This document shows, piece by piece, positions 1 through 64,000 of a stretch of DNA of 64,000 bases. How positions within the stretch are numbered: position 1 is the first letter of the stretch; each line of letters starts with the position of its first letter. The position numbers and the translations under genes are program-made. The stretch comes from an uncultured Alistipes sp. (lineage in GTDB: Bacteria; Bacteroidota; Bacteroidia; Bacteroidales; Rikenellaceae). The notes under the pieces were generated by a model. That model was not told the DNA's origin. It saw only the letters and a program-made list of their open reading frames with translations, and searched no databases. Where the stretch lies: positions 1-64,000 of the forward strand of contig CALUMQ010000029.1 of assembly GCA_944321765.1 (NCBI GenBank), in the 5' to 3' direction.

Positions 1-83
1 CTGTTGCGAACGTTGAAAGCGGGTTTCATTCTTTAACTTTTTTAAGAAGTAAGCAAATGTAGTACATTTTCCGGAGAAATTGT

Positions 84-91
84 TACCTTTG
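84..91 (+). promoter_or_regulatory. -7 box of the typA promoter
   Basis: TACCTTTG matches the Bacteroidetes -7 consensus TAnnTTTG and ends 19 nt before the typA start codon. No clear -33 TTTG is visible about 20 nt upstream. The rest of bases 1-110 is AT-rich and holds no gene that I can see. Confidence 0.65.
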
Positions 92-110
92 CACGACAAA
101 ATACACATTT

Positions 111-1910
111 ATGCAAAAACTGCGCAACATTGCGATCATTGCCCACGTCGACCACGGGAAGACGACGCTTGTCGACAAGATGATTCTGGCAGGCCACCTC
201 CTGCGCGACAACCAGCAGACCGGTGACTTGATTCTGGACAACAACGACCTGGAACGCGAACGGGGAATCACGATCCTCTCGAAAAACGTTTCGGTGGTCT
301 ACAAGGACTACAAGATCAATATCATCGACACGCCGGGCCACGCCGATTTCGGCGGCGAGGTGGAGCGCGTACTGAACATGTGCGACGGCGTGCTGCTGCT
401 GGTCGACGCCTTCGAGGGGACGATGCCCCAGACGCGCTTCGTGCTGCAGAAGGCCCTGGCCCTGGGCAAGAAGCCCATCGTGGTGATCAACAAGGTGGAC
501 AAGCCCAACTGCCGCCCCGAAGTGGTCAACGAACAGGTCTTCGACCTGATGTTCTCGCTCAACGCCACCGAGGATCAGCTCAACTACAAGACCATCTACG
601 GTTCGGCCAAACAGGGTTGGATGTCCCACAAGTGGAACGAACGCACCAATTCGATCGTCCCGCTGCTCGACACGATCATCGACGAAATCCCCGAACCGAC
701 CCAGGTCGAGGGTACGCCGCAGTTGCTCATCACCTCGCTCGAATACTCCTCCTACACGGGTCGTATCGCCGTGGGCAAACTCACGCGCGGTACGCTGCAC
801 GCCGGCGAAAACGTGACGCTGGCCAAGCGTGACGGCGTGACGATGCAGAAGTGCAAGATCAAGGACCTGATGGTCTTTGAGGGTCTGGGCAAGAAGAAGG
901 TCGACGAGGTTCCGTGCGGTGAGATCTGCGCCATCATGGGTATCGACGGCTTCGAGATCGGCGACACGATCTGCGACTACGAAAACCCCGAGCCGCTGCC
1001 CCCGATCGCCATCGACGAACCGACGATGTCGATGCTCTTCACGATCAACAACTCGCCCTTCTTCGGCAAGGACGGCAAATACGTCACTTCGCGCCACATC
1101 AAGGAGCGTCTGGACCGCGAACTGGAGAAGAACCTCGCCCTGCGCGTGACGCCCGGTCCGACGGCCGATTCGTTCAACGTCTTCGGACGCGGCGTGCTGC
1201 ACCTCTCGGTGCTGATCGAGACCATGCGCCGCGAGGGCTACGAACTGCAGGTCGGTCAGCCGCAGGTCATCACCAAGGAGATCGACGGCAAGAAGTGCGA
1301 ACCGGTCGAGGAGCTGACGGTCGACTGCCCCGAAGAGCACTCCGGCACGGTGATCGACATGGTCACCCGCCGCAAGGGTACGCTCACCAACATGGAATCG
1401 GACGGCGACCGCGTGCGTCTGGAGTTCGACATCCCCTCGCGCGGCATCATCGGTCTGCGCTCGAACATGCTGACAGCCACCGCAGGCGAAGCCATCATGA
1501 CCCACCGTCTGAAGGATTTCGAACCCTGGGCCGGAGACATCGAGATGCGCACCAACGGCTCGATCATCTCGGGAGAGACCGGAACGGCCTACGCCTACTC
1601 GATCGACAAGCTGCAGGATCGCGGACGCTTTTTCATCAGCCCCATGGAGCAGGTCTACGAAGGACAGGTCATCGGCGAGCACACGCGGCAGAACGACATC
1701 ACGGTCAACGTCACCAAGTCGAAGCAGCTGACCAACATGCGCGCCTCGGGATCCGATGACAAGGCCGTCATCGTACCGCCGAAGGTCTTCACGCTCGAAG
1801 AGGCACTCGAATACATCAAGGAGGACGAATATGTCGAGGTGACGCCTCACGCCATCCGCCTGCGCAAGATCCTCCTGCACGAAACCGACCGCAAGCGTGC
1901 GGCGAAATAG
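111..1910 (+). CDS. typA: GTP-binding protein TypA/BipA, ribosome-associated translational GTPase
   Basis: This 599-residue protein is a full-length TypA/BipA, an EF-G-like GTPase that binds the 70S ribosome and is linked to stress and cold adaptation and 50S assembly. The G1 loop HVDHGKT is at residues 12-18, the switch I region carries the RGITI motif, and NKVD is the G4 motif. EF-G-like domains and the TypA-specific C-terminal domain follow, and the length is usual for the family. The start is fixed by the conserved [14 protein letters not shown] opening. A small membrane protein gene follows after 9 bp and may be co-transcribed. Confidence 0.97.
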
Positions 1911-1919
1911 CTCCCCGGC

Positions 1920-2237
1920 ATGACACATTTCACCCTTTCGCTGGCCGTAGGCGCCGTAGCCGGAGTGCTGGTCGTCATCCCGATGATCTTCCAGAAATTC
2001 TCGGCACGTTCGTGCATCGCGTCATTCCTCATCTACCTCTTCGCCGCCCTCTTCGTCTTCTACGGAGACCTGCCCTACCTGCCCTGGTGGGCCGACGGAA
2101 TGGGTGCGACGGTGATGCTGACCATTCCGGTGCTCTTCGCCGCCTCGGGAAAGGAGCAGAAATCCATTCCGCTCGTGCTGTTCAACGCCCTGCTCTTCGG
2201 ATTCCTCATCTCCCTGGCCGAGCGTTACCTGCACTGA
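1920..2237 (+). CDS. small hydrophobic membrane protein, unknown function
   Basis: This 105-residue protein is mostly hydrophobic. I see about four membrane segments (roughly residues 5-23, 32-48, 60-77 and 83-100) joined by short loops, one of them aromatic-rich (YLPWWADG). I do not recognise the family. It begins 9 bp after the typA stop with no promoter in between, so it is probably carried on the typA transcript. Codon use matches its neighbours. Confidence 0.75.
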   Translation: MTHFTLSLAVGAVAGVLVVIPMIFQKFSARSCIASFLIYLFAALFVFYGDLPYLPWWADGMGATVMLTIPVLFAASGKEQKSIPLVLFNALLFGFLISLAERYLH

Positions 2238-2280
2238 CCCGGACGCTGGAAGAGCTGAAAACTGACACATAACTGTTGCC

Positions 2281-2919
2281 ATGAAGAAACTGCTGTTGCT
2301 GCTCTGGCTGCCCCTCCTCGCCGGAGGGTGCGACAATGACGAGTCCCGCGTGGAGACATGGACCATTGCTCCCGAAAAGGGCGTGGCGGGCATCGCCATG
2401 GGCTTCGGGCATGTGCCCGCCTACATCATTCAGCGAGGAAACTCCTCCACCTGGGAGATTTTTCCGAACACGATCGAAGGATTTTCGTTCGAAACCGGAT
2501 ACGAAACGGTGATGCGCGTGCGCATCGACCCCATAGCCAATCCCCCGGCCGACGGACCGGATCTCCGTTATACGATGGAAGAGCGCCTCTCGCATGCGCG
2601 GGCCGAGATGCCGGTCGATCCCCTGACGTTCAGCCCCGAATACGAGGTGCTCATCGCTTCGAAACTGGCCGATGCCGATCATCCGGTCTTCTGGATCGCC
2701 GACCTGCGGGCAAACGGCACGCAATGGGAACTCTTTCCGTGGGAAATAGAGGGCTTCGACTACACGCCCGGATATGAATACCGTCTGCGCATCCAACCGG
2801 TGGCCGAATATGTCGGCGAGCATGACGATCTGACCGATCAGGATGCATGGGCGGTGAAATACCACCTCGGGAAGGTGATCTCCGCCGAACAGAAAGAGTC
2901 CGCCGGGATCCCGGAATAG
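2281..2919 (+). CDS. lipoprotein with two DUF4377-like repeats
   Basis: The protein has 212 residues. A lipoprotein signal peptide ends in LAGGC with lipidation at Cys17, so it is expected to be anchored in the envelope. Two copies of one module are visible, at about residues 24-85 and 122-178. Each carries the signature W-(I/L)-F-P followed by IEGF, an aromatic residue, and GYE, which is the DUF4377 hallmark. DUF4377 usually occurs once, often next to HslJ/META-type domains, and its function is unknown. The gene follows the small membrane protein after 43 bp. The family call rests on motif recall, not on a search. Confidence 0.8.
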   Translation: MKKLLLLLWLPLLAGGCDNDESRVETWTIAPEKGVAGIAMGFGHVPAYIIQRGNSSTWEIFPNTIEGFSFETGYETVMRVRIDPIANPPADGPDLRYTMEERLSHARAEMPVDPLTFSPEYEVLIASKLADADHPVFWIADLRANGTQWELFPWEIEGFDYTPGYEYRLRIQPVAEYVGEHDDLTDQDAWAVKYHLGKVISAEQKESAGIPE

Positions 2920-2971
2920 GCGAAAAGAGAAAGTATGGGAGGAAGAGGCGGAGGTTGGAAATCGGAGGGTT

Positions 2972-3337
2972 CTAACGTCGCAGAGTGGCAAACGAAAGGA
3001 TGTGCCACGTAATGCCGACCGCCAGAAGGAGCAATCCGAGTTGCACCCACCGCCAACGGTCGACAACGGCCAGAATGCAGTAGAGCAACGTTCCCCACAG
3101 CAGCGTGAGGGAGAGGATTTTGGCCCGCAGCGGTATGGCGCGGTTCTCGCGGAACTGACGAATGTAGGGGCCGAGCCGCCGATGCGCGAGCAGCCAGTCG
3201 TAGAGCCGCGGCGAGGAGCGCACCCACAACGCCGCGGTCAGCAGCAGAAAGGGCGTGGTCGGGAGCAGCGGCACGAAGATGCCGACAATTCCCAGCACAA
3301 GCGACAGACCTCCCAAAAGGGCCAGAAACGTTTTCAC
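2972..3337 (-). CDS. DUF454 (YbaN-like) inner-membrane protein
   Basis: This 121-residue protein begins with a glycine-rich membrane segment followed by GIFVPLLPTTPFLLL, the signature of the YbaN/DUF454 family of unknown function. Two further membrane segments lie near the C-terminus, around a cytoplasmic stretch containing RLGPYIRQFRENRAIP. The start codon is GTG, fixed because the family signature begins almost at residue 1. A TAATTTTG box ends only 4 nt upstream, so the mRNA is predicted to be leaderless. The gene is transcribed away from rpiB. Confidence 0.85.
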   Translation of the reverse strand: MKTFLALLGGLSLVLGIVGIFVPLLPTTPFLLLTAALWVRSSPRLYDWLLAHRRLGPYIRQFRENRAIPLRAKILSLTLLWGTLLYCILAVVDRWRWVQLGLLLLAVGITWHILSFATLRR

Positions 3338-3341
3338 GACG

Positions 3342-3349
3342 CAAAATTA
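3342..3349 (-). promoter_or_regulatory. -7 box of the DUF454 gene, 4 nt before its GTG start
   Basis: Read on the minus strand this is TAATTTTG, fitting TAnnTTTG. Only 4 nt separate it from the start codon, so transcription would begin at or next to the GTG. Confidence 0.5.
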
Positions 3350-3391
3350 GCACATTTTAACGACCCGCAGCGGCGAGGTCGTTATTTTTCG

Positions 3392-3399
3392 TATCTTTG
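3392..3399 (+). promoter_or_regulatory. -7 box of the rpiB promoter
   Basis: TATCTTTG fits TAnnTTTG and lies 70 nt before the rpiB start, giving a leader of about 65 nt. It also shows that open reading frame extending upstream of 3470 is not part of rpiB. Confidence 0.6.
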
Positions 3400-3469
3400 T
3401 GAGGCCGTGGCGGCACACTCCGCCGCCAGACACGAAAGCAAACTTGCACAGTCAATCAAACAGCTACAA

Positions 3470-3916
3470 ATGGAAAAGATAGGGATCGCCAGCGACCATG
3501 CCGGCTACGAAATGAAGGAATTTATCGTGGGATACCTCAACAGCAAGGGGTACGAGGTATTAGACTTCGGGACCTATTCGCCCGAAAGCGTCGACTATCC
3601 CGACTTCGCGCATCCGCTGGCCGAGGCGGTCGAAAAGGGCGAGGTTGCCTACGGCATCGGGCTGTGCGGCTCGGGCGAAGGAATGGCCATGACGCTCAAC
3701 AAGCATCAGGGAATCCGCGCAGGACTCTGCTGGGAACCCGAAATCGCCGCGCTGATCCGTCAGCACAACAACGCCAACATCATCGTCTTCCCGGCACGGT
3801 TCATCAGCAACGACGACGCCATCCGCATGCTCGACATCTTCTTCGCCACCCCTTACGAGGGAGGCCGTCACGATCGACGCATCGCCAAGATTCCGGTTCC
3901 CGCATCCGAAAAGTAA
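3470..3916 (+). CDS. rpiB: ribose-5-phosphate isomerase B
   Basis: This 148-residue protein is a complete RpiB/LacAB-type sugar-phosphate isomerase, interconverting ribose 5-phosphate and ribulose 5-phosphate in the pentose phosphate pathway. The N-terminal substrate loop reads ASDHAGYEMKEF and the catalytic cysteine lies in GLCGSGEGMA. The ATG at 3470 was chosen because it puts KIGIASDHAG at the N-terminus as in the family; longer in-frame starts would include the promoter. The gene converges on the M16 protease across a strong shared terminator. Confidence 0.95.
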   Translation: MEKIGIASDHAGYEMKEFIVGYLNSKGYEVLDFGTYSPESVDYPDFAHPLAEAVEKGEVAYGIGLCGSGEGMAMTLNKHQGIRAGLCWEPEIAALIRQHNNANIIVFPARFISNDDAIRMLDIFFATPYEGGRHDRRIAKIPVPASEK

Positions 3917-3980
3917 CCGATCCGCTGCCCGGGAGGGGCAGGCGCTGCAGTCTTCCGAGACCCACAAAATGACACAAAGC

Positions 3981-4017
3981 AAAACGGGTCGACCCACTGT
4001 CTGGGTCGACCCGTTTT
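3981..4017. terminator. bidirectional terminator between rpiB and the M16 protease
   Basis: A perfect 16-bp inverted repeat (3981-3996 and 4002-4017) with a 5-nt loop is flanked by A4 on one side and T4 on the other, so it can terminate both convergent genes. Confidence 0.9.
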
Positions 4018-4050
4018 GTTGTTCTGGTTCTGTAGATCCGAACCGACCGA

Positions 4051-6882
4051 TCATTCGGCTTCGGCTGCTTCGGGACGCATGATCACCTTCACGAGGTTGT
4101 CATCGGCGAGAATCTTCTTGGCAAGAGCCTGCACGTCGGCATTGGTCAGCGAGCGCACAGCCTCCTCGTAGCCGGCCACGTAGTCGAGCCCCGAGCCGTA
4201 CTTCGCCTGCAGGTAGGCAAGCCAGCCGGCATTCTGTTCCAGCGAGTTGTTCCACTCCTTGAGCAGGAACTCGCGGGTCTTCTCCACATCCTCGGTCAGC
4301 GGACCCTCCTCGGCAATCTTCCGGATCTCGGCCACAATGATATCGCACAGCTCGTCGGCCATCTCCTCGTTGGTATCGAACGAGATCACCATGTTGTAGG
4401 TCTTCTCGGGGATATAGGAGCTCGATCCTCCGACCTGAACGCCATAGGTACCTCCCTTCTCCTCGCGGATCGACACCAGGTAGCGCGAATCGAGCGCCTG
4501 GGTGAGGAACGTCATGGCGATCTTGTTCTTCAGATCGTAGGGCATCTGGCCCGAGTATCCGAAGTGTACCGACACCTTGGGCTGCTGCATCGCAACGGTG
4601 AAGTCCTCGGTAACCTCGCCCTCGACCTTGCGGACCTTGTCGTCGACCCAGGTCATGGGCTTCTTCGACGCAGGAATCGATCCGATATACTTCTCGACCA
4701 GCGGCTTCAGCACCTCGGGATCGATATTGCCCACGAACAGGAAGGTAAAGCTGTTGGCATCGGGGAAGAGTTTCGCATAGACGTCCGGCAGTTTCTCGAA
4801 ATCAAAGGTGGCGAGCTGCTCCTCCTCGAGCATCTGGCGGCGCGGGTTGTGCCCGTAGGTAACGTCGAGCACCTTGTCCTGCATCTGGTAGTCGGGATTG
4901 CTCTTGACATTGGCCAACTGGGCGTTCACCATCTTCAACAGGTTGTCATAGTCGGTTCGGTCGAAGCGCGGCTGGGTGAAGTTCAGATAGAGCAGCTGCA
5001 GCATCGTCTCGATATCCTTGGGCGAGCAGACGCCGCCCATCGCGCTGGAGTACTCCTGCACCGAGGGCTGTACCGAAGCACTCTTGCCCGAAAGCTGCTT
5101 GCGAAGCTCCGTCGAAGAGAACTTCCCGACACCTGACATCATGTTGATCGAAGGCATCATCTCTCCCATATAATACTCATCGTCCGAAAGGCGCGACAGT
5201 CCGCCCTTGGCCACGGCGCTCATGCGCACCTCGTCGGCCTTGAAGGTCGTGGGCTTCACGACGATCCGCGTGCCGTTGGCAAGCGTCCACTCCGTGGTGC
5301 CGTAAGCCTCGTTCGTGCTCGTCTTCTTCACCTTCGAACCCTTGAGCTCGGTTCCCTCGGGGATCAGCGGCTCCTTGACCACGTCGTCCTCGTAGGCCTC
5401 GACCTCCGAGTTCATCACCCGCTCGCGGATCGAGAGCAGCTCCTCGGCCGTCGGAGTGGCCAGACCCTCCTTCTCGGGAGCGGTCACCACGATCACCTGG
5501 TTCGTCGGCATGATGGTCTGCTGCGCAAAGGCATTCACGGCGTCGACGTTGACCATCTTGATCAGCATGCTGTCCAGCTGCCATTCGGTCTCGGCGTCGG
5601 GAATCGGCGTGTTCTTCTGGTAGTTGCTCAGGTAGTCGTCCACAAACTGGCTGTTCTGACGGTCATTGCGGTTGGCATACGAACGCTCGGCCTGGCGCAT
5701 GAGGTTCTCCTGCGCACGTTCGAACTCGCCCTGCGTGAATCCGTGGCGGCGGATCTTCTCCATCTCCGTGCAGAGGGCCTCGAAACCACGGTTCAGCTCT
5801 CCGTCCTGCGTCACGGCCACAAAGAGCGTGGCATTGAGGGTAGGAATCACGCCCACGACGTCTCCCGAGCCCATGCCGCCGCCCAGGAACGGGGCATCGG
5901 CCTGCATGGAGAGCTCCTGCAGACGGGCGTTGGCCATCGTCGTAACGTAAGCCTCGATGACATTGTTGATCTCGCCCATGACCGTATTGTTGAACTGCGT
6001 GGGAACGGCCGGACGCTTGATGAAGAGCTGTACGCGCGTGCCCTGCATCTCGGGATCGGTGAAGATGCTCACGATGGGCTCCTCGTTGTCGGGAACCGTG
6101 ATGGTCTCCTTCGCGGGAGCGTCGGCTGCGGGAGCCGGGATGTCGGACATCAGCGTCTTGATCTGCGACTCGACAGCCTCGGCGTCGATGTCTCCCACGA
6201 CGATAACCGCCTGGTAGTCGGGACGGTACCACGTGTGGTAGAAATCCGCCAGTTCGTCATGGTCGAAGCCCTTCAGTCCGTCGAGATAGCCGATCAGGTT
6301 GCGATGCTCGTACTTCGTGCCCTTGCCCACGGCCTTGAGCATGTTGATCGACGAACGCCACGAAGCGCCGTCGCGCGTACGAAGCTCCTCCATGATCACC
6401 CCGCGCTCCGAATCGATCTCCTCGGGCTCGAGGGCGATGAAGTGCGACCAGTCGTGGAGAATCAGCAGCGCCGAGTCGATGATCCCCTGACGCGAGGTCG
6501 GCACGTCGCTGATGTTGTAGACCGTGTAGTCCCACGAAGTGCCGGCGTTGAGGTTGGCGCCGAACTTCACACCGATCTTCTCGAGGTAGTCGATGAGCAT
6601 CTTGTCGGGAAGATTCTTCGTACCGTTGAAGGCCATGTGTTCGAGGAAGTGCGCAAGGCCCTGCTGCGCATCGTTCTCCTGGATGGCCCCCACGTTGTGC
6701 AGGATGTAGAAATCGGCCTGTCCCTTGGGTTTCTCGTTGTGGCGGACATAGTAGGTCATGCCGTTCGGAAGGGTTCCCGTACGGAGTTCCGGATCCGCCG
6801 GAATCGGCGCCATGGGATCCATCTGCGCCGAGGCGCCGGCTACGGCAAAGGCCGCAAAGACCAGCAAAAAGATTTTCTTCAT
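4051..6882 (-). CDS. secreted/periplasmic M16 family zinc metalloprotease
   Basis: The 943-residue protein has a signal peptide cleaved near ASAQ (about residue 20) and the two-lobed M16 (pitrilysin/insulinase) architecture. The inverted zinc motif HFLEH is at residues 78-82, and Glu159 lies 77 residues after the second His, fitting HxxEH-x76-E. A second, inactive-type M16 half fills the C-terminal part, as usual for fused enzymes. It is predicted to degrade peptides in the periplasm. The gene is 27 bp downstream of an XRE regulator and appears to be last in the DUF2975-XRE-M16 operon. A second M16 protein is encoded at 30639-33539. Confidence 0.93.
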   Translation of the reverse strand: MKKIFLLVFAAFAVAGASAQMDPMAPIPADPELRTGTLPNGMTYYVRHNEKPKGQADFYILHNVGAIQENDAQQGLAHFLEHMAFNGTKNLPDKMLIDYLEKIGVKFGANLNAGTSWDYTVYNISDVPTSRQGIIDSALLILHDWSHFIALEPEEIDSERGVIMEELRTRDGASWRSSINMLKAVGKGTKYEHRNLIGYLDGLKGFDHDELADFYHTWYRPDYQAVIVVGDIDAEAVESQIKTLMSDIPAPAADAPAKETITVPDNEEPIVSIFTDPEMQGTRVQLFIKRPAVPTQFNNTVMGEINNVIEAYVTTMANARLQELSMQADAPFLGGGMGSGDVVGVIPTLNATLFVAVTQDGELNRGFEALCTEMEKIRRHGFTQGEFERAQENLMRQAERSYANRNDRQNSQFVDDYLSNYQKNTPIPDAETEWQLDSMLIKMVNVDAVNAFAQQTIMPTNQVIVVTAPEKEGLATPTAEELLSIRERVMNSEVEAYEDDVVKEPLIPEGTELKGSKVKKTSTNEAYGTTEWTLANGTRIVVKPTTFKADEVRMSAVAKGGLSRLSDDEYYMGEMMPSINMMSGVGKFSSTELRKQLSGKSASVQPSVQEYSSAMGGVCSPKDIETMLQLLYLNFTQPRFDRTDYDNLLKMVNAQLANVKSNPDYQMQDKVLDVTYGHNPRRQMLEEEQLATFDFEKLPDVYAKLFPDANSFTFLFVGNIDPEVLKPLVEKYIGSIPASKKPMTWVDDKVRKVEGEVTEDFTVAMQQPKVSVHFGYSGQMPYDLKNKIAMTFLTQALDSRYLVSIREEKGGTYGVQVGGSSSYIPEKTYNMVISFDTNEEMADELCDIIVAEIRKIAEEGPLTEDVEKTREFLLKEWNNSLEQNAGWLAYLQAKYGSGLDYVAGYEEAVRSLTNADVQALAKKILADDNLVKVIMRPEAAEAE

Positions 6883-6909
6883 ACGTTTTTATTTGAAGGA
6901 TTGATGATT

Positions 6910-7146
6910 TCAGTGTTTCTCCCCCACGGTCGCCGTCGTTTCGTCGGGACGGTATTCGAGCAGGTCGCCCGGCTGACACGACAATTCGCGGCACACAGCT
7001 TCGAGTGTCGAAAAACGAACGGCCTTTGCCTTCCCGTTCTTGAGAATGGAGAGATTGGCAGGCGTGATGTCGATACGCTCGGCCAGTTCGCCAAGCGACA
7101 TCTTCCGCTTGGCCATCATGACGTCAATGTTGATGATGATTGGCAT
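6910..7146 (-). CDS. XRE-family helix-turn-helix regulator (YozG-like)
   Basis: This 78-residue protein is almost entirely one Cro/CI-type helix-turn-helix domain: KRKMSLGELAERIDITPANL is the helix-turn-helix core and the segment ending in CQPGDLLEY is the usual C-terminal part. It matches the small YozG-like regulators normally encoded beside DUF2975 membrane proteins, as here (11 bp downstream of one). It probably controls its own operon or is controlled by the membrane partner; that is inference. Confidence 0.9.
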   Translation of the reverse strand: MPIIINIDVMMAKRKMSLGELAERIDITPANLSILKNGKAKAVRFSTLEAVCRELSCQPGDLLEYRPDETTATVGEKH

Positions 7147-7157
7147 GGTATCGCTTG

Positions 7158-7868
7158 TTAGATGGTCAGTTTCTGCTCCTCGCTCAGGTTCTGTCCGATG
7201 GCGAAAACCTCCGCAGAAAAGAGGATCAGAATACCCATGATAATGGTAGTGTAGGAGAGGTCGAGCGTCGTGTCGACGGTGAGGCTGCTGCCGGCGAGCA
7301 ACTCGGCGGCGCGGAGATTCATGGCGCGGCCCAGCAGTCCGTTGAGCAGCTCGGTCAGGATGGTGAGCACGCCGATCGAGCGCAGGTACCAGACGTTGCG
7401 GCGGTCAAGGGGACGCTCCTCGCGGATCGAGCGACGCAGCGAGTGGATGATCATGACCATCAGCACGATGACAGCCAGCAGGAACAGCGGGATCAGCATG
7501 GCAAAGGCATAAATCCACGGTGATCCGCCCACCGAACGGAAGGCAATGCCGAGCGGAGAGACACCTTCGGCCGGCTCATCGACGATGAAGTTCATGCGTG
7601 TGACGAAAGGTTCGATTTCGATGGCGCCGTTGTGGATCGGAGCGCTGGATTCGCCGTTGCCGATGATGCGGACGTCACCGAGCAGGTAGATCAGTCGGGG
7701 ATTCCCCTGCTGAAGTTTCTCGGCAATCCGGGCGCCCATTTCCATGCCGTCGGCGGCCCCGCGACCGAAGTCACCCAGCAGGCTGTGGATGACACCCGTA
7801 CCGATGACAAGGAACAGGGCGACGTAGAGAAACAGCAGCCGTTTGAGCAAAGATTTTTTGTTCTGCAT
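7158..7868 (-). CDS. DUF2975 membrane protein
   Basis: This 236-residue protein has four predicted membrane segments: one near the N-terminus (about residues 11-29), one around 115-137, and two in the C-terminal half. An extracytoplasmic domain sits between the first two. The layout and its pairing with a YozG-like regulator fit DUF2975, whose function is unknown. The ATG at 7868 was chosen because further upstream in-frame codons would cross the promoter at 7895-7902. It is the first gene of the operon with XRE and M16. Confidence 0.85.
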   Translation of the reverse strand: MQNKKSLLKRLLFLYVALFLVIGTGVIHSLLGDFGRGAADGMEMGARIAEKLQQGNPRLIYLLGDVRIIGNGESSAPIHNGAIEIEPFVTRMNFIVDEPAEGVSPLGIAFRSVGGSPWIYAFAMLIPLFLLAVIVLMVMIIHSLRRSIREERPLDRRNVWYLRSIGVLTILTELLNGLLGRAMNLRAAELLAGSSLTVDTTLDLSYTTIIMGILILFSAEVFAIGQNLSEEQKLTI

Positions 7869-7894
7869 GGTTTCCGAGATTTGGTTTGCCGGAA

Positions 7895-7924
7895 CAAATA
7901 TACGACATATTTTCGAAAAACAAA
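7895..7924 (-). promoter_or_regulatory. promoter of the DUF2975-XRE-M16 operon
   Basis: On the minus strand a TTTG (7921-7924) precedes TATATTTG (7895-7902) by 18 nt, close to the Bacteroidetes -33/-7 arrangement. The surrounding DNA is strongly AT-rich. Confidence 0.65.
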
Positions 7925-8095
7925 TAATATTTATCGTTTTTCGATATAATATCAACTCTCGGTGGCAAAATGGGCAGCCAGCCGACGGCACAGCCGGCAC
8001 TCGGCGCATGAACTTCACCTCACGGAATTGGGGCCCACGGCATCCGGTTATAACTATTAAAGAGGAGCCGGGCTGAAAATAAAACAGGATTTTAG

Positions 8096-8103
8096 TATCT
8101 TTG
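8096..8103 (+). promoter_or_regulatory. -7 box of the acyl-ACP thioesterase gene
   Basis: TATCTTTG lies 21 nt before the ATG at 8125. An in-frame TTG at 8101 falls inside this box, so it cannot be the translation start. Confidence 0.65.
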
Positions 8104-8124
8104 TCGAAATTAAACGACACAAAC

Positions 8125-8859
8125 ATGGCTGAAATATCTCGATATCCCTTCCGCGTCGAGCCCCAGGAGGTGGACTTCACACTCCGGGCCACGCTCTCCT
8201 CTCTCGGAGGCGCCGTGCTCAACACGGCCGGCGTCGACGCCTACGGAAAAGGGTTCGGTGTCGATGTGCTGAATGCCGACAACCACTCGTGGGTTCTTTC
8301 GCGCATGGCCCTGGAGATCGACCTCCGCCCGATGCAGTACACCGACTACACCATCGGTACGTGGATCAGCGACTACGGACGCGTGCTCTCGACACGAAAC
8401 TTCACGCTGACCGACGCCGCCGGGCACGAGTTCGGCCGCGCCGTGACGCAATGGGCGATGATCGACCTCACGACACGTTCGGCGGTGGATCTCTCGTGGG
8501 TGGGACGCGAGCACCAGGAGGCGGTGGTCCCGGTGCCTCCGCCGACCGACAAGCCGCGCAAGATCCGCGCGGTAACCCCCACGCAGCACGCCGAACACCG
8601 CGTCGTCTACAGCGACATCGACTTCAACCGCCACGTCAATACGATGCGCTACATCGAGATGATGCTCGACATGCTGCCCGTCGAGATGCTGACCCGCGAA
8701 GCACCGGTGCGTCTGGACATTCACTTCCTGAAGGAGTGCCGCTTCGGCCAGACCCTCTCGATCGGCTGCGAGCTGCATGAACATGCGGCGCTCTTCGAGG
8801 TCTCGGGCGACGGCCAGAGTGTCGCCGTGCGCGCCGGCATCGAGTGGCAAGAGGCATAA
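8125..8859 (+). CDS. acyl-ACP thioesterase (FatA/FatB-like double hot-dog)
   Basis: The 244-residue protein hydrolyses acyl-ACP to free fatty acid and ACP. It shows two hot-dog halves: the N-terminal half with SRMALEIDLRPM and the C-terminal half with the active-site stretch DIDFNRHVNTMRYIEMMLD, where Asp166, Asn168 and His170 fit the FatB-type catalytic residues. The ATG was chosen because it lies just after the promoter. A glycosyltransferase gene follows after 14 bp, so the two are likely co-transcribed. Gut Bacteroidetes homologues exist, but the acyl-chain preference cannot be read from sequence. Confidence 0.92.
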   Translation: MAEISRYPFRVEPQEVDFTLRATLSSLGGAVLNTAGVDAYGKGFGVDVLNADNHSWVLSRMALEIDLRPMQYTDYTIGTWISDYGRVLSTRNFTLTDAAGHEFGRAVTQWAMIDLTTRSAVDLSWVGREHQEAVVPVPPPTDKPRKIRAVTPTQHAEHRVVYSDIDFNRHVNTMRYIEMMLDMLPVEMLTREAPVRLDIHFLKECRFGQTLSIGCELHEHAALFEVSGDGQSVAVRAGIEWQEA

Positions 8860-8873
8860 AATTATATACCCTG

Positions 8874-10013
8874 ATGAAGATCGTCATTCTGGGACCGGCG
8901 CACCCCTATCGGGGAGGCCTGGCGTCGATCATGGAGATCATGGCCCGCACCTTCGGGCAGCGCGGCGACGAGGTCGAGATCCGCACCTTCACGCTGCAAT
9001 ATCCCGCATTGCTTTTCCCGGGCGAGAGCCAGACCGTCGACACGCCTCCCCCCGCCGACCTGCACATCACGCGCTGCGTCAACACCGTCAATCCGCTGAA
9101 CTGGTGGCGCGTGGGGCGTGCCATCCGCCGCGAGCGACCCGACTTCGTATTGCTGAAGTACTGGACACCCTTCATGGCCCCCTGTTTCGGAACCATCGCG
9201 CGGACAGCGCGCCGCAACGGGCACACGAAGATTCTCTGCCAGATCGACAACGTCGAGCCCCACGAGCATCACTTCGTCGACCGGCCCTTCAACCGCTATT
9301 TCCTGCGGGCTGTCGACGGATTCATCTACATGTCGGAGCAGGTGCATCACGAATTGAAGGCCTACACCTCCGTCCCGGCACTCTTCTCGCCCCATCCGCT
9401 CTTCGAGAACTTCGGAGAACGCGTCGAGCGGGCGGAAGCATGCCGTCGGCTGGGGCTCGATCCGGCACTTCGCTACGTACTCTTCTTCGGACTGATCCGC
9501 GACTACAAGGGGCTCGATCTGCTGCTCGACGCCTGGGCACAGCTCAAGGCGGCCGGGCAGACCGCCCGACGGCGGCTGATCGTTGCCGGGGAGTTCTACA
9601 CCTCGAAGGAGCCCTATCTGCAGCAGATTGCACGCCACGGCCTGCAGGACGAGGTCCTGCTGCACGACCGGTTTATTCCCGATGCCGAAGTCCGCTACTA
9701 CTTCTCGGCGGCCGATTTCGTCGTGCAGCCCTACAAGACCGCCACACAAAGCGGTGTGACGCAGATCGCCTATCAGTTCTCTCTGCCGATGGTCGTGACG
9801 CGTGTCGGAGGCCTTCCGGAGATCGTACCCGACGGTCGCGTGGGGTATGTCTGTGAGCCCACGGCCGAAGGAGTTGCCGCGGCCATCGTCCGCATGTACG
9901 AAGGGGATACGCTCGACCGGTTCCGCGCAAACTGTGTCGAGGAGCGGCGGCGTTTTTCGTGGGAAGAGATGTGCAACCGGATTACGGAGCTCTACCGTCT
10001 AGTGGCTCGCTGA
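8874..10013 (+). CDS. GT4-family glycosyltransferase
   Basis: This 379-residue protein has the GT-B fold of the GT4 family: an N-terminal Rossmann half starting KIVILGPAHPYRGG and a nucleotide-sugar-binding half with LFFGLIRDYKGLD and RRLIVAGEFY. The stretch PYKTATQSGV then GGLPEIVPDGRVG corresponds to the donor site. The usual first Glu of the E-x7-E motif appears as Gln in the VVQPYK stretch. The start is the ATG directly before KIVILGP; longer frames would overlap the thioesterase. Donor and acceptor are unknown; a role in envelope glycan or glycolipid synthesis is likely. Confidence 0.9.
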   Translation: MKIVILGPAHPYRGGLASIMEIMARTFGQRGDEVEIRTFTLQYPALLFPGESQTVDTPPPADLHITRCVNTVNPLNWWRVGRAIRRERPDFVLLKYWTPFMAPCFGTIARTARRNGHTKILCQIDNVEPHEHHFVDRPFNRYFLRAVDGFIYMSEQVHHELKAYTSVPALFSPHPLFENFGERVERAEACRRLGLDPALRYVLFFGLIRDYKGLDLLLDAWAQLKAAGQTARRRLIVAGEFYTSKEPYLQQIARHGLQDEVLLHDRFIPDAEVRYYFSAADFVVQPYKTATQSGVTQIAYQFSLPMVVTRVGGLPEIVPDGRVGYVCEPTAEGVAAAIVRMYEGDTLDRFRANCVEERRRFSWEEMCNRITELYRLVAR

Positions 10014-10062
10014 CCGAAAGCGGCGCCGCAGCCGGCGGACGAACGGAAATGGCGTGGCGGTC

Positions 10063-10881
10063 TCAGGTGAGTGTCTCGCTGTGGAGGAATTCGCCCTCGC
10101 GGAGCGGAAACGCCCCGACCGGCCCGTCGAAGAGTCCGAAGACCGCCGAGCCGCTGCCCGACATCGAAGCGTAACGCGCGCCGGCCTGCAGCAGCCGCTC
10201 CTTGAGTGCGCCGATGGCGGGATGTGCGGCGAAGACCGACGCCTCAAAGTCGTTGGTCACCGTCGACTGCCACTCCGACACCGGGCGCCGGAGCCGTCTG
10301 GCAAGGGGTATGGCCGGAATGTGCGGATGCACGCTGGCGTATGCCTCACGTGTCGAGACCCCCTCGGCGGGCTTCACGACAACGAGCGTCAGGCCGGCAA
10401 GGTCGAGGTCAAAGGGGGTCATCACCTCCCCGCGGCCCGTGCAGAGCTGCGGGGTGTTGTGCACGAAAAAGGGGGTGTCGCTGCCCAGCTCGGCAGCCCG
10501 GGCCACAAGCTCCTCCGTGGAGAGGCGCAGGCCGAAAAGTTCGTTCAACGCCATCACCACCGCCGTGCCGTCGGACGATCCGCCGCCCAGCCCGGCACCG
10601 AACGGCACCCGTTTGTCGAGGCGGATATGCACCCCTCCGATGCCGTAGCGGTCGTGCATCAGGCGGTAAGCCCGCAGGCAGATATTCGCCTCGGGAGGGC
10701 AGTCGACGAGCAGCCCCTGCTGCGTAAAGGTTGCACGGTCGTCCTCCGTGCGCGTCACCTCCACCTCGTCGTACAGCCCCGCAACGGGCATCATCACCGT
10801 TTCGAGATCGTGGTAACCGTCGGCGCGCCGGCGCAGAATGTCGAGGCCGAGGTTTATTTTGCAGTTTGCTTTCAGAATCAT
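10063..10881 (-). CDS. ispE: 4-diphosphocytidyl-2-C-methyl-D-erythritol kinase
   Basis: The 272-residue GHMP kinase phosphorylates CDP-methylerythritol in the MEP isoprenoid pathway. It begins KANCKINLGLDILRRRADGYH, the IspE signature with the catalytic Lys, and has the glycine-rich ATP loop PFGAGLGGGSSD. The start at 10881 is fixed by the conserved N-terminus. The -7 box ends only 4 nt upstream, implying a leaderless transcript. Another MEP gene, ispD, is at 24612. It is divergent from the GSCFA gene and convergent with the glycosyltransferase, with no clear terminator. Confidence 0.95.
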   Translation of the reverse strand: MILKANCKINLGLDILRRRADGYHDLETVMMPVAGLYDEVEVTRTEDDRATFTQQGLLVDCPPEANICLRAYRLMHDRYGIGGVHIRLDKRVPFGAGLGGGSSDGTAVVMALNELFGLRLSTEELVARAAELGSDTPFFVHNTPQLCTGRGEVMTPFDLDLAGLTLVVVKPAEGVSTREAYASVHPHIPAIPLARRLRRPVSEWQSTVTNDFEASVFAAHPAIGALKERLLQAGARYASMSGSGSAVFGLFDGPVGAFPLREGEFLHSETLT

Positions 10882-10885
10882 GGAA

Positions 10886-10893
10886 CAAAGGTA
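10886..10893 (-). promoter_or_regulatory. -7 box of ispE, 4 nt before its start codon
   Basis: On the minus strand this reads TACCTTTG. Its -33 region would fall over the start codon of the divergent GSCFA gene. Confidence 0.6.
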
Positions 10894-10902
10894 AGAAATT
10901 TC

Positions 10903-10910
10903 TATTTTTG
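10903..10910 (+). promoter_or_regulatory. -7 box of the GSCFA gene, 4 nt before its start codon
   Basis: TATTTTTG fits TAnnTTTG and ends 4 nt before the ATG. Its -33 region would fall over the ispE start codon. Only 33 bp separate the two divergent start codons. Confidence 0.6.
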
Positions 10911-10914
10911 CCGC

Positions 10915-11880
10915 ATGAAATTCCGCACCGAAATCGAACCGTCGCCCCTCCGGGCGAAGTTCGGATATGAAAACCGCATCCTCGCGCTCGGATCGTGCTT
11001 CGCCGCGACCATTGCAGAACGTCTCACACGCGCCAAATTCCACATCGTCGCGAATCCATCGGGGGTGCTCTTCAATCCGCTGTCGATCGCCGCAACGATC
11101 CGCAGCTATGCCCAGGCCGCACCGGTCCGTCGCGAAGAGCTGTTTTTCGACGGAGAGCTCTGGCGGCACTTCGCCTTCCACAGCGACTTCGCGGATCCCG
11201 ATCCCGAACGGGCCCTGCAACGCATGAACGCGGCACGGCAGGCCGGAGCCGAGGCGCTCCGTGAGGCCGACCGCGTGATCCTGACCTTCGGCACGGCATG
11301 GGTCTTCGAGCATGCGGGAGAGGTCGTGGCCAACTGCCATCGGCAGCCGGCCTCGGAGTTTTCCCGCAGACGGCTGAGCGTCGCGGAGATTGTCGAAACC
11401 CTTGCCCGGCTGATCGAGGGGCCGCTGGCCGGAAAGCAGGTGCTGCTGACCGTCAGCCCCGTACGGCACCTTGCCGACGGACTGGCCGGCAACGCCGTGA
11501 GCAAGGCCACCCTGCGGCTGGCGGCCGAAGAGCTCGTCGAGCGCTTTACCGGGGTGAGCTACTTCCCGGCCTTCGAAATCCTCACCGACGACCTGCGCGA
11601 CTACCGCTTCTACGCCGACGATCTCGTACATCCCTCCAGGCAGGCTGTCGACTACATTTGGGAACAGGTCGTCGAAAACCTCCTCTCGGAGCAGGCCCGG
11701 CAGCGGCTTCCCGAGGTGGAAGCGATCGTGGCTGCCGCCGCACATCGCCCGCGCAACCCCCACGGAGAGGCCCATCGCGCCTTCTGCCGCCGTCAACTCG
11801 AACGTATCGCCGCATTGTCCGACCTGGATTTTCGATCCGAAGCGGAATATTTCCGCCGATGTATCGAAATAAATTCGTAA
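10915..11880 (+). CDS. GSCFA-domain protein (SGNH/GDSL-like esterase or acyltransferase)
   Basis: The 321-residue protein carries the literal family motif GSCFA at residues 26-30, near the expected nucleophile position of an SGNH-like hydrolase fold. The C-terminal block YADDLVHPSRQAVDYIW supplies the probable catalytic Asp and His. The family is frequent in Bacteroidetes and predicted to act as a lipase, esterase or acyltransferase; the substrate is unknown. The start MKFRTEIEPSP agrees with the family. The stop codon TAA forms the first bases of the next gene's -7 box. Confidence 0.9.
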   Translation: MKFRTEIEPSPLRAKFGYENRILALGSCFAATIAERLTRAKFHIVANPSGVLFNPLSIAATIRSYAQAAPVRREELFFDGELWRHFAFHSDFADPDPERALQRMNAARQAGAEALREADRVILTFGTAWVFEHAGEVVANCHRQPASEFSRRRLSVAEIVETLARLIEGPLAGKQVLLTVSPVRHLADGLAGNAVSKATLRLAAEELVERFTGVSYFPAFEILTDDLRDYRFYADDLVHPSRQAVDYIWEQVVENLLSEQARQRLPEVEAIVAAAAHRPRNPHGEAHRAFCRRQLERIAALSDLDFRSEAEYFRRCIEINS

Positions 11881-11885
11881 ATTTG
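11878..11885 (+). promoter_or_regulatory. -7 box overlapping the GSCFA stop codon
   Basis: TAAATTTG fits TAnnTTTG. Its first three bases are the GSCFA stop codon. It lies 20 nt before the start of the phosphatase-like gene. Confidence 0.5.
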
Positions 11886-11905
11886 CGGCCTATCGCATCC
11901 GAACC

Positions 11906-13468
11906 ATGACAAAGAAAATTCTTTTGCTCGCCATAGCGGTGCTCGTCTCCGCCTCAACGGTAGCAGCCCGGCCCCGGTTGATCGTACAGATCGTCGTGGG
12001 ATCCATGCGCGGCGAAGACCTCGACCGCTACGCCGCCAACTTCCGCGACGACGGATTCCAGCGCCTCACCCGCGGCGGAACCGTCTACACGGACTGCCGC
12101 TACGACTTCCAGCAAACGACCACCCCCGTGACACTGGCCACACTCGCCTCGGGAGCCATGCCCTCGACCCACGGAGTGATCGGTCCCCAGTGGGTGGATT
12201 ACACCTCGAACGAGATCATCGACCTGACCGACGGACGACTGGGCCCCGGTGCCTACCACCTCATTGCACCGACACTGAGCGAAACCCTCCGGCAATACGC
12301 TCCGGGCAGCCAGACGGTGACCATCGCCATGGAGCCCACGTCGGCCGTCGAACTGGCAGGACGCGGCGGCGACGCCTTCTGGCTCGACTCCGAATGGTGC
12401 AACTGGACAACTTCGCCCTATTACGCCAGCGATGTCCCCGAATGGATCGCCGCAAGCAATCGTCAGAAATACAACCTCTCGTACATCTCCGACGAGTGGC
12501 GCATCCTGCTCGAAAGGAACCGTTACATCAACAGCCGGCAGTTCGACATCACGCTCTTCGAGCTCAGTCCGAAAGAGCGCAAAGAGCGCAAAAGCCACAT
12601 TCAGTACGCAAACGACTACGAACGGCTGCTCTACACTCCGGCCGGAAATACGGCGCTTCTGGGACTGGCCAAGCAGGTCATCGCTCAATATCGGCTCGGC
12701 AGCGACGAGACTCCCGATCTGCTGAACATCTGTCTCGATACGCCGCGGCGCATCAGCGAGGCCTACGGTCCCGAATCCCTCGAGGTCGAAGACATGTATT
12801 ACCGCCTGGACCGCGACCTGGCCGACTTCCTCACCTTCCTCTTCGCCAGCGTCAAGGAGCAGGACGTGATGGTCGTGCTCACCTCCGACCACGGGACCAG
12901 TTCATCGTACGACATCGGAGAGCTGCCCGCCGAACGCTTCAACGCCCGGCAGTTCGAGGTGATCGTCAACGGGTTCCTCAACGTCCGCTACGGCGTCGGC
13001 AACTGGGTCGTGGCGTACAACGACCTCTGCCTGTGGCTGAACCACAACCTCATCTACGAACGGGGGCTCAATCTGGCCGAGGTGCAGAACGAAGTGGCGA
13101 TCTTCGCCATGCAGTTCGAGGGTGTCTCGCACGCCCTCGCGGCAACGGCCATGCGCACGAGTTATTTCGGAAGCGGATACGCCCGACGCATGCAGAACAG
13201 TTTCTATCCGCGACGCTCGGGTGACGTGATCCTCAACCTCATGCCCGGATGGATCGAAGAGGCGGACCGCTGCCGCTCGGCTTCGGGATCGATGTACGGA
13301 TACGACACCGAAGTGCCTCTGGTTTTCTACGGCAAGGAGGCCGGAGCAATCCGCATCAACCGCAGGGTGGACATGACGGCCGTGGCCCCGACCCTCGCAC
13401 GGCTGGCCGGCATCTGCGAACCCGCCGCCTCGGAAGGATCACCGCTCGAGGAGATCGTCGATCTGTAA
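11906..13468 (+). CDS. alkaline-phosphatase-superfamily protein with a degenerate metal site
   Basis: The 520-residue secreted protein (signal peptide cleaved near residue 21) has the fold signature of PafA-like phosphatases and phosphodiesterases: RPRLIVQIVV..MR, the Thr73 nucleophile region with SGAMPSTHG, EVEDMYYRLDRDL, SDHG (327-330) and YDTEVPLVFYG. By alignment from memory to PafA, the first Zn ligand Asp is Gly32, the D-x3-H ligand pair falls at Arg281 and Glu285, and the late His ligand is Glu469. Thr73, Asp328 and His329 are kept. It is therefore probably not a normal two-zinc phosphatase. sufE follows after 22 bp. Confidence 0.8.
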   Translation: MTKKILLLAIAVLVSASTVAARPRLIVQIVVGSMRGEDLDRYAANFRDDGFQRLTRGGTVYTDCRYDFQQTTTPVTLATLASGAMPSTHGVIGPQWVDYTSNEIIDLTDGRLGPGAYHLIAPTLSETLRQYAPGSQTVTIAMEPTSAVELAGRGGDAFWLDSEWCNWTTSPYYASDVPEWIAASNRQKYNLSYISDEWRILLERNRYINSRQFDITLFELSPKERKERKSHIQYANDYERLLYTPAGNTALLGLAKQVIAQYRLGSDETPDLLNICLDTPRRISEAYGPESLEVEDMYYRLDRDLADFLTFLFASVKEQDVMVVLTSDHGTSSSYDIGELPAERFNARQFEVIVNGFLNVRYGVGNWVVAYNDLCLWLNHNLIYERGLNLAEVQNEVAIFAMQFEGVSHALAATAMRTSYFGSGYARRMQNSFYPRRSGDVILNLMPGWIEEADRCRSASGSMYGYDTEVPLVFYGKEAGAIRINRRVDMTAVAPTLARLAGICEPAASEGSPLEEIVDL

Positions 13469-13490
13469 ACGTTTCGCAAGATCATTCAAA

Positions 13491-13919
13491 ATGCCTTCAG
13501 ACATGGACAAGATACAGGATGAAATCATCGAGGAGTTCGCCGTATTCGACGACTGGCTCGACAAGTATGATTATCTGATCAGCCTGAGCGATTCACTCCC
13601 CGAGATCGCCCCCGAACACCGCACGGCCCAATACCTGATCGAGGGGTGCCAGTCGCGCGTGTGGATCGACGCACGCCTCGAAGATGGGAAAGTCTACTTC
13701 TCGGCCGACAGCGACGCCATCATCACCAAGGGGATCATCGCCCTGCTGATCCGCGTGCTCAACGGACGTACGCCGCGCGAAATCCTCGACACGGAACTCT
13801 ACTTCATCGACGCCATCGGACTGAGCGCCAACCTCTCCCCGACACGCGCCAACGGACTGGCCGCCATGGTCAAGCAGATGAGGCTCTACGCCCTGGCCTT
13901 CGAAGCCAAGGAACACTGA
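13491..13919 (+). CDS. sufE: SufE-family sulfur acceptor for Fe-S cluster assembly
   Basis: This 142-residue SufE protein takes persulfide from a SufS-type cysteine desulfurase. The acceptor Cys53 lies in IEGCQSRVW, and the C-terminal block LSPTRANGLAAMVKQMRLYA is conserved. An alternative start is the in-frame ATG at 13503. SufS is not in the window. A MIP18-family gene follows, which strengthens the Fe-S assignment. Confidence 0.95.
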   Translation: MPSDMDKIQDEIIEEFAVFDDWLDKYDYLISLSDSLPEIAPEHRTAQYLIEGCQSRVWIDARLEDGKVYFSADSDAIITKGIIALLIRVLNGRTPREILDTELYFIDAIGLSANLSPTRANGLAAMVKQMRLYALAFEAKEH

Positions 13920-13963
13920 TACCGATGGATGAAACATCGTCCGGTCTTTTATACAACACGATC

Positions 13964-14284
13964 ATGACACCCGAAGAGATACTGCAAGTCGAAAAAGACA
14001 TCGTCGCAACACTCAAGAATATCTACGACCCCGAGATCCCGGTCAACGTCTACGATCTGGGACTCATCTACGAAATAGACTTCACGCCCGACGGCGTGGC
14101 TACCATCCGCATGACGCTCACGGCTCCAAACTGCCCGATGGCCGACATGCTGGTCGAGGATGTCAACATCCAGGTCGGCAAGGTCAAGGGCGTCAAGTCG
14201 GTCAACGTCATCCTCACGTTCGATCCCGTGTGGGACAAGAGCATGATGTCCGAAGAGGCGCTGCTCGAACTCAACATGCTCTGA
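13964..14284 (+). CDS. MIP18/DUF59-family Fe-S assembly protein (SufT-like)
   Basis: This 106-residue protein contains the DUF59 core DPEIPVNVYDLGLIYEID and the Cys-bearing stretch LTAPNCPMAD, typical of MIP18/SufT-like proteins that help mature Fe-S clusters. The start at 13964 gives the usual family length. An in-frame ATG at 13925, 5 bp after the sufE stop, would add 13 residues without family similarity and cannot be excluded. The pairing with sufE is common in Bacteroidetes. Confidence 0.9.
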   Translation: MTPEEILQVEKDIVATLKNIYDPEIPVNVYDLGLIYEIDFTPDGVATIRMTLTAPNCPMADMLVEDVNIQVGKVKGVKSVNVILTFDPVWDKSMMSEEALLELNML

Positions 14285-14288
14285 AACA

Positions 14289-15245
14289 ATGGACGCGGCC
14301 GAACGGATGCTCGAACGTCTGCGTGACGGCGCCGCGACGTACGCCTGCGGCGGCTTTCTGGCCCAACTCGACGACCTCCAGCGCACAGAGATCTTCACAG
14401 CCCTGATCTTCGACCGTCTGAAGCGGAAGATGGAGATGGTGGACCGGCTGCGCATCGAGGCCGCGGACAACTGGAACCAAACCTTCTATCTGCTCTACTT
14501 CCGCACGCTCGGAGACCGCGTGAATCAGCAGGCATATCTCGAACTGGCGCGTCGCGTGCCCTACAAGATCGTCCTGCGCGAACGGCTCGCTCCGCTGGCC
14601 GTCGAAGCGCTGTTCTTCGGAGCCTCGGGACTGCTCGAACTCTATGCCGACGACGAGCATACGCTGGCCCTGCGGGACCGTTTCGCCCACCTCTCCGTAA
14701 AATACAACATCCTTCCGATGAATGCCTCGGCGTGGGTGCTCACGGAGATTCGTCCGGCGAATCACCCCGTGTTGCGGCTGGCGCAGGCCGCCGAGTTCTT
14801 CACCCGTGACGAGTTCGTCATGGGCCGCACGATGGGATGCCGCAACGAGGAGATGATCCGCGAACTCTTCTGCGTGGAGGCCTCGCCCTATTGGCGCACG
14901 CACCACATTCCGGGTGCCGCGAGTGACGAAAGCCCCAAGCGCATCGGGAACTTCAAGGCCAACATCATCGGCATCAACCTCGTGGCGGTGCTTCAGTTCG
15001 CCTACTCCGTCTACACGGACAACGAAGCGCTGCGCGACAGCGCCCTGACGCTGCTCGAACGGTTGCGCGCCGAGGACAACCGTTTCACCCGCGCATGGAG
15101 GGAGCACGGCGTGCGAAACCGCAGCGCCTTCGATTCGCAGGCGCTGCTGCAGCTGGCCACGGAGTATTGCGCCAAAGGTCGCTGTGCGGAGTGTCCCGTC
15201 GGGCGGCGGATCCTTGGCAGGGCAAAAACCGCGGCCGACAGATAA
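14289..15245 (+). CDS. DUF2851 family protein
   Basis: This 318-residue protein resembles DUF2851, a Bacteroidetes family of unknown function. Visible features are FRTLGDRVNQQAYLELARRVP, a central FFGASGLL segment, and a C-terminal cysteine cluster YCAKGRCAECPVG that could bind a metal. It begins 4 bp after the MIP18-like gene and so probably belongs to the same transcript. No signal peptide or membrane segment is seen. Confidence 0.85.
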   Translation: MDAAERMLERLRDGAATYACGGFLAQLDDLQRTEIFTALIFDRLKRKMEMVDRLRIEAADNWNQTFYLLYFRTLGDRVNQQAYLELARRVPYKIVLRERLAPLAVEALFFGASGLLELYADDEHTLALRDRFAHLSVKYNILPMNASAWVLTEIRPANHPVLRLAQAAEFFTRDEFVMGRTMGCRNEEMIRELFCVEASPYWRTHHIPGAASDESPKRIGNFKANIIGINLVAVLQFAYSVYTDNEALRDSALTLLERLRAEDNRFTRAWREHGVRNRSAFDSQALLQLATEYCAKGRCAECPVGRRILGRAKTAADR

Positions 15246-15445
15246 CGGCAGCAAATTCGGAAGGGGTGTGGCCTCGCCACAAGCAGAGCACGCACTTTTC
15301 TGCAAATACGAATCCCGAAACGGATGGAAGTTGAAAAAATATCTCCCGGAAAACAATTCCGGGACGGGCGGCGTCATGGATTTCCGAAAAATATTACTAC
15401 CTTTGTGAGATTCAGCACCCAAGAACGAAAATTTCAAACAGCTCT
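15246..15445. other. 200-bp intergenic stretch before secA
   Basis: I see no gene here. The last 50 bp are AT-rich and carry the secA -7 box TACCTTTG at 15398-15405, 40 nt before the start. No strong terminator for the upstream operon is visible. Confidence 0.5.
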
Positions 15446-18400
15446 ATGGATATTTTAGCAAGCATCATCAAAGCCCTCTTCGGCTCGAAGGCCGACAAGG
15501 ACCGAAAACTCATCGAACCTTACCTGCAGAAGATCAAGGCCGTATACCCCTCGATCGAAGCCCTCTCGAACGATGAGCTCCGAGCCCGCAGCGAGGATCT
15601 CAAGAAGCAGATCGCCGACTACATCGCTGCCGACGAAGCCCGTATCGTCGAGCTGAAGGCCGAACTCGAGAAGCCCGAAACGGCCCTCGAACAGAAGGAG
15701 AAGATCTCCAAGGAGATCGACGAAACGACCAAGCGCATCGACGACCGCATCGAGGAGAAACTCGACCAGCTCCTTCCCGAAGCCTTCGCCATCATGAAGG
15801 ATACGGCGCGGCGTTTCGCCCAGAACGACACCGTCGTGGTGACGGCCAACGACTTCGACCGTGAACTCGCCGCCACGAAGGACTTCGTCACCATCGACGG
15901 CGACAAGGCCATCTATGCCAACCACTGGATGGCCGGCGGCAACGACATCAAGTGGGACATGATCCACTACGACGTGCAGCTCTTCGGCGGCGTGGTGCTC
16001 CACCAGGGAAAGATCGCCGAGATGGCGACGGGTGAAGGTAAAACCCTCGTGGCGACGCTCCCCGTATTCCTCAACGCCCTGGCCAAAAAGGGTGTGCACG
16101 TGGTGACGGTCAACAACTACCTGGCCAAGCGTGACTCCGAGTGGATGGGCCCGATGTACGAATTCCACGGATTGTCGGTAGCCTGCATCGACGACACGCA
16201 GCCCAACTCCGACGCACGCCGCAAGGCCTACATGGCCGACATCACCTTCGGTACGAACAACGAGTACGGTTTCGACTACCTGCGCGACAACATGGCCTCG
16301 TCGCCCAAGGACCTCGTGCAGCGCAAGCACCACTACGCCATCGTCGACGAGGTCGACTCGGTGCTGATCGACGACGCCCGTACGCCGCTGATCATCTCGG
16401 GGCCCGTGCCCAAGGGTGACGACCAGATGTTCGAGCAGTACCGCCCGGCCATCGAGAACCTCTACAACCTCCAGAAGGCGCTGGTCACCCAGTTGCTCGC
16501 CGAGGCCCGTCAGCTGATCTCCGACGGAAAGACCGAGGAGGGCGGCATCAAGCTCTACCGTGCACACAAGGGTCTTCCGAAGTACAAGCCGCTGATCAAG
16601 TATCTCTCGGAGCAGGGCATCAAGGCACTGATGCAGAAGACCGAGAACGTCTATATGCAGGACAACAACCGCCGCATGCCCGAGATCACCGACGACCTCT
16701 ACTTCGTCATCGACGAGAAACTGAACTCCGTCGAGCTGACCGACAAGGGGCATGAGGCGTTGTCGAAATACTTCAACGAGGATGGATTCTTCGTCCTCCC
16801 GGACATCGGCGCCGAGATCGCCGAGCTGGAGAAGTCCGCACTTTCGCCCGAGGAGAAGGCCCGCAAGCGGGACGAGGTGATAAACGACTACTCCGTGAAG
16901 TCGGAGCGCGTGCACACGGTCAATCAGCTGCTGAAGGCCTATTCGATGTTCGAAAAGGATATCGAGTATGTCGTGATGGACAACAAGGTGAAGATCGTCG
17001 ACGAGCAGACCGGACGTATTCTCGAAGGCCGTCGCTACTCGGACGGATTGCACCAGGCCATCGAGGCCAAGGAGCATGTGAAGGTCGAGGCCGCCACGCA
17101 GACCTTCGCCACCATCACGCTGCAGAACTACTTCCGCATGTACCACAAGCTGGCCGGTATGACCGGTACGGCCGAAACCGAAGCCTCGGAGTTCTGGAGC
17201 ATCTACAAACTCGACGTCGTCGTGATCCCCACGAACCGTCCCGTCATCCGCGAGGACAAGCAGGATCTCGTCTACAAGACCAAGCGCGAAAAGTACAACG
17301 CCGTTATCGAGGAGATCGTGCGGCTCGTGGGCGAAGGGCGTCCGGTGCTGGTCGGAACCACCTCGGTGGAGATCTCCGAGCTGTTGAGCCGTATGCTCAA
17401 GCTGCGCGGAATCAAGCACAACGTACTGAACGCCAAGCAGCATGCCCTGGAGGCCCAGGTCGTGGCCGAAGCCGGACGATCGGGGCAGGTGACCATTGCC
17501 ACCAACATGGCAGGTCGTGGTACCGACATCAAGCTGACCCCCGAGGTGAAGGCCGCCGGAGGTCTGGCCATCATCGGCACGGAGCGTCATGAAAGCCGTC
17601 GTGTGGACCGTCAGCTGCGCGGTCGTGCCGGACGTCAGGGTGATCCCGGATCGTCGCAGTTCTTCGTATCGCTCGAGGATGACCTCATGCGTCTGTTCGG
17701 CTCGGGCCGCATCGCCACGATGATGGACCGCATGGGTCTCAAGGAGGGCGAGGTGATTCAGGCCGGCATGATGACCAAGGCCATCGAGCGCGCCCAGAAG
17801 AAGGTCGAGGAGAACAACTTCGGAATCCGCAAGCGACTGCTCGAATACGACGACGTGATGAACTCCCAGCGTGAGGTGATCTACACCCGCCGCCGCCATG
17901 CCCTTTACGGAGAACGCATCGAGATCGACCTGAACAACATCATGTACGACTTCGCCGACAACTTCGTCGAGGAGACCCGCGGCGTCGACTACGAGGAGTT
18001 CCGCATGGAGTTGATCCGCGAAGTGGCTGCAGAACCCGACATCGATGCCGCAACCTACGAAAATGCCAAACCCGCCGAACTGGTCGAAGCCATCGTCCGC
18101 GCGCTGAAGGAGACCTATGCACGCCGCGCCAAGGCCGTGGCCGACACCGTGCGCCCCGTCATGGAGCGTATCTACGAGGATCGCAAGGATCAGCTCGACG
18201 CCAACATCTACTTCCCGATCACCGACGGGCACCTCGGATACAACATCCCCGTCAACCTGCGCAAATGCAAGGAGACCGACGGCGCCGAGATCTTCAAGGT
18301 ATTCTCCAAGGTCGTGATGTTCACCACCATCGACGATGCCTGGCGTGAGCACCTGCGCGAGATGGACGACCTGCGCCAGAGCGTGCAGAACGCCACCTAC

Positions 18401-18745
18401 GAGCAGAAGGACCCGCTGCTGATCTACAAGTTCGAATCCTTCGGGCTCTTCTCGAAGATGCTCATCAAGGTCAACCGCGATGTACTGGCCATCCTCAACA
18501 AGGCCTTCATCCCCGTACGCGACCAGAACGCCGAGGCCATGCAGCGTCAGCAGCAGGAGCGCGAGCGGGCAAAGGTCGACGTCAACAAGCTGCAGGCTTC
18601 GCGCATGCAGGCGGCCGCCCAGGCCGGACAGCAGGAGCGGCAGAAGCCCATGCCCCTGCATGCCGAGAAGAAGGTCGGACGCAACGATCCCTGTCCGTGC
18701 GGCAGCGGCAAGAAGTACAAGAACTGTCACGGCCGGGGGCTCTAA
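15446..18745 (+). CDS. secA: preprotein translocase ATPase SecA
   Basis: This 1099-residue SecA drives protein export through SecYEG. Walker A MATGEGKT is at about residues 193-200, the DEAD-like box reads [16 protein letters not shown], and a helicase-like second half contains [11 protein letters not shown] and [18 protein letters not shown]. The C-terminus ends in the SecB/lipid-binding zinc motif [13 protein letters not shown]. It is longer than E. coli SecA because of a charged insertion near residues 60-110, usual in Bacteroidetes. Its own promoter lies at 15398. Confidence 0.98.
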
Positions 18746-18842
18746 GAGAGCCCTTTTAGGAGGGGAACCGAACCGCAGCAAGGTTTCACCGCCCTTCGGG
18801 GTCGGACTTCACCCCCCTGCCTCAAATGCATCGAAAAAACCC

Positions 18843-18880
18843 GGACCGGAAGGTCGCATCCGAAAGCGGCTTTCCGGTCC
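18843..18880. other. possible hairpin after secA
   Basis: A 9-bp inverted repeat (18843-18851 with 18872-18880) and a 20-nt loop lies between secA and the dCMP deaminase gene. There is no T-tract, so it may be a weak terminator, a leader structure or chance. Confidence 0.25.
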
Positions 18881-18909
18881 CCGTTTATAAACCGACAAAA
18901 CGCTATCCT

Positions 18910-19350
18910 ATGGGTTATCAGGAAGAAAAACAGCGTCAGCTCGACCTGCGCTACCTGCGCATGGCCTCCATCTGGGCCGAAAACTCCTACTGTGTGCGGC
19001 GCAAGGTCGGAGCGCTGATCGTCAAGGACAAGATGATCATCTCCGACGGTTACAACGGAACCCCCTCGGGATTCGAGAACATCTGCGAGGATGAGAACGG
19101 ACGCACCAAATCCTATGTCCTCCATGCCGAGGCGAATGCCATCACCAAAGTGGCGAAATCGGCAAACAACTGCGACGGTTCGACCCTCTACATCACCGCG
19201 GCACCCTGCATCGAGTGTTCGAAGCTTATCATTCAGGCCGGAATCCGCCGCGTCGTCTACTCCGACGACTATCGTTCGGAAGAGGGTCTCGACCTTTTGC
19301 GACGCGTAGGCATCGAATGTGTGCAATACCGCCTCGACCAGCAAGTCTAA
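18910..19350 (+). CDS. dCMP deaminase family protein (ComEB-like)
   Basis: This 146-residue zinc deaminase has the signatures HAEANAI (zinc His and catalytic Glu) and PCIECSKLI (two zinc Cys), and the N-terminal RKVGALIVKDKMIISDGYNG block of deoxycytidylate deaminases. It should supply dUMP for thymidylate synthesis. The ATG at 18910 was chosen because it gives the standard family N-terminus; in-frame sequence upstream is non-coding in character. An SDR gene follows after 17 bp. Confidence 0.93.
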   Translation: MGYQEEKQRQLDLRYLRMASIWAENSYCVRRKVGALIVKDKMIISDGYNGTPSGFENICEDENGRTKSYVLHAEANAITKVAKSANNCDGSTLYITAAPCIECSKLIIQAGIRRVVYSDDYRSEEGLDLLRRVGIECVQYRLDQQV

Positions 19351-19367
19351 AAGGCTACCCTCAAGCC

Positions 19368-20099
19368 ATGAAGCGCATCGTCATCGTCGGGGCCACATCC
19401 GGTATGGGATATGAGGTCGCCCGTCTCGCCATACGGGCCGGATGGCGCGTGGGTGCAGCCGGACGCCGGGTCGGGCAGCTTGAAGCGTTGCAGGCCGAGG
19501 CCCCCGGGCAGGTGGAGATCGAGCCTTTGGATGTCACGGATCCCCGGGCTCCCGAGTATCTCTCCCGCCTTGTCGAACGGCTCGGAGGCATGGACATCTA
19601 CCTCCACTCCTCGGGCATCGGATCGCGCAACGAAGCCCTCGACCCGCAGATAGAGCTCGCTACGGCCCGCACCAACGGCGAAGGTTTCATCCGCATGGTG
19701 ACGGCGGCCTACGCCTGGTTCCGCGACCACGACGGCGGGCAGATCGCCGTCATCAGTTCGATTGCCGGAACCCGGGGGCTTGGAGCTGCTCCCGCCTACT
19801 CCGCCACCAAGCGCATGCAGAACACCTACATCGATGCGTTGGCACAGCTCGCGCACATGCAGCATGTCAACATCCGCTTCACGGACATCCGTCCGGGATT
19901 CGTCGCGACACCCCTGCTCGCCAACGACGGAGGCTATCCGATGCTGATGCCCGCCGACCGGGTGGCGCAACGCATCTTCCGGGCCATCGTCCGACGGCGT
20001 CGCCGCGTGGTGATCGACGCCCGGTTTGCCGTACTGGTATTCTTTTGGAAGCTGATCCCCGCGTGGCTGTGGGAACGGCTCGTCATCCGCAAAAGATAG
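19368..20099 (+). CDS. short-chain dehydrogenase/reductase
   Basis: This 243-residue classical SDR has the NAD(P)-binding motif GATSGMGYE near the N-terminus, the catalytic serine in ISSIAG and the YSATK motif (Tyr-x3-Lys). An Arg pair after the second beta strand (AAGRRVGQ) suggests NADPH preference. The C-terminus has a hydrophobic, basic tail (VLVFFWKLIPAWLWERL) that may touch the membrane. The substrate is unknown. It is probably co-transcribed with the deaminase. Confidence 0.92.
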   Translation: MKRIVIVGATSGMGYEVARLAIRAGWRVGAAGRRVGQLEALQAEAPGQVEIEPLDVTDPRAPEYLSRLVERLGGMDIYLHSSGIGSRNEALDPQIELATARTNGEGFIRMVTAAYAWFRDHDGGQIAVISSIAGTRGLGAAPAYSATKRMQNTYIDALAQLAHMQHVNIRFTDIRPGFVATPLLANDGGYPMLMPADRVAQRIFRAIVRRRRRVVIDARFAVLVFFWKLIPAWLWERLVIRKR

Positions 20100-20140
20100 A
20101 TCCCCGCAAAAGTCGCTCCGCGGCCTGCGGCAAAAACAGA

Positions 20141-20170
20141 CGTCCCGGCTCCTGTTTCGGAGTCGGGACG
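20141..20170. terminator. terminator between the SDR and thioesterase genes
   Basis: A 12-bp stem with one G-T wobble (20141-20152 and 20159-20170) and a 6-nt loop lies between convergent genes, with A-rich flanking sequence on the left that acts as a T-tract for the minus strand. Confidence 0.7.
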
Positions 20171-20200
20171 TTGTCATAAAAAATAGCGCGGGCGAAAGAC

Positions 20201-20710
20201 CTATGCCGGAGATTCCGAATCGGTCCTGACTTCGGCATCGGTCTCCTCGACGCTGCAGTCGCAGAAGTGAAACTCGCTCCGGGCACGATCCTTCGGAAAG
20301 AGAAAATAGAGGCACGTCGCCTCGGTGCACAGTTCCGCATGGCAGTCATAAATCCGCACGGCGATCTCCACCAGATTGCGGCGCTGACTCACGACGCTGG
20401 CATGCAGGTCAATGTAGGAATCGGTCGTATGGATCGGACGGTGGTAGCGAACCTCCATGCGCGACGTGACACCGCTGGTCTGGAACTTGCGGAAGACCAC
20501 CCAGCTGCTGATCTCGTCGGCAAGGGTCGCCTGGATTCCACCGTGAAGCGTATCCACCCATCCCTGGAACTCCGGACGCGGATGCCAGCGGCAGACGACC
20601 TCTTCACCCTCCTCGTAAAACTCCATGCGCAACCCCTGCTCGCTGTGGGGGTCACACCCGAAGCAATGGTATCCCTCCATGCCCCGCCACGGATTGATGA
20701 TCTTTTTCAT
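20201..20710 (-). CDS. PaaI-type hot-dog thioesterase
   Basis: The 169-residue protein has the single hot-dog domain of the PaaI/YdiI group: GWVDTLHGGIQATLADEISSWV contains the characteristic HGG with Asp downstream. An N-terminal CFGCDPHSEQGLRM motif resembles that seen in many such thioesterases. It is expected to hydrolyse an acyl-CoA; the substrate is unknown. It is the last gene of the lpxK-punA-ssb cluster, 23 bp after ssb, and has an acidic tail of about 20 residues. Confidence 0.88.
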   Translation of the reverse strand: MKKIINPWRGMEGYHCFGCDPHSEQGLRMEFYEEGEEVVCRWHPRPEFQGWVDTLHGGIQATLADEISSWVVFRKFQTSGVTSRMEVRYHRPIHTTDSYIDLHASVVSQRRNLVEIAVRIYDCHAELCTEATCLYFLFPKDRARSEFHFCDCSVEETDAEVRTDSESPA

Positions 20711-20733
20711 GCGTTCAAAGCGTTAAATGCGGA

Positions 20734-21255
20734 TCAGAACGGCAGATCATCGGGATCGTCGGCCGGTGCGGCGGGTTGTGGGGCGGGTTGCGACGGCGTT
20801 GCGGCAGAAGGCTGCGAAGCAGGCTGCCGGTAGCCGCCCTGGGCATATCCCCCACCCTGCGCCTGTCCGTAGGACGACGCTCCGTAACCTCCCGACGGCG
20901 TCCCGGCGTCCGATGCCGGATTGTCCGAACGGCGGCCCAGCAGGTTCATCGTATCGGCCAGAATCTCCGTCGTATAGCGTTTGTTGTTGTCCTTGTCGGT
21001 CCACTCGCGCGTGCGCAGGCGTCCCTCGATATAGAGTTGAGTTCCCTTGCGGACGTAGCGGTCCACCACGTCGGCAAGCCCCCGCCACAGCGTGATCGTA
21101 TGCCATTCGGTATGCTCCTTCGTTTCGTTGGTCGAACGGTCGTAGAGTCGTTCGGTCGTGGCAAGGCGCACGCGCGCCACCTTCGTCCCCCCCTCGAGCG
21201 TCCGCACCTCGGGGTCGATACCCACGTTGCCGACCAGAATTACCTTGTTTACCAT
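20734..21255 (-). CDS. ssb: single-stranded DNA-binding protein
   Basis: This 173-residue SSB has the OB-fold opening MVNKVILVGNVGIDPEVR, the conserved WHTITLWRGLADVV block, and a flexible Gly/Gln/Pro-rich linker (about residues 115-165). It ends in the acidic tip DDPDDLPF, which recruits replication and repair partners. It lies 6 bp downstream of punA. Confidence 0.97.
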   Translation of the reverse strand: MVNKVILVGNVGIDPEVRTLEGGTKVARVRLATTERLYDRSTNETKEHTEWHTITLWRGLADVVDRYVRKGTQLYIEGRLRTREWTDKDNNKRYTTEILADTMNLLGRRSDNPASDAGTPSGGYGASSYGQAQGGGYAQGGYRQPASQPSAATPSQPAPQPAAPADDPDDLPF

Positions 21256-21261
21256 AATATT

Positions 21262-22071
21262 CTATTTCAGATTCTGAATCATCTTCCGGAACAGGGTCTC
21301 CATGCGCGCCCCGGCCCGTTTGCCCTGGCGCTGCACGTCCTCATGGTCTCCCACCTCGTCCGAGAGGCCGCAGTTGGTGATTACCGAAACCCCGAAGACA
21401 GGAATCGACATGTGGCGAGCCACGATTACCTCGGGAACCGTCGACATGCCCGCAGCGTCTCCGCCGATGGCCTTGAAATAGCGGTACTCGGCCTGCGTCT
21501 CGAACGTCGGACCCGTACCGCCGACATAGACACCGTACTGCAGTTTGATATGCTCCTCCTCGGCGATGCGCGTTGCGGCGGCGATCAGCGTCTTGTCGTA
21601 GCAGTTGTGCATGTCCGGGAAGCGCGGTCCGAGTTCCGCGAGGTTGGGCCCGATCAGCGGGTTGGGCATCAGGTTGATGTGGTCGGTGATGACCATCAGG
21701 TCACCGACGCGGAATGTCGGATTGATGCCCCCCGAGGCATTCGACACGAAGAGGCAGCGGATGCCCAGCTGCTGCATCACGCGGACCGGGAAGGTCACCT
21801 GCTGCATCGTGTAACCCTCGTAGTAATGGAAGCGGCCCTGCATGGCCACCACGCGGTGCCCTTCGATCTCACCGAAGATCAGACGTCCCTTGTGACCCTC
21901 GACCGTCGAAACCGGAAAACCCGGAATCGTCTTGTAGTCGAGCACGTATTTCGCGTCGATCCTCTCGGCAAAATCGCCGAGACCCGTCCCGAGAATAATC
22001 CCCACCTCGGGCGAATAATCGGAGGTCCGTTCCTTGACGAACGCCGCCGTACGTTTAATTTCCTCTAACAT
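21262..22071 (-). CDS. punA: purine nucleoside phosphorylase
   Basis: The 269-residue protein is a trimeric-type (PNP/MTAP) purine nucleoside phosphorylase that splits purine (deoxy)nucleosides with phosphate. Conserved segments are GIILGTGLGDF (phosphate loop), MQGRFHYYEGY, the base-binding region NASGGINP and GPTFETQAE, and MSTVPEVIVARH. Its start overlaps the end of lpxK by 17 bp, indicating coupled translation. Confidence 0.96.
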   Translation of the reverse strand: MLEEIKRTAAFVKERTSDYSPEVGIILGTGLGDFAERIDAKYVLDYKTIPGFPVSTVEGHKGRLIFGEIEGHRVVAMQGRFHYYEGYTMQQVTFPVRVMQQLGIRCLFVSNASGGINPTFRVGDLMVITDHINLMPNPLIGPNLAELGPRFPDMHNCYDKTLIAAATRIAEEEHIKLQYGVYVGGTGPTFETQAEYRYFKAIGGDAAGMSTVPEVIVARHMSIPVFGVSVITNCGLSDEVGDHEDVQRQGKRAGARMETLFRKMIQNLK

Positions 22072-23098
22072 CTTCTTCGACTTTTTGCAGAAAATCCGTC
22101 GCCGAATCCTCTATGAATGATATGTTTATCGGCATGTAATACAAGGCGCTGCGTACTTCCGCGGGAACTTTCGCCCGGTTGGTCATCTTCACGGCATCCT
22201 TCTCCGTCGTGACGATAACAGCCTCGGGGTGCTTCGTCAGAAGCGTTCCGAGAGCCTTCATGTCCCGTACCTTATAAATATGGTGGTCGTCAAGCGTCAT
22301 CTCCGCGACTACCTGGTAGTGGCTGCCCAGCGTCTGCAAAAAAGGCCGCGGATTGCCGATGCCCGACAGGGCGATTACCTGGCACCCCGGAGCAAGGTGC
22401 GGAACGCGCGCCTCGGCAGGATAGAGCGGCTGCGGCATGAAACTCTCGAAGCGCGTGAAGTAGACCCGCTGGTAGGCAACCTGGATCAGCACCTTGCGCA
22501 TGATGCGCCGGTCGATGGGCGCCATGCGCTCGGGGCACTTCGTCACCACGAAGTAGTGCGCACGGTGCAACTGTTCGGGAAGATCGCGCAGCGTCCCCTG
22601 CGGAAGCATCTTGTCGTGCTGAACGGGACGCGTGGCGTCGATCATCACGATATTGATCCGCGGCTCCACGTAGCGGTGCTGGAAACCGTCGTCCATGATG
22701 ATCAGATCAACTTCCGGATGTTCGGCACGGATCCGCCGGATACCCTCGACGCGCTTCTCGCACACGACGACCGTCGTATCGGGGAATTTCAGCTTGATCT
22801 GGAGGGGTTCGTCCCCCACATCGCGGTAGTGCGAATCGGTGCGCACCTCCAGGTAACCGCGCGTGCGCCGCCCGTAACCGCGCGAAAGCAGTGCCACGCG
22901 GTGCATCTGCGACATGTAGGCAATGAGCATCTCGGCCATCGGGGTCTTTCCCGTGCCGCCGACGGTAATGTTGCCGATACAGATGATCGGAATGTCAAAC
23001 TTCTCGCTCTTGAGAATGCCCCAGTCGAAGAGGCGGTGACGGAAAGTCACCACCCCACGATAGAGGAGCGCCGCAGGCGCGAGCAGGCATTTCAGCAT
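22055..23098 (-). CDS. lpxK: tetraacyldisaccharide 4'-kinase
   Basis: This 347-residue kinase phosphorylates the lipid A disaccharide precursor at the inner membrane. The P-loop reads GNITVGGTGKTP, and LSRGYGRR and DDGFQHR are LpxK signatures. The N-terminal hydrophobic segment LLAPAALLYRGVVTFR anchors it. The start at 23098 gives the family N-terminus and lies 29 nt after a good -7 box. It heads the lpxK-punA-ssb-thioesterase transcript. Confidence 0.96.
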   Translation of the reverse strand: MLKCLLAPAALLYRGVVTFRHRLFDWGILKSEKFDIPIICIGNITVGGTGKTPMAEMLIAYMSQMHRVALLSRGYGRRTRGYLEVRTDSHYRDVGDEPLQIKLKFPDTTVVVCEKRVEGIRRIRAEHPEVDLIIMDDGFQHRYVEPRINIVMIDATRPVQHDKMLPQGTLRDLPEQLHRAHYFVVTKCPERMAPIDRRIMRKVLIQVAYQRVYFTRFESFMPQPLYPAEARVPHLAPGCQVIALSGIGNPRPFLQTLGSHYQVVAEMTLDDHHIYKVRDMKALGTLLTKHPEAVIVTTEKDAVKMTNRAKVPAEVRSALYYMPINISFIEDSATDFLQKVEEDVRGN

Positions 23099-23127
23099 CT
23101 TTTCTCGCGGTTTGAACAGATAACTTT

Positions 23128-23159
23128 CAAAGTTAAAGATTTTTTCCCGCTCCGCCAAA
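23128..23159 (-). promoter_or_regulatory. promoter of the lpxK operon
   Basis: On the minus strand TTTG (23156-23159), a 20-nt spacer and TAACTTTG (23128-23135) give a textbook Bacteroidetes promoter. Confidence 0.8.
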
Positions 23160-23263
23160 CATAATCGGCCAAATATTGTCCGGCGCCAGGCTTTCCCGCC
23201 CGGAACCGGGAGAGAACCAACAGCGGAATATCCGAAAACAGGGATGAAGTTTCCGCCCGGAAA

Positions 23264-23295
23264 TTTGGCATTCAAGCGGACAAATCGTAACTTTG
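23264..23295 (+). promoter_or_regulatory. promoter of the M23 peptidase gene
   Basis: TTTG (23264-23267), a 20-nt spacer and TAACTTTG (23288-23295) end 7 nt before the ATG, giving a very short leader. Confidence 0.8.
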
Positions 23296-23302
23296 TCCAG
23301 CT

Positions 23303-24607
23303 ATGAAAACCTGGAAAACACTCTTCTGCGCCCTGCTGCTCGCCGCGGCAGGTGCCTGCAACCGGGACGGACAGCCCGTCGAGGAGGTCGACGAAAATGC
23401 CGGTCCCGTCAACCTCGTATACGGCATCGATGCCGACCTTTACCGTCTCGAAACCTCGGAAATAGCCAGCGGGGAAACCCTCGGAAAGATCCTCAGCCGA
23501 TACGGCGTATCGGCCCAGATGATCGACCGTCTCGACAAGCAGGCCGCCGGCATATTTCCGCTGAAGAATATCCGCGCAGGGCAGAACTACACAGCCTTCA
23601 TCCACGAAGACTCGCTCTTCACCCCCCATCTCGACTTCCTGGCATACGAAATCTCGATGACCGACTACGTCGTCTTCGGATTCCAGGACGACTCGGTCTC
23701 CATCCGCAAGGATGCCAAATCCTTCACCCTTCAGCGCAAGAAAAAGAGCGCCGTGATCAACTCCTCGCTGTGGGGCGCCATCATGGAGCAGGATCTCCCC
23801 TATGCACTGGCCGCAGAAATGGAGGATATCTACCAGTGGACGGTCGACTTCTTCGGCATACAGAAGGGCGACAGCTTCACGGTGATCTACGATGAACGGT
23901 TTGTCGACGATACCGTGTCGGTGGGCATCGGGCGAATCTGGGGTGCAAAGTTCTCCCAGGGCGGCAAGGAGTATTACGCCATTCCGTTCCGCCAGGGCGG
24001 AAAGATCCAGTACTGGGAGGCCAACGGTGCCAGCCTGCGCAAGCAGATGCTCAAGGCCCCACTGAAATACACGCGCATCAGCTCGCGCTTCTCCTATGCC
24101 CGCAAGCACCCGATATACAAGGTATATCGTCCCCATACGGGCGTCGACTACGCCGCACCGAAAGGCACGCATGTGCATGCCGTGGCCGATGGCGTGGTAA
24201 CCTTCAAAGGCTGGGGCGGCGGAGGCGGCAATACACTGAAGATCAAGCACGCCGGAGGCCTGATGACCGGATATCTCCACCTGAGCGGCTACGCAAAGGG
24301 CATCTCCCAGGGCACCCGCGTATCGCAGGGGCAGTTGATCGGATACGTCGGATCCACGGGTGCCTCGACGGGCCCGCACCTCGACTACCGCGTCTGGAAA
24401 AACGGAAAGCCCATCGATCCGCTGAAGATCCCTTCGGAACCGGCCGAGCCCATCTCGAAGGAGAACCAGGCGGCATTCGAATACGTCCGCGACCGCATCA
24501 TGGCCGAACTGAACGGCGAAGTTGCCCCCGAAGAGCGCATCACCCAGTTGGATTCGATTATCGTGACTCCGGCAGCCGAGGTTCCCGCCGCCGGACAACA
24601 AAAGTAA
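23303..24607 (+). CDS. M23 (LytM/peptidoglycan endopeptidase-type) lipoprotein
   Basis: The 434-residue protein has a lipoprotein signal with lipidation at Cys19. A long N-terminal region resembling an OapA/LysM-like module (GETLGKILSRYGVS, near residues 57-70) precedes a C-terminal M23 domain. The zinc site is complete: His278 and Asp282 in HTGVDY, His326 in YLHL and His359 in GPHLDYR. It likely cleaves peptidoglycan cross-links at the cell envelope. ispD follows after 4 bp. Confidence 0.94.
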   Translation: MKTWKTLFCALLLAAAGACNRDGQPVEEVDENAGPVNLVYGIDADLYRLETSEIASGETLGKILSRYGVSAQMIDRLDKQAAGIFPLKNIRAGQNYTAFIHEDSLFTPHLDFLAYEISMTDYVVFGFQDDSVSIRKDAKSFTLQRKKKSAVINSSLWGAIMEQDLPYALAAEMEDIYQWTVDFFGIQKGDSFTVIYDERFVDDTVSVGIGRIWGAKFSQGGKEYYAIPFRQGGKIQYWEANGASLRKQMLKAPLKYTRISSRFSYARKHPIYKVYRPHTGVDYAAPKGTHVHAVADGVVTFKGWGGGGGNTLKIKHAGGLMTGYLHLSGYAKGISQGTRVSQGQLIGYVGSTGASTGPHLDYRVWKNGKPIDPLKIPSEPAEPISKENQAAFEYVRDRIMAELNGEVAPEERITQLDSIIVTPAAEVPAAGQQK

Positions 24608-24611
24608 AACC

Positions 24612-25346
24612 ATGCGCACGGGAGTCATCATCGTGGCCGGAGGCAGCGGACGACGCGTCGGAGGGTCGCTGCCCAAGCAGTTTCGCATTCTGGGCGGAGT
24701 ACCCGTCCTGGCCCGGACGATCAACCTCTTCGCCGCAGCCTGCCCCGGGGCGGAGATCATCGCCGTGCTGCCCGAAGAACATATCGGTTTCTGGAATGAC
24801 CTCGCAGCACGTTTCGACGTGGCCCGACACAAGGTCGTGGCAGGCGGTACAGAGCGTTATCACTCGGTAAAGAAGGGTCTCGAAGCGTTGAAGAGCGACC
24901 CGGAGCTGGTGGCCGTGCAGGACGGTGTGCGTCCGCTGGGATCAAAAGAGATGATCCGTCGCGTAGCCGAGGCTGCCGCGCAATTCGGCGCAGCCATCCC
25001 GGTGGTGGAACCCGTCGATTCGTTCCGCGAACTCGATGCGGAGGAAACCGCGAACCGGATCGACGGCGCAGCGGCGACAGCCGGTTCACACGCCATCGAC
25101 AGACGGAGACTGCGGATCGTTCAGACTCCGCAGATCTTCCGTACGGAGTGGCTTCGTAAAGCCTACAACGCCCCCTATCGTCCGGAATTTACCGACGATG
25201 CCTCGGTGGTCGAGGCTGCCGGGTACCCGCTCCGGCTTGCCGAGGGGGAACGCGAGAACCTCAAACTTACGACTCCCGGAGACTTCGTTATCGCCGAGGC
25301 GCTGATATCCGCCCGCGAAGAGGCGGAGGACCCTGCTGAAAAATGA
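24612..25346 (+). CDS. ispD: 2-C-methyl-D-erythritol 4-phosphate cytidylyltransferase
   Basis: This 244-residue enzyme makes CDP-methylerythritol in the MEP isoprenoid pathway, one step before IspE (encoded at 10063-10881). It has the nucleotide-binding opening IVAGGSGRRVGGSLPKQF, the VQDGVRPL block and the C-terminal TDDASVVEAAGYPL and NLKLTTPGDFVIAE blocks. It follows the M23 gene by 4 bp and overlaps the next gene by 4 bp (ATGA). Confidence 0.96.
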   Translation: MRTGVIIVAGGSGRRVGGSLPKQFRILGGVPVLARTINLFAAACPGAEIIAVLPEEHIGFWNDLAARFDVARHKVVAGGTERYHSVKKGLEALKSDPELVAVQDGVRPLGSKEMIRRVAEAAAQFGAAIPVVEPVDSFRELDAEETANRIDGAAATAGSHAIDRRRLRIVQTPQIFRTEWLRKAYNAPYRPEFTDDASVVEAAGYPLRLAEGERENLKLTTPGDFVIAEALISAREEAEDPAEK

Positions 25347-26005
25347 TACAAAGTTCCTATAAATACCGCTTCGACCGTCGCACGATCTACTGGACCGTGG
25401 TCCATCTGGTCGTCTTCGTCCTGCTGGGCGTAGCTCTCTACGTCCTCTACGAAGGCGGCTATCTCTCGGCGTGGTTTACCTCGTTCATCGGAGCGCTGAT
25501 CGCGTTGATGGCCCTCTCGATTCCCCGTAAGATTGTCGTAACGGACCAGACGCTCGAAATCCGGTGTCTGCTCGATATCACCGAGATTCGCCGTGACGAA
25601 ATCGCCTCGGTGCGGCGCGTTGACACCCGGCAGATGAAATGGCTCGTTCCGATCTTCGGAGGGTGTGGATTCTTCGGGTATTACGGGCACTTCCTCGATC
25701 TGCGAAGGCTCGACCGCGTGCGGATCTATGCCTCGAAGTGGAGCAATTTCGTGGAGATAAAGGATATCTACGAGGATCGGCTCTATGTCTCGTGCGACGA
25801 CGCCGACCGGCTCGTGGCCGAGTTGACCCCGCCCGGCGGAAATCGTCCCGACGAAGAGGATGACGATGAGGAGGAGGAAGAGCGCGAAGACAGCAAAAGC
25901 GGCGAAGACAGTACGGCGAAGGAGTGCGGCAATCAAAGCAGCAGCGAAGAGGACAACAAAGGCGAGGACGTCAAAGGCGGAAATAACGGAAACGACGGTA
26001 ACTGA
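25343..26005 (+). CDS. membrane protein with PH-like domain and acidic low-complexity tail
   Basis: The 220-residue protein has two membrane segments (about residues 15-35 and 42-60), then a beta-rich region containing IVVTDQTLEIRCLLDITEIRRDEI that resembles bacterial PH (bPH2/DUF304-like) domains. The last 55 residues are almost entirely Asp, Glu, Ser, Gly, Asn and Lys, including an eight-residue-plus acidic run. The function is unknown. It overlaps ispD by 4 bp, so translation is coupled. Confidence 0.7.
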   Translation: MIQSSYKYRFDRRTIYWTVVHLVVFVLLGVALYVLYEGGYLSAWFTSFIGALIALMALSIPRKIVVTDQTLEIRCLLDITEIRRDEIASVRRVDTRQMKWLVPIFGGCGFFGYYGHFLDLRRLDRVRIYASKWSNFVEIKDIYEDRLYVSCDDADRLVAELTPPGGNRPDEEDDDEEEEEREDSKSGEDSTAKECGNQSSSEEDNKGEDVKGGNNGNDGN

Positions 26006-26243
26006 AACAGGCGCCGCAACGGAAGCTGGCGGTTCCGACGAAGCCCGGGCGAGAGGAAAAAACCGAGAATCGGAAACCGCCGCGTAACGGGAATCGCCCC
26101 GCCCGAACCGACAGAAGGAGATGCTGCCAACCATCCGAGACGAAAAATCCATCTTTCCCTCCGCAAATCAAATCCCGGCAACCATTTTGCAAAACACCTT
26201 TTTATAATTTATAATCACAATTCACATCAAAACCGAGAACACC
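26006..26243. other. intergenic stretch before rubredoxin
   Basis: This 238-bp gap shows no coding signal. Its last 60 bp are AT-rich (around TATAATTTATAAT at 26203-26215), probably holding the rubredoxin promoter, though no exact TAnnTTTG is present. Confidence 0.4.
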
Positions 26244-26408
26244 ATGAAAAAGTATCGTTGCACGGTCTGCGACTGGATCTATGATCCCGCAGTCGGCGAT
26301 CCCGAAGGTGGCATCGCCCCCGGAACCCCGTTCGAAGAGATCCCAGAAGATTGGGTATGCCCCCTCTGCGGAGTCGGCAAGGACCAGTTCGAAGAGGTCA
26401 CCGAATAA
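26244..26408 (+). CDS. rubredoxin
   Basis: This 54-residue protein is a complete rubredoxin, a small electron carrier with one Fe held by four cysteines. It starts [15 protein letters not shown] (first CxxC) and has [14 protein letters not shown] (second CxxC). Length and spacing match classical rubredoxins. Likely roles are oxygen or peroxide detoxification in an anaerobe; its redox partners are not adjacent. The terminator at 26438-26470 lies just downstream. Confidence 0.96.
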
Positions 26409-26412
26409 TCCC

Positions 26413-26470
26413 TTCGACGAGATTCGTCGAAAAAAACCGAGGCGCTTTCCCTTTGAGGGAAAGCGCCTCG
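26413..26470. terminator. bidirectional terminator between rubredoxin and the M49 peptidase
   Basis: A perfect 15-bp inverted repeat (26438-26452 and 26456-26470, 3-nt loop) has an A7 run on its left, which is a T-tract for the minus-strand gene. A smaller 8-bp hairpin (26413-26420 with 26424-26431) followed by the same A run lies just before it. Confidence 0.85.
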
Positions 26471-26547
26471 TGTGTTCTCACCGGCATTTGCCCGCGGGAC
26501 CCATCTCCACCGGATCCGGGGAAAGGTGTCCCGCGCAGAGCGGCCGA

Positions 26548-28575
26548 TCAGTTGACGTTCGGAAGGTAGGAGTAGTTCTGCGAATAATCCATCATCTGCT
26601 CCACGTAGTTGGCCGGATAGCTGATCTTCACGTCGACGACCTTGCCGTCGCGCTCCACCAGCTCGTACTCGGGATTCACGAAGCCTCCGTAAGGCTCGAT
26701 GCCCAATGCCGAGTAGCGCGCCAGCACCTCCTCGTGCAGCGTCGGGTCAACCTTCACGGCATAACGCTCCACCAGGTCACGTCCGGCTTCGTAGTCGCCC
26801 TCCGACTTGATGCGCTGCACCTCGCGGAGCAGCTCCCCGAACAGGCTGCGCAGACGCTGGAAATCGTTGACCACGATGTAGCTCTTGCCGTTCTCCTTCA
26901 CCCACTCGATGACGTTGTCGGCCTGTCCGCGCTCATAGCACCATTCGGCAATCAGTTTGCGGTTGCGCATGTGCGACTCCTCGACGTTCTTGCCAGGCTC
27001 GATGCGTGCCAGCTGCGTCATCAGTCCGTTGAGAATGTACTTGGCGTATCCCGCCTCGGCCACCTCGAACGAGGGCACCAGACCCAGCTCCACGAGTTTC
27101 GGATCGCCCAGGTAGTAGAGGCCGAAGAGGTCGGCACGCGCCTCCTCCAGCGTCGAGCCGTAGCTGCGCAGTTCATCGCCCTGGACGCCCGGAGCCAACT
27201 GTCCCGAGCCGTGGCCAAGGCACTCGTGCAGGTCGGTATGCAGATCGTCGGCCAGTTTGCCGTATTTGTCCATTCGCGCACGGTCGTCGACGCGCAGCAC
27301 AAACTCCTCGTTAAAACCGTTGCCATGAGCCGCCTGGTCATAGGCATAGGTGATGTTGTCGATGGTCACCGACTTCGAACCGTACTCCTTGCGGATCCAA
27401 TCGGCGTTGGGAAGGTTGATGCCGATGGGAGTTGCCGGGTAGCAGTCCCCACCGAGCATCGCTACGGTGACAACCTTGGCCGAGACACCCTTCACCTCCT
27501 TCTTGCGGTAGGCGGAGTCCACGGGAGAGTGGTCCTCGAACCACTGGGCATTCGACGAAATCACCTCCGTGCGGTGGCAGGCGGCCGAATCCACGAAGTT
27601 GACGACAGCCTCCCACGACGCCTTGCGTCCCAGAGGATCGCCATAGGTCTCGATGAAGCCGTTGACGAAATCGACGTTCGAAACCGTATCGCGCACCCAG
27701 CCGATGTTGTAGCGGTCGAACTCCTTCAGATCGCCGCTCTTATAATAGGAGATCAGGGCGGCGATATTCGTTTTCTGGGGCTCCCGGGCCACCGACTCGG
27801 CCTTCTCCAGCCAGTAGACGATGCGCTCGATGGCCGCCGAGTACATGCCGCCGGCACGCCACGTGCGCTCGACGAGGTTGCCCTTGTCGTCCTTCGTCAG
27901 CTGGGAGTTCAGTCCGTAGGAGACCGGTTCGGGATTGCCCGCATCGGCGGCGGCCATCGCGGCATAGAACCCTTCGGCCTCGGCCTGCGTCACGCCCTGG
28001 TAGTAGTTGCTCGAAGAGGTGAGAAGCAGGTCTTCGCCCGCCGTCTGGTTCAGGCGCGTGGGATACTCCGCGGGATCGAAGATCGCCAGAAAGACCTCAC
28101 GCCGCCTGCCATTCAGCTCCGCGCCGAACTTCTCCTCGGGAATCGTCTCGATGACGTCCAGCAGGTAGCCCTGCGAAAACTCCGGCTTAAACTTGTCGTT
28201 CGAATAGTGATGGTGGATGCCGTTGGCGAACCACACCTTCTTGAGGTACTTCTCCAGCGCCTTCCACTCCTCCGTCGTGCGGTCACCCTGGTAGTTCGCA
28301 TAGACGGTCTCCAGCGTACGGCGGACGGCAAGATTCACCGGACAGTTCTGGTCGTAGAGAATATCGCGCCCGCATTTGGCGGCCTGCGAAAGGTAATAGA
28401 TCAGCTCCTTCTCCTCGAGCGGCAGCGACTCGAAGCCCGGAACCTCATAACGGATGACCTTGATGTCGTCGAAACGGTCGACGACCCACGGCGTGTCGCT
28501 CTTCGGGCCGTTGCCGCACCCGTTCAGAGCCGAAAGGATGAGTGTCATGGACAAAATCGTAAAGAGATGTTTCAT
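26548..28575 (-). CDS. M49 family dipeptidyl peptidase III, lipoprotein form
   Basis: The 675-residue zinc peptidase has the M49-specific HECLGH motif at residues 450-455 and EEARAD (third ligand Glu) at 477-482, as in bacterial DPP III enzymes that remove dipeptides from peptide N-termini. A lipoprotein-type signal peptide ends in LSALNGC (about Cys19), so this copy acts in the envelope. The ATG at 28575 gives the proper signal peptide; a longer frame upstream adds seven residues. It has its own promoter and a shared downstream terminator. Confidence 0.94.
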   Translation of the reverse strand: MKHLFTILSMTLILSALNGCGNGPKSDTPWVVDRFDDIKVIRYEVPGFESLPLEEKELIYYLSQAAKCGRDILYDQNCPVNLAVRRTLETVYANYQGDRTTEEWKALEKYLKKVWFANGIHHHYSNDKFKPEFSQGYLLDVIETIPEEKFGAELNGRRREVFLAIFDPAEYPTRLNQTAGEDLLLTSSSNYYQGVTQAEAEGFYAAMAAADAGNPEPVSYGLNSQLTKDDKGNLVERTWRAGGMYSAAIERIVYWLEKAESVAREPQKTNIAALISYYKSGDLKEFDRYNIGWVRDTVSNVDFVNGFIETYGDPLGRKASWEAVVNFVDSAACHRTEVISSNAQWFEDHSPVDSAYRKKEVKGVSAKVVTVAMLGGDCYPATPIGINLPNADWIRKEYGSKSVTIDNITYAYDQAAHGNGFNEEFVLRVDDRARMDKYGKLADDLHTDLHECLGHGSGQLAPGVQGDELRSYGSTLEEARADLFGLYYLGDPKLVELGLVPSFEVAEAGYAKYILNGLMTQLARIEPGKNVEESHMRNRKLIAEWCYERGQADNVIEWVKENGKSYIVVNDFQRLRSLFGELLREVQRIKSEGDYEAGRDLVERYAVKVDPTLHEEVLARYSALGIEPYGGFVNPEYELVERDGKVVDVKISYPANYVEQMMDYSQNYSYLPNVN

Positions 28576-28593
28576 GGTGTATGAAATTTGTCT

Positions 28594-28625
28594 CAAAGAT
28601 AATGCTTGTCGTCCGCATTACCAAA
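28594..28625 (-). promoter_or_regulatory. promoter of the M49 peptidase gene
   Basis: On the minus strand TTTG (28622-28625), a 20-nt spacer and TATCTTTG (28594-28601) form a good Bacteroidetes promoter, 18 nt before the start codon. Confidence 0.8.
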
Positions 28626-28760
28626 TCGTCGGAACGTCCGCAGCGCCTCCCCGCGTCCGAAAGATTCAGCCCCGGAACCGCAGTCGGGATCCCGCTGCGC
28701 CTTTTCGGGGCATCGTGCGCTTTTTTTGTCTTTTTGTTTCGTTATGTCTGAGGGAATTTC

Positions 28761-28768
28761 TACCTTTG
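28761..28768 (+). promoter_or_regulatory. -7 box of the panCD promoter
   Basis: TACCTTTG lies 28 nt before the panC start in a T-rich stretch. Confidence 0.65.
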
Positions 28769-28796
28769 CCCCCGCAATCGCTACTCTTACACGGTA

Positions 28797-29633
28797 ATGA
28801 AAGTATTTACAAGCGTCAAGGAGCTTCGCGCAGCTTTGGACCGCACGGAGCCGTCGGGTATCGGATTCGTCCCCACGATGGGCGCCCTGCATGCAGGACA
28901 CCGCTCGCTCGTGGAGCGCGCCCGTCGTGAAAACCCGACCGTCGTGGTGAGTGTCTTCGTCAACCCCACCCAGTTCAACGACAAGAACGACCTGAAGCAC
29001 TACCCCCGTACGCCGGAGGCCGATGCCCGGGTGTTGGAAGAGGCCGGAGCCGATTTCGTGCTCATGCCCTCGGTCGAGGAGATCTACCCCAAACCCGACA
29101 CGCGCGTCTTCGATTTCGGACAGATTGACAAGGTGATGGAGGGCGCTACGCGTCCCGGACACTTCAATGGCGTGGCACAGGTCGTCAGCCGTCTGTTCGA
29201 CATCGTAAAGCCCGCCCGTGCCTACTTCGGAGAGAAGGACTTCCAGCAGATCGCCGTCATCCGCGCCATGGTCGAACAGCTGCACCTGCCGGTCGAGATC
29301 GTCGAATGCCCGATCGTACGCGGTGAGGACGGACTGGCCCTCTCGTCGCGCAACCAGCTGCTCGATGCACCCCATCGCGCCGCAGCCCCCCACATCTACG
29401 CCACGCTGCGCCAGGCCGTCGAGCGCTCGCACGAGCTCGATCCCGAAGCCCTCAAGAAGTGGGTTGTCGAGGAGGTCGAACGAAATCCCCTGCTCAAGGT
29501 CATCTACTACCAGTCGGTCGACGCCCGCACGATGCAGGAGGTCAAGGCGTGGAGCGACGCCCCACGCATCCAGGGCTGCATCGCCGTACAGGCCGGCGAT
29601 ATCCGTTTAATCGACAACATCCGCATCCGATAA
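28797..29633 (+). CDS. panC: pantothenate synthetase
   Basis: This 278-residue enzyme joins pantoate and beta-alanine with ATP. It has the nucleotidyltransferase HIGH-like motif [10 protein letters not shown], the VFVNPTQFN block, FGEKDFQQ and LSSRNQLL (KMSKS-like region). It heads the panC-panD operon with its own promoter; its stop codon overlaps the panD start (TAATG). Confidence 0.97.
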
Positions 29634-29992
29634 TGAAATTCCAGATCGAAGTCATCAAATCGAAAATCCACCGCGTGACGGTCACCCAGGCCGACCTCAA
29701 CTACGTGGGGAGCATCACCATCGACGAGGCGCTGCTCGACGCCGCCAACATGATCGAAGGTGAAAAGGTCCAGATCATGGACATCAACAACGGCGAACGC
29801 TTCGAAACCTACATCATCAAGGGCGAACGAAACAGCGGCTGCATCTGCCTGAACGGCGCCGCAGCCCGCAAGGTCCAGGTCGGTGACGTCATCATCATCG
29901 CCTCCTATGCCCTGATGGATTTCGAGGACGCCAAGGAGTTCCGGCCCTGGGTCATCTTCCCCGACACGGCCACAAACAGCCTCGTCGAGTAG
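29633..29992 (+). CDS. panD: aspartate 1-decarboxylase proenzyme
   Basis: The 119-residue pyruvoyl enzyme makes beta-alanine for PanC. Self-cleavage is expected between Gly26 and Ser27 in NYVGSITID, giving the pyruvoyl group on Ser27; Lys9 and Tyr24 are also conserved. The ATG at 29633 overlaps the panC stop codon. A good terminator follows. Confidence 0.96.
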
Positions 29993-30024
29993 CCCCTACG
30001 GCCGATCCCCGCGCCCGGAAGTAC

Positions 30025-30053
30025 AAAAATCTCCCTCCAAAAGGGAGATTTTT
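30025..30053 (+). terminator. terminator after panD
   Basis: A 12-bp stem (30025-30036 and 30042-30053) with a 5-nt loop ends in a T run, a typical intrinsic terminator. Confidence 0.9.
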
Positions 30054-30066
30054 TCGTTTTAATATG

Positions 30067-30074
30067 TACCTTTG
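30067..30074 (+). promoter_or_regulatory. -7 box of the DUF456-M16 operon
   Basis: TACCTTTG lies directly after the panD terminator and 41 nt before the preferred DUF456 start. An in-frame ATG 5 nt after the box (30080) would give a leaderless longer form. Confidence 0.6.
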
Positions 30075-30115
30075 TTCCGATGGCCGTATGCCACCGATGC
30101 AATTCGCCCCGACCT

Positions 30116-30634
30116 ATGGATGTCCTGCTCTCGATATGCGCCTTTCTGCTCGCCCTGCTCGGCATCGCAGGATGCATCGTCCCGGCTCTCCCCGGCACGC
30201 TGCTCAGCTACGCAGGCCTGCTCTGCGCATACTTCACCTCCTACTCCCAGATGTCGGCCGCGGCCCTCTGGATATGGCTCGCCGTCTGTATCGCCGTCAG
30301 CGTCGCCGACTACATCCTCCCGGCCTGGATGACCAGGCGTTTCGGAGGTTCGCGGGCCGGATCGATCGGTGCCACCGTCGGCGTGTTCGTCGGATTCTTC
30401 TTCCTACCGCCCATAGGCATCATCCTCGGACCGTTCCTCGGGGCTGTCGTCGGAGAGCTGCTCAACGACCGGAACGACCGCGCAAAGGCATTTCGCGTCG
30501 GCGTCGGATCGTTCCTCTCGTTCATCGTCGGAACCGGTGTCAAGCTCATCGCCTCGATCGGCATCCTCGTGCATGTCATCGCCGACACCTTCCCGGCCGT
30601 CAAAGACTGGTTCACAACAACTTTTATCCAATAA
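30116..30634 (+). CDS. DUF456 membrane protein
   Basis: This 172-residue protein is highly hydrophobic, with about five membrane segments. Its GCIVPALPGTLLSYAGLL opening and the long glycine-rich GATVGVFVGFFFLPPIG segment are typical of DUF456, a family of unknown function. The start at 30116 matches family members that begin directly with the first membrane segment; the ATG at 30080 would add 12 polar residues. An M16 protease gene follows after 4 bp. Confidence 0.85.
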   Translation: MDVLLSICAFLLALLGIAGCIVPALPGTLLSYAGLLCAYFTSYSQMSAAALWIWLAVCIAVSVADYILPAWMTRRFGGSRAGSIGATVGVFVGFFFLPPIGIILGPFLGAVVGELLNDRNDRAKAFRVGVGSFLSFIVGTGVKLIASIGILVHVIADTFPAVKDWFTTTFIQ

Positions 30635-30638
30635 AACC

Positions 30639-33539
30639 ATGAAAAGACTCTGTTTACTGCTGACCGTCGTCGTGGCCTTGCTCGCATCCGCCTGCAGCAA
30701 GTATCAGTACGAAACGGTCAAGGGAGATCCGATGAATACCCGGATCTACACCCTCCCGAACGGTCTGAAGGTCTACATGAGCGTCAACAAGGAGACGCCC
30801 CGCATCCAGACCTACATCGCCGTTCGCGTCGGCGGCAAGAACGACCCCGCCGAGACAACCGGTCTGGCGCACTACTTCGAACACCTGATGTTCAAGGGTA
30901 CGCCCAACTTCGGAACCTCGGACTATGCGGCCGAGAAGCCCATGCTCGATGAGATCGAGCAGCTCTTCGAGGTCTATCGCCAGACCGAGGACGAAGCCGA
31001 GCGCGCCGCCATCTACCACCGCATCGACTCGATCAGCTATGAGGCCTCGAAGATCGCCATTCCCAACGAGTACGACAAGTTGATGGCCGCCATCGGCGCC
31101 AACGGCACCAATGCCTACACGTCGCAGGACATGACCGTCTATGTGGAGGACATTCCGTCGAACGAGGTTGACAACTGGGCAAAGATCGAGGCCGACCGCT
31201 TCCGCAACCCCGTGATCCGCGGCTTCCACACCGAGCTGGAGACCATCTACGAGGAGAAGAACATGTCACTGACGAAGGACAGCCGCAAGGTTTGGGAGGC
31301 TCTCGACGCCGCGCTGTTCCCCCATCACCCCTACGGCACGCAGACCGTGCTGGGAACCCAGGAGCACCTGAAGAACCCCTCGATCACCAACGTCAAGAAC
31401 TACCACAAGACCTACTACGTGCCCAACAACATGGCCATCTGCCTCTCGGGCGACCTCAATCCCGACGAGGTGATCGCCACCATCGACAAGTACTTCGGCG
31501 ACATGAAGCCCAACGAGAATCTGCCGAAGCTCGAAGTCAAGCCCGAAGAGCCCATCACCGAGCCCATCGTGCGCGAGGTTTACGGTCTGGAGGCTGCCAA
31601 CGTGCTGCTCGGATGGCGTCTGCCGGGCCTCTCGAGTGACCCGAGCGATGTGGCACAGATCGCCAGCATGATCCTCAACAACGGACAGGCCGGACTCATC
31701 GACCTCGACCTCAACCAGCAGCAGAAGGTCCTCGGGGCGTACGGCGGTTTCTCGGGGCAGCCCGACTACAGTTCGTTCATCCTCGGTGGAAGCCCCAAGG
31801 CCGGGCAGTCGCTCGAGGAGGTGCGTGACCTGCTGCTCGCCGAGGTGGCCAAGCTCCGCGCCGGAGAGTTCGACGAAAAGCTCATCGAGGCAACCATCAA
31901 CAACTTCAAGCTCCGGATGATGCACGCCCTCGAGGACAACGACTCCCGCGCCGACATGTACGTGCAGGCATTCATCAACGGCACCGACTGGGCCGACGAG
32001 GTGGCTCAAATGGACCGCATGGCGAAGGTCACCAAGCAGGACATCGTCGACTGGGCCAACAAGTACCTCGGAGAGAACGCCTACGCCATCGTCTACAAAC
32101 GGGAGGGCGAAGACAAGAGCGTGCAGAAGATTGCCGCCCCGAAGATCACCCCCATCGTCACGAACCGCGACAAGCAGAGTGACTTCCTTACCCAGATCCA
32201 GCAGTCGAAGGTTAAACCCATCGAACCGGTATTCGTCAACTACGACACCGAGATGGCGCAGTTCGACATCCGTGACGGCATCCACGCCCTTTACAAGAAG
32301 AACGAGACCAACGACATCTTCCGGCTGAACTACATCTTCGACACCGGCACCGAGAACGATCCGGCGCTCGGGCTGGCCTTCGACTACCTGAGCTACCTCG
32401 GGACCGACTCGATGACCGCCGAGCAGATTGCCTCCGAGATGTATGACATTGCCTGCTCCTTCACGATGGCCGCCGGCGCCAACCAGTGCTCGATCTCGAT
32501 CTCGGGACTGAGCGAGAACATGCCCAAGGCCATGGAGATCGTCGAGGAGCTCATCGCCGGAGCCGTGCCTGACGACACGATTCTCGAAAACCTCAAGAAC
32601 GACATGATCAAGTCGCGCGCCGATGCCAAACTCAGCCAGGCGCGCAACTTCAGCGCCCTGCAGCGCTACATGCTCTACGGAGAGGATTACATCAAGCGCA
32701 CGACCCTCTCGAACGAGGCGCTCATGGCTCTCAACTCCGAGGAGCTGCTGGCGCGTGTGCGTGATCTGATGAACAAGCAGCACGAGGTGCTCTACTACGG
32801 TCCGCTGGCACAGAACCAGGTCAAGAAGTATGTTACGGACTACCACAAGGTGGCCGACGAGCTGGCCCCGCTGGAGAAGAGCCATCCGAAAACCCTGCGC
32901 ACCGACAACAGCAACGTCATTCTCGCACAGTACGACGCCAAACAGCTCTACTACCTGCAGTTCTCGAACCGCGGAGAGAAATTCGACGTAACGAACGATC
33001 CCGAGATCGCTCTCTACAACGAATATTTCGGCGGCAGCATGAACTCCATCTGCTTCCAGGAGATGCGCGAAGCCCGCGGTCTGGCCTATACGGCCCAGGC
33101 CATGCTCGCCGAGCCGGCCTTCGCCGATGAAAGCTACGGTTACATCGCCTTCATCGCCACGCAGAACGACAAGATGCAGACTGCCATCGAGGCCTTTGAC
33201 GAGATCATCAACCAGATGCCCGAGTCGGAAGCCGCCTTCAACATCGCCAAGGAGGCCATCATCTCCCGGCTGCGGACCGAGCGTACGACCGGCATGAGCG
33301 TCCTGAGCTCCTACATCTCGCTGCGGCGTCTGGGCCTTACGGAGGACCGCGACCGGCAGATCTTCGAGAAGGTCCAGAACATGACCCTCGACGACGTGAA
33401 GGCCACGCAGCAGAAGTGGGTCAAGGACCGCACCTATGTCTACGGTATTCTCGGCGACATCAAGGACCTCGACCTGAACTTCCTCAAGACGCTCGGTCCC
33501 ATTCAGACCGTCTCGCAGGAGGAGATCTTCGGATATTGA
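30639..33539 (+). CDS. M16 family zinc metalloprotease lipoprotein
   Basis: The 966-residue protein has a lipoprotein signal with lipidation at Cys19 and the M16 zinc motif HYFEH at residues 78-82. The third ligand Glu lies in the ELETIYEEKN block (about 199-206), with a longer spacer than in the other M16 protein because of an insertion around residues 95-145. The C-terminal half is a second M16 repeat with MREARGLAYT, involved in substrate binding. It likely degrades peptides at the envelope. It is co-transcribed with DUF456. Confidence 0.93.
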   Translation: MKRLCLLLTVVVALLASACSKYQYETVKGDPMNTRIYTLPNGLKVYMSVNKETPRIQTYIAVRVGGKNDPAETTGLAHYFEHLMFKGTPNFGTSDYAAEKPMLDEIEQLFEVYRQTEDEAERAAIYHRIDSISYEASKIAIPNEYDKLMAAIGANGTNAYTSQDMTVYVEDIPSNEVDNWAKIEADRFRNPVIRGFHTELETIYEEKNMSLTKDSRKVWEALDAALFPHHPYGTQTVLGTQEHLKNPSITNVKNYHKTYYVPNNMAICLSGDLNPDEVIATIDKYFGDMKPNENLPKLEVKPEEPITEPIVREVYGLEAANVLLGWRLPGLSSDPSDVAQIASMILNNGQAGLIDLDLNQQQKVLGAYGGFSGQPDYSSFILGGSPKAGQSLEEVRDLLLAEVAKLRAGEFDEKLIEATINNFKLRMMHALEDNDSRADMYVQAFINGTDWADEVAQMDRMAKVTKQDIVDWANKYLGENAYAIVYKREGEDKSVQKIAAPKITPIVTNRDKQSDFLTQIQQSKVKPIEPVFVNYDTEMAQFDIRDGIHALYKKNETNDIFRLNYIFDTGTENDPALGLAFDYLSYLGTDSMTAEQIASEMYDIACSFTMAAGANQCSISISGLSENMPKAMEIVEELIAGAVPDDTILENLKNDMIKSRADAKLSQARNFSALQRYMLYGEDYIKRTTLSNEALMALNSEELLARVRDLMNKQHEVLYYGPLAQNQVKKYVTDYHKVADELAPLEKSHPKTLRTDNSNVILAQYDAKQLYYLQFSNRGEKFDVTNDPEIALYNEYFGGSMNSICFQEMREARGLAYTAQAMLAEPAFADESYGYIAFIATQNDKMQTAIEAFDEIINQMPESEAAFNIAKEAIISRLRTERTTGMSVLSSYISLRRLGLTEDRDRQIFEKVQNMTLDDVKATQQKWVKDRTYVYGILGDIKDLDLNFLKTLGPIQTVSQEEIFGY

Positions 33540-33580
33540 TCCCACACGGCCGGGAGTTCGGAATCGGACCCCGGCGCATG

Positions 33581-33618
33581 AAAAACGTCCCGCAGGCAGT
33601 TGTCTGCGGGACGTTTTT
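33581..33618. terminator. bidirectional terminator between M16 and the AhcY fusion
   Basis: A perfect 15-bp inverted repeat (33581-33595 and 33604-33618) carries A5 on one end and T5 on the other, with an 8-nt loop. Confidence 0.9.
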
Positions 33619-33725
33619 GCATCTGCACACAAGCGACAGGCGGCGCAACCCCGATCTCGGGAGATTGCACCGCCTGTTCGAAGACTGCGGATCTGTCGGT
33701 GCGGCGGAGCGCTCCGCCGCGGAGA

Positions 33726-35567
33726 TCAATAGCGGTAGTGCTCGGCCTTGTAGGGGCCCTCGACCGGCACGCCGATATAGTCGGCCTGCTTCTGCGTGAG
33801 GTGCGTCAGTTCGACACCCAGGTTGTCGAGATGCAACCGTGCCACCTCCTCGTCGAGATGCTTCGGAAGGCGGTAAACGTCGACCTTCAGATCCTTCTGC
33901 CACAGCTCCATCTGTGCCAGGCACTGGTTCGTGAAGGAGTTCGACATGACGAACGAAGGGTGACCCGTTGCACAGCCCAGGTTCACCAGACGTCCCTCGG
34001 CCAGGATGAAGATCGAGTGTCCGTCGGGGAAGGTATATTTGTCGACCTGCGGCTTGATGTTCGTCTTCACGGCATCGGACTTCTCCAGACGTGCCATTTG
34101 GATCTCGTTGTCAAAGTGCCCGATGTTGCAGACGATCGCCTGGTCGCGCATGCGCTCCATGTGCTCCAGCGTGATGATGTCGCAGTTGCCCGTGCAGGTG
34201 ACGTAGATGTTTCCCTCGGCAAGAGCGCTCTCGACGGTCTTCACCTCGAAGCCCTCCATCGCCGCCTGCAACGCACAGATCGGGTCAATCTCCGTAACGA
34301 TCACCCGCGCGCCGTACGAGCGCATCGAGCGTGCGCATCCCTTGCCCACGTCGCCATAGCCGCAAACGACAACCACCTTGCCGGCGATCATGACGTCCGT
34401 CGCACGCTTGATGCCGTCGGCCAGCGACTCACGGCAGCCGTAGAGGTTGTCGAACTTCGACTTCGTGCAGGAGTCGTTGACGTTGATCGCCGGGACGAGC
34501 AGCTCGCCGGCAGCCTGCATCTGATAAAGACGGTGTACGCCCGTCGTGGTCTCTTCGCTCACGCCCTTCCACTCGGCCACCGTGCGGTGCCACTTCTGCG
34601 GATCCTCGGCCAGAATCTGTTTCAGCGTCGAGAGGATCACCTCCTCCTCGTAGGACGAGGGGGCATAGTCAAGCGTCGTGGCATCGTTCTCGGCCTTGTA
34701 GCCCTTGTGGATCAGCAGGGTCGCATCGCCGCCGTCGTCGACGATCAGCTGCGGGCCCTTGCCTCCGGGGAAGGACATCGCCATCGCCGTGCACCACCAG
34801 TACTCGGGCAGCGTCTCACCCTTCCAGGCAAAGACCGGAACACCCGCCTTGGCAATGGCTGCCGCTGCATGATCCTGCGTCGAGAAGATGTTGCACGAGC
34901 ACCAGCGCACATCGGCACCCAGTTCGACAAGCGTTTCGATCAGCACGGCCGTCTGGATCGTCATGTGCAGCGAGCCCATGATGCGGACGCCCTTCAGCGG
35001 TTTTTGGGGTCCGTATTTGCGGCGCACGGCCATCAGACCCGGCATTTCATGTTCGGAGATCTCGATCTCCTTGCGGCCCCACTCGGCCAGCGACAGGTCG
35101 GCCACTTTGTAGGGAAGCGTGTTGTCAATAAACATATCTTGCGTATTTTGAGGATTTATCGTCATCGAATGTGAATGAGGTTGCAGTGCGGAATCCGCAC
35201 GGGTCTCCAGTTCAAGAACGCGCATCTTGTCGCGTACGATCTGTTCGCGCAGCGCTTCGGTTGTGGCAAAGGTCCGCTCCCCGCGGATCCGCTCGAGCAG
35301 CGTCACGCGCAGCCGGCGGCCGTACAACGATCCCTCGAAGTCGAACACATGCGTCTCCAGCCGTCGGGAAACCCCTCCGACCGAAGGATTCCGGCCCAGG
35401 TTCGACATCGCGGCATAGCAGCGTCCGTCGATCTCGACATGCGAACGGTAGACTCCGTCGGGAGCCGCCAGGTCGTCGGAGACGGGAAGATTGGCCGTCG
35501 GGAATCCCAATTCGCGCCCCAGGCGGCGTCCGTGCTCCACCACTCCCTCAATCACCACATGCTCCAT
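33726..35567 (-). CDS. ahcY: riboflavin kinase-S-adenosylhomocysteine hydrolase fusion
   Basis: A single 613-residue frame. Residues 1-128 form a complete riboflavin kinase domain: [20 protein letters not shown], and ETHVFDF with the catalytic Glu71, followed by LYGRRLRV. The FAD-synthetase half of RibF is absent. From Met135/Met145 onward it is a complete AhcY, splitting S-adenosylhomocysteine into adenosine and homocysteine: [12 protein letters not shown], the NAD loop GYGDVGKG, and the C-terminal YKAEHYRY. No stop separates the parts. The linker is AT-rich and has ATGs at 35165 and 35135, so AhcY could also start there (469 residues from 35135). AhcY is certain; translation as a fusion is inference. 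Confidence 0.85.
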
Positions 35568-35570
35568 CGA

Positions 35571-36677
35571 TCAGATTTTTTCGGTCAGCTTGCGCACCAG
35601 GCTGAACTGTGAGAAGAACTCCTTGGCAAAGACCCGGAGCACCGTATAGGAGGGAATAGCCAGCAGCATGCCCAGAATGCCGGCCAGCGACCCGGCGATC
35701 AGAATCACCAGAAAAACCTCCAGCGGATGGGCCTTCACCCGTTCGGAATAGAGCGTAGGCTGCAGGACAAAGTCATCCATACCCTTGATTATCAACAGAG
35801 AGCCGGCAATAACAAAGACCGTATGCCCCACCGTCATGCCTTCGATCGGGGCGATGATGCCCACGAAAGCCGAAACGATACCCCCGATCAGCGGCCCGGC
35901 ATACGGCACAACGTTCATCACACCCATCGTCAAGCCGATAAACGCGGCATTGGAGGTCTGCATACCGAAGGCGATCATCACCAGCATCACGGTGATCATC
36001 AACAACAGGCTCTCGGTGAGAATTCCCGTGAAGTAGCGCGACAGCAGATGGGTCACCGAATCGAGCGCCCGGGTGATGTTGTCGTGGTACCGCTCCGGGA
36101 ATACCGCCGTCACCATGGCGTAGAAGAGTCCGTCATCCTTGAGGAAGAAGAACGTAATGAACGAGATGGAGAAGATGGCGATGGCCGAGGAGATGATTAC
36201 GTTGACAATCGACGAGAAAACGGCGTTAATCGAGTCGAAATCGATGATCTGGCGCAGCGTCGAGGCCAGCGCATCGGACAGTGAGAAGGTGCTCTCGGGC
36301 TGTGCAAAGAGCGTCTGCAGGTAGTGTTGAGCCTCGGACAGGGGCTCCTCGATCGATGCGAGCACCGACGTGAAATCGACATTCGAAAGTTGGTAGATCT
36401 TGTCGAAAACCAGCGGGATGAACAACGAGAAGAGGGTTGCGGCAACCACCCAGATGACAATCAGCGTGATCAACGCCCCAAGCCATCGCGGAACCTGCCA
36501 CGTACGGATACGCAGCCGACACAGCAACTGCACCAAAGGTCGTCCCATGACGGCCAGTACCGCCGAAACGAGGATGTAGACGACGATCGACGAAAAGTAC
36601 CACACCAGAAAGAGAATGGCCGCGGCAACTGCCGCGCCCACAAGAAATTTCAGAACGGTCTGGGGGGTCGTTTTCAT
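35571..36677 (-). CDS. AI-2E family (PerM/UPF0118) membrane transporter
   Basis: This 368-residue protein has about seven to eight membrane segments and the family blocks FFLKDDGLFY, NVVPYAGPLIGGI and HPLEVFLVILIAGSLAGILGM. Family members export small molecules or ions; the name from AI-2 transport (TqsA) is not proof of substrate. The ATG at 36677 is used because the in-frame upstream codon is TTG. It sits 11 bp after psd and 3 bp before the riboflavin kinase-AhcY gene. Confidence 0.9.
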   Translation of the reverse strand: MKTTPQTVLKFLVGAAVAAAILFLVWYFSSIVVYILVSAVLAVMGRPLVQLLCRLRIRTWQVPRWLGALITLIVIWVVAATLFSLFIPLVFDKIYQLSNVDFTSVLASIEEPLSEAQHYLQTLFAQPESTFSLSDALASTLRQIIDFDSINAVFSSIVNVIISSAIAIFSISFITFFFLKDDGLFYAMVTAVFPERYHDNITRALDSVTHLLSRYFTGILTESLLLMITVMLVMIAFGMQTSNAAFIGLTMGVMNVVPYAGPLIGGIVSAFVGIIAPIEGMTVGHTVFVIAGSLLIIKGMDDFVLQPTLYSERVKAHPLEVFLVILIAGSLAGILGMLLAIPSYTVLRVFAKEFFSQFSLVRKLTEKI

Positions 36678-36688
36678 GGTTTGACAAA

Positions 36689-37384
36689 TCAATGAGCATC
36701 AAATACCGCCTCGGGAACCTTGCGCAACCGCGCAATCGGGGTCTGCGACCCCACGGTGGGATCTCCGATCTCGACAAGCAGTTCGCTGTCCTTGGGAACC
36801 AGTACGTCGACGCGCGATCCGAACTTGATGAATCCGCAGACGCTGTTCTGCTCCACGGCATGCCCCACCTTCATATAGGAGATGATGCGCCGCGCGATAA
36901 AACCTGCCACCTGACGGAACAGCACCCGCTGTCCCGACGGCATCCGCACGACTGTCGTCGTACGTTCGTTCTCCGTCGACGACTTGGGATGCCACGCCAC
37001 CAGAAAGCGGCCCGGATGGTATTTGAAATATTCCACCTCGCCGCCCACGGGAACCCAGTTCATGTGAACGTTGGTGATCGACATGAAGATCGAGATCTGC
37101 AGCATCTCCTCCTGGAGGTACTCGGACTCCGAAACAACCTCCGTCACGACCACACGTCCGTCGCACGGAGCAAAGACCAGGTCGGCATCGTGGATCCGCA
37201 CCCGGCGGGGTTCGCGGAAGAACGCCACGATGAAGAACCAGAACAGCAGCAGGAAGAGGGCCGAAACCCACAACAGCGTCACATTCGCATCGTGAACCAG
37301 CAGGTGGCGGAACAGCCACCAGATAAGCACGCACACAATGCCCGATATGAAGATGATCCTGTATCCCTCCTTATTTATTCTCAT
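36689..37384 (-). CDS. psd: phosphatidylserine decarboxylase proenzyme
   Basis: The 231-residue membrane enzyme makes phosphatidylethanolamine. Two N-terminal membrane segments (about residues 9-27 and 35-55) precede the catalytic domain with FAPCDGRVV and MSITNVHMNWVP. Self-cleavage is expected at Gly189-Ser190 in IKFGSRVDV, giving the pyruvoyl group. The length fits the short prokaryotic type. It is 24 bp downstream of cdsA, in the same lipid pathway. Confidence 0.95.
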   Translation of the reverse strand: MRINKEGYRIIFISGIVCVLIWWLFRHLLVHDANVTLLWVSALFLLLFWFFIVAFFREPRRVRIHDADLVFAPCDGRVVVTEVVSESEYLQEEMLQISIFMSITNVHMNWVPVGGEVEYFKYHPGRFLVAWHPKSSTENERTTTVVRMPSGQRVLFRQVAGFIARRIISYMKVGHAVEQNSVCGFIKFGSRVDVLVPKDSELLVEIGDPTVGSQTPIARLRKVPEAVFDAH

Positions 37385-37408
37385 AGCTCAAAGTTGGTTG
37401 GCGGTTAA

Positions 37409-38257
37409 TCACATTACGTATAACATGTAAACGAAGACGAACGGTGCCGACAGCAGCATGGCGTCGAAACGATCGAGCACGCCTCCGTGGCCGGGGATCA
37501 GCGATCCCGAGTCCTTGACGCCTGCCGAGCGTTTGAACATCGACTCTGCCAGATCACCCAGCACGCCCGTGGCGGCAGCGACAAGCGCCAGCACGCCCCA
37601 GGTCAGATAGCTTTCATCGAGGAGCCATGCAGCGACAAGCCCCATGATAACGGCTCCGACGAGCCCTCCGAAGAAGCCCTCCCACGACTTCTTGGGCGAA
37701 AGGCGCTCGAACAGCCGATGACGCCCCACCGTCATGCCCACCAGGTAGGCAAAGACGTCGTTGGCCCAGATGATGAAGACATAGAAGAGCATCGGAGCGG
37801 GATCCCAGGTGTCGCTGCCCAGAATCGGAATATAGCACATCAGCGAAAGGGGCATTGCCACGTAGATCACCCCCAGAAGCGTCGTGCCGATATTGGCTGC
37901 GGGGCGCTCCTCGCCGCGATAGAGTTCGCAGACGATCATCGTCGGAAGCAGCAACAGCAGCAGAGCCAGGCCAAAGCCGAACACCCGGCTGCCGCTTCCC
38001 AGAATCTCGATGTCATCCGACACGAACGAGAAGTTCAGTGCCAGCAGCAACAGGCCGGTCACCAGACCGATGATGCGCTGCGGACGGGAGCCCTGCGCCT
38101 CGGCCAGGGCATAAAATTCCCACATGCCCACCACCAACAGGAGCGCAAGCAGGATGCCGAAGCTCCACTGGCACCATGCAATGGCACCCAGGACCACCAC
38201 GGCAAGAACAATTCCGCTCACCGTCCGGACCATCAGATTCTTCAGTTTTTCATTCAT
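37409..38257 (-). CDS. cdsA: phosphatidate cytidylyltransferase
   Basis: The 282-residue integral membrane enzyme makes CDP-diacylglycerol. It has about eight membrane segments and the C-terminal signature SMFKRSAGVKDSGSLIPGHG followed by GVLDRFDA. It lies between ftsH (40 bp upstream) and psd. Confidence 0.96.
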   Translation of the reverse strand: MNEKLKNLMVRTVSGIVLAVVVLGAIAWCQWSFGILLALLLVVGMWEFYALAEAQGSRPQRIIGLVTGLLLLALNFSFVSDDIEILGSGSRVFGFGLALLLLLLPTMIVCELYRGEERPAANIGTTLLGVIYVAMPLSLMCYIPILGSDTWDPAPMLFYVFIIWANDVFAYLVGMTVGRHRLFERLSPKKSWEGFFGGLVGAVIMGLVAAWLLDESYLTWGVLALVAAATGVLGDLAESMFKRSAGVKDSGSLIPGHGGVLDRFDAMLLSAPFVFVYMLYVM

Positions 38258-38297
38258 CGGGTCAAAGGTTCAGTCAGGTTTCAGGGCATGATGAAAT

Positions 38298-40451
38298 CTA
38301 CTTCTGTACGTTCTGTTCGCCGGAAGCCGAGGATGTTTTCGAGTCCGCAGCCGGTGACTTCGGATCCGCTGCAGCTGCCCCGGATGCGGATGCAGCCGAT
38401 GCAACGGTGGAAGAGGCGGCAGCAGACGGTGCACTCTTTTCCGAAACCGCAGTTGCCGGAGTGGAGGGATCCGAAGCCGCGGAGCTTTTGGCACTCTCGG
38501 ATGCCTTGGCCTCCGCTTCACGCCGCTCGCGCTCGATATCCTTCTTGCGCTTGCCGAAGATACGCTCCACGTCCTCCGTGAAGACCACCTCGCGCTGCAG
38601 CAGCAGCTCAGCCAGCTCCTTCAGTCCGGCAGCGTGTTCGCGAAGCACCTGTTCGGCCATACGATAGGCCTCGTCGATCACCCGTCGCGCCTCGGCATCA
38701 ATCGCCTGCGCCGTCTGCTCCGAATAGGGTTTCGTGAGGGCCATGTCGCTCTGACCCGTCGAGTCGTAGTACGACAGCGTTCCGACCTTCTGGCTCATGC
38801 CGTAGTAGGCCACCATGGCGTAGGCCTGCTTCGTCACGCGCTCCAGGTCGTTCAACGCTCCCGTCGAGACATGTCCGAAAGTCAACTGCTCCGAAACCCG
38901 GCCGCCGAGCGTCGCGGCAAGTTCGTCCATCATCTGCTCCTGCGTGGTGATCTGCCGCTCCTCGGGAAGGTACCACGCGGCACCCAGCGCCTTGCCGCGC
39001 GGGATGATCGTCACCTTGATCAGCGGGCTGGCATTTTCGAGAATCCAGCTCACGGTGGCATGTCCCGCCTCATGGTAGGCGATCACGCGTTTCTCGTCAT
39101 CGGTAATGATCTTGTTCTTACGCTCCAGACCGCCCACAATGCGGTCGATGGCAGCCAGAAAATCCTCCTTGGAGATGAATTTCTTGTTGTGACGCGCCGC
39201 GATCAACGCCGCTTCGTTGCAAACATTGGCGATATCGGCTCCCGAGAAACCCGGCGTCTGACGCGCCAGGAACGAGCGGTCCAGCTCCGGATCGAGCTTC
39301 AGCGGCCGCAGGTGCACCTCGAAGATCTCCTCGCGCTCCTTGACGTCGGGAAGCCCCACCTCAATCTGACGGTCGAAGCGTCCGGCGCGCATCAGCGCCT
39401 TGTCGAGGATGTCGGCACGGTTCGTGGCCGCCAGGACAATGACGCCCGTATTGGTCTGGAAGCCGTCCATCTCCGTGAGGAGCTGGTTCAGCGTATTTTC
39501 GCGTTCGTCGTTCCCCGAGAAGCCGGCATTCTTACCGCGTGCACGGCCGATGGCGTCGATCTCGTCGATGAAGACGATGCACGGAGCCTTCTGCTTGGCC
39601 TGCTCAAAGAGGTCACGCACACGCGAAGCACCCACGCCCACGAACATCTCGACGAAGTCCGAACCCGAAATCGAGAGGAACGGAACGTTCGCCTCGCCCG
39701 CTACGGCCTTGGCCAGCAGCGTCTTGCCCGTTCCCGGAGGGCCGACCAGCAGCGCACCCTTCGGAATCTTGGCGCCGAGTTCCTTGTATTTGTCGGCCTT
39801 CTTGAGGAAGTCGACGATCTCCATGATCTCGACCTTGGCCTCCTCAAGTCCCGCGACATCCTTGAAGGTCACCCGCTTGGAGTTGTCCTTGTCGAAGACC
39901 TGCGCCTTCGCCTTGCCGACGTTCATGATGCCTCCGCCGCCCCCGGCACCGGCGCCGCGCGACATCGACCGCATGATGAAGAACCACGCTCCGATGATGA
40001 TGATCCACGGCAGCAGATTGATCAGCAGCGTCGTCCAGTCGTTGCGCTCCTCCTCGGCGTATTTCACCGGAACGTCGTGTCCCGAGACTGCGGCCGCGGC
40101 ATTCAGTTCGGCGACGAACGGCTCGATGGGGCCCGTAATCAGGAAGAGCTGCGGCCCCTGATTCGGCATGCGCAGGAACTGTTTGTTGGAAGAATCGTTG
40201 CGGTACTTCTCCACCGCCTCCTTGTGCAGGTAGATCAGCGCCTTCGACTCGCCCACGATCTGGATCCGCTCCACGTCGCCCTGCTCGACCATCGGCTTGA
40301 CGGCCGTCCAGTCGCTCTCGACCGGTTTGTCGTTCGACGGCGTGAAAGCCCAGTAAGCGATGATGAAGACCGCGATCAGGCCGTAAATCCACAGTCCCGA
40401 GAACCGCGGCATATTCATTTTGGGGTTGATATTCTTGCGTTTTTGTGTCAT
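38298..40451 (-). CDS. ftsH: ATP-dependent zinc metalloprotease FtsH
   Basis: The 717-residue membrane protease has two membrane segments (about residues 20-36 and 143-160) flanking a periplasmic domain. Walker A GPPGTGKT is at 237-244, the second region of homology contains [18 protein letters not shown], and the zinc motif HEAGH is at 460-464. Residues 650-717 form an Ala/Ser/Pro-rich tail absent from E. coli FtsH. It follows rsfS by 9 bp in the rsfS-ftsH-cdsA-psd cluster. Confidence 0.97.
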
Positions 40452-40460
40452 AATCCGTTG

Positions 40461-40814
40461 CTACTCTTCGTATTCATACTTCACCATGGGGGCGTCGGCC
40501 CAGAGCTCCTCCAGGCGGTAGAAGTCCCGCATCTCCGTCTGGAAAATGTGCACCACCACATCGACATAGTCCATGGCGATCCACACGGCGTTCTGCTGCC
40601 CCTCCACACGCCAGACCTTCTCGCCCAGCGTCTCCAGGACCTTCTCCTCGATGCCGTCGGCAATGGCCGCCACCTGCGTCGTGGAGTCGGCGTTGCACAC
40701 CACGAACGTCGAACAGATGGCCCCGTCGAAGCCCGAAAGGTCCAACGTTACGATATTCTTTCCCTTTTTATCTTCAATCGCACTGACGATCGTTTCGATC
40801 AGTTTGTCTGCCAT
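40461..40814 (-). CDS. rsfS: ribosome silencing factor RsfS
   Basis: This 117-residue protein binds ribosomal protein uL14 and blocks subunit joining under starvation. The conserved blocks are DLSGFDGAICSTFVVCNADS and WIAMDYVDVVVHIFQTEMRDFYRLEELWADA. It is the first gene of a six-gene minus-strand cluster with a -7 box 25 nt upstream. Confidence 0.95.
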   Translation of the reverse strand: MADKLIETIVSAIEDKKGKNIVTLDLSGFDGAICSTFVVCNADSTTQVAAIADGIEEKVLETLGEKVWRVEGQQNAVWIAMDYVDVVVHIFQTEMRDFYRLEELWADAPMVKYEYEE

Positions 40815-40839
40815 AATTCAATAAATGCCTATAACCTTG

Positions 40840-40847
40840 CAAAGGTA
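40840..40847 (-). promoter_or_regulatory. -7 box of the rsfS-ftsH operon
   Basis: Minus-strand TACCTTTG, 25 nt before the rsfS start. Confidence 0.65.
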
Positions 40848-40939
40848 TGAAAAGAGAATGATATTTGAAAATTACCGGTCAAAAATCGCGCAACAAGCCT
40901 CTTTTTCGGGAAAAGAGGCCCGTTTCACGGAGATTTCCC

Positions 40940-40947
40940 TATCTTTG
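40940..40947 (+). promoter_or_regulatory. -7 box of the lipoprotein gene at 40982
   Basis: TATCTTTG fits TAnnTTTG, 34 nt before the start codon. Confidence 0.65.
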
Positions 40948-40981
40948 CAGGTCATCAGTTGTTCAAATATCCGGCAATCCC

Positions 40982-41512
40982 ATGAAAAGAATCCTTGGTC
41001 TCGCCCTCACGGCCGCCCTGCTGCTCGCAGCGGCCTCCTGCACGAAGAAGAAAACTCCCGAAAAAAAGGCAACAGGAACCATCCAGATCAACCAACGGAG
41101 TGAAACCGTACACGGCGTCTACTACGTCGAAGTGCCTGCCGACGAAGAGTCCGGCACATGCCTCGAAATGCTGATCCTCGGACCCGAAGGAGCTCCGGGA
41201 GCCGGTGAACCGGAATTCTATCTCTCGTTCGAGATCTCCGAAGATCTTTGCGGCAGAACGATCGACCTGAGCCGTCCGCTCGACGCGCAGGGCTGGCCGC
41301 TGCCCTATCTTTATATCGCGGCCCGCAACGGATCGGAGCGCTTCACAGTCGACTACGACGAAGATCCCATCGCGGAGGTGGTCCGTGAAGGATCGCTCGC
41401 GATAACCCGCAACGGCGACCAATTTGACATACGCATCTCGCTGGAGCGTACGGACGGCAACAGCCTCCGGATGGAGTGGGCCGGCACGGCGACAAAGCTG
41501 ACGGCACACTGA
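40982..41512 (+). CDS. lipoprotein of unknown function
   Basis: The 176-residue protein has a signal peptide ending LLLAAASC with lipidation at Cys20, followed by a Lys-rich stretch. The remainder looks beta-rich, without a motif I recognise; one segment reads FYLSFEISEDLCGRTIDL. Only one cysteine lies after the lipidation region besides Cys59-like GTCLEM and DLCG. It stands alone: divergent from rsfS and convergent with oxyR, 19 bp apart without a clear terminator. Confidence 0.8.
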   Translation: MKRILGLALTAALLLAAASCTKKKTPEKKATGTIQINQRSETVHGVYYVEVPADEESGTCLEMLILGPEGAPGAGEPEFYLSFEISEDLCGRTIDLSRPLDAQGWPLPYLYIAARNGSERFTVDYDEDPIAEVVREGSLAITRNGDQFDIRISLERTDGNSLRMEWAGTATKLTAH

Positions 41513-41531
41513 ACCGGCAAAATATTATGCG

Positions 41532-42434
41532 TTACGCGGATTGCGGAGCCCCGACGCTCGAAAGAATCGTCTCGGTCAACGCCTTGATGATCGATCCCTT
41601 GACATAGGTCCGGCGGACCGCCACAGCGATCTTGCGCGACATGGCCCCCTTGGCCAGCGTCTTCAGCCGGTCGCGGTGCTCCGCGGGGATGTATTCGATT
41701 GCCATCTCCGGTATGATCGTCAGACACTGCGTGCAGTCGACGATGCGCATCAGCGTATCCAGCGATCCCGATTCGAAGGAGTAGTGCGACGGCATCGTGC
41801 GCCGTGCCTGGCACAGTTCGATGATCTGGTCGCGCATACAGTTACCCGGGCTCAGGATCACGAGATCCTTGAGATCGATATCCTCGATACGGATGTTCTG
41901 ACGTTCGTATAGCGCGTTCTCGGGCGACACGTAGGCATAGAAGCGGTCGTTGAAGAGCTCCTGCTCGACGATCCCCTCGCCGCACGTCCCGCTGGCCACA
42001 AGCGCCGCGTCGATGCGGTCGCGCTTCAGCGCCTCGACGATCTCCGAGGTGATCATCTCCGAGATCTCCAGCTCCACCTTCGGATAGTCGCGGACAAAGG
42101 CCGGGATAAACTTGTGCAGCAGGTAGGGCGCGATGGTCGGAATAACGCCCAACCGCAGCTTCCCGGCCGTCTCGCCCTTGAGCTCGGCAACCGCCTCCTT
42201 GATGCAGTTATAGGCCTTGAGCGTCTCCCGGGCCCGGTCGAGCACCACCTCACCCGCCTCGGTGGGAATAACAGGCTTCTTCGACCGGTCGAGCAGCACC
42301 ACGCCAAGCTCCTCTTCGAGCGACTTGATCTGCATGCTCAGAGAGGGTTGCGTCACGAAACAATGCTCGGCAGCCTGCGAAAAACTCCCGCAATTGGCCA
42401 CCGCCAGAAGGTATTCAAGTTGGATTATCGTCAT
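41532..42434 (-). CDS. oxyR: LysR-family hydrogen peroxide regulator OxyR
   Basis: This 300-residue LysR-type regulator has an N-terminal winged helix (QLEYLLAVANCGSFSQAAEH) and a LysR substrate domain. The redox pair is visible: Cys199 and Cys208 in NCMRDQIIELC, with the same spacing and numbering as E. coli OxyR. It should activate peroxide-defence genes on disulfide formation. It is transcribed divergently from trpS over 141 bp. Confidence 0.95.
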   Translation of the reverse strand: MTIIQLEYLLAVANCGSFSQAAEHCFVTQPSLSMQIKSLEEELGVVLLDRSKKPVIPTEAGEVVLDRARETLKAYNCIKEAVAELKGETAGKLRLGVIPTIAPYLLHKFIPAFVRDYPKVELEISEMITSEIVEALKRDRIDAALVASGTCGEGIVEQELFNDRFYAYVSPENALYERQNIRIEDIDLKDLVILSPGNCMRDQIIELCQARRTMPSHYSFESGSLDTLMRIVDCTQCLTIIPEMAIEYIPAEHRDRLKTLAKGAMSRKIAVAVRRTYVKGSIIKALTETILSSVGAPQSA

Positions 42435-42467
42435 AATGGGTAACTATTTCCAAGAACGAATATATAA

Positions 42468-43700
<1,233 letters not shown>

Positions 43701-43751
43701 GGGCCGCGGCATCCGAAAACGCCGCCCCGCAACGCTGAACCGAACGTTCCC

Positions 43752-45533
43752 ATGCGCCTGCGTACCGACCGCATATATCCCGCCTTCCTCCGTCTGACGC
43801 GAAGGCTCTCGAACAGCCAGATCATGATGCTGCTGGCCGTGGTGGTCGGTGTGCTCGCCAGTCTGGGAACCTATCTGTTCGAAATTCTGCTCTATGCCAT
43901 CAAGAGCGGACTCACGAACTGGTTCCCCGTCGACAGCGCCCACTTCCTCTTCCTGATATACCCCGTCGTGGGTATCATCCTGGCCACGCTCTTCGTCAAA
44001 TACATCGTCCGCGACAACATCTCCGAAGGCGTCACACGTGTCCTTTACGCCATGTCGCGCCGTAATTCGCGCATCGCCGCGCACAACTGCTGGACGTCGA
44101 TCGTCGGAGGTGCCACGACCATCGGATTCGGCGGATCCGTAGGTCCCGAGGCCCCGATCGTGCTCACGGGAGCCGCCATCGGCTCGAACGTCGGACGTCT
44201 CGTCCGCCTCAACTACAAGAACACAACCCTGCTGCTCTGCTGCGGCGCAGGTGCCGCCCTGGCAGCCATCTTCAAGGCCCCGATCACCGGCGTGGTCTTC
44301 GTGCTGGAGATCCTCATGCTCGACATCACCGCCGGATCGATCATCCCGCTGCTCATCGCCTCGATCACCGCCACCACCATGGCCCTCATGCTCCGCGGTT
44401 TCGACCCCATTCTGGCCGTAACGCTAGCTCCGCAGGACGCCTTCGAACTGTGGCAGATCCCGCTGTTCATCCTCCTCGGCGTGCTGTGCGGGCTCATGGC
44501 CTGGTACTTCACCACGATGAACGCCCGCATCGGAGGCTTCTTCAAACGGATGGACAAGCAGTACAAGAAGTGGATCTGGGGCGGCGCGATCCTCGGCATA
44601 CTGATCTTCGTATTCCCGCCCCTCTACGGTGAAGGATACGAAGGATTCACCTCCCTGATGCACGGAAATGCCCAGGAACTCTTCGACAACTCGCTCTTCT
44701 ACCGCTTCCGGGACATCGACTGGGTCGTCGTGCTGTTCGTCATCGCCGCGATGTTCTTCAAGGTCATCGCCATGGCCTCGACCAATGCCGCAGGAGGCGT
44801 CGGCGGAACCTTCGCCCCGTCGCTGTTCGTCGGGGCATTCACCGGCGCCGCGCTCGCCCTGGTATGCAACACGTTCCTGCACTGGAACGTCCCGATCGTC
44901 TCGTTCACGCTCGTCGGAATGGCCGGCGTGATGTCGGGCGTCATGAAGGCTCCCCTCACCTCGATCTTCCTCATCGCAGAGCTGTCGAGCGGCTACGGGC
45001 TCTTCATCCCCCTGATGATCACCGCATGCATCTCGTTCGCCGTGGACTACTACCTCGACCCGGACTCGATCTACACCAAGCAGCTGCGCAAAAAGGGAGA
45101 GCTCCTCACGCACGACAAGGATCAGTCGGTCTTCGTATTCCTGAAGCTCGACGAACTGATGGAGACCGACTTTCTGCGCATCAAGGAGAACATGACACTC
45201 GGCGACATCGTCCACATCATCTCGACGGCACGCCGCAACATCTTCCCCGTGATCGACAACTTCGGACACCTGCTGGGCGTCGTGCAGCTCGACGACCTGC
45301 GCGAAGACATGTTCAAGCACGAAAAGTACGGCCGCCCGATCTCCGACTACATGATCCCGCCTCCGGACAAGATTCTCGAGCATGAGTCGATCCAGAGCGT
45401 CATGGAGAAGTTCGAGGACAAGCACACCTGGATGCTGCCCGTCGTGGACAAGCAGAACCGCTACCTCGGATTCATCTCCAAGTCCCGCATTCTGAACGCC
45501 TATCGCGAACAGCTGGTCAAGATCCAGCAGTAA
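43752..45533 (+). CDS. ClC-type chloride channel/transporter with tandem CBS domains
   Basis: This 593-residue protein has the multi-span ClC domain followed by two CBS domains (about residues 455-590). The chloride filter region reads GFGGSVGPEAP, where the gating-glutamate position of CLC-ec1 (Glu148) is Val130. The internal proton glutamate (Glu203) position is Ile187 in VLEILML. Both features are known from passive ClC channels. The CBS pair suggests nucleotide regulation. It follows trpS by 51 bp. Confidence 0.92.
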   Translation: MRLRTDRIYPAFLRLTRRLSNSQIMMLLAVVVGVLASLGTYLFEILLYAIKSGLTNWFPVDSAHFLFLIYPVVGIILATLFVKYIVRDNISEGVTRVLYAMSRRNSRIAAHNCWTSIVGGATTIGFGGSVGPEAPIVLTGAAIGSNVGRLVRLNYKNTTLLLCCGAGAALAAIFKAPITGVVFVLEILMLDITAGSIIPLLIASITATTMALMLRGFDPILAVTLAPQDAFELWQIPLFILLGVLCGLMAWYFTTMNARIGGFFKRMDKQYKKWIWGGAILGILIFVFPPLYGEGYEGFTSLMHGNAQELFDNSLFYRFRDIDWVVVLFVIAAMFFKVIAMASTNAAGGVGGTFAPSLFVGAFTGAALALVCNTFLHWNVPIVSFTLVGMAGVMSGVMKAPLTSIFLIAELSSGYGLFIPLMITACISFAVDYYLDPDSIYTKQLRKKGELLTHDKDQSVFVFLKLDELMETDFLRIKENMTLGDIVHIISTARRNIFPVIDNFGHLLGVVQLDDLREDMFKHEKYGRPISDYMIPPPDKILEHESIQSVMEKFEDKHTWMLPVVDKQNRYLGFISKSRILNAYREQLVKIQQ

Positions 45534-45621
45534 AGGAGCGGCCGGCCCGGGAAGTGACCGGGCGCCGGCGGAATCCTCCGCCCGGAGTTTCAACCGGAAA
45601 GCCCAAAACAATATAAATTCC

Positions 45622-46647
45622 ATGCTTCATTTCGATTGCGATTACATGGAGGGCGCGCACCCCGAGATTCTGCAACGCCTCGTCAACACAAACCTCGAAC
45701 AGACTCCCGGATACGGTTGCGATCCCCACACGGAACAGGCCCGCGAACTCATACGCCGCGCCTGCGAAGCCCCCAACGCCGAAGTCTACTTTCTGGTCGG
45801 AGGGACCCAGACCAATGCCACGGTTATCGACGGCATACTGCGCCGCCACGAAGGAGTACTGGCGGCCGAATCGGGACACATCAACGTTCACGAAGCCGGC
45901 GCGATCGAGGCCGCCGGGCACAAGGTTCTCACTCTGCCCCAGCACCTCGGAAAGGTCTCTGCCGCCGATGTCGAGCATTACATCGATGCATTCTACCGCG
46001 ATGAGACGTGGCCCCACATGGTGGCTCCGGGGATGCTCTACATCTCCCACCCCACGGAGTTCGGGACACTCTACGGACGTGACGAACTGGAGGCCCTGCA
46101 CGACGTCTGCCAGAGGCATGCAATTCCGCTCTACCTCGACGGCGCACGCCTCAGCTACGCCCTGGCCTCCGAGGAGAACACCCTCTCGCTCGCCGACATC
46201 GCCCGCCTGTGCGACGTATTCTACATCGGCGGCACCAAGACCGGAACGCTCTTCGGCGAGGCTGTCGTCACGACCCGTCCGGAGCTTCTGCCCCACTTCT
46301 TCACCCTCGTCAAGCAGCATGGAGCACTGCTGGCCAAGGGCCGGCTGCTGGGGGTTCAGTTCGAGACGCTCTTCACCGACGGACTCTACCTGCGGATTGC
46401 GCGGCGGGCCATCACAACGGCCATGAAGCTGAAGCGCGCGATGCTGGCCAAAGGGTATCGCACCTACATCGACTCACCGACCAACCAGCAGTTCTTCGTC
46501 CTTCCGAACCGCGAGATCGACCGGTTGAGTCAATTCGCCACCTTCGAGTTGTGGGGACCGCGCGGAGAGGAGGAGTCGGTCGTACGCTTTGTCACCAGCT
46601 GGGCCACCGAGGAGCGGCACATCGACGAGTTGATCGAAAAGCTCTGA
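45622..46647 (+). CDS. threonine aldolase family PLP enzyme
   Basis: The 341-residue protein is a fold-type I beta-eliminating lyase, best matched to low-specificity L-threonine aldolase (threonine to glycine and acetaldehyde). The PLP lysine lies in IGGTKTGTLFGE. Upstream blocks are VYFLVGGTQTNAT and YLDGARLSYAL (PLP-binding Asp). It has an 88-bp upstream gap with no clear promoter and may be expressed with the ClC gene. Confidence 0.92.
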   Translation: MLHFDCDYMEGAHPEILQRLVNTNLEQTPGYGCDPHTEQARELIRRACEAPNAEVYFLVGGTQTNATVIDGILRRHEGVLAAESGHINVHEAGAIEAAGHKVLTLPQHLGKVSAADVEHYIDAFYRDETWPHMVAPGMLYISHPTEFGTLYGRDELEALHDVCQRHAIPLYLDGARLSYALASEENTLSLADIARLCDVFYIGGTKTGTLFGEAVVTTRPELLPHFFTLVKQHGALLAKGRLLGVQFETLFTDGLYLRIARRAITTAMKLKRAMLAKGYRTYIDSPTNQQFFVLPNREIDRLSQFATFELWGPRGEEESVVRFVTSWATEERHIDELIEKL

Positions 46648-46741
46648 AGTCGGAAGCTGCTTCGAAGCGGAATCCCGAGAAGGGCATTCGGGCTGGAGTT
46701 GAAGCCGTAAGCAGGAAAGAAAGATTTTTTGTCGCGTTCGC

Positions 46742-46772
46742 TTGTTATTTTGTAAAATTTATTTTACATTTG
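46742..46772 (+). promoter_or_regulatory. promoter of the membrane protein-XRE pair at 46838
   Basis: TTG (46742-46744), a 20-nt spacer and TACATTTG (46765-46772) in an AT-rich stretch form a good promoter. Confidence 0.75.
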
Positions 46773-46837
46773 CACAGCGGACGGGAGAAGTGCGCACCTC
46801 CGGCAGTCCGTCAGAACCGACAAAAACACACAACGTC

Positions 46838-47284
46838 ATGAACAAAATCCTGCTCCTGCCCTATTCGTTCAAGAAGTTCGGATGGGCCCTGTTCATTCCG
46901 ACCGCCCTCTTCGGCGTATTGATGGCCGTTGACGGATTCAACGGATTCCCCTCGTTCCTGCTGCCAGGCGATGCGGTTGTAAACACGATCCGGGATGCCG
47001 TCAGCAATAACATCGTGCTGATCGGCGTGCTCGTCGGGTCACTGCTGGTCACCTGCTCACGCGAGCGTATCGAGGACGAGCTGATCGCCCGCATCCGCCT
47101 CAATGCCCTGCTCACGGCCCTCTACGTCAACATTGCCGCGGCGGTCATCGCATCGCTCGTGCTTTACGACTTCGACTATCTCTATGTGATGGTCGTCAAT
47201 CTGGTGAGCCTGCCGATCCTCTTCCTCATCATCGAACGGCTGCTGCTGTGGCGGCTCAGAAAGGAGGCCTCCCATGAAGAATAG
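46838..47284 (+). CDS. four-span membrane protein paired with an XRE regulator
   Basis: This 148-residue protein has about four membrane segments, with a conserved cytoplasmic TCSRERIEDELIARIRLNAL stretch between segments two and three. Bacteroidetes encode many such small membrane proteins immediately before a short XRE regulator; the function is unknown. The ATG at 46838 follows the promoter; earlier in-frame codons would span it. It overlaps the regulator gene by 11 bp. Confidence 0.85.
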   Translation: MNKILLLPYSFKKFGWALFIPTALFGVLMAVDGFNGFPSFLLPGDAVVNTIRDAVSNNIVLIGVLVGSLLVTCSRERIEDELIARIRLNALLTALYVNIAAAVIASLVLYDFDYLYVMVVNLVSLPILFLIIERLLLWRLRKEASHEE

Positions 47285-47474
47285 AATCCGCGTCGAACGC
47301 GCCGAGCGGCGCATGACCCAGCAACAGCTGGCCGAAGCCGTCGGCGTGAGCCGCCAGACGATCAACGCCATCGAGGCGGGAAAGTTCATCCCCTCGACGC
47401 TTCTGGCACTGAAGATCGCCCGGGAGTTTGCAAAGCCCGTCGAGGCCGTCTTTCAGCTCGAAGAGGGAGAGTGA
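47274..47474 (+). CDS. short XRE-family helix-turn-helix regulator
   Basis: The 66-residue protein is one Cro/CI helix-turn-helix: RRMTQQQLAEAVGVSRQTIN is the DNA-reading core and IARE..KPVEAVFQLEE closes it. It matches small YgzD-like regulators. Overlap with the upstream membrane gene suggests they act together, possibly with the membrane protein sensing a signal; that is inference. Confidence 0.92.
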   Translation: MKNRIRVERAERRMTQQQLAEAVGVSRQTINAIEAGKFIPSTLLALKIAREFAKPVEAVFQLEEGE

Positions 47475-47493
47475 CCCCCCCCTTAAGAATATG

Positions 47494-47527
47494 AAAAAGA
47501 GGAATCCGATATCGGATTCCTCTTTTT
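47494..47527. terminator. bidirectional terminator between XRE and kdsD
   Basis: A perfect 34-bp palindrome (47494-47510 with 47511-47527) starts with A5 and ends with T5. Confidence 0.9.
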
Positions 47528-47550
47528 GATGGATAATACAGCGGAAGGGG

Positions 47551-48516
47551 TCAGAGCTTGATATCGTAGATCTGGATCACCCCGACCAGTTTCCCGGCGT
47601 CGTCCGTAACGAGCAGCGAGGTTACCTTGTTGCGCGTCATCATCTTCTCCGCCTCGATCAGCTTCTCGCCCGGAGCGATGGTCTTCGGATGCGGCGTGGC
47701 GATGTCCGCCGCCTTGATGTTGAAAAACTCGCCCCGCAGGCGTTCCATCGCACGGCGCACGTCGCCGTCGGTCACGATTCCCTCGATACGGTCCCCTTCG
47801 CAGATGACGATCAGACCCAGACCACCCTTCGAGATGGCGTGGATCATCTCCGTGGCCGAGCAGTCGGGACCTACAACCGGAAGATCATGGTCACGCATGA
47901 CGTTGCCCACGGTCATCAGCAGCCGGCGCCCGAGGCTGCCGCCCGGATGCAGGCGGGCGAAGTCAACGCTCGTGAAGCCACGCAGCTGCATCAGCGACAC
48001 GGCCAGCGCATCGCCCATGGTGATCTGGGCCGTGGTCGACGACGTCGGCGCCAGGTGAAGAATGCACGCCTCCTCGCGGACCCCCACGTCGAGGTGCACG
48101 TCGGAGTTCTTGGCAAGCGTCGACTCGGGATTCCCGGTCATCGAGATGAGCCGGTTGCCGTTCGAGTGAATGAACGGCACGATCTTCAGGATCTCGTCCG
48201 TCTCGCCCGAATAGGAGAGTGCCAGGATGATGTCCTCCTTCGAAATCATGCCCAGGTCGCCGTGAAATGCCTCCCCGGGGTGAAGAAAGAAGCTCGGAGT
48301 ACCCGTGGAGGCCAGCGTCGCGGCAATCTTGCGCCCCACGAGGCCCGATTTGCCCATTCCCGTGACGATGCACTTGCCACGGCTCGAAAGAATCATGCGT
48401 ACGGCCTCGGCAAAGGCGTCGCCGAGCAGCTCTTCAAGGTGTTGCAGCGCCTCCATCTCGGTGTGAACCACCCGCCGGGCCACGGCAAGGATCGCTGCGT
48501 TGGATGTATCCGTCAT
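47551..48516 (-). CDS. kdsD: D-arabinose 5-phosphate isomerase
   Basis: The 321-residue protein joins an N-terminal SIS sugar-isomerase domain (GMGKSGLVGRKIAATLASTG, SYSGETDEI) to two CBS domains, the KdsD layout. It converts ribulose 5-phosphate to arabinose 5-phosphate for KDO synthesis. The ATG at 48516 lies 26 bp after kdsA; a GTG at 48549 overlapping kdsA would add 11 residues. It ends the lon-kdsB-kdsA-kdsD cluster. Confidence 0.95.
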   Translation of the reverse strand: MTDTSNAAILAVARRVVHTEMEALQHLEELLGDAFAEAVRMILSSRGKCIVTGMGKSGLVGRKIAATLASTGTPSFFLHPGEAFHGDLGMISKEDIILALSYSGETDEILKIVPFIHSNGNRLISMTGNPESTLAKNSDVHLDVGVREEACILHLAPTSSTTAQITMGDALAVSLMQLRGFTSVDFARLHPGGSLGRRLLMTVGNVMRDHDLPVVGPDCSATEMIHAISKGGLGLIVICEGDRIEGIVTDGDVRRAMERLRGEFFNIKAADIATPHPKTIAPGEKLIEAEKMMTRNKVTSLLVTDDAGKLVGVIQIYDIKL

Positions 48517-48542
48517 GATAAACGATAGTTTGGTAGTTGGTT

Positions 48543-49310
48543 TCAGCACGTTTCGGCCTCCCGGCGAAGCAGCTTCGCCAGAAGCGGTTCGAGGTCATCG
48601 AGGCGCAGCATGTTGGGTCCGTCGCTCAGCGCCCGGTCGGGATCGGGATGCACCTCGAAGAAGAATCCGTTGGCTCCGAAGGCCTGCGCCGCCAGCGCCA
48701 TGGAGGGGACAAACTCCCGGTTGCCGCCCGTCTTCCCGCCAGCCGCACCGGGACGCTGCACCGAGTGGGTGCAGTCCATCACCACCGTCGGAGCGATCTG
48801 CAGCATGTCGGGGATGTTGCGGAAATCGACGACCAGGTTGTTGTAGCCGAACGAATTGCCCCGCTCGGTGAGCCACACCTCGCGGGCCCCGGCGTCCATT
48901 GCCTTCTCGTAGGGATAGCGCATGTCGGCGCCCGAGAGGAACTGCGCCTTCTTGATGTTGACCGTACGTCCGGTCTTCGCCGCAGCAACCACCAGATCGG
49001 TCTGCCGGCACAGGAAGGCCGGGATCTGTACGACGTCGACCACCTCGCCTACGGGCGCAGCCTGCCACGCCTCGTGAATGTCGGTCAGCAGCTTCAGCCC
49101 CCATTTGGCACGCACGTCCGCGAGCATCTGAAGCCCCTTATCGAGTCCCGGGCCGCGGAACGAGCGGATCGACGTGCGGTTGGCCTTGTCGAACGACGCC
49201 TTGAAGATGATCTCCGTTCCCAGGCGGCGGTTGATCGCCGCGAGGCGTTCGGCCACGGCATCCAGCAGTTCGGCCGATTCGATGACGCAGGGTCCTGCAA
49301 TGAGTTTCAT
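48543..49310 (-). CDS. kdsA: 3-deoxy-8-phosphooctulonate synthase
   Basis: The 255-residue enzyme condenses arabinose 5-phosphate with phosphoenolpyruvate to KDO 8-phosphate. It has IAGPCVIES, FKASFDKANRTS, and DCTHSVQRPGA. It lacks the usual extra N-terminal residues but no core block is missing. It is 4 bp after kdsB and 26 bp before kdsD; the phosphatase KdsC is not in the window. Confidence 0.96.
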   Translation of the reverse strand: MKLIAGPCVIESAELLDAVAERLAAINRRLGTEIIFKASFDKANRTSIRSFRGPGLDKGLQMLADVRAKWGLKLLTDIHEAWQAAPVGEVVDVVQIPAFLCRQTDLVVAAAKTGRTVNIKKAQFLSGADMRYPYEKAMDAGAREVWLTERGNSFGYNNLVVDFRNIPDMLQIAPTVVMDCTHSVQRPGAAGGKTGGNREFVPSMALAAQAFGANGFFFEVHPDPDRALSDGPNMLRLDDLEPLLAKLLRREAETC

Positions 49311-49314
49311 ATCG

Positions 49315-50079
49315 TCAATGGTTGAATTCGGGATGGTGCTTCAGAAACTCCTCAGCACGGGCCAGGTCCTCGGGCGTATCGATCCCCACGGTCTCGGACT
49401 CCGAGATGCCCACGCCGATCCGGTATCCGTTTTCGAGCCAGCGCAGCTGTTCGAGCGATTCGGCCAGTTCGAGCGGCGACTGCGGCAGCGAGGTCACCGC
49501 GCGCAGTACCTCCGCGCGAAAGGCATAAATGCCGATGTGCTTGTAGAAGGTATGCCGCGTCAGCCACTCCTCGCGCGGAACGTTGCGCAGGTAGGGAATC
49601 ACCGAACGCGAGAAGTACAGCGCACGCGATCCGGCATCGAGGACCACCTTCGGAGAGTTGGGATTCTCCAGCGCCGCCAGTCCGTCGCTCGCGGCAAAGG
49701 GCTTTACCAGCGTGGCGATATCGGTCTGCGGATCGTCGAAGCAGCGTTTCAGCGCTTCAAGCTGTTCGCGACGGATGAAGGGTTCGTCGCCCTGCACGTT
49801 GACCACCACGTCGTACGCACGGCCCTGCTTGTCGTAGGCCTCCCGGCAGCGATCCGTGCCGCTGCGGTGCGTCGTCGAGGTCATCTCGACCCGTCCGCCG
49901 AAGGCCCGCACGGCATCATAGATCCGCTGGTCGTCCGTGGCGACTACGGCGTCGTCCAGCACCCCGGCGACCTGTTCGTAAACCCGCTGGATGACGGGCT
50001 TGCCCCCCAGTCGGGCCAGCGGCTTGGCCGGAAAGCGCGTCGACGCATAGCGCGCCGGTATGATTGCGATGAATTTCAT
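49315..50079 (-). CDS. kdsB: CMP-KDO synthetase
   Basis: The 254-residue enzyme activates KDO with CTP for transfer to lipid A. The opening [15 protein letters not shown] is the nucleotide-binding signature; VQGDEPFI and HIGIYAFR are conserved. It starts 3 bp after the lon stop codon. Confidence 0.97.
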
Positions 50080-50082
50080 AGT

Positions 50083-52521
50083 CTATTTCTTCTCTTCCAG
50101 CGCCAGCGCCAGCACCTCGTCGTTCGTGCGCACGTAGTGGAACGTCAGCCCCTCGACATAGTCGGCCTTGATCTCCTCGATGTCCTTGCGGTTGTCCTCC
50201 GAAAGAATCAGATCCGTAATCCCGGCACGCTTCGCCGCAAGGATCTTCTCCTTCACCCCGCCGACGGGCATCACCCGCCCGCGAAGCGTCGTCTCGCCCG
50301 TCATGGCGATCCGCTCCTTCACCTTCCGGCCCGTAAAGGTCGAAACGATCGACGTCACCATCGTGATGCCCGCCGAGGGTCCGTCCTTCGGGATGGCCCC
50401 CTCGGGAACGTGGATGTTCACGTCGTTGGTCTCGAACAGCTTCGGATCGATGCCCAGCTCCGCATAGTGGGCCATTGTCCATTCGAGGGCAATCGTCGCC
50501 GACTCCTTCATCACGTCGCCCAGATTTCCCGTCAGGCTCAGTTTGCCCTTGCCCGGCGTAAGGCACGACTCGATGTAGAGTATGTCGCCGCCGACCTCCG
50601 TCCAGGCCAGGCCCGTCACGACGCCCGTCATGCCGCCCACTTCATACTCCTCGCGCAGGAACTTCGGCATGCCCAGCACCTTCTCGACCGTGGCGGCATC
50701 GACCTGCGGCGTATACTCCTCCTCGAAGGCGATCTGTTTGGCGCGCGCACGGGCGATCTTCGCCAGGTGCTTGTCCAGCGACCGGACCCCGGCCTCCCGT
50801 GTATAACCCGTAATGATCTGCTCGATCACGTCGGGGGCGAGCGTCATCTGATCCGCAGCGATGCCATGGGCCTCGCGCAGCTTCGGCAGCAGGTGATCCT
50901 CGGCGATGTGCACCTTCTCCTCGACCAGGTAGCCCGGGATGCTGATCATCTCCATACGGTCGCGCAGCGCCGGAGCGATGTTGCCCACGTTGTTGGCCGT
51001 GGCGATGAACAGCACCTTCGAAAGGTCGTACTCCATGTCGATGTAGTTGTCGTGGAAGGTCGTGTTCTGCTCCGGATCGAGCACCTCGAGCAGCGCGCTC
51101 GAAGGATCTCCGTGGTTCGAGACCGTCACCTTGTCGACCTCGTCGAGGATGATGACCGGATTCGACGATCCGCAGCGCTTGATGGTCTGGATGATCCGGC
51201 CCGGCATGGCGCCGATGTAGGTGCGGCGGTGTCCGCGGATCTCCGACTCGTCGTGCAGTCCGCCCAGCGAGATGCGTCCGAACTTGCGGCCCAGTGCCGC
51301 CGCCACCGACTTGCCCAGCGAGGTTTTGCCCACACCCGGAGGTCCGTAGAGGCAGAGGATCGGGGATTTCAGATCGCCCTTGAGCTTGATGACCGCCAGG
51401 TGTTCGAGGATACGCTCCTTGACCTCATCGAGGCCGAAGTGGTCGTGATCGAGTTGTTCGCGAGCCTGCCGGAGGTCGAGGTTGTCCTTCGTCACGTCGT
51501 TCCATGGAAGCTCCAGCAGCAGCTGCAGGTAGGTCATCTGCACCGAATACTCCGCCACGGCGGGATTCAGTCGCTCGACCTTCTGCAACTCCTTCTCGAA
51601 GGTCTCGCCGACCTCCTTCGGCCAGTTCTTCTTCTTCGCCTGTTCGCGCATCTTTTCGATGTCGGCATCCGCGCCGTCGCCCAGTTCGTCCTGGATCGTG
51701 CGCATCTGCTGCTGCAGGTAGTAGTCACGCTGCTGCTTGTCGATCTCCTGCTTGACGCGCTCCTGGATCTGGTTCTTCAGCTCCACGAGCTGCTGCTCGC
51801 GGATGAGGATCTCCAGCAGCTTGCGTGCACGCGCCAGCAGCCCCGGCGCCTCGAGCAGCGACTGCCGGTCCTCGTCGGCCAGGTCCATGTTCGAGCAGAT
51901 GAAGTTGATGATGCCCCGCTTCGAGTCGATGTTCTTGATGGCGAAGGCCGCCTCCTTGGGCATCGACGACGAAACGTTGATGATGTTCAGCGCCACGTCG
52001 CGGATCGAATCCACGAGGGCCTCGAACTCGATGCTCTTGACATCGGGCGTGGAGTCGCGAAGGGCCACGACACGCGCCTTGAAATAGGGCTCCGTGGCGA
52101 TGTATTCGGTGATCTCGATCTTCTCCAGACCGTTGAGAATCACCGTCAGATTGCCGTTGGGCATCTCCAGGATCTTGATGATCCGCGCCGCCGTGCCGAC
52201 CCGGTACATGTCGCCCGGAGCGGGGTCCTCGACCTCGCTCTCGCGCTGCAGCACGGCGCCCAGAATGCCCCCTTCGGCATTCACCGCACGAACCAGCGAA
52301 ATACTCTTGTCACGTCCCACCGTAATGGGGGTAATGGCGCCCGGGAACAGGACCGACGAGCGCAGGGTAAGAATCGGAAGAACCTCCGGCACATCCACCT
52401 CCTCGAGCACCTCGTCGCCGCCCGTCACGATGGGTATCACGCGGTGCTTGCCGTCGAGCAGTTCGGGCGAGAGATTCACGTCATCGACCTCGAGGGTCTC
52501 CAATTTATCTTTTTCGTTCAT
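50083..52521 (-). CDS. lon: ATP-dependent serine protease Lon
   Basis: This 812-residue LonA has an N-terminal substrate domain, an AAA+ domain with Walker A GPPGVGKTS, and a protease domain with the Ser716/Lys759 dyad in PKDGPSAGIT and GGVKEKILAA. It degrades damaged and regulatory proteins. It heads the cluster with the KDO genes. A -7 box lies 26 nt upstream. Confidence 0.97.
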   Translation of the reverse strand: MNEKDKLETLEVDDVNLSPELLDGKHRVIPIVTGGDEVLEEVDVPEVLPILTLRSSVLFPGAITPITVGRDKSISLVRAVNAEGGILGAVLQRESEVEDPAPGDMYRVGTAARIIKILEMPNGNLTVILNGLEKIEITEYIATEPYFKARVVALRDSTPDVKSIEFEALVDSIRDVALNIINVSSSMPKEAAFAIKNIDSKRGIINFICSNMDLADEDRQSLLEAPGLLARARKLLEILIREQQLVELKNQIQERVKQEIDKQQRDYYLQQQMRTIQDELGDGADADIEKMREQAKKKNWPKEVGETFEKELQKVERLNPAVAEYSVQMTYLQLLLELPWNDVTKDNLDLRQAREQLDHDHFGLDEVKERILEHLAVIKLKGDLKSPILCLYGPPGVGKTSLGKSVAAALGRKFGRISLGGLHDESEIRGHRRTYIGAMPGRIIQTIKRCGSSNPVIILDEVDKVTVSNHGDPSSALLEVLDPEQNTTFHDNYIDMEYDLSKVLFIATANNVGNIAPALRDRMEMISIPGYLVEEKVHIAEDHLLPKLREAHGIAADQMTLAPDVIEQIITGYTREAGVRSLDKHLAKIARARAKQIAFEEEYTPQVDAATVEKVLGMPKFLREEYEVGGMTGVVTGLAWTEVGGDILYIESCLTPGKGKLSLTGNLGDVMKESATIALEWTMAHYAELGIDPKLFETNDVNIHVPEGAIPKDGPSAGITMVTSIVSTFTGRKVKERIAMTGETTLRGRVMPVGGVKEKILAAKRAGITDLILSEDNRKDIEEIKADYVEGLTFHYVRTNDEVLALALEEKK

Positions 52522-52547
52522 AATTTCTCCTTACAATATACAATGTG

Positions 52548-52555
52548 CAAAGGTA
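52548..52555 (-). promoter_or_regulatory. -7 box of the lon-kds operon
   Basis: Minus-strand TACCTTTG, 26 nt before the lon start. No heat-shock CIRCE element was seen. Confidence 0.65.
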
Positions 52556-52578
52556 ACGTTTTTTCACGGAATTTATTT

Positions 52579-52606
52579 TAACTTTGACAGATTGTTAATA
52601 ACTTTG
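52579..52606 (+). promoter_or_regulatory. tandem -7 boxes upstream of valS
   Basis: TAACTTTG occurs twice, at 52579-52586 and 52599-52606, exactly 20 bp apart, in the lon/valS divergent region. Two overlapping promoters are likely, with leaders of about 45-65 nt. Confidence 0.6.
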
Positions 52607-52653
52607 CCTGCCTGAATCCGATTCCAAAAACGTTTTTAAACCTCATACGCTCT

Positions 52654-55281
52654 ATGCAAATCGCTGACAAGTACGCCCCCCAGCAGATCGAACCCAAATG
52701 GTACGAGTACTGGATCGAGCGCGGCGTCTTCCACTCGGAACCCGATGAACGCGAACCCTATACGATCGTCATCCCGCCCCCCAACGTCACCGGAATGCTC
52801 CACATGGGGCACATGCTCAACAACACGCTGCAGGATGTCCTCGTGCGCCGCGCCCGCATGTCGGGCAAGAACGCCTGCTGGGTGCCCGGCATGGACCACG
52901 CCTCGATCGCAACGGAGGCGAAGGTCGTCGCCATGCTCCACGAAAAGGGCATCGAAAAGGCCTCGCTCTCGCGCGAAGAGTTCCTGCGATACGCCTGGGA
53001 GTGGAAGGAGAAGTACGGCGGCATGATCCTCCGCCAGCTGCGCAAACTCGGCGCCTCGTGCGACTGGGACCGCACCTGCTTCACGATGGACGACATCCGC
53101 ACGGAGAGCGTCCTGCGCGTCTTCTGCGACCTCTACGACAAGGGCAAGATCTACCGCGGCGTGCGCATGGTCAACTGGGACCCCGCCGCGCAGACCGCCC
53201 TCTCGGACGAAGAGGTCGTATTCAAGGAGTCGCACGGAAAGCTCTACTACCTGCGCTACAAGGTCGAGGAATCAGACCGCACGATCATCGTCGCCACGAC
53301 ACGCCCGGAGACCATTCTCGGCGATACGGCCCTCTGCGTCAACCCCAATGACCCGCGTTATCAGAACCTGCCCACAGACGCTCGCGTCATCGTACCGCTC
53401 GTGGGCCGTTCGATTCCCGTCATCCGCGACACCTATGTCGACATCGAGTTCGGTACCGGCGCCCTGAAGGTCACCCCGGCACACGACGTCAACGACTACA
53501 TGCTCGGTGAAAAATACGGACTGGAGACCATCGACATCTTCAACGACGACGGAACGATCAACGACAAGGTCGGCATGTACGTCGGCGAGGACCGCTTCGA
53601 GGTGCGCCGCAAGATCGAGGGAGACCTCGACGCCGCCGGACTGCTCGAAAAGGTCGAGGCCTACACCAACAACGTCGGCTATTCGGAGCGCACGGGCGTG
53701 GCCATCGAGCCGAAGCTCTCGATGCAGTGGTTCCTCTCGATGAAGGAGCTCGCGGAGCCCGCGACGAAGGCCGTCATGGAGGATGCCATCCGCTTCGTCC
53801 CCGAGAAGTACAAGAACACCTACCGCCACTGGATGGAGAACATCAAGGACTGGTGCATCTCGCGTCAGCTGTGGTGGGGCCAGCGCATTCCGGCGTGGTA
53901 CCTGCCCAAGGGCGGATTCGTCGTCGCCCCGACGCCCGAAGAGGCGCTCGAAAAGGCCCGCGCGAAGGCCGGCGACGCGTCGCTGCAGCTCGCCGATCTG
54001 CGGCAGGATGACGACGTGCTCGACACGTGGTTCTCGTCGTGGCTCTGGCCCATCTCCGTCTTTGACGGAATCCGCAACCCCCACAACCGCGAAATCGAAT
54101 ACTATTACCCGACGAACGACCTGGTGACCGGTCCCGACATCATCTTCTTCTGGGTCGCACGCATGATCATGGCCGGATATGAGTATCGTCACGAAAAGCC
54201 CTTTGCGAACGTCTACTTCACGGGAATCGTCCGCGACAAGATCGGCCGCAAGATGTCGAAGCAACTGGGCAACTCGCCCGATCCGCTCGACCTGATCGCG
54301 CAATACGGCGCCGACGGTGTGCGCATGGCGATGCTCATCAGCTCGTCGGCCGGCAACGACGTGATGTTCGACGAGGCGCTCTGCGAGCAGGGACGCAACT
54401 TCGGCAACAAGATCTGGAACGCCTACCGGCTGGTCAACGGTTGGGAGGTCGATGCCGCCGCCCCGCAGAGCGAGAACAACCGTCTGGCCGTGGCGTGGTT
54501 CGAGCAGGCGCTCGGTCGTGCGCTGCGTCAGATCGACGAGGACTTCAAGTCCTATCGCATCTCGGAGGCATTCAAGGAGGCCTACCGTCTCTTCTGGGAC
54601 GACTTCTCGAGCCTCTATCTCGAAATGGTGAAGCCCGCCTACGGACAGCCGATCGATGCGGCGACACTTCAGACCACGAAGGACTATTTCGACGCCCTGA
54701 TGCGCGTGCTGCACCCCTTCATGCCCTTTGTCACGGAGGAGATCTGGCAGGCCCTCGCACAGCGCGATGAGGGTGCGACGATCTGTCTGGCCCGGATGCC
54801 CGAGCCGGCCGCCGAGGATGACGCGATGCTGGCACGCTTCGAACTGGTGAAGGAGATCGTTTCGGCGGTGCGCAACATCCGCAACCAGAAGAACCTTCCG
54901 CAGAAGGAGGCGCTGGTGCTGCATGTCATCGTCGACGAAAACTACCCCGCGGAGTTTGCTCCCGTCATCCGGAAGATGGCCAACCTCTCCGCAATCGAAG
55001 CCGTCACGGAGAAGGATCCCGCAGCTGCGGCCTTCCTGGTCAAGACCACGCAGTATTTCGTGCCGCTGGCCGGAAAAATCGACACGGCAGCCGAGGTCAA
55101 GAAGCTCTCCGACGAACTGGCCTACTACGAGGGATTCCTCGCCTCGGTGATGAAGAAGCTCTCGAACGAACGCTTCGTGCAGTCGGCCCCCGAGAAGGTC
55201 GTGGCCAACGAGCGCGCCAAGCAGGCCGATGCCGAGGCCAAGATCGCCGCACTCAAGGAGCAGCTGGCGGCTCTGAAATAA
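52654..55281 (+). CDS. valS: valyl-tRNA synthetase
   Basis: This 875-residue class I synthetase has HMGHMLNNT (HIGH motif), the editing domain with [12 protein letters not shown], and [12 protein letters not shown] (KMSKS motif). A C-terminal coiled coil (about residues 815-875) ends the protein. Length and order are usual. Confidence 0.98.
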
Positions 55282-55320
55282 CAGGACGCAGCTCTGCCCC
55301 ATGAGAGACATTTTACGGAT

Positions 55321-55346
55321 GAGCCTCCGCCTGCGGGCGGAGGCTC
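55321..55346. other. GC-rich hairpin after valS
   Basis: An 11-bp perfect stem (55321-55331 and 55336-55346) with a TGCG loop lies between valS and rnhA. No T-tract follows, so it may be a processing or weak termination signal. Confidence 0.4.
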
Positions 55347-55371
55347 GCCGCAACGGACAAATCCGACGAAG

Positions 55372-55848
55372 ATGCCCGCAACATCGCCCGTAATCACCGT
55401 CTACACCGACGGCTCGGCCCTCGGAAACCCCGGACCCGGAGGGTTCGGAGTCGTACTCCTGTCGGGGCCCTATCGCAAGGAGATCGCGCGGGGATTCCGC
55501 CTGACGACCAACAACCGCATGGAGCTCATGGCCGTGTGCGTGGCCCTCGAAACGCTGAAATACGAGGGTTCGCAGGTCACCGTCTACTCCGACTCGAAGT
55601 ACGTCGTCGATGCCGTGACCAAGGGCTGGTTGTTCGGATGGGTGAAGAAGGGGTTCGCGGGGAAGAAAAACCCCGATCTCTGGATGCGCTTCCTGCGCGC
55701 GTACAACCGCCACAGCGTCCGGTTCGTATGGGTCAAGGGACATGCCGAGACCGTCGAGAACAACCGCTGCGACCAGCTGGCCGTGGCCGCGGCCAACGAC
55801 CGCGCGCACTGGGCCGAAGACTCGGGTTACAATCCCGACGAAACATGA
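55372..55848 (+). CDS. rnhA: ribonuclease HI
   Basis: This 158-residue nuclease cuts RNA in RNA-DNA hybrids. The metal-binding residues are all present: Asp13 (YTDGS), Glu51 (RMELMA), Asp74 (YSDSKY) and Asp134 (RCDQLA), with His124 in WVKGHAE. It lies 90 bp after valS and ends at a strong terminator. Confidence 0.97.
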   Translation: MPATSPVITVYTDGSALGNPGPGGFGVVLLSGPYRKEIARGFRLTTNNRMELMAVCVALETLKYEGSQVTVYSDSKYVVDAVTKGWLFGWVKKGFAGKKNPDLWMRFLRAYNRHSVRFVWVKGHAETVENNRCDQLAVAAANDRAHWAEDSGYNPDET

Positions 55849-55855
55849 CCGACGC

Positions 55856-55894
55856 GATGCGTCCGGAGCCTGTCAACAAGGCTCCGGACGCATC
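55856..55894 (+). terminator. terminator after rnhA
   Basis: A perfect 15-bp stem (55856-55870 and 55880-55894) with a 9-nt loop is followed by a T5 run. Confidence 0.9.
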
Positions 55895-55965
55895 GCCTTT
55901 TTGGTCTTTCGGAACCCGAATCTCTCCGATTTGGCCGATAATTTTACGTTTCGCATTATTATTCC

Positions 55966-55973
55966 TATCTTTG
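55966..55973 (+). promoter_or_regulatory. -7 box of the ABC transporter gene
   Basis: TATCTTTG, 47 nt before the start codon, in AT-rich DNA after the rnhA terminator. Confidence 0.65.
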
Positions 55974-56020
55974 TCGGAAGTTAACGCGTAAGATCACCCT
56001 CAAAACCAAACCCGTCCGGA

Positions 56021-57850
56021 ATGTTCAAAACGTACATGAGGCTCCTGGGATTCGCCCGTCCCATCGAAAAATACGCCATACCCTACTTCTTCTACTCGCT
56101 GCTCTACGCGTTGTTCAACACCCTGACGTTCGGGCTCATCATTCCGATCCTCAACACGATGTTCGACGACGGATTCACTCCCGAATACGTCGAGAAACTC
56201 CCGCCCCTGCGTTTCGACGGCGACTACGTGAACGACCTCTTCAACTTCGCCTACTCGCACCTCTTCGACACCTACGACCCGCGCAACATCCTCATGCTCC
56301 TGGCCATCGTCGCCATCGTCGTCAGCTTCCTGAGCAACCTCTTCCGATACCTCGGGGCATGGACCATAGAGACCATGCGCGCCCGAACCCTCGAACGCAT
56401 GCGCAACGAAATGTTCTCGCGCGTCATGGACATGAACGTCGGATACTTCAGCGAACAGCGTAAGGGCGACATCATCTCGAAGATCACCTCCGACATCGGC
56501 GTCGTGCAGTTCTGCATCACCAACACCCTGCAGGTCTCGTTCCGCGAACCGTTCCTCATCATCGGATACATCGTCATGATGGTCGCCATCTCGTGGGAGC
56601 TCTCGGTATTCTCGATCCTCTTCCTTCCGATCGTGGCGCTGATCATCGGCAGCATCGTCAAGCGACTCCGCCACCCGGCCCGCACCAACCAGCAGCGAAT
56701 GGGTGAGATGGTCTCCACACTCGAAGAGTCCCTCTCGGGAATCAAGGTCATCAAAAGCTACAACGCCACACAGTACGTCAAGAAAAAATATTACGCCATC
56801 AGCGCCGATCTCGCGCGCCTCACCCTCTCGATGGCCCGCCGCCAGCAACTCGCCTCGCCGATGAGCGAGTTCCTCGGAATCACGGCCGTCGGCGTGATCC
56901 TCGTATTCGGAGGATCACTCGTCGCCAAAGGATCGCTCGACCCCGGAGGGTTCATCGCCTTCATCGCCATCTTCTCGCAGATCACCCGCCCGGTGCGCAC
57001 CTTCATCGACCAGTTTGCGAATATCAACCAGGGAATCGCTGCCGGAGAGCGCATCTTCTCGGTCATCGACGCCCGGCCCGAGATCGAGGACAAGCCCGAC
57101 GCCAAACTCCTCACCGGGCTCAAGGAGAAGATCGAGTTCCGCAACGTACACTTCACCTACGACGGTTCGCGCGAGGTCATCAACGGCATCTCGTTCGAAA
57201 TCCTCCGCGGGCAGACCGTCGCCCTCGTCGGACCTTCGGGAGGCGGCAAGTCGACACTCAGCGAGCTGATTCCCCGTTTCTACGACCCCACGCAGGGCGA
57301 AATCCTCATCGACGGAATCTCCCTGCGCGACTACTCCCAGGAGAGTCTCCGTGCACACATGAGCGTCGTGGCGCAGGACACCGTGCTCTTCAACGACTCG
57401 ATCGAGAACAACATCGCCATGGGAAAACCCGGCGCCACGCACGAAGAGATCGTCGAGGCGGCCTGCATCGCCAATGCGGACGCGTTCATCCGTGAATGCC
57501 CCGAGGGGTATGCCACCAACATCGGCGACCGGGGCACGAAGCTCTCCGGAGGACAGCGTCAGCGTCTCTCGATCGCCCGCGCGGTGTTGAAGAATCCCGA
57601 CATCCTGATCCTCGACGAGGCGACGTCGGCTCTCGACACCGAGAGCGAAAAACTCGTGCAGGATGCCCTCAACAAGCTGCTCGTCGGACGTACGTCGATC
57701 GTCATTGCGCACCGGCTCTCGACGATACACAACGCCGACCGGATCGTGGTCATCGACCACGGGCGCATCGCCGAGCAGGGCACGCACGCCGAGCTGATGG
57801 CCCGCAACGGCATCTACGCCAAACTCATCGAGATGCAGTCGTTCGACTGA
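56021..57850 (+). CDS. MsbA-like ABC exporter
   Basis: The 609-residue half-transporter has six membrane segments and a C-terminal ATPase with Walker A GPSGGGKST, the LSGGQRQRLSIARA signature and DEATSALD (Walker B). Such proteins flip lipid A-core or other lipids across the inner membrane in Gram-negatives, but sequence alone cannot separate MsbA from multidrug exporters. A long extracytoplasmic loop near residues 50-85 is unusual. It has its own promoter. Confidence 0.9.
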   Translation: MFKTYMRLLGFARPIEKYAIPYFFYSLLYALFNTLTFGLIIPILNTMFDDGFTPEYVEKLPPLRFDGDYVNDLFNFAYSHLFDTYDPRNILMLLAIVAIVVSFLSNLFRYLGAWTIETMRARTLERMRNEMFSRVMDMNVGYFSEQRKGDIISKITSDIGVVQFCITNTLQVSFREPFLIIGYIVMMVAISWELSVFSILFLPIVALIIGSIVKRLRHPARTNQQRMGEMVSTLEESLSGIKVIKSYNATQYVKKKYYAISADLARLTLSMARRQQLASPMSEFLGITAVGVILVFGGSLVAKGSLDPGGFIAFIAIFSQITRPVRTFIDQFANINQGIAAGERIFSVIDARPEIEDKPDAKLLTGLKEKIEFRNVHFTYDGSREVINGISFEILRGQTVALVGPSGGGKSTLSELIPRFYDPTQGEILIDGISLRDYSQESLRAHMSVVAQDTVLFNDSIENNIAMGKPGATHEEIVEAACIANADAFIRECPEGYATNIGDRGTKLSGGQRQRLSIARAVLKNPDILILDEATSALDTESEKLVQDALNKLLVGRTSIVIAHRLSTIHNADRIVVIDHGRIAEQGTHAELMARNGIYAKLIEMQSFD

Positions 57851-58036
57851 CCCCGCGGCATTCCGCAAAAGCAGCGCCTCCGCTGCGCGTCACCCCTTTC
57901 GGAGTCCGCGCCGGGAGGCGCAACGCATTCTTCCGGGTCCGCAGGCAAGGGTTTCAGGGCAAAATTGCGCGTTTTAAAAACTTTTTAGTATATTTGCCGA
58001 TTGTCAGAAAACTGCTACGAAATCGATTATCCGGAT
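57851..58036. other. intergenic stretch before ileS
   Basis: I see GC-rich short inverted repeats in 57860-57950 without T-tracts, then the ileS promoter: TTG at 57965-57967, a 21-nt spacer and TATATTTG at 57989-57996, 40 nt before the start. Confidence 0.55.
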
Positions 58037-61000
58037 ATGAAATTCAAGGAGTACAAAGGCCTCGACCTGGCCGGCATCGCCGCCGACGTGCTCGGCGAGT
58101 GGGACGCCAACGACACGTTCCACAAGAGTATCTCGACCCGCGAGGGTCATCCCGCATTCGTCTTCTACGAAGGCCCCCCGTCGGCAAACGGCATGCCGGG
58201 AATCCACCACGTCATGGCCCGCACGATCAAGGACGTATTCTGCCGCTACAAGACGCAGCAGGGCTATCTCGTACACCGAAAGGCCGGATGGGACACCCAC
58301 GGACTCCCCGTGGAGCTGGGCGTCGAGAAGAAACTCGGAATCACCAAGGAGGACATCGGAAAGAAGATTTCGATCGAGACTTACAACCGCACCTGCCGCG
58401 AAGCCGTCATGGAGTATACCGGCGTGTGGGAGGATCTCACCCGCAAGATGGGATACTGGGTCAACATGGACGACCCCTACATCACCTACGACAACAAATA
58501 CATCGAGACGCTGTGGTGGCTGCTCAAACAGCTCTACGAAAAGGGGCTGCTCTACAAGGGTTACACCATTCAGCCCTACTCGCCGGCCGCGGGAACGGGA
58601 CTCTCGTCGCATGAGCTGAACCAGCCCGGATGTTACCGCGACGTGAAGGATACCACGGTCGTCGGGCAGTTCCGCATCAAGGATCCCAAACCCGAAATGA
58701 CGGGTTGGGGCGATCCCTTCTTCCTGGCATGGACCACGACGCCCTGGACCCTGCCGTCGAACACGGCGCTCTGCGTCGGACCGAAGATCGACTACGTGGC
58801 CGTGCGCACCTACAACGCCTACACGGGCGAGAAGATGACCGCCGTGCTGGCCAAGGCGCTGCTGTACGCCCACTTCAACAAAAAGGCCGAAGGCATCGCC
58901 CTCGAGGAGTACAAGCCCGGGGACAAGCTCGTGCCGTTCCAGGTCGTCGGCGAATGGAAGGGCCCGGAGTTGGTCGGCATGCACTACGAGCAGCTGATTC
59001 CGTGGGTGAAGCCCGTCGAGGTGGATGCCGACGGAAACTGGAAGGATGCCTCGCAGAAGGCTTTCCGCGTCATCCCCGGCGACTACGTGACCACCGAAGA
59101 CGGTACGGGTATCGTACACATCGCCCCGACGTTCGGTGCCGACGACGCCTTCGTGGCGCGCGCTGCGGGCATCCCGTCGCTCTTCATGATCAACAAGAAG
59201 GGTGAAACCCGCCCGATGGTCGACCTTACCGGAAAGTTCTACATGCTCGACGAGCTGGACGAGCGCTTCGTAAGCGAATGCGTCGACGTCGAGGCTTACA
59301 AGGAGTATGAGGGCCGCTGGGTCAAGAACGCCTACGACCCGCAGTTCACCGTCGACGGAAAGTACGATGAGAAGGCGGCCCAGGCGGCCGAATCGCTCGA
59401 TGTATACATCTGCATGAAGATGAAGGCCGCATCGAAGGCCTTCCGCATCGAGAAGCACGTGCACAACTATCCCCACTGCTGGCGGACCGACAAACCCGTC
59501 CTATACTACCCGCTCGACTCGTGGTTCATCCGCTCCACGGCCCTCAAGGATCGCATGATGGAGCTCAACCGCACAATCCGCTGGAAACCCGAGTCGACCG
59601 GCTCGGGACGCTTCGGAAAGTGGCTCGAAAACCTCAATGACTGGAACCTCTCGCGCTCGCGATTCTGGGGCACGCCGCTCCCGATCTGGGCAACGGAAGA
59701 CCGTTCGGAACTGAAGTGCATCGGTTCGATCGAGGAGTTGATGAAGGAGATCGACAAGTCGATCGCTGCGGGTGTGATGACCGAAAACCCCTACAAGAAC
59801 TTCAAGGTCGGCGACATGTCGAAGGAGAACTACTCGACGAAGAACATCGATCTGCACCGTCCCTATGTCGACTCGATCGTGCTCGTCTCGTCGAAGGGCC
59901 AGCCGATGCATCGCGAACCCGATCTGATCGACGTGTGGTTCGACTCCGGCGCCATGCCCTATGCACAGGTGCACTATCCGTTCGAAAACAAGGAGCACTT
60001 CAAGGAGGTCTACCCCGCCGACTTCATTGCCGAGGGCGTCGACCAGACGCGCGGATGGTTCTTCACGCTGCATGCCATCGCCACGATGCTCTTCGACTCG
60101 GTAGCCTTCAAGAACATCATCTCCAACGGTCTGGTGCTCGACAAGAACGGCAACAAGATGTCGAAGCGTCTGGGGAATGCCGTCGACCCATTCGAGGTTC
60201 TCGCCACCTACGGTGCCGACGCCACGCGCTGGTACATGATCTCCAACTCACAGCCGTGGGACAACCTCAAGTTCGACCGCGACGGCGTGGACGAAGTGCG
60301 TCGCAAGTTCTTCGGAACGCTCTACAACACCTACTCGTTCTTCGCACTCTACGCCAATGTCGACGGATTTACGGGCCACGAGCCCGAGGTGCCGCTGGAG
60401 AAGCGCCCGGAGATCGACCGATGGATCATCTCGCTGCTCAATACGCTCGTCAAGCAGGTGACCGACTCGCTGGAAAATTATGACCCGACGCCTGCGGCCC
60501 GTGCCATTCAGGAGTTTGTCGGCGAGAACCTCTCGAACTGGTACGTGCGTCTGAACCGCAAGCGTTTCTGGGGCGGCGGCATGACCGAGGACAAACTCGC
60601 TGCCTATCAGACGCTCTACACCTGTCTGGAGACCGTGGTAATGCTCTCGGCGCCCTTCGCTCCGTTCATTTCGGACCGCATCTTCCGCGATCTGAACGCC
60701 GTGAGCGGCCGTCACACCGATGAGTCCGTACACCTCTCGACCTTCCCCAAGGCTGACGAAGCGTGCATCGACGCCCGCCTCGAAGAGCGCATGGATCTGG
60801 CCCAGAAGGTCTCGTCGATGGTCCTCGCCCTGCGCCGCAAGGTCTCGATCAAGGTACGGCAGCCGCTGATGAAGATCCTCATTCCGGTGCTCGATCCCAG
60901 AATGGCCGAAGATATCGCGCAGGTCCGCGACCTGATCATGAACGAGGTGAACGTCAAGGAGGTAGAGCTCATCAAGGATACCACGGGCGTCATTACCAAG

Positions 61001-61522
61001 CGCATCAAGCCCAATTTCAAGACCCTCGGGCCCCGCTACGGAAAGCAGATGAAGCAGATCGCCGCCCTGGTTGCCGGATTCTCCCAGGAGCGCATCGCCG
61101 AGATCGAAGCCGCCCCGGAAACGACCCTCGACCTCGGATCGGAGCAGATCACGGTAACCCCCGCAGACTTCGAAATCACCTCCGAGGACATGCCCGGATG
61201 GCTGGTGGCATCGGAAGGAAAACTTACCGTGGCCCTCGACATCACCCTCACGGACGAACTCCGCGCCGAAGGTACGGCACGCGAATTGATCAACCGCATC
61301 CAGAATATCCGCAAGGATTCCGGATTCGAGGTGACCGACAAGATCCGTATCGAGATCGAGCAGAAGCCCTTCGTGACCGATGCCGCGGCCCGTTTCGCAG
61401 ACTACATCGCCTCGCAAACCCTGGCGGTGGAGGTACGCACGACGGAACATCCCGCCGGTGAGGTCGTGGCTCAGACCGATGTCGACGACCAGCCGTTGAG
61501 CATTGCCGTAACCCGTATCTGA
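58037..61522 (+). CDS. ileS: isoleucyl-tRNA synthetase
   Basis: The 1161-residue class I synthetase charges tRNA-Ile. The HIGH-type site reads GIHH in PPSANGMPGIHHVMARTIKD and the KMSKS site is KMSKRLGN. The editing domain contains WTTTPWTLPSN. The long size and GIHH variant fit the eukaryote-like IleRS group found in Bacteroidetes, which tends to resist mupirocin. The ATG at 58037 was chosen because an upstream TTG at 58001 lies only 4 nt after the -7 box. Confidence 0.97.
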   Translation: MKFKEYKGLDLAGIAADVLGEWDANDTFHKSISTREGHPAFVFYEGPPSANGMPGIHHVMARTIKDVFCRYKTQQGYLVHRKAGWDTHGLPVELGVEKKLGITKEDIGKKISIETYNRTCREAVMEYTGVWEDLTRKMGYWVNMDDPYITYDNKYIETLWWLLKQLYEKGLLYKGYTIQPYSPAAGTGLSSHELNQPGCYRDVKDTTVVGQFRIKDPKPEMTGWGDPFFLAWTTTPWTLPSNTALCVGPKIDYVAVRTYNAYTGEKMTAVLAKALLYAHFNKKAEGIALEEYKPGDKLVPFQVVGEWKGPELVGMHYEQLIPWVKPVEVDADGNWKDASQKAFRVIPGDYVTTEDGTGIVHIAPTFGADDAFVARAAGIPSLFMINKKGETRPMVDLTGKFYMLDELDERFVSECVDVEAYKEYEGRWVKNAYDPQFTVDGKYDEKAAQAAESLDVYICMKMKAASKAFRIEKHVHNYPHCWRTDKPVLYYPLDSWFIRSTALKDRMMELNRTIRWKPESTGSGRFGKWLENLNDWNLSRSRFWGTPLPIWATEDRSELKCIGSIEELMKEIDKSIAAGVMTENPYKNFKVGDMSKENYSTKNIDLHRPYVDSIVLVSSKGQPMHREPDLIDVWFDSGAMPYAQVHYPFENKEHFKEVYPADFIAEGVDQTRGWFFTLHAIATMLFDSVAFKNIISNGLVLDKNGNKMSKRLGNAVDPFEVLATYGADATRWYMISNSQPWDNLKFDRDGVDEVRRKFFGTLYNTYSFFALYANVDGFTGHEPEVPLEKRPEIDRWIISLLNTLVKQVTDSLENYDPTPAARAIQEFVGENLSNWYVRLNRKRFWGGGMTEDKLAAYQTLYTCLETVVMLSAPFAPFISDRIFRDLNAVSGRHTDESVHLSTFPKADEACIDARLEERMDLAQKVSSMVLALRRKVSIKVRQPLMKILIPVLDPRMAEDIAQVRDLIMNEVNVKEVELIKDTTGVITKRIKPNFKTLGPRYGKQMKQIAALVAGFSQERIAEIEAAPETTLDLGSEQITVTPADFEITSEDMPGWLVASEGKLTVALDITLTDELRAEGTARELINRIQNIRKDSGFEVTDKIRIEIEQKPFVTDAAARFADYIASQTLAVEVRTTEHPAGEVVAQTDVDDQPLSIAVTRI

Positions 61523-61605
61523 GGCACACAATATTTCCGGGAATTTTTGGTTATATCGGAAATATTGCTTAATTTTACATTAAACCAAAAGAGGAGGATA
61601 CGACT

Positions 61606-61986
61606 ATGGCAGACGAAAGAACCCGATACAGCGATGCTGAACTCGAGGAGTTCAAGCAGCTTATCCTGAAGAAACTCGAGAATGCCCGAGCCGACTACGA
61701 GTTGTTGCGTGCCACGATTACTCACACGGCAGATAACGACACGGAAGACACGTCGCCGACATACAAGGTGCTCGAAGAGGGCGCCGCAACCCTCTCCAAG
61801 GAGGAGAACGGACGTCTGGCAACCCATCAGATGAAGTTTATCCGCAATCTCGAGATGGCCCTCGTGCGCATCGAGAACAAGACCTACGGAATCTGCAAAA
61901 CAACCGGCAAGCTGATTCCCAAGGAGCGTCTGATGAAGGTACCCCACGCCACCGAGTGCATCGAGGCCAAGGAGCGCCGCAAATAA
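61606..61986 (+). CDS. DksA/TraR-family protein with two of four zinc cysteines
   Basis: This 126-residue protein has the DksA/TraR layout: a long N-terminal coiled coil (about residues 8-90) and a C-terminal zinc-finger-like unit YGICKTTGKLIPKERL...ATECIEAK. The canonical CxxC-x17-CxxC spacing is kept but Cys2 and Cys4 are Thr100 and Ala121. DksA family members adjust RNA polymerase with ppGpp; this short form may act without zinc. It follows ileS by 83 bp. Confidence 0.88.
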   Translation: MADERTRYSDAELEEFKQLILKKLENARADYELLRATITHTADNDTEDTSPTYKVLEEGAATLSKEENGRLATHQMKFIRNLEMALVRIENKTYGICKTTGKLIPKERLMKVPHATECIEAKERRK

Positions 61987-62211
61987 CCTCCCGGGCCGGG
62001 GGAGGGCTGTGGGCCGGGACGCAGAGGCCGACAAACTGAAATCGGAAAGCAGACGGAGCGGACGGAGCAGATGGAGCGGACCGAAACAGGCGGACCGATC
62101 GGGATGAAACAGGCAGACCGATCGGATCCGGACACACAGAAAGTCTGAAGGCCGGAAGATCGAAAAGATTCCGACGTCCGCGAAGTGTCCCGCAACTCAA
62201 TCGAATGATGG

Positions 62212-62247
62212 AAAAAGATTCGCCGCATGATTACGGCGAATCTTTTT
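62212..62247. terminator. terminator after the DksA-like gene
   Basis: A perfect 14-bp stem (62212-62225 and 62234-62247) with an 8-nt loop, A5 on the left arm and a T run on the right. Confidence 0.85.
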
Positions 62248-62373
62248 TATATCCATGGTTTCATGCTCCGATGACACTCCTCACAACAGTTCCCGATACA
62301 AGCCTCCGGCCGAGCGGCAAAAATCCCCGGTCGATAACACCCCACGAACATACGTTATCCGGGAAAAATCCGT

Positions 62374-62381
62374 TATCTTTG
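62374..62381 (+). promoter_or_regulatory. -7 box of the Omp85-like gene, 7 nt before its start
   Basis: TATCTTTG fits TAnnTTTG and ends 7 nt before the ATG, giving a leader of only a few nucleotides. Confidence 0.6.
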
Positions 62382-62388
62382 ACACATA

Positions 62389-64000
62389 ATGTACGGCGTA
62401 ATACGACATTTTCTGTCCTTTTTGCTGGCGGTCTGCGCTTTGACGGCCCGGGCCGCCGGTCCTGCTACGCCGACTCCCCCACGCTTCTCCTCCGACAGCT
62501 CCCGAATAGAGACTAACCCCCAGACCGAGGTACGCAATCAAAGGCTCTACGACAGCATTCAGTCGAAAACGAGCCGCAATGCCGTACCACGAGCTCTCTA
62601 TCGCATGCTCTTCGTTCGTCCCCGGCTCGATACAACGGCAAGTGGACGCATCACCGATGAAGCCGAGTTGCTGAAACCCTATGCCGGGAAGACGATCGGG
62701 AACATCACGATCGAACGCCGTCAGGTATTTGACGAAGGTGGAAACAAGCTCGAACGAACGGGCAACAAACTCCACGTACTGACTCAGGACAGGGTTATCC
62801 GTCGAGACCTGTTTTTCAAGTCCGGAGACAGGCTCGATCCCGAGCTTATCGTGCGCAACAAGCAGCTCATTCGCTCGCGCAGCTACATCTCTGACGTCGA
62901 TGTACAGGTCTTCCCCGACCCCGAAGACTCCACGCGCGTAAACCTCCATATCGTGACGCGTGACAGCTGGACAATCTCACTCGACGGAGCCCTGCACTCC
63001 GAAAACCGAACCATGGTAGGACTCTACGATGCCAACATCTTCGGAACGGGAAACCGACTCAAGGTGATGACCAATTTCGACCGCCGCGACTTCTCCTACG
63101 GAGGGAACATGTTCGAATATGAGATTCCCAATGTACTGGGAACATTCTACCAGGCGGATTTCACAGCCGGAAAGGATTTCTACAACTCGACACTCGACGT
63201 CTCGCTGCAGAAGGAGTTCCTCCGACCGACCGACTACGAGTTCGGCGTCGCCTACAGCAACATCAAGGAGAAGATCTACATGATCGAACAGGACTCTTCG
63301 GAGTTGGTACGGCAGCGGAATCTCGATATCTGGGCAGGATATTCACATCGTTTCCATCGTATCGAATCGAGTTTCTTCCTCACGGGCCACTACAATCACC
63401 GGCGTGTCGGATTGCGGCCCGCTGTGGCTCCGAACCTCAATCCCGCATTCCATGACCGGGACATCCTGCTCTTCGGAACGGGTCTCTACCGGGAGAAGTT
63501 CTACTCCGCCAACATGTTCTATGGATTCGGCGTCCGCGAGTACCTCGCCACGGGATACAAGGCCGAACTGACATCGGGATACGCCTGGGGAGAGTTTAAC
63601 GACGGCATCTACCTGGGAATCAGCTGCAAGGCCGGAAGTTTCCGCCCCATCGGGTACATCATGGGAAATTTTACCCTGGGCAGTTACATCGATCCTCAAT
63701 CCGGCATGTGGTACCACAATGCCATCGATATCGATCTGCGATGGTTCTCGAACCTCCTCGCCGTCCGGCGAAGCCGCATCCGACAGTTCCTCACGCTCAA
63801 CTACACCCAGGGGTGGAACCGCGGCCAGGGAAACGACGAAAGCGTACGCTTCACCCGGACCAACGGTCTGCAGATGCTCAACGAATACATGATCGGAACC
63901 AACCGCGTGGTGCTCAACACCGAAACCGTGCTCTTCACACCCTATCAGCCATTGGGATTCCGTATCGCTTTCTTCGGATTTGCCGACTTCGGGCTGATCG
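62389..64000 (+). CDS. Omp85/BamA-TamA-like outer-membrane protein, partial
   Basis: The frame begins with MYGVIRHFLSFLLAVCALTARA, a signal peptide, and stays open to the window end (537 codons seen). After a polar segment, a POTRA-like domain is visible at about residues 100-195: IGNITIERRQVFDE, then LFFKSGDRLDPELIVRNKQ and LIRSRSYISDVDVQVFP. The rest alternates hydrophobic beta strands typical of a surface-antigen barrel. It may be an outer-membrane insertase or a relative of unknown cargo. The 3' end lies outside the window. Confidence 0.85.
   Translation, partial: MYGVIRHFLSFLLAVCALTARAAGPATPTPPRFSSDSSRIETNPQTEVRNQRLYDSIQSKTSRNAVPRALYRMLFVRPRLDTTASGRITDEAELLKPYAGKTIGNITIERRQVFDEGGNKLERTGNKLHVLTQDRVIRRDLFFKSGDRLDPELIVRNKQLIRSRSYISDVDVQVFPDPEDSTRVNLHIVTRDSWTISLDGALHSENRTMVGLYDANIFGTGNRLKVMTNFDRRDFSYGGNMFEYEIPNVLGTFYQADFTAGKDFYNSTLDVSLQKEFLRPTDYEFGVAYSNIKEKIYMIEQDSSELVRQRNLDIWAGYSHRFHRIESSFFLTGHYNHRRVGLRPAVAPNLNPAFHDRDILLFGTGLYREKFYSANMFYGFGVREYLATGYKAELTSGYAWGEFNDGIYLGISCKAGSFRPIGYIMGNFTLGSYIDPQSGMWYHNAIDIDLRWFSNLLAVRRSRIRQFLTLNYTQGWNRGQGNDESVRFTRTNGLQMLNEYMIGTNRVVLNTETVLFTPYQPLGFRIAFFGFADFGLI

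Follow-up and report, generated by a model that had tools for sequence, protein, structure and literature searches.

Does an uncultured Alistipes sp. make riboflavin kinase (RFK) and S-adenosylhomocysteine (SAH) hydrolase (AhcY) as one joined protein, as products of nested genes, or as both? The question is raised by the minus strand of the window, i.e. the whole 64,000 nt stretch analysed here (contig CALUMQ010000029.1), in which the initial annotation had described a complete RFK running without a stop into a full-length AhcY. Positions 33726-35567 indeed form an uninterrupted frame of 613 aa from ATG, with no internal stop codon. Flavokinase (PF01687) spans residues 3-117 (Pfam, E 1.7e-35; 122.4 bits vs. 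the curated cut-off of 19.6) and AdoHcyase residues 153-612 (Pfam, E 1.5e-149). The AhcY part scores above the cut-off of the ahcY equivalog TIGR00936 (633.9 vs. 497.6 bits) and ends with an intact C-terminal HYRY tail; it is a full-length member of the bacterial AhcY proteins, from which it differs in that the open frame adds RFK at the N terminus. The linker at 35125-35170 and the ATGs at 35165 and 35135 are likewise as initially described. The locus comprises the following features:

33726-35567, minus strand: RFK-AhcY in-frame ORF, 613 aa (open frame and Pfam)
35217-35561, minus strand: riboflavin kinase domain (Flavokinase), the sole RFK match of the assembly (Pfam)
35136-35210, minus strand: linker, residues ~120-144, with a stop and another frame in G007 and G010 (alignment)
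35136-35155, minus strand: A-rich, weakly structured leader 5' of the internal start (A 0.45, higher than at 99.8% of the control Met codons)
35133-35135, minus strand: internal ATG (Met145), the ahcY start site of separate genes, kept in 11/11 fused genomes
35163-35165, minus strand: upstream in-frame ATG (Met135) in ordinary context, a less likely start (A at 67th percentile)
33726-35135, minus strand: AhcY coding region, 469 aa, with HYRY end
35571-36692, minus strand: AI-2E/PerM family transporter, whose stop ends 3 nt 5' of the RFK ATG (Pfam)
36689-37384, minus strand: phosphatidylserine decarboxylase (psd), in an operon-like run with perM and rfk (Pfam)
37409-38257, minus strand: cytidylyltransferase, CdsA-like (Pfam)
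38298-40451, minus strand: FtsH-like ORF (named by eye from sequence)
40461-40814, minus strand: RsfS-like ORF (named by eye from sequence)
33581-33618, no strand assigned: inverted repeat with a T-run, resembling a terminator by eye, located between ahcY and the convergent gene

A pattern scan reported no terminator, and Rfam returned nothing at gathering scores on the window, with no known riboswitch found.

The RFK part carries the motif GFPTAN. When 10 of the 11 fused proteins found in the genus were aligned (truncated G041 was left out), G21-T24, N26 and E71, the catalytic Glu noted initially, were invariant, and A25 was replaced by Leu in G035 (motif PTLN). The window's RFK domain is homologous to the C-terminal half of bifunctional RibF; it differs from RibF in that the FAD-synthetase half is missing from the frame, as had been claimed. 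No PF06574 match was obtained in the 613-aa frame, TIGR00083 (bifunctional RibF) reached 90 bits and stayed below its cut-off of 184, and the lone FAD_syn match of the assembly is a stand-alone 203-aa frame on a different contig. The assembly, an 88.6% complete draft of 40 contigs, contains a single RFK and a single AhcY match; at this completeness an assembly gap may hide a second copy of either. One RFK and one AhcY match apiece were also found in the fused genomes G011, G135 and G177, which are listed as 99% complete. A pseudogene reading of the RFK part was rejected, because the motifs are intact and the assembly has no other RFK match. An AlphaFold2 model of the fusion, based on the 10 aligned fused proteins, had a mean pLDDT of 47, too low for judging whether the domains are compatible.

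The initial annotation had suggested looking for a second, bifunctional ribF in the same genome. None was matched, and the reason lies in the genus. RFK was detected in 173/180 Alistipes genomes with a single match each and FAD_syn in 56 of the 61 genomes sampled, the best FAD_syn matches lying in frames of 190-298 aa in 54 of these 56 (exceptions: G161, 553 aa; G141, 404 aa). RFK was matched in 142 of the 149 genomes sampled from the order, and among the matches listed most frames had the ~300-340 aa expected of bifunctional RibF. The stand-alone FAD_syn frames of Alistipes, as opposed to the RibF-sized frames of the order, indicate that RibF is split in Alistipes. The available part of an earlier paper already notes such a split for A. 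putredinis, with a monofunctional RFK and a type II FADS (PMC2972280), i.e. the same split in the genus of the window; an AhcY fusion is not mentioned in that part of the text. The same part names a plant FMN hydrolase/RFK fusion (PMC2972280), in which RFK likewise shares a protein with another enzyme. In the plant protein this partner acts on flavins, whereas in the window it belongs to the methyl cycle. No literature on an RFK-AhcY fusion or on the rfk-ahcY neighbourhood was found in a search that left most subscription journals outside. Separately, a single 686-aa frame of G235 from another family (L206:1114-3174, minus strand) combines FAD_syn and RFK with glycerate kinase.

How often the two genes are joined was determined from the loci of 156 of the 173 RFK-bearing Alistipes genomes, the remaining 17 being without AhcY match. 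AhcY is present in 64/180 Alistipes genomes, and in the fetched stretches rfk lies upstream of ahcY in 62 of these 64; G163 has no RFK match and in G170 ahcY is ~40 kb away. An in-frame fusion without a stop was found for 11 of the 62 pairs (G000, the window; G011, G035, G041, G061, G063, G065, G135, G164, G175 and G177), with contig ends cutting AhcY 3' of the joint in G041 and G175. Separate genes are 2 to 1464 nt apart; 14 of the 51 separate pairs are in frame, eight of them with just one stop between the genes. When neighbour pairs within 700 nt were compared in the 156 loci, fusion was seen for rfk-ahcY (11/60) and rfk-luxS (1/9), and never for psd-perM (0/140), perM-rfk (0/144), rfk-nucleosidase (0/21, some with luxS between) or luxS-nucleosidase (0/17). 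These counts ignore the kinship of the genomes, and the membrane-protein partners among the pairs may bear fusion less well. No second strain of the window's species was among the 10 loci (2 of them Alistipes) returned by a contig scan. In G177 (L163:1632-3518, plus strand) the fused AhcY extends 20 residues beyond the conserved HYRY end. At G270:C5:249512-250786, the AhcY match is broken into three pieces and interrupted by several in-frame stops; the gene has apparently decayed.

Outside Alistipes, rfk is followed by ahcY in 8/20 loci of the sister genus, with separate genes in all of them. A 638-aa RFK frame of G292 in that genus, considered as a candidate fusion, turned out to be open upstream and to stop before ahcY. 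In other families of the order, where positions were compared by eye, ribF is followed by ahcY on one strand and within 300 nt in at least 18 of 147 sampled genomes; with 470-505 aa, the AhcY frames of these genomes lack the length of a fusion.

An AhcY DNA tree of the 62 rfk-ahcY pairs, with 200 bootstrap trees, was used to follow the fused state. Eight changes were counted (5-95% bootstrap range 8-8), of which the starred branches force at least 7, although gain and loss are not distinguishable from the count alone; a topology holding all fused rows together as one clade was rejected (p-AU 1.7e-5). The weak rows of the tree are G041 and G010 (under half filled), G023 (long) and six of unusual composition. 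The joints themselves differ: G007 has TAA aligned to TCA of the window, with frames differing by indels, G035 reads GAG at the position of the TAG in its sister G106, and linkers vary in length and sequence between the fusion events. These differing joints speak for separate gains of the fusion. The sole shared fusion is that of the four-species clade G041/G061/G063/G065; it is the older, established one, the fused ORF having been kept in more than one species. A conserved stop in close relatives had been named initially as evidence against the fusion. Such a stop was found between the separate genes of the window's nearest relatives in the tree, G007 and G010, but the ~8 changes and the persistent four-species clade stand on the other side. 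The rfk-ahcY neighbourhood seems to predate the genus; the fusions are younger and recurrent.

We also analysed the region around the putative internal start of ahcY. Nearly all separate ahcY genes start with the ATG opening M[FY][LI]D, and this ATG (35135 in the window) is retained in 11/11 fused ORFs. The fraction of A at positions -20 to -1 is 0.49 in the 11 fused ORFs and 0.53 at the 51 separate ahcY starts vs. 0.20 at 943 in-frame Met codons; the folding energy at the start is -1.85, -2.48 and -12.2 kcal/mol for fused ORFs, separate genes and other Met codons, respectively. In the window, A amounts to 0.45 before 35135 and 0.25 before 35165, and G+C of the preceding 20 nt is 0.35 and 0.45, respectively. 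Initiation in Bacteroidetes proceeds without Shine-Dalgarno and is aided where adenines precede the start codon and the RNA is little structured (PMC6847099). Within the four-species clade, synonymous variation affects 2 of 18 degenerate codons between -16 and +5 relative to the internal ATG, borders that were chosen after the conservation had been seen by eye. This is a dip compared with the rest of RFK (45/84, p 0.0013), and is not significant compared with the rest of AhcY (27/88, p 0.14); neither figure includes codons 6-15 after the ATG, where 5 of 10 degenerate codons vary. For the single-species fusions the start region may be plain inheritance. Altogether, the retained ATG with its A-rich, weakly structured leader makes it probable that translation from the internal start yields free AhcY. 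As rfk has no stop, RFK would be available only as the joined product, unless this is cut or translation ends early. Among the options considered initially (fusion, nested gene or both), the last fits the evidence best, with 35135 as the candidate start and 35165, in its ordinary context, disfavoured.

The loci without AhcY were then inspected for the other SAH route. LuxS occurs in 89 and AhcY in 64 of the 180 Alistipes genomes, both in none and neither in 27. Out of 93 Alistipes loci without AhcY match, a PNP_UDP_1 nucleosidase and/or luxS lies beside rfk in 31; the fetched stretch contains neither of them in 54 loci and was too short in eight. The nucleosidase does not reach the NCBIfam cut-offs for MTA/SAH nucleosidase, so that its name rests on context. 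In 21 of the 31 loci the genes are in line within 89 nt or fused (nine with luxS then nucleosidase, 12 with nucleosidase first), in one luxS is in line at 1.1 kb from rfk, and in nine the nucleosidase/luxS genes are on the opposite strand and hence not co-transcribed with rfk. The fused case is G066 (L083:1800-2645, minus strand), where a single 281-aa RFK-LuxS frame lies between perM and the nucleosidase gene (Flavokinase 2.4e-36, LuxS 7.9e-36) and a Met is kept at the beginning of LuxS. On a quick PerM+RFK tree (144 rows, sister genus left out, long branches flagged) the ahcY label changes twice and the nucleosidase/luxS label three times, which points to few exchanges of the SAH enzyme. As a further observation, a 424-aa frame of G168 (L168:3195-4469, minus strand) joins RFK to a GFO_IDH_MocA oxidoreductase, and a 479-aa ORF without Pfam match lies between this frame and ahcY.

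From these data we infer an order of evolutionary steps, two products, a mixing of tetramers and a possible benefit. The ribF-then-ahcY neighbourhood, present in several families of the order, would have been kept when RibF split in Rikenellaceae, leaving a stand-alone rfk just 5' of ahcY, often a few bases apart. The rfk stop would then have been lost in frame in several Alistipes lineages, including that of the window. Initiation at the rfk ATG would yield one RFK-AhcY protein of 613 aa (~68 kDa by estimate), with RFK obtainable solely in joined form, barring cleavage or early end of translation; initiation at the retained ahcY ATG (35135) would yield a free AhcY of 469 aa. In other bacteria AhcY forms tetramers, and mixed AhcY tetramers bearing some RFK domains are likely. 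Homocysteine remethylation depends on FAD- and FMN-dependent proteins; a benefit could lie in a supply of flavin cofactors next to homocysteine regeneration. A functional link between flavins and the methyl cycle is plausible, and the 31 of 93 AhcY-lacking loci with nucleosidase/luxS by rfk give it some support, vs. the 54 with neither. As judged from sequence, we consider it rather likely that RFK is present only as the RFK-AhcY fusion and that free AhcY is made additionally from the internal start.

A fusion as the only product, with the internal start region as a relic of the old gene boundary, would fit the open frame, the unfused state of the window's nearest relatives, given which the leader was possibly just inherited, and the synonymous dip that loses significance when set against the rest of AhcY. 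Such a reading is unlikely, as the ATG and its A-rich, weakly structured leader are kept in all 11 fused ORFs and there is little synonymous variation there compared with RFK in the four-species clade. We regard an assembly or base error behind the window's read-through, a cause that the initial annotation had allowed for, as very improbable: the genome is a draft of 40 contigs, its nearest relatives have stops and its joint differs by indels, but ~8 separate cases, including genomes listed as 99% complete and the four-species clade, and the lack of psd-perM (0/140) and perM-rfk (0/144) fusions in the same loci speak against it. Errors could explain one genome and fail to explain the genus-wide pattern.

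Joint and free products as favoured above can have arisen with or without selection for coupling. In one scenario the rfk slot is a flavin/SAH-recycling module, in which the SAH enzyme in use (AhcY or nucleosidase plus LuxS) is placed directly after rfk in many lineages; selection for physical or stoichiometric coupling would have led to repeated fusions with two non-homologous partners (AhcY ~8 times, LuxS once), and the internal start would keep free AhcY in excess. We put this forward tentatively, as possible but somewhat doubtful. Neutral fusion is a strong rival, to which we give a little under an even chance, and it is compatible with both products: with a variable C-terminal tail of rfk and a tight gene pair, loss of the stop would be tolerated as AhcY keeps its own start, and functional coupling would play no part. 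The differences in linker length and sequence between events fit this explanation, as do the eight of 51 separate pairs that are one stop codon short of fusion, the joining of RFK also to GFO_IDH_MocA (G168) and glycerate kinase (G235), and the 54 of 93 AhcY-lacking loci with neither nucleosidase nor luxS near rfk. Against it may be set the choice of partners in Alistipes fusions (AhcY with eight changes, LuxS and GFO_IDH_MocA with one each) and the enzymes of the other SAH route by rfk in 31 of the 93 AhcY-lacking loci, although both observations are compatible with neutral fusion.

For annotation, the start sites of AhcY are ambiguous in fused Alistipes genomes, and RibF is to be treated as split in this genus. 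The same neighbour pair has merged ~8 times within one genus, with unfused sisters as controls, which makes cause and consequence of the fusion testable. The findings hint that FMN supply may be tied to the recycling of S-adenosylhomocysteine in Alistipes, with a neighbourhood that partly outlives the swap to a non-homologous SAH enzyme.
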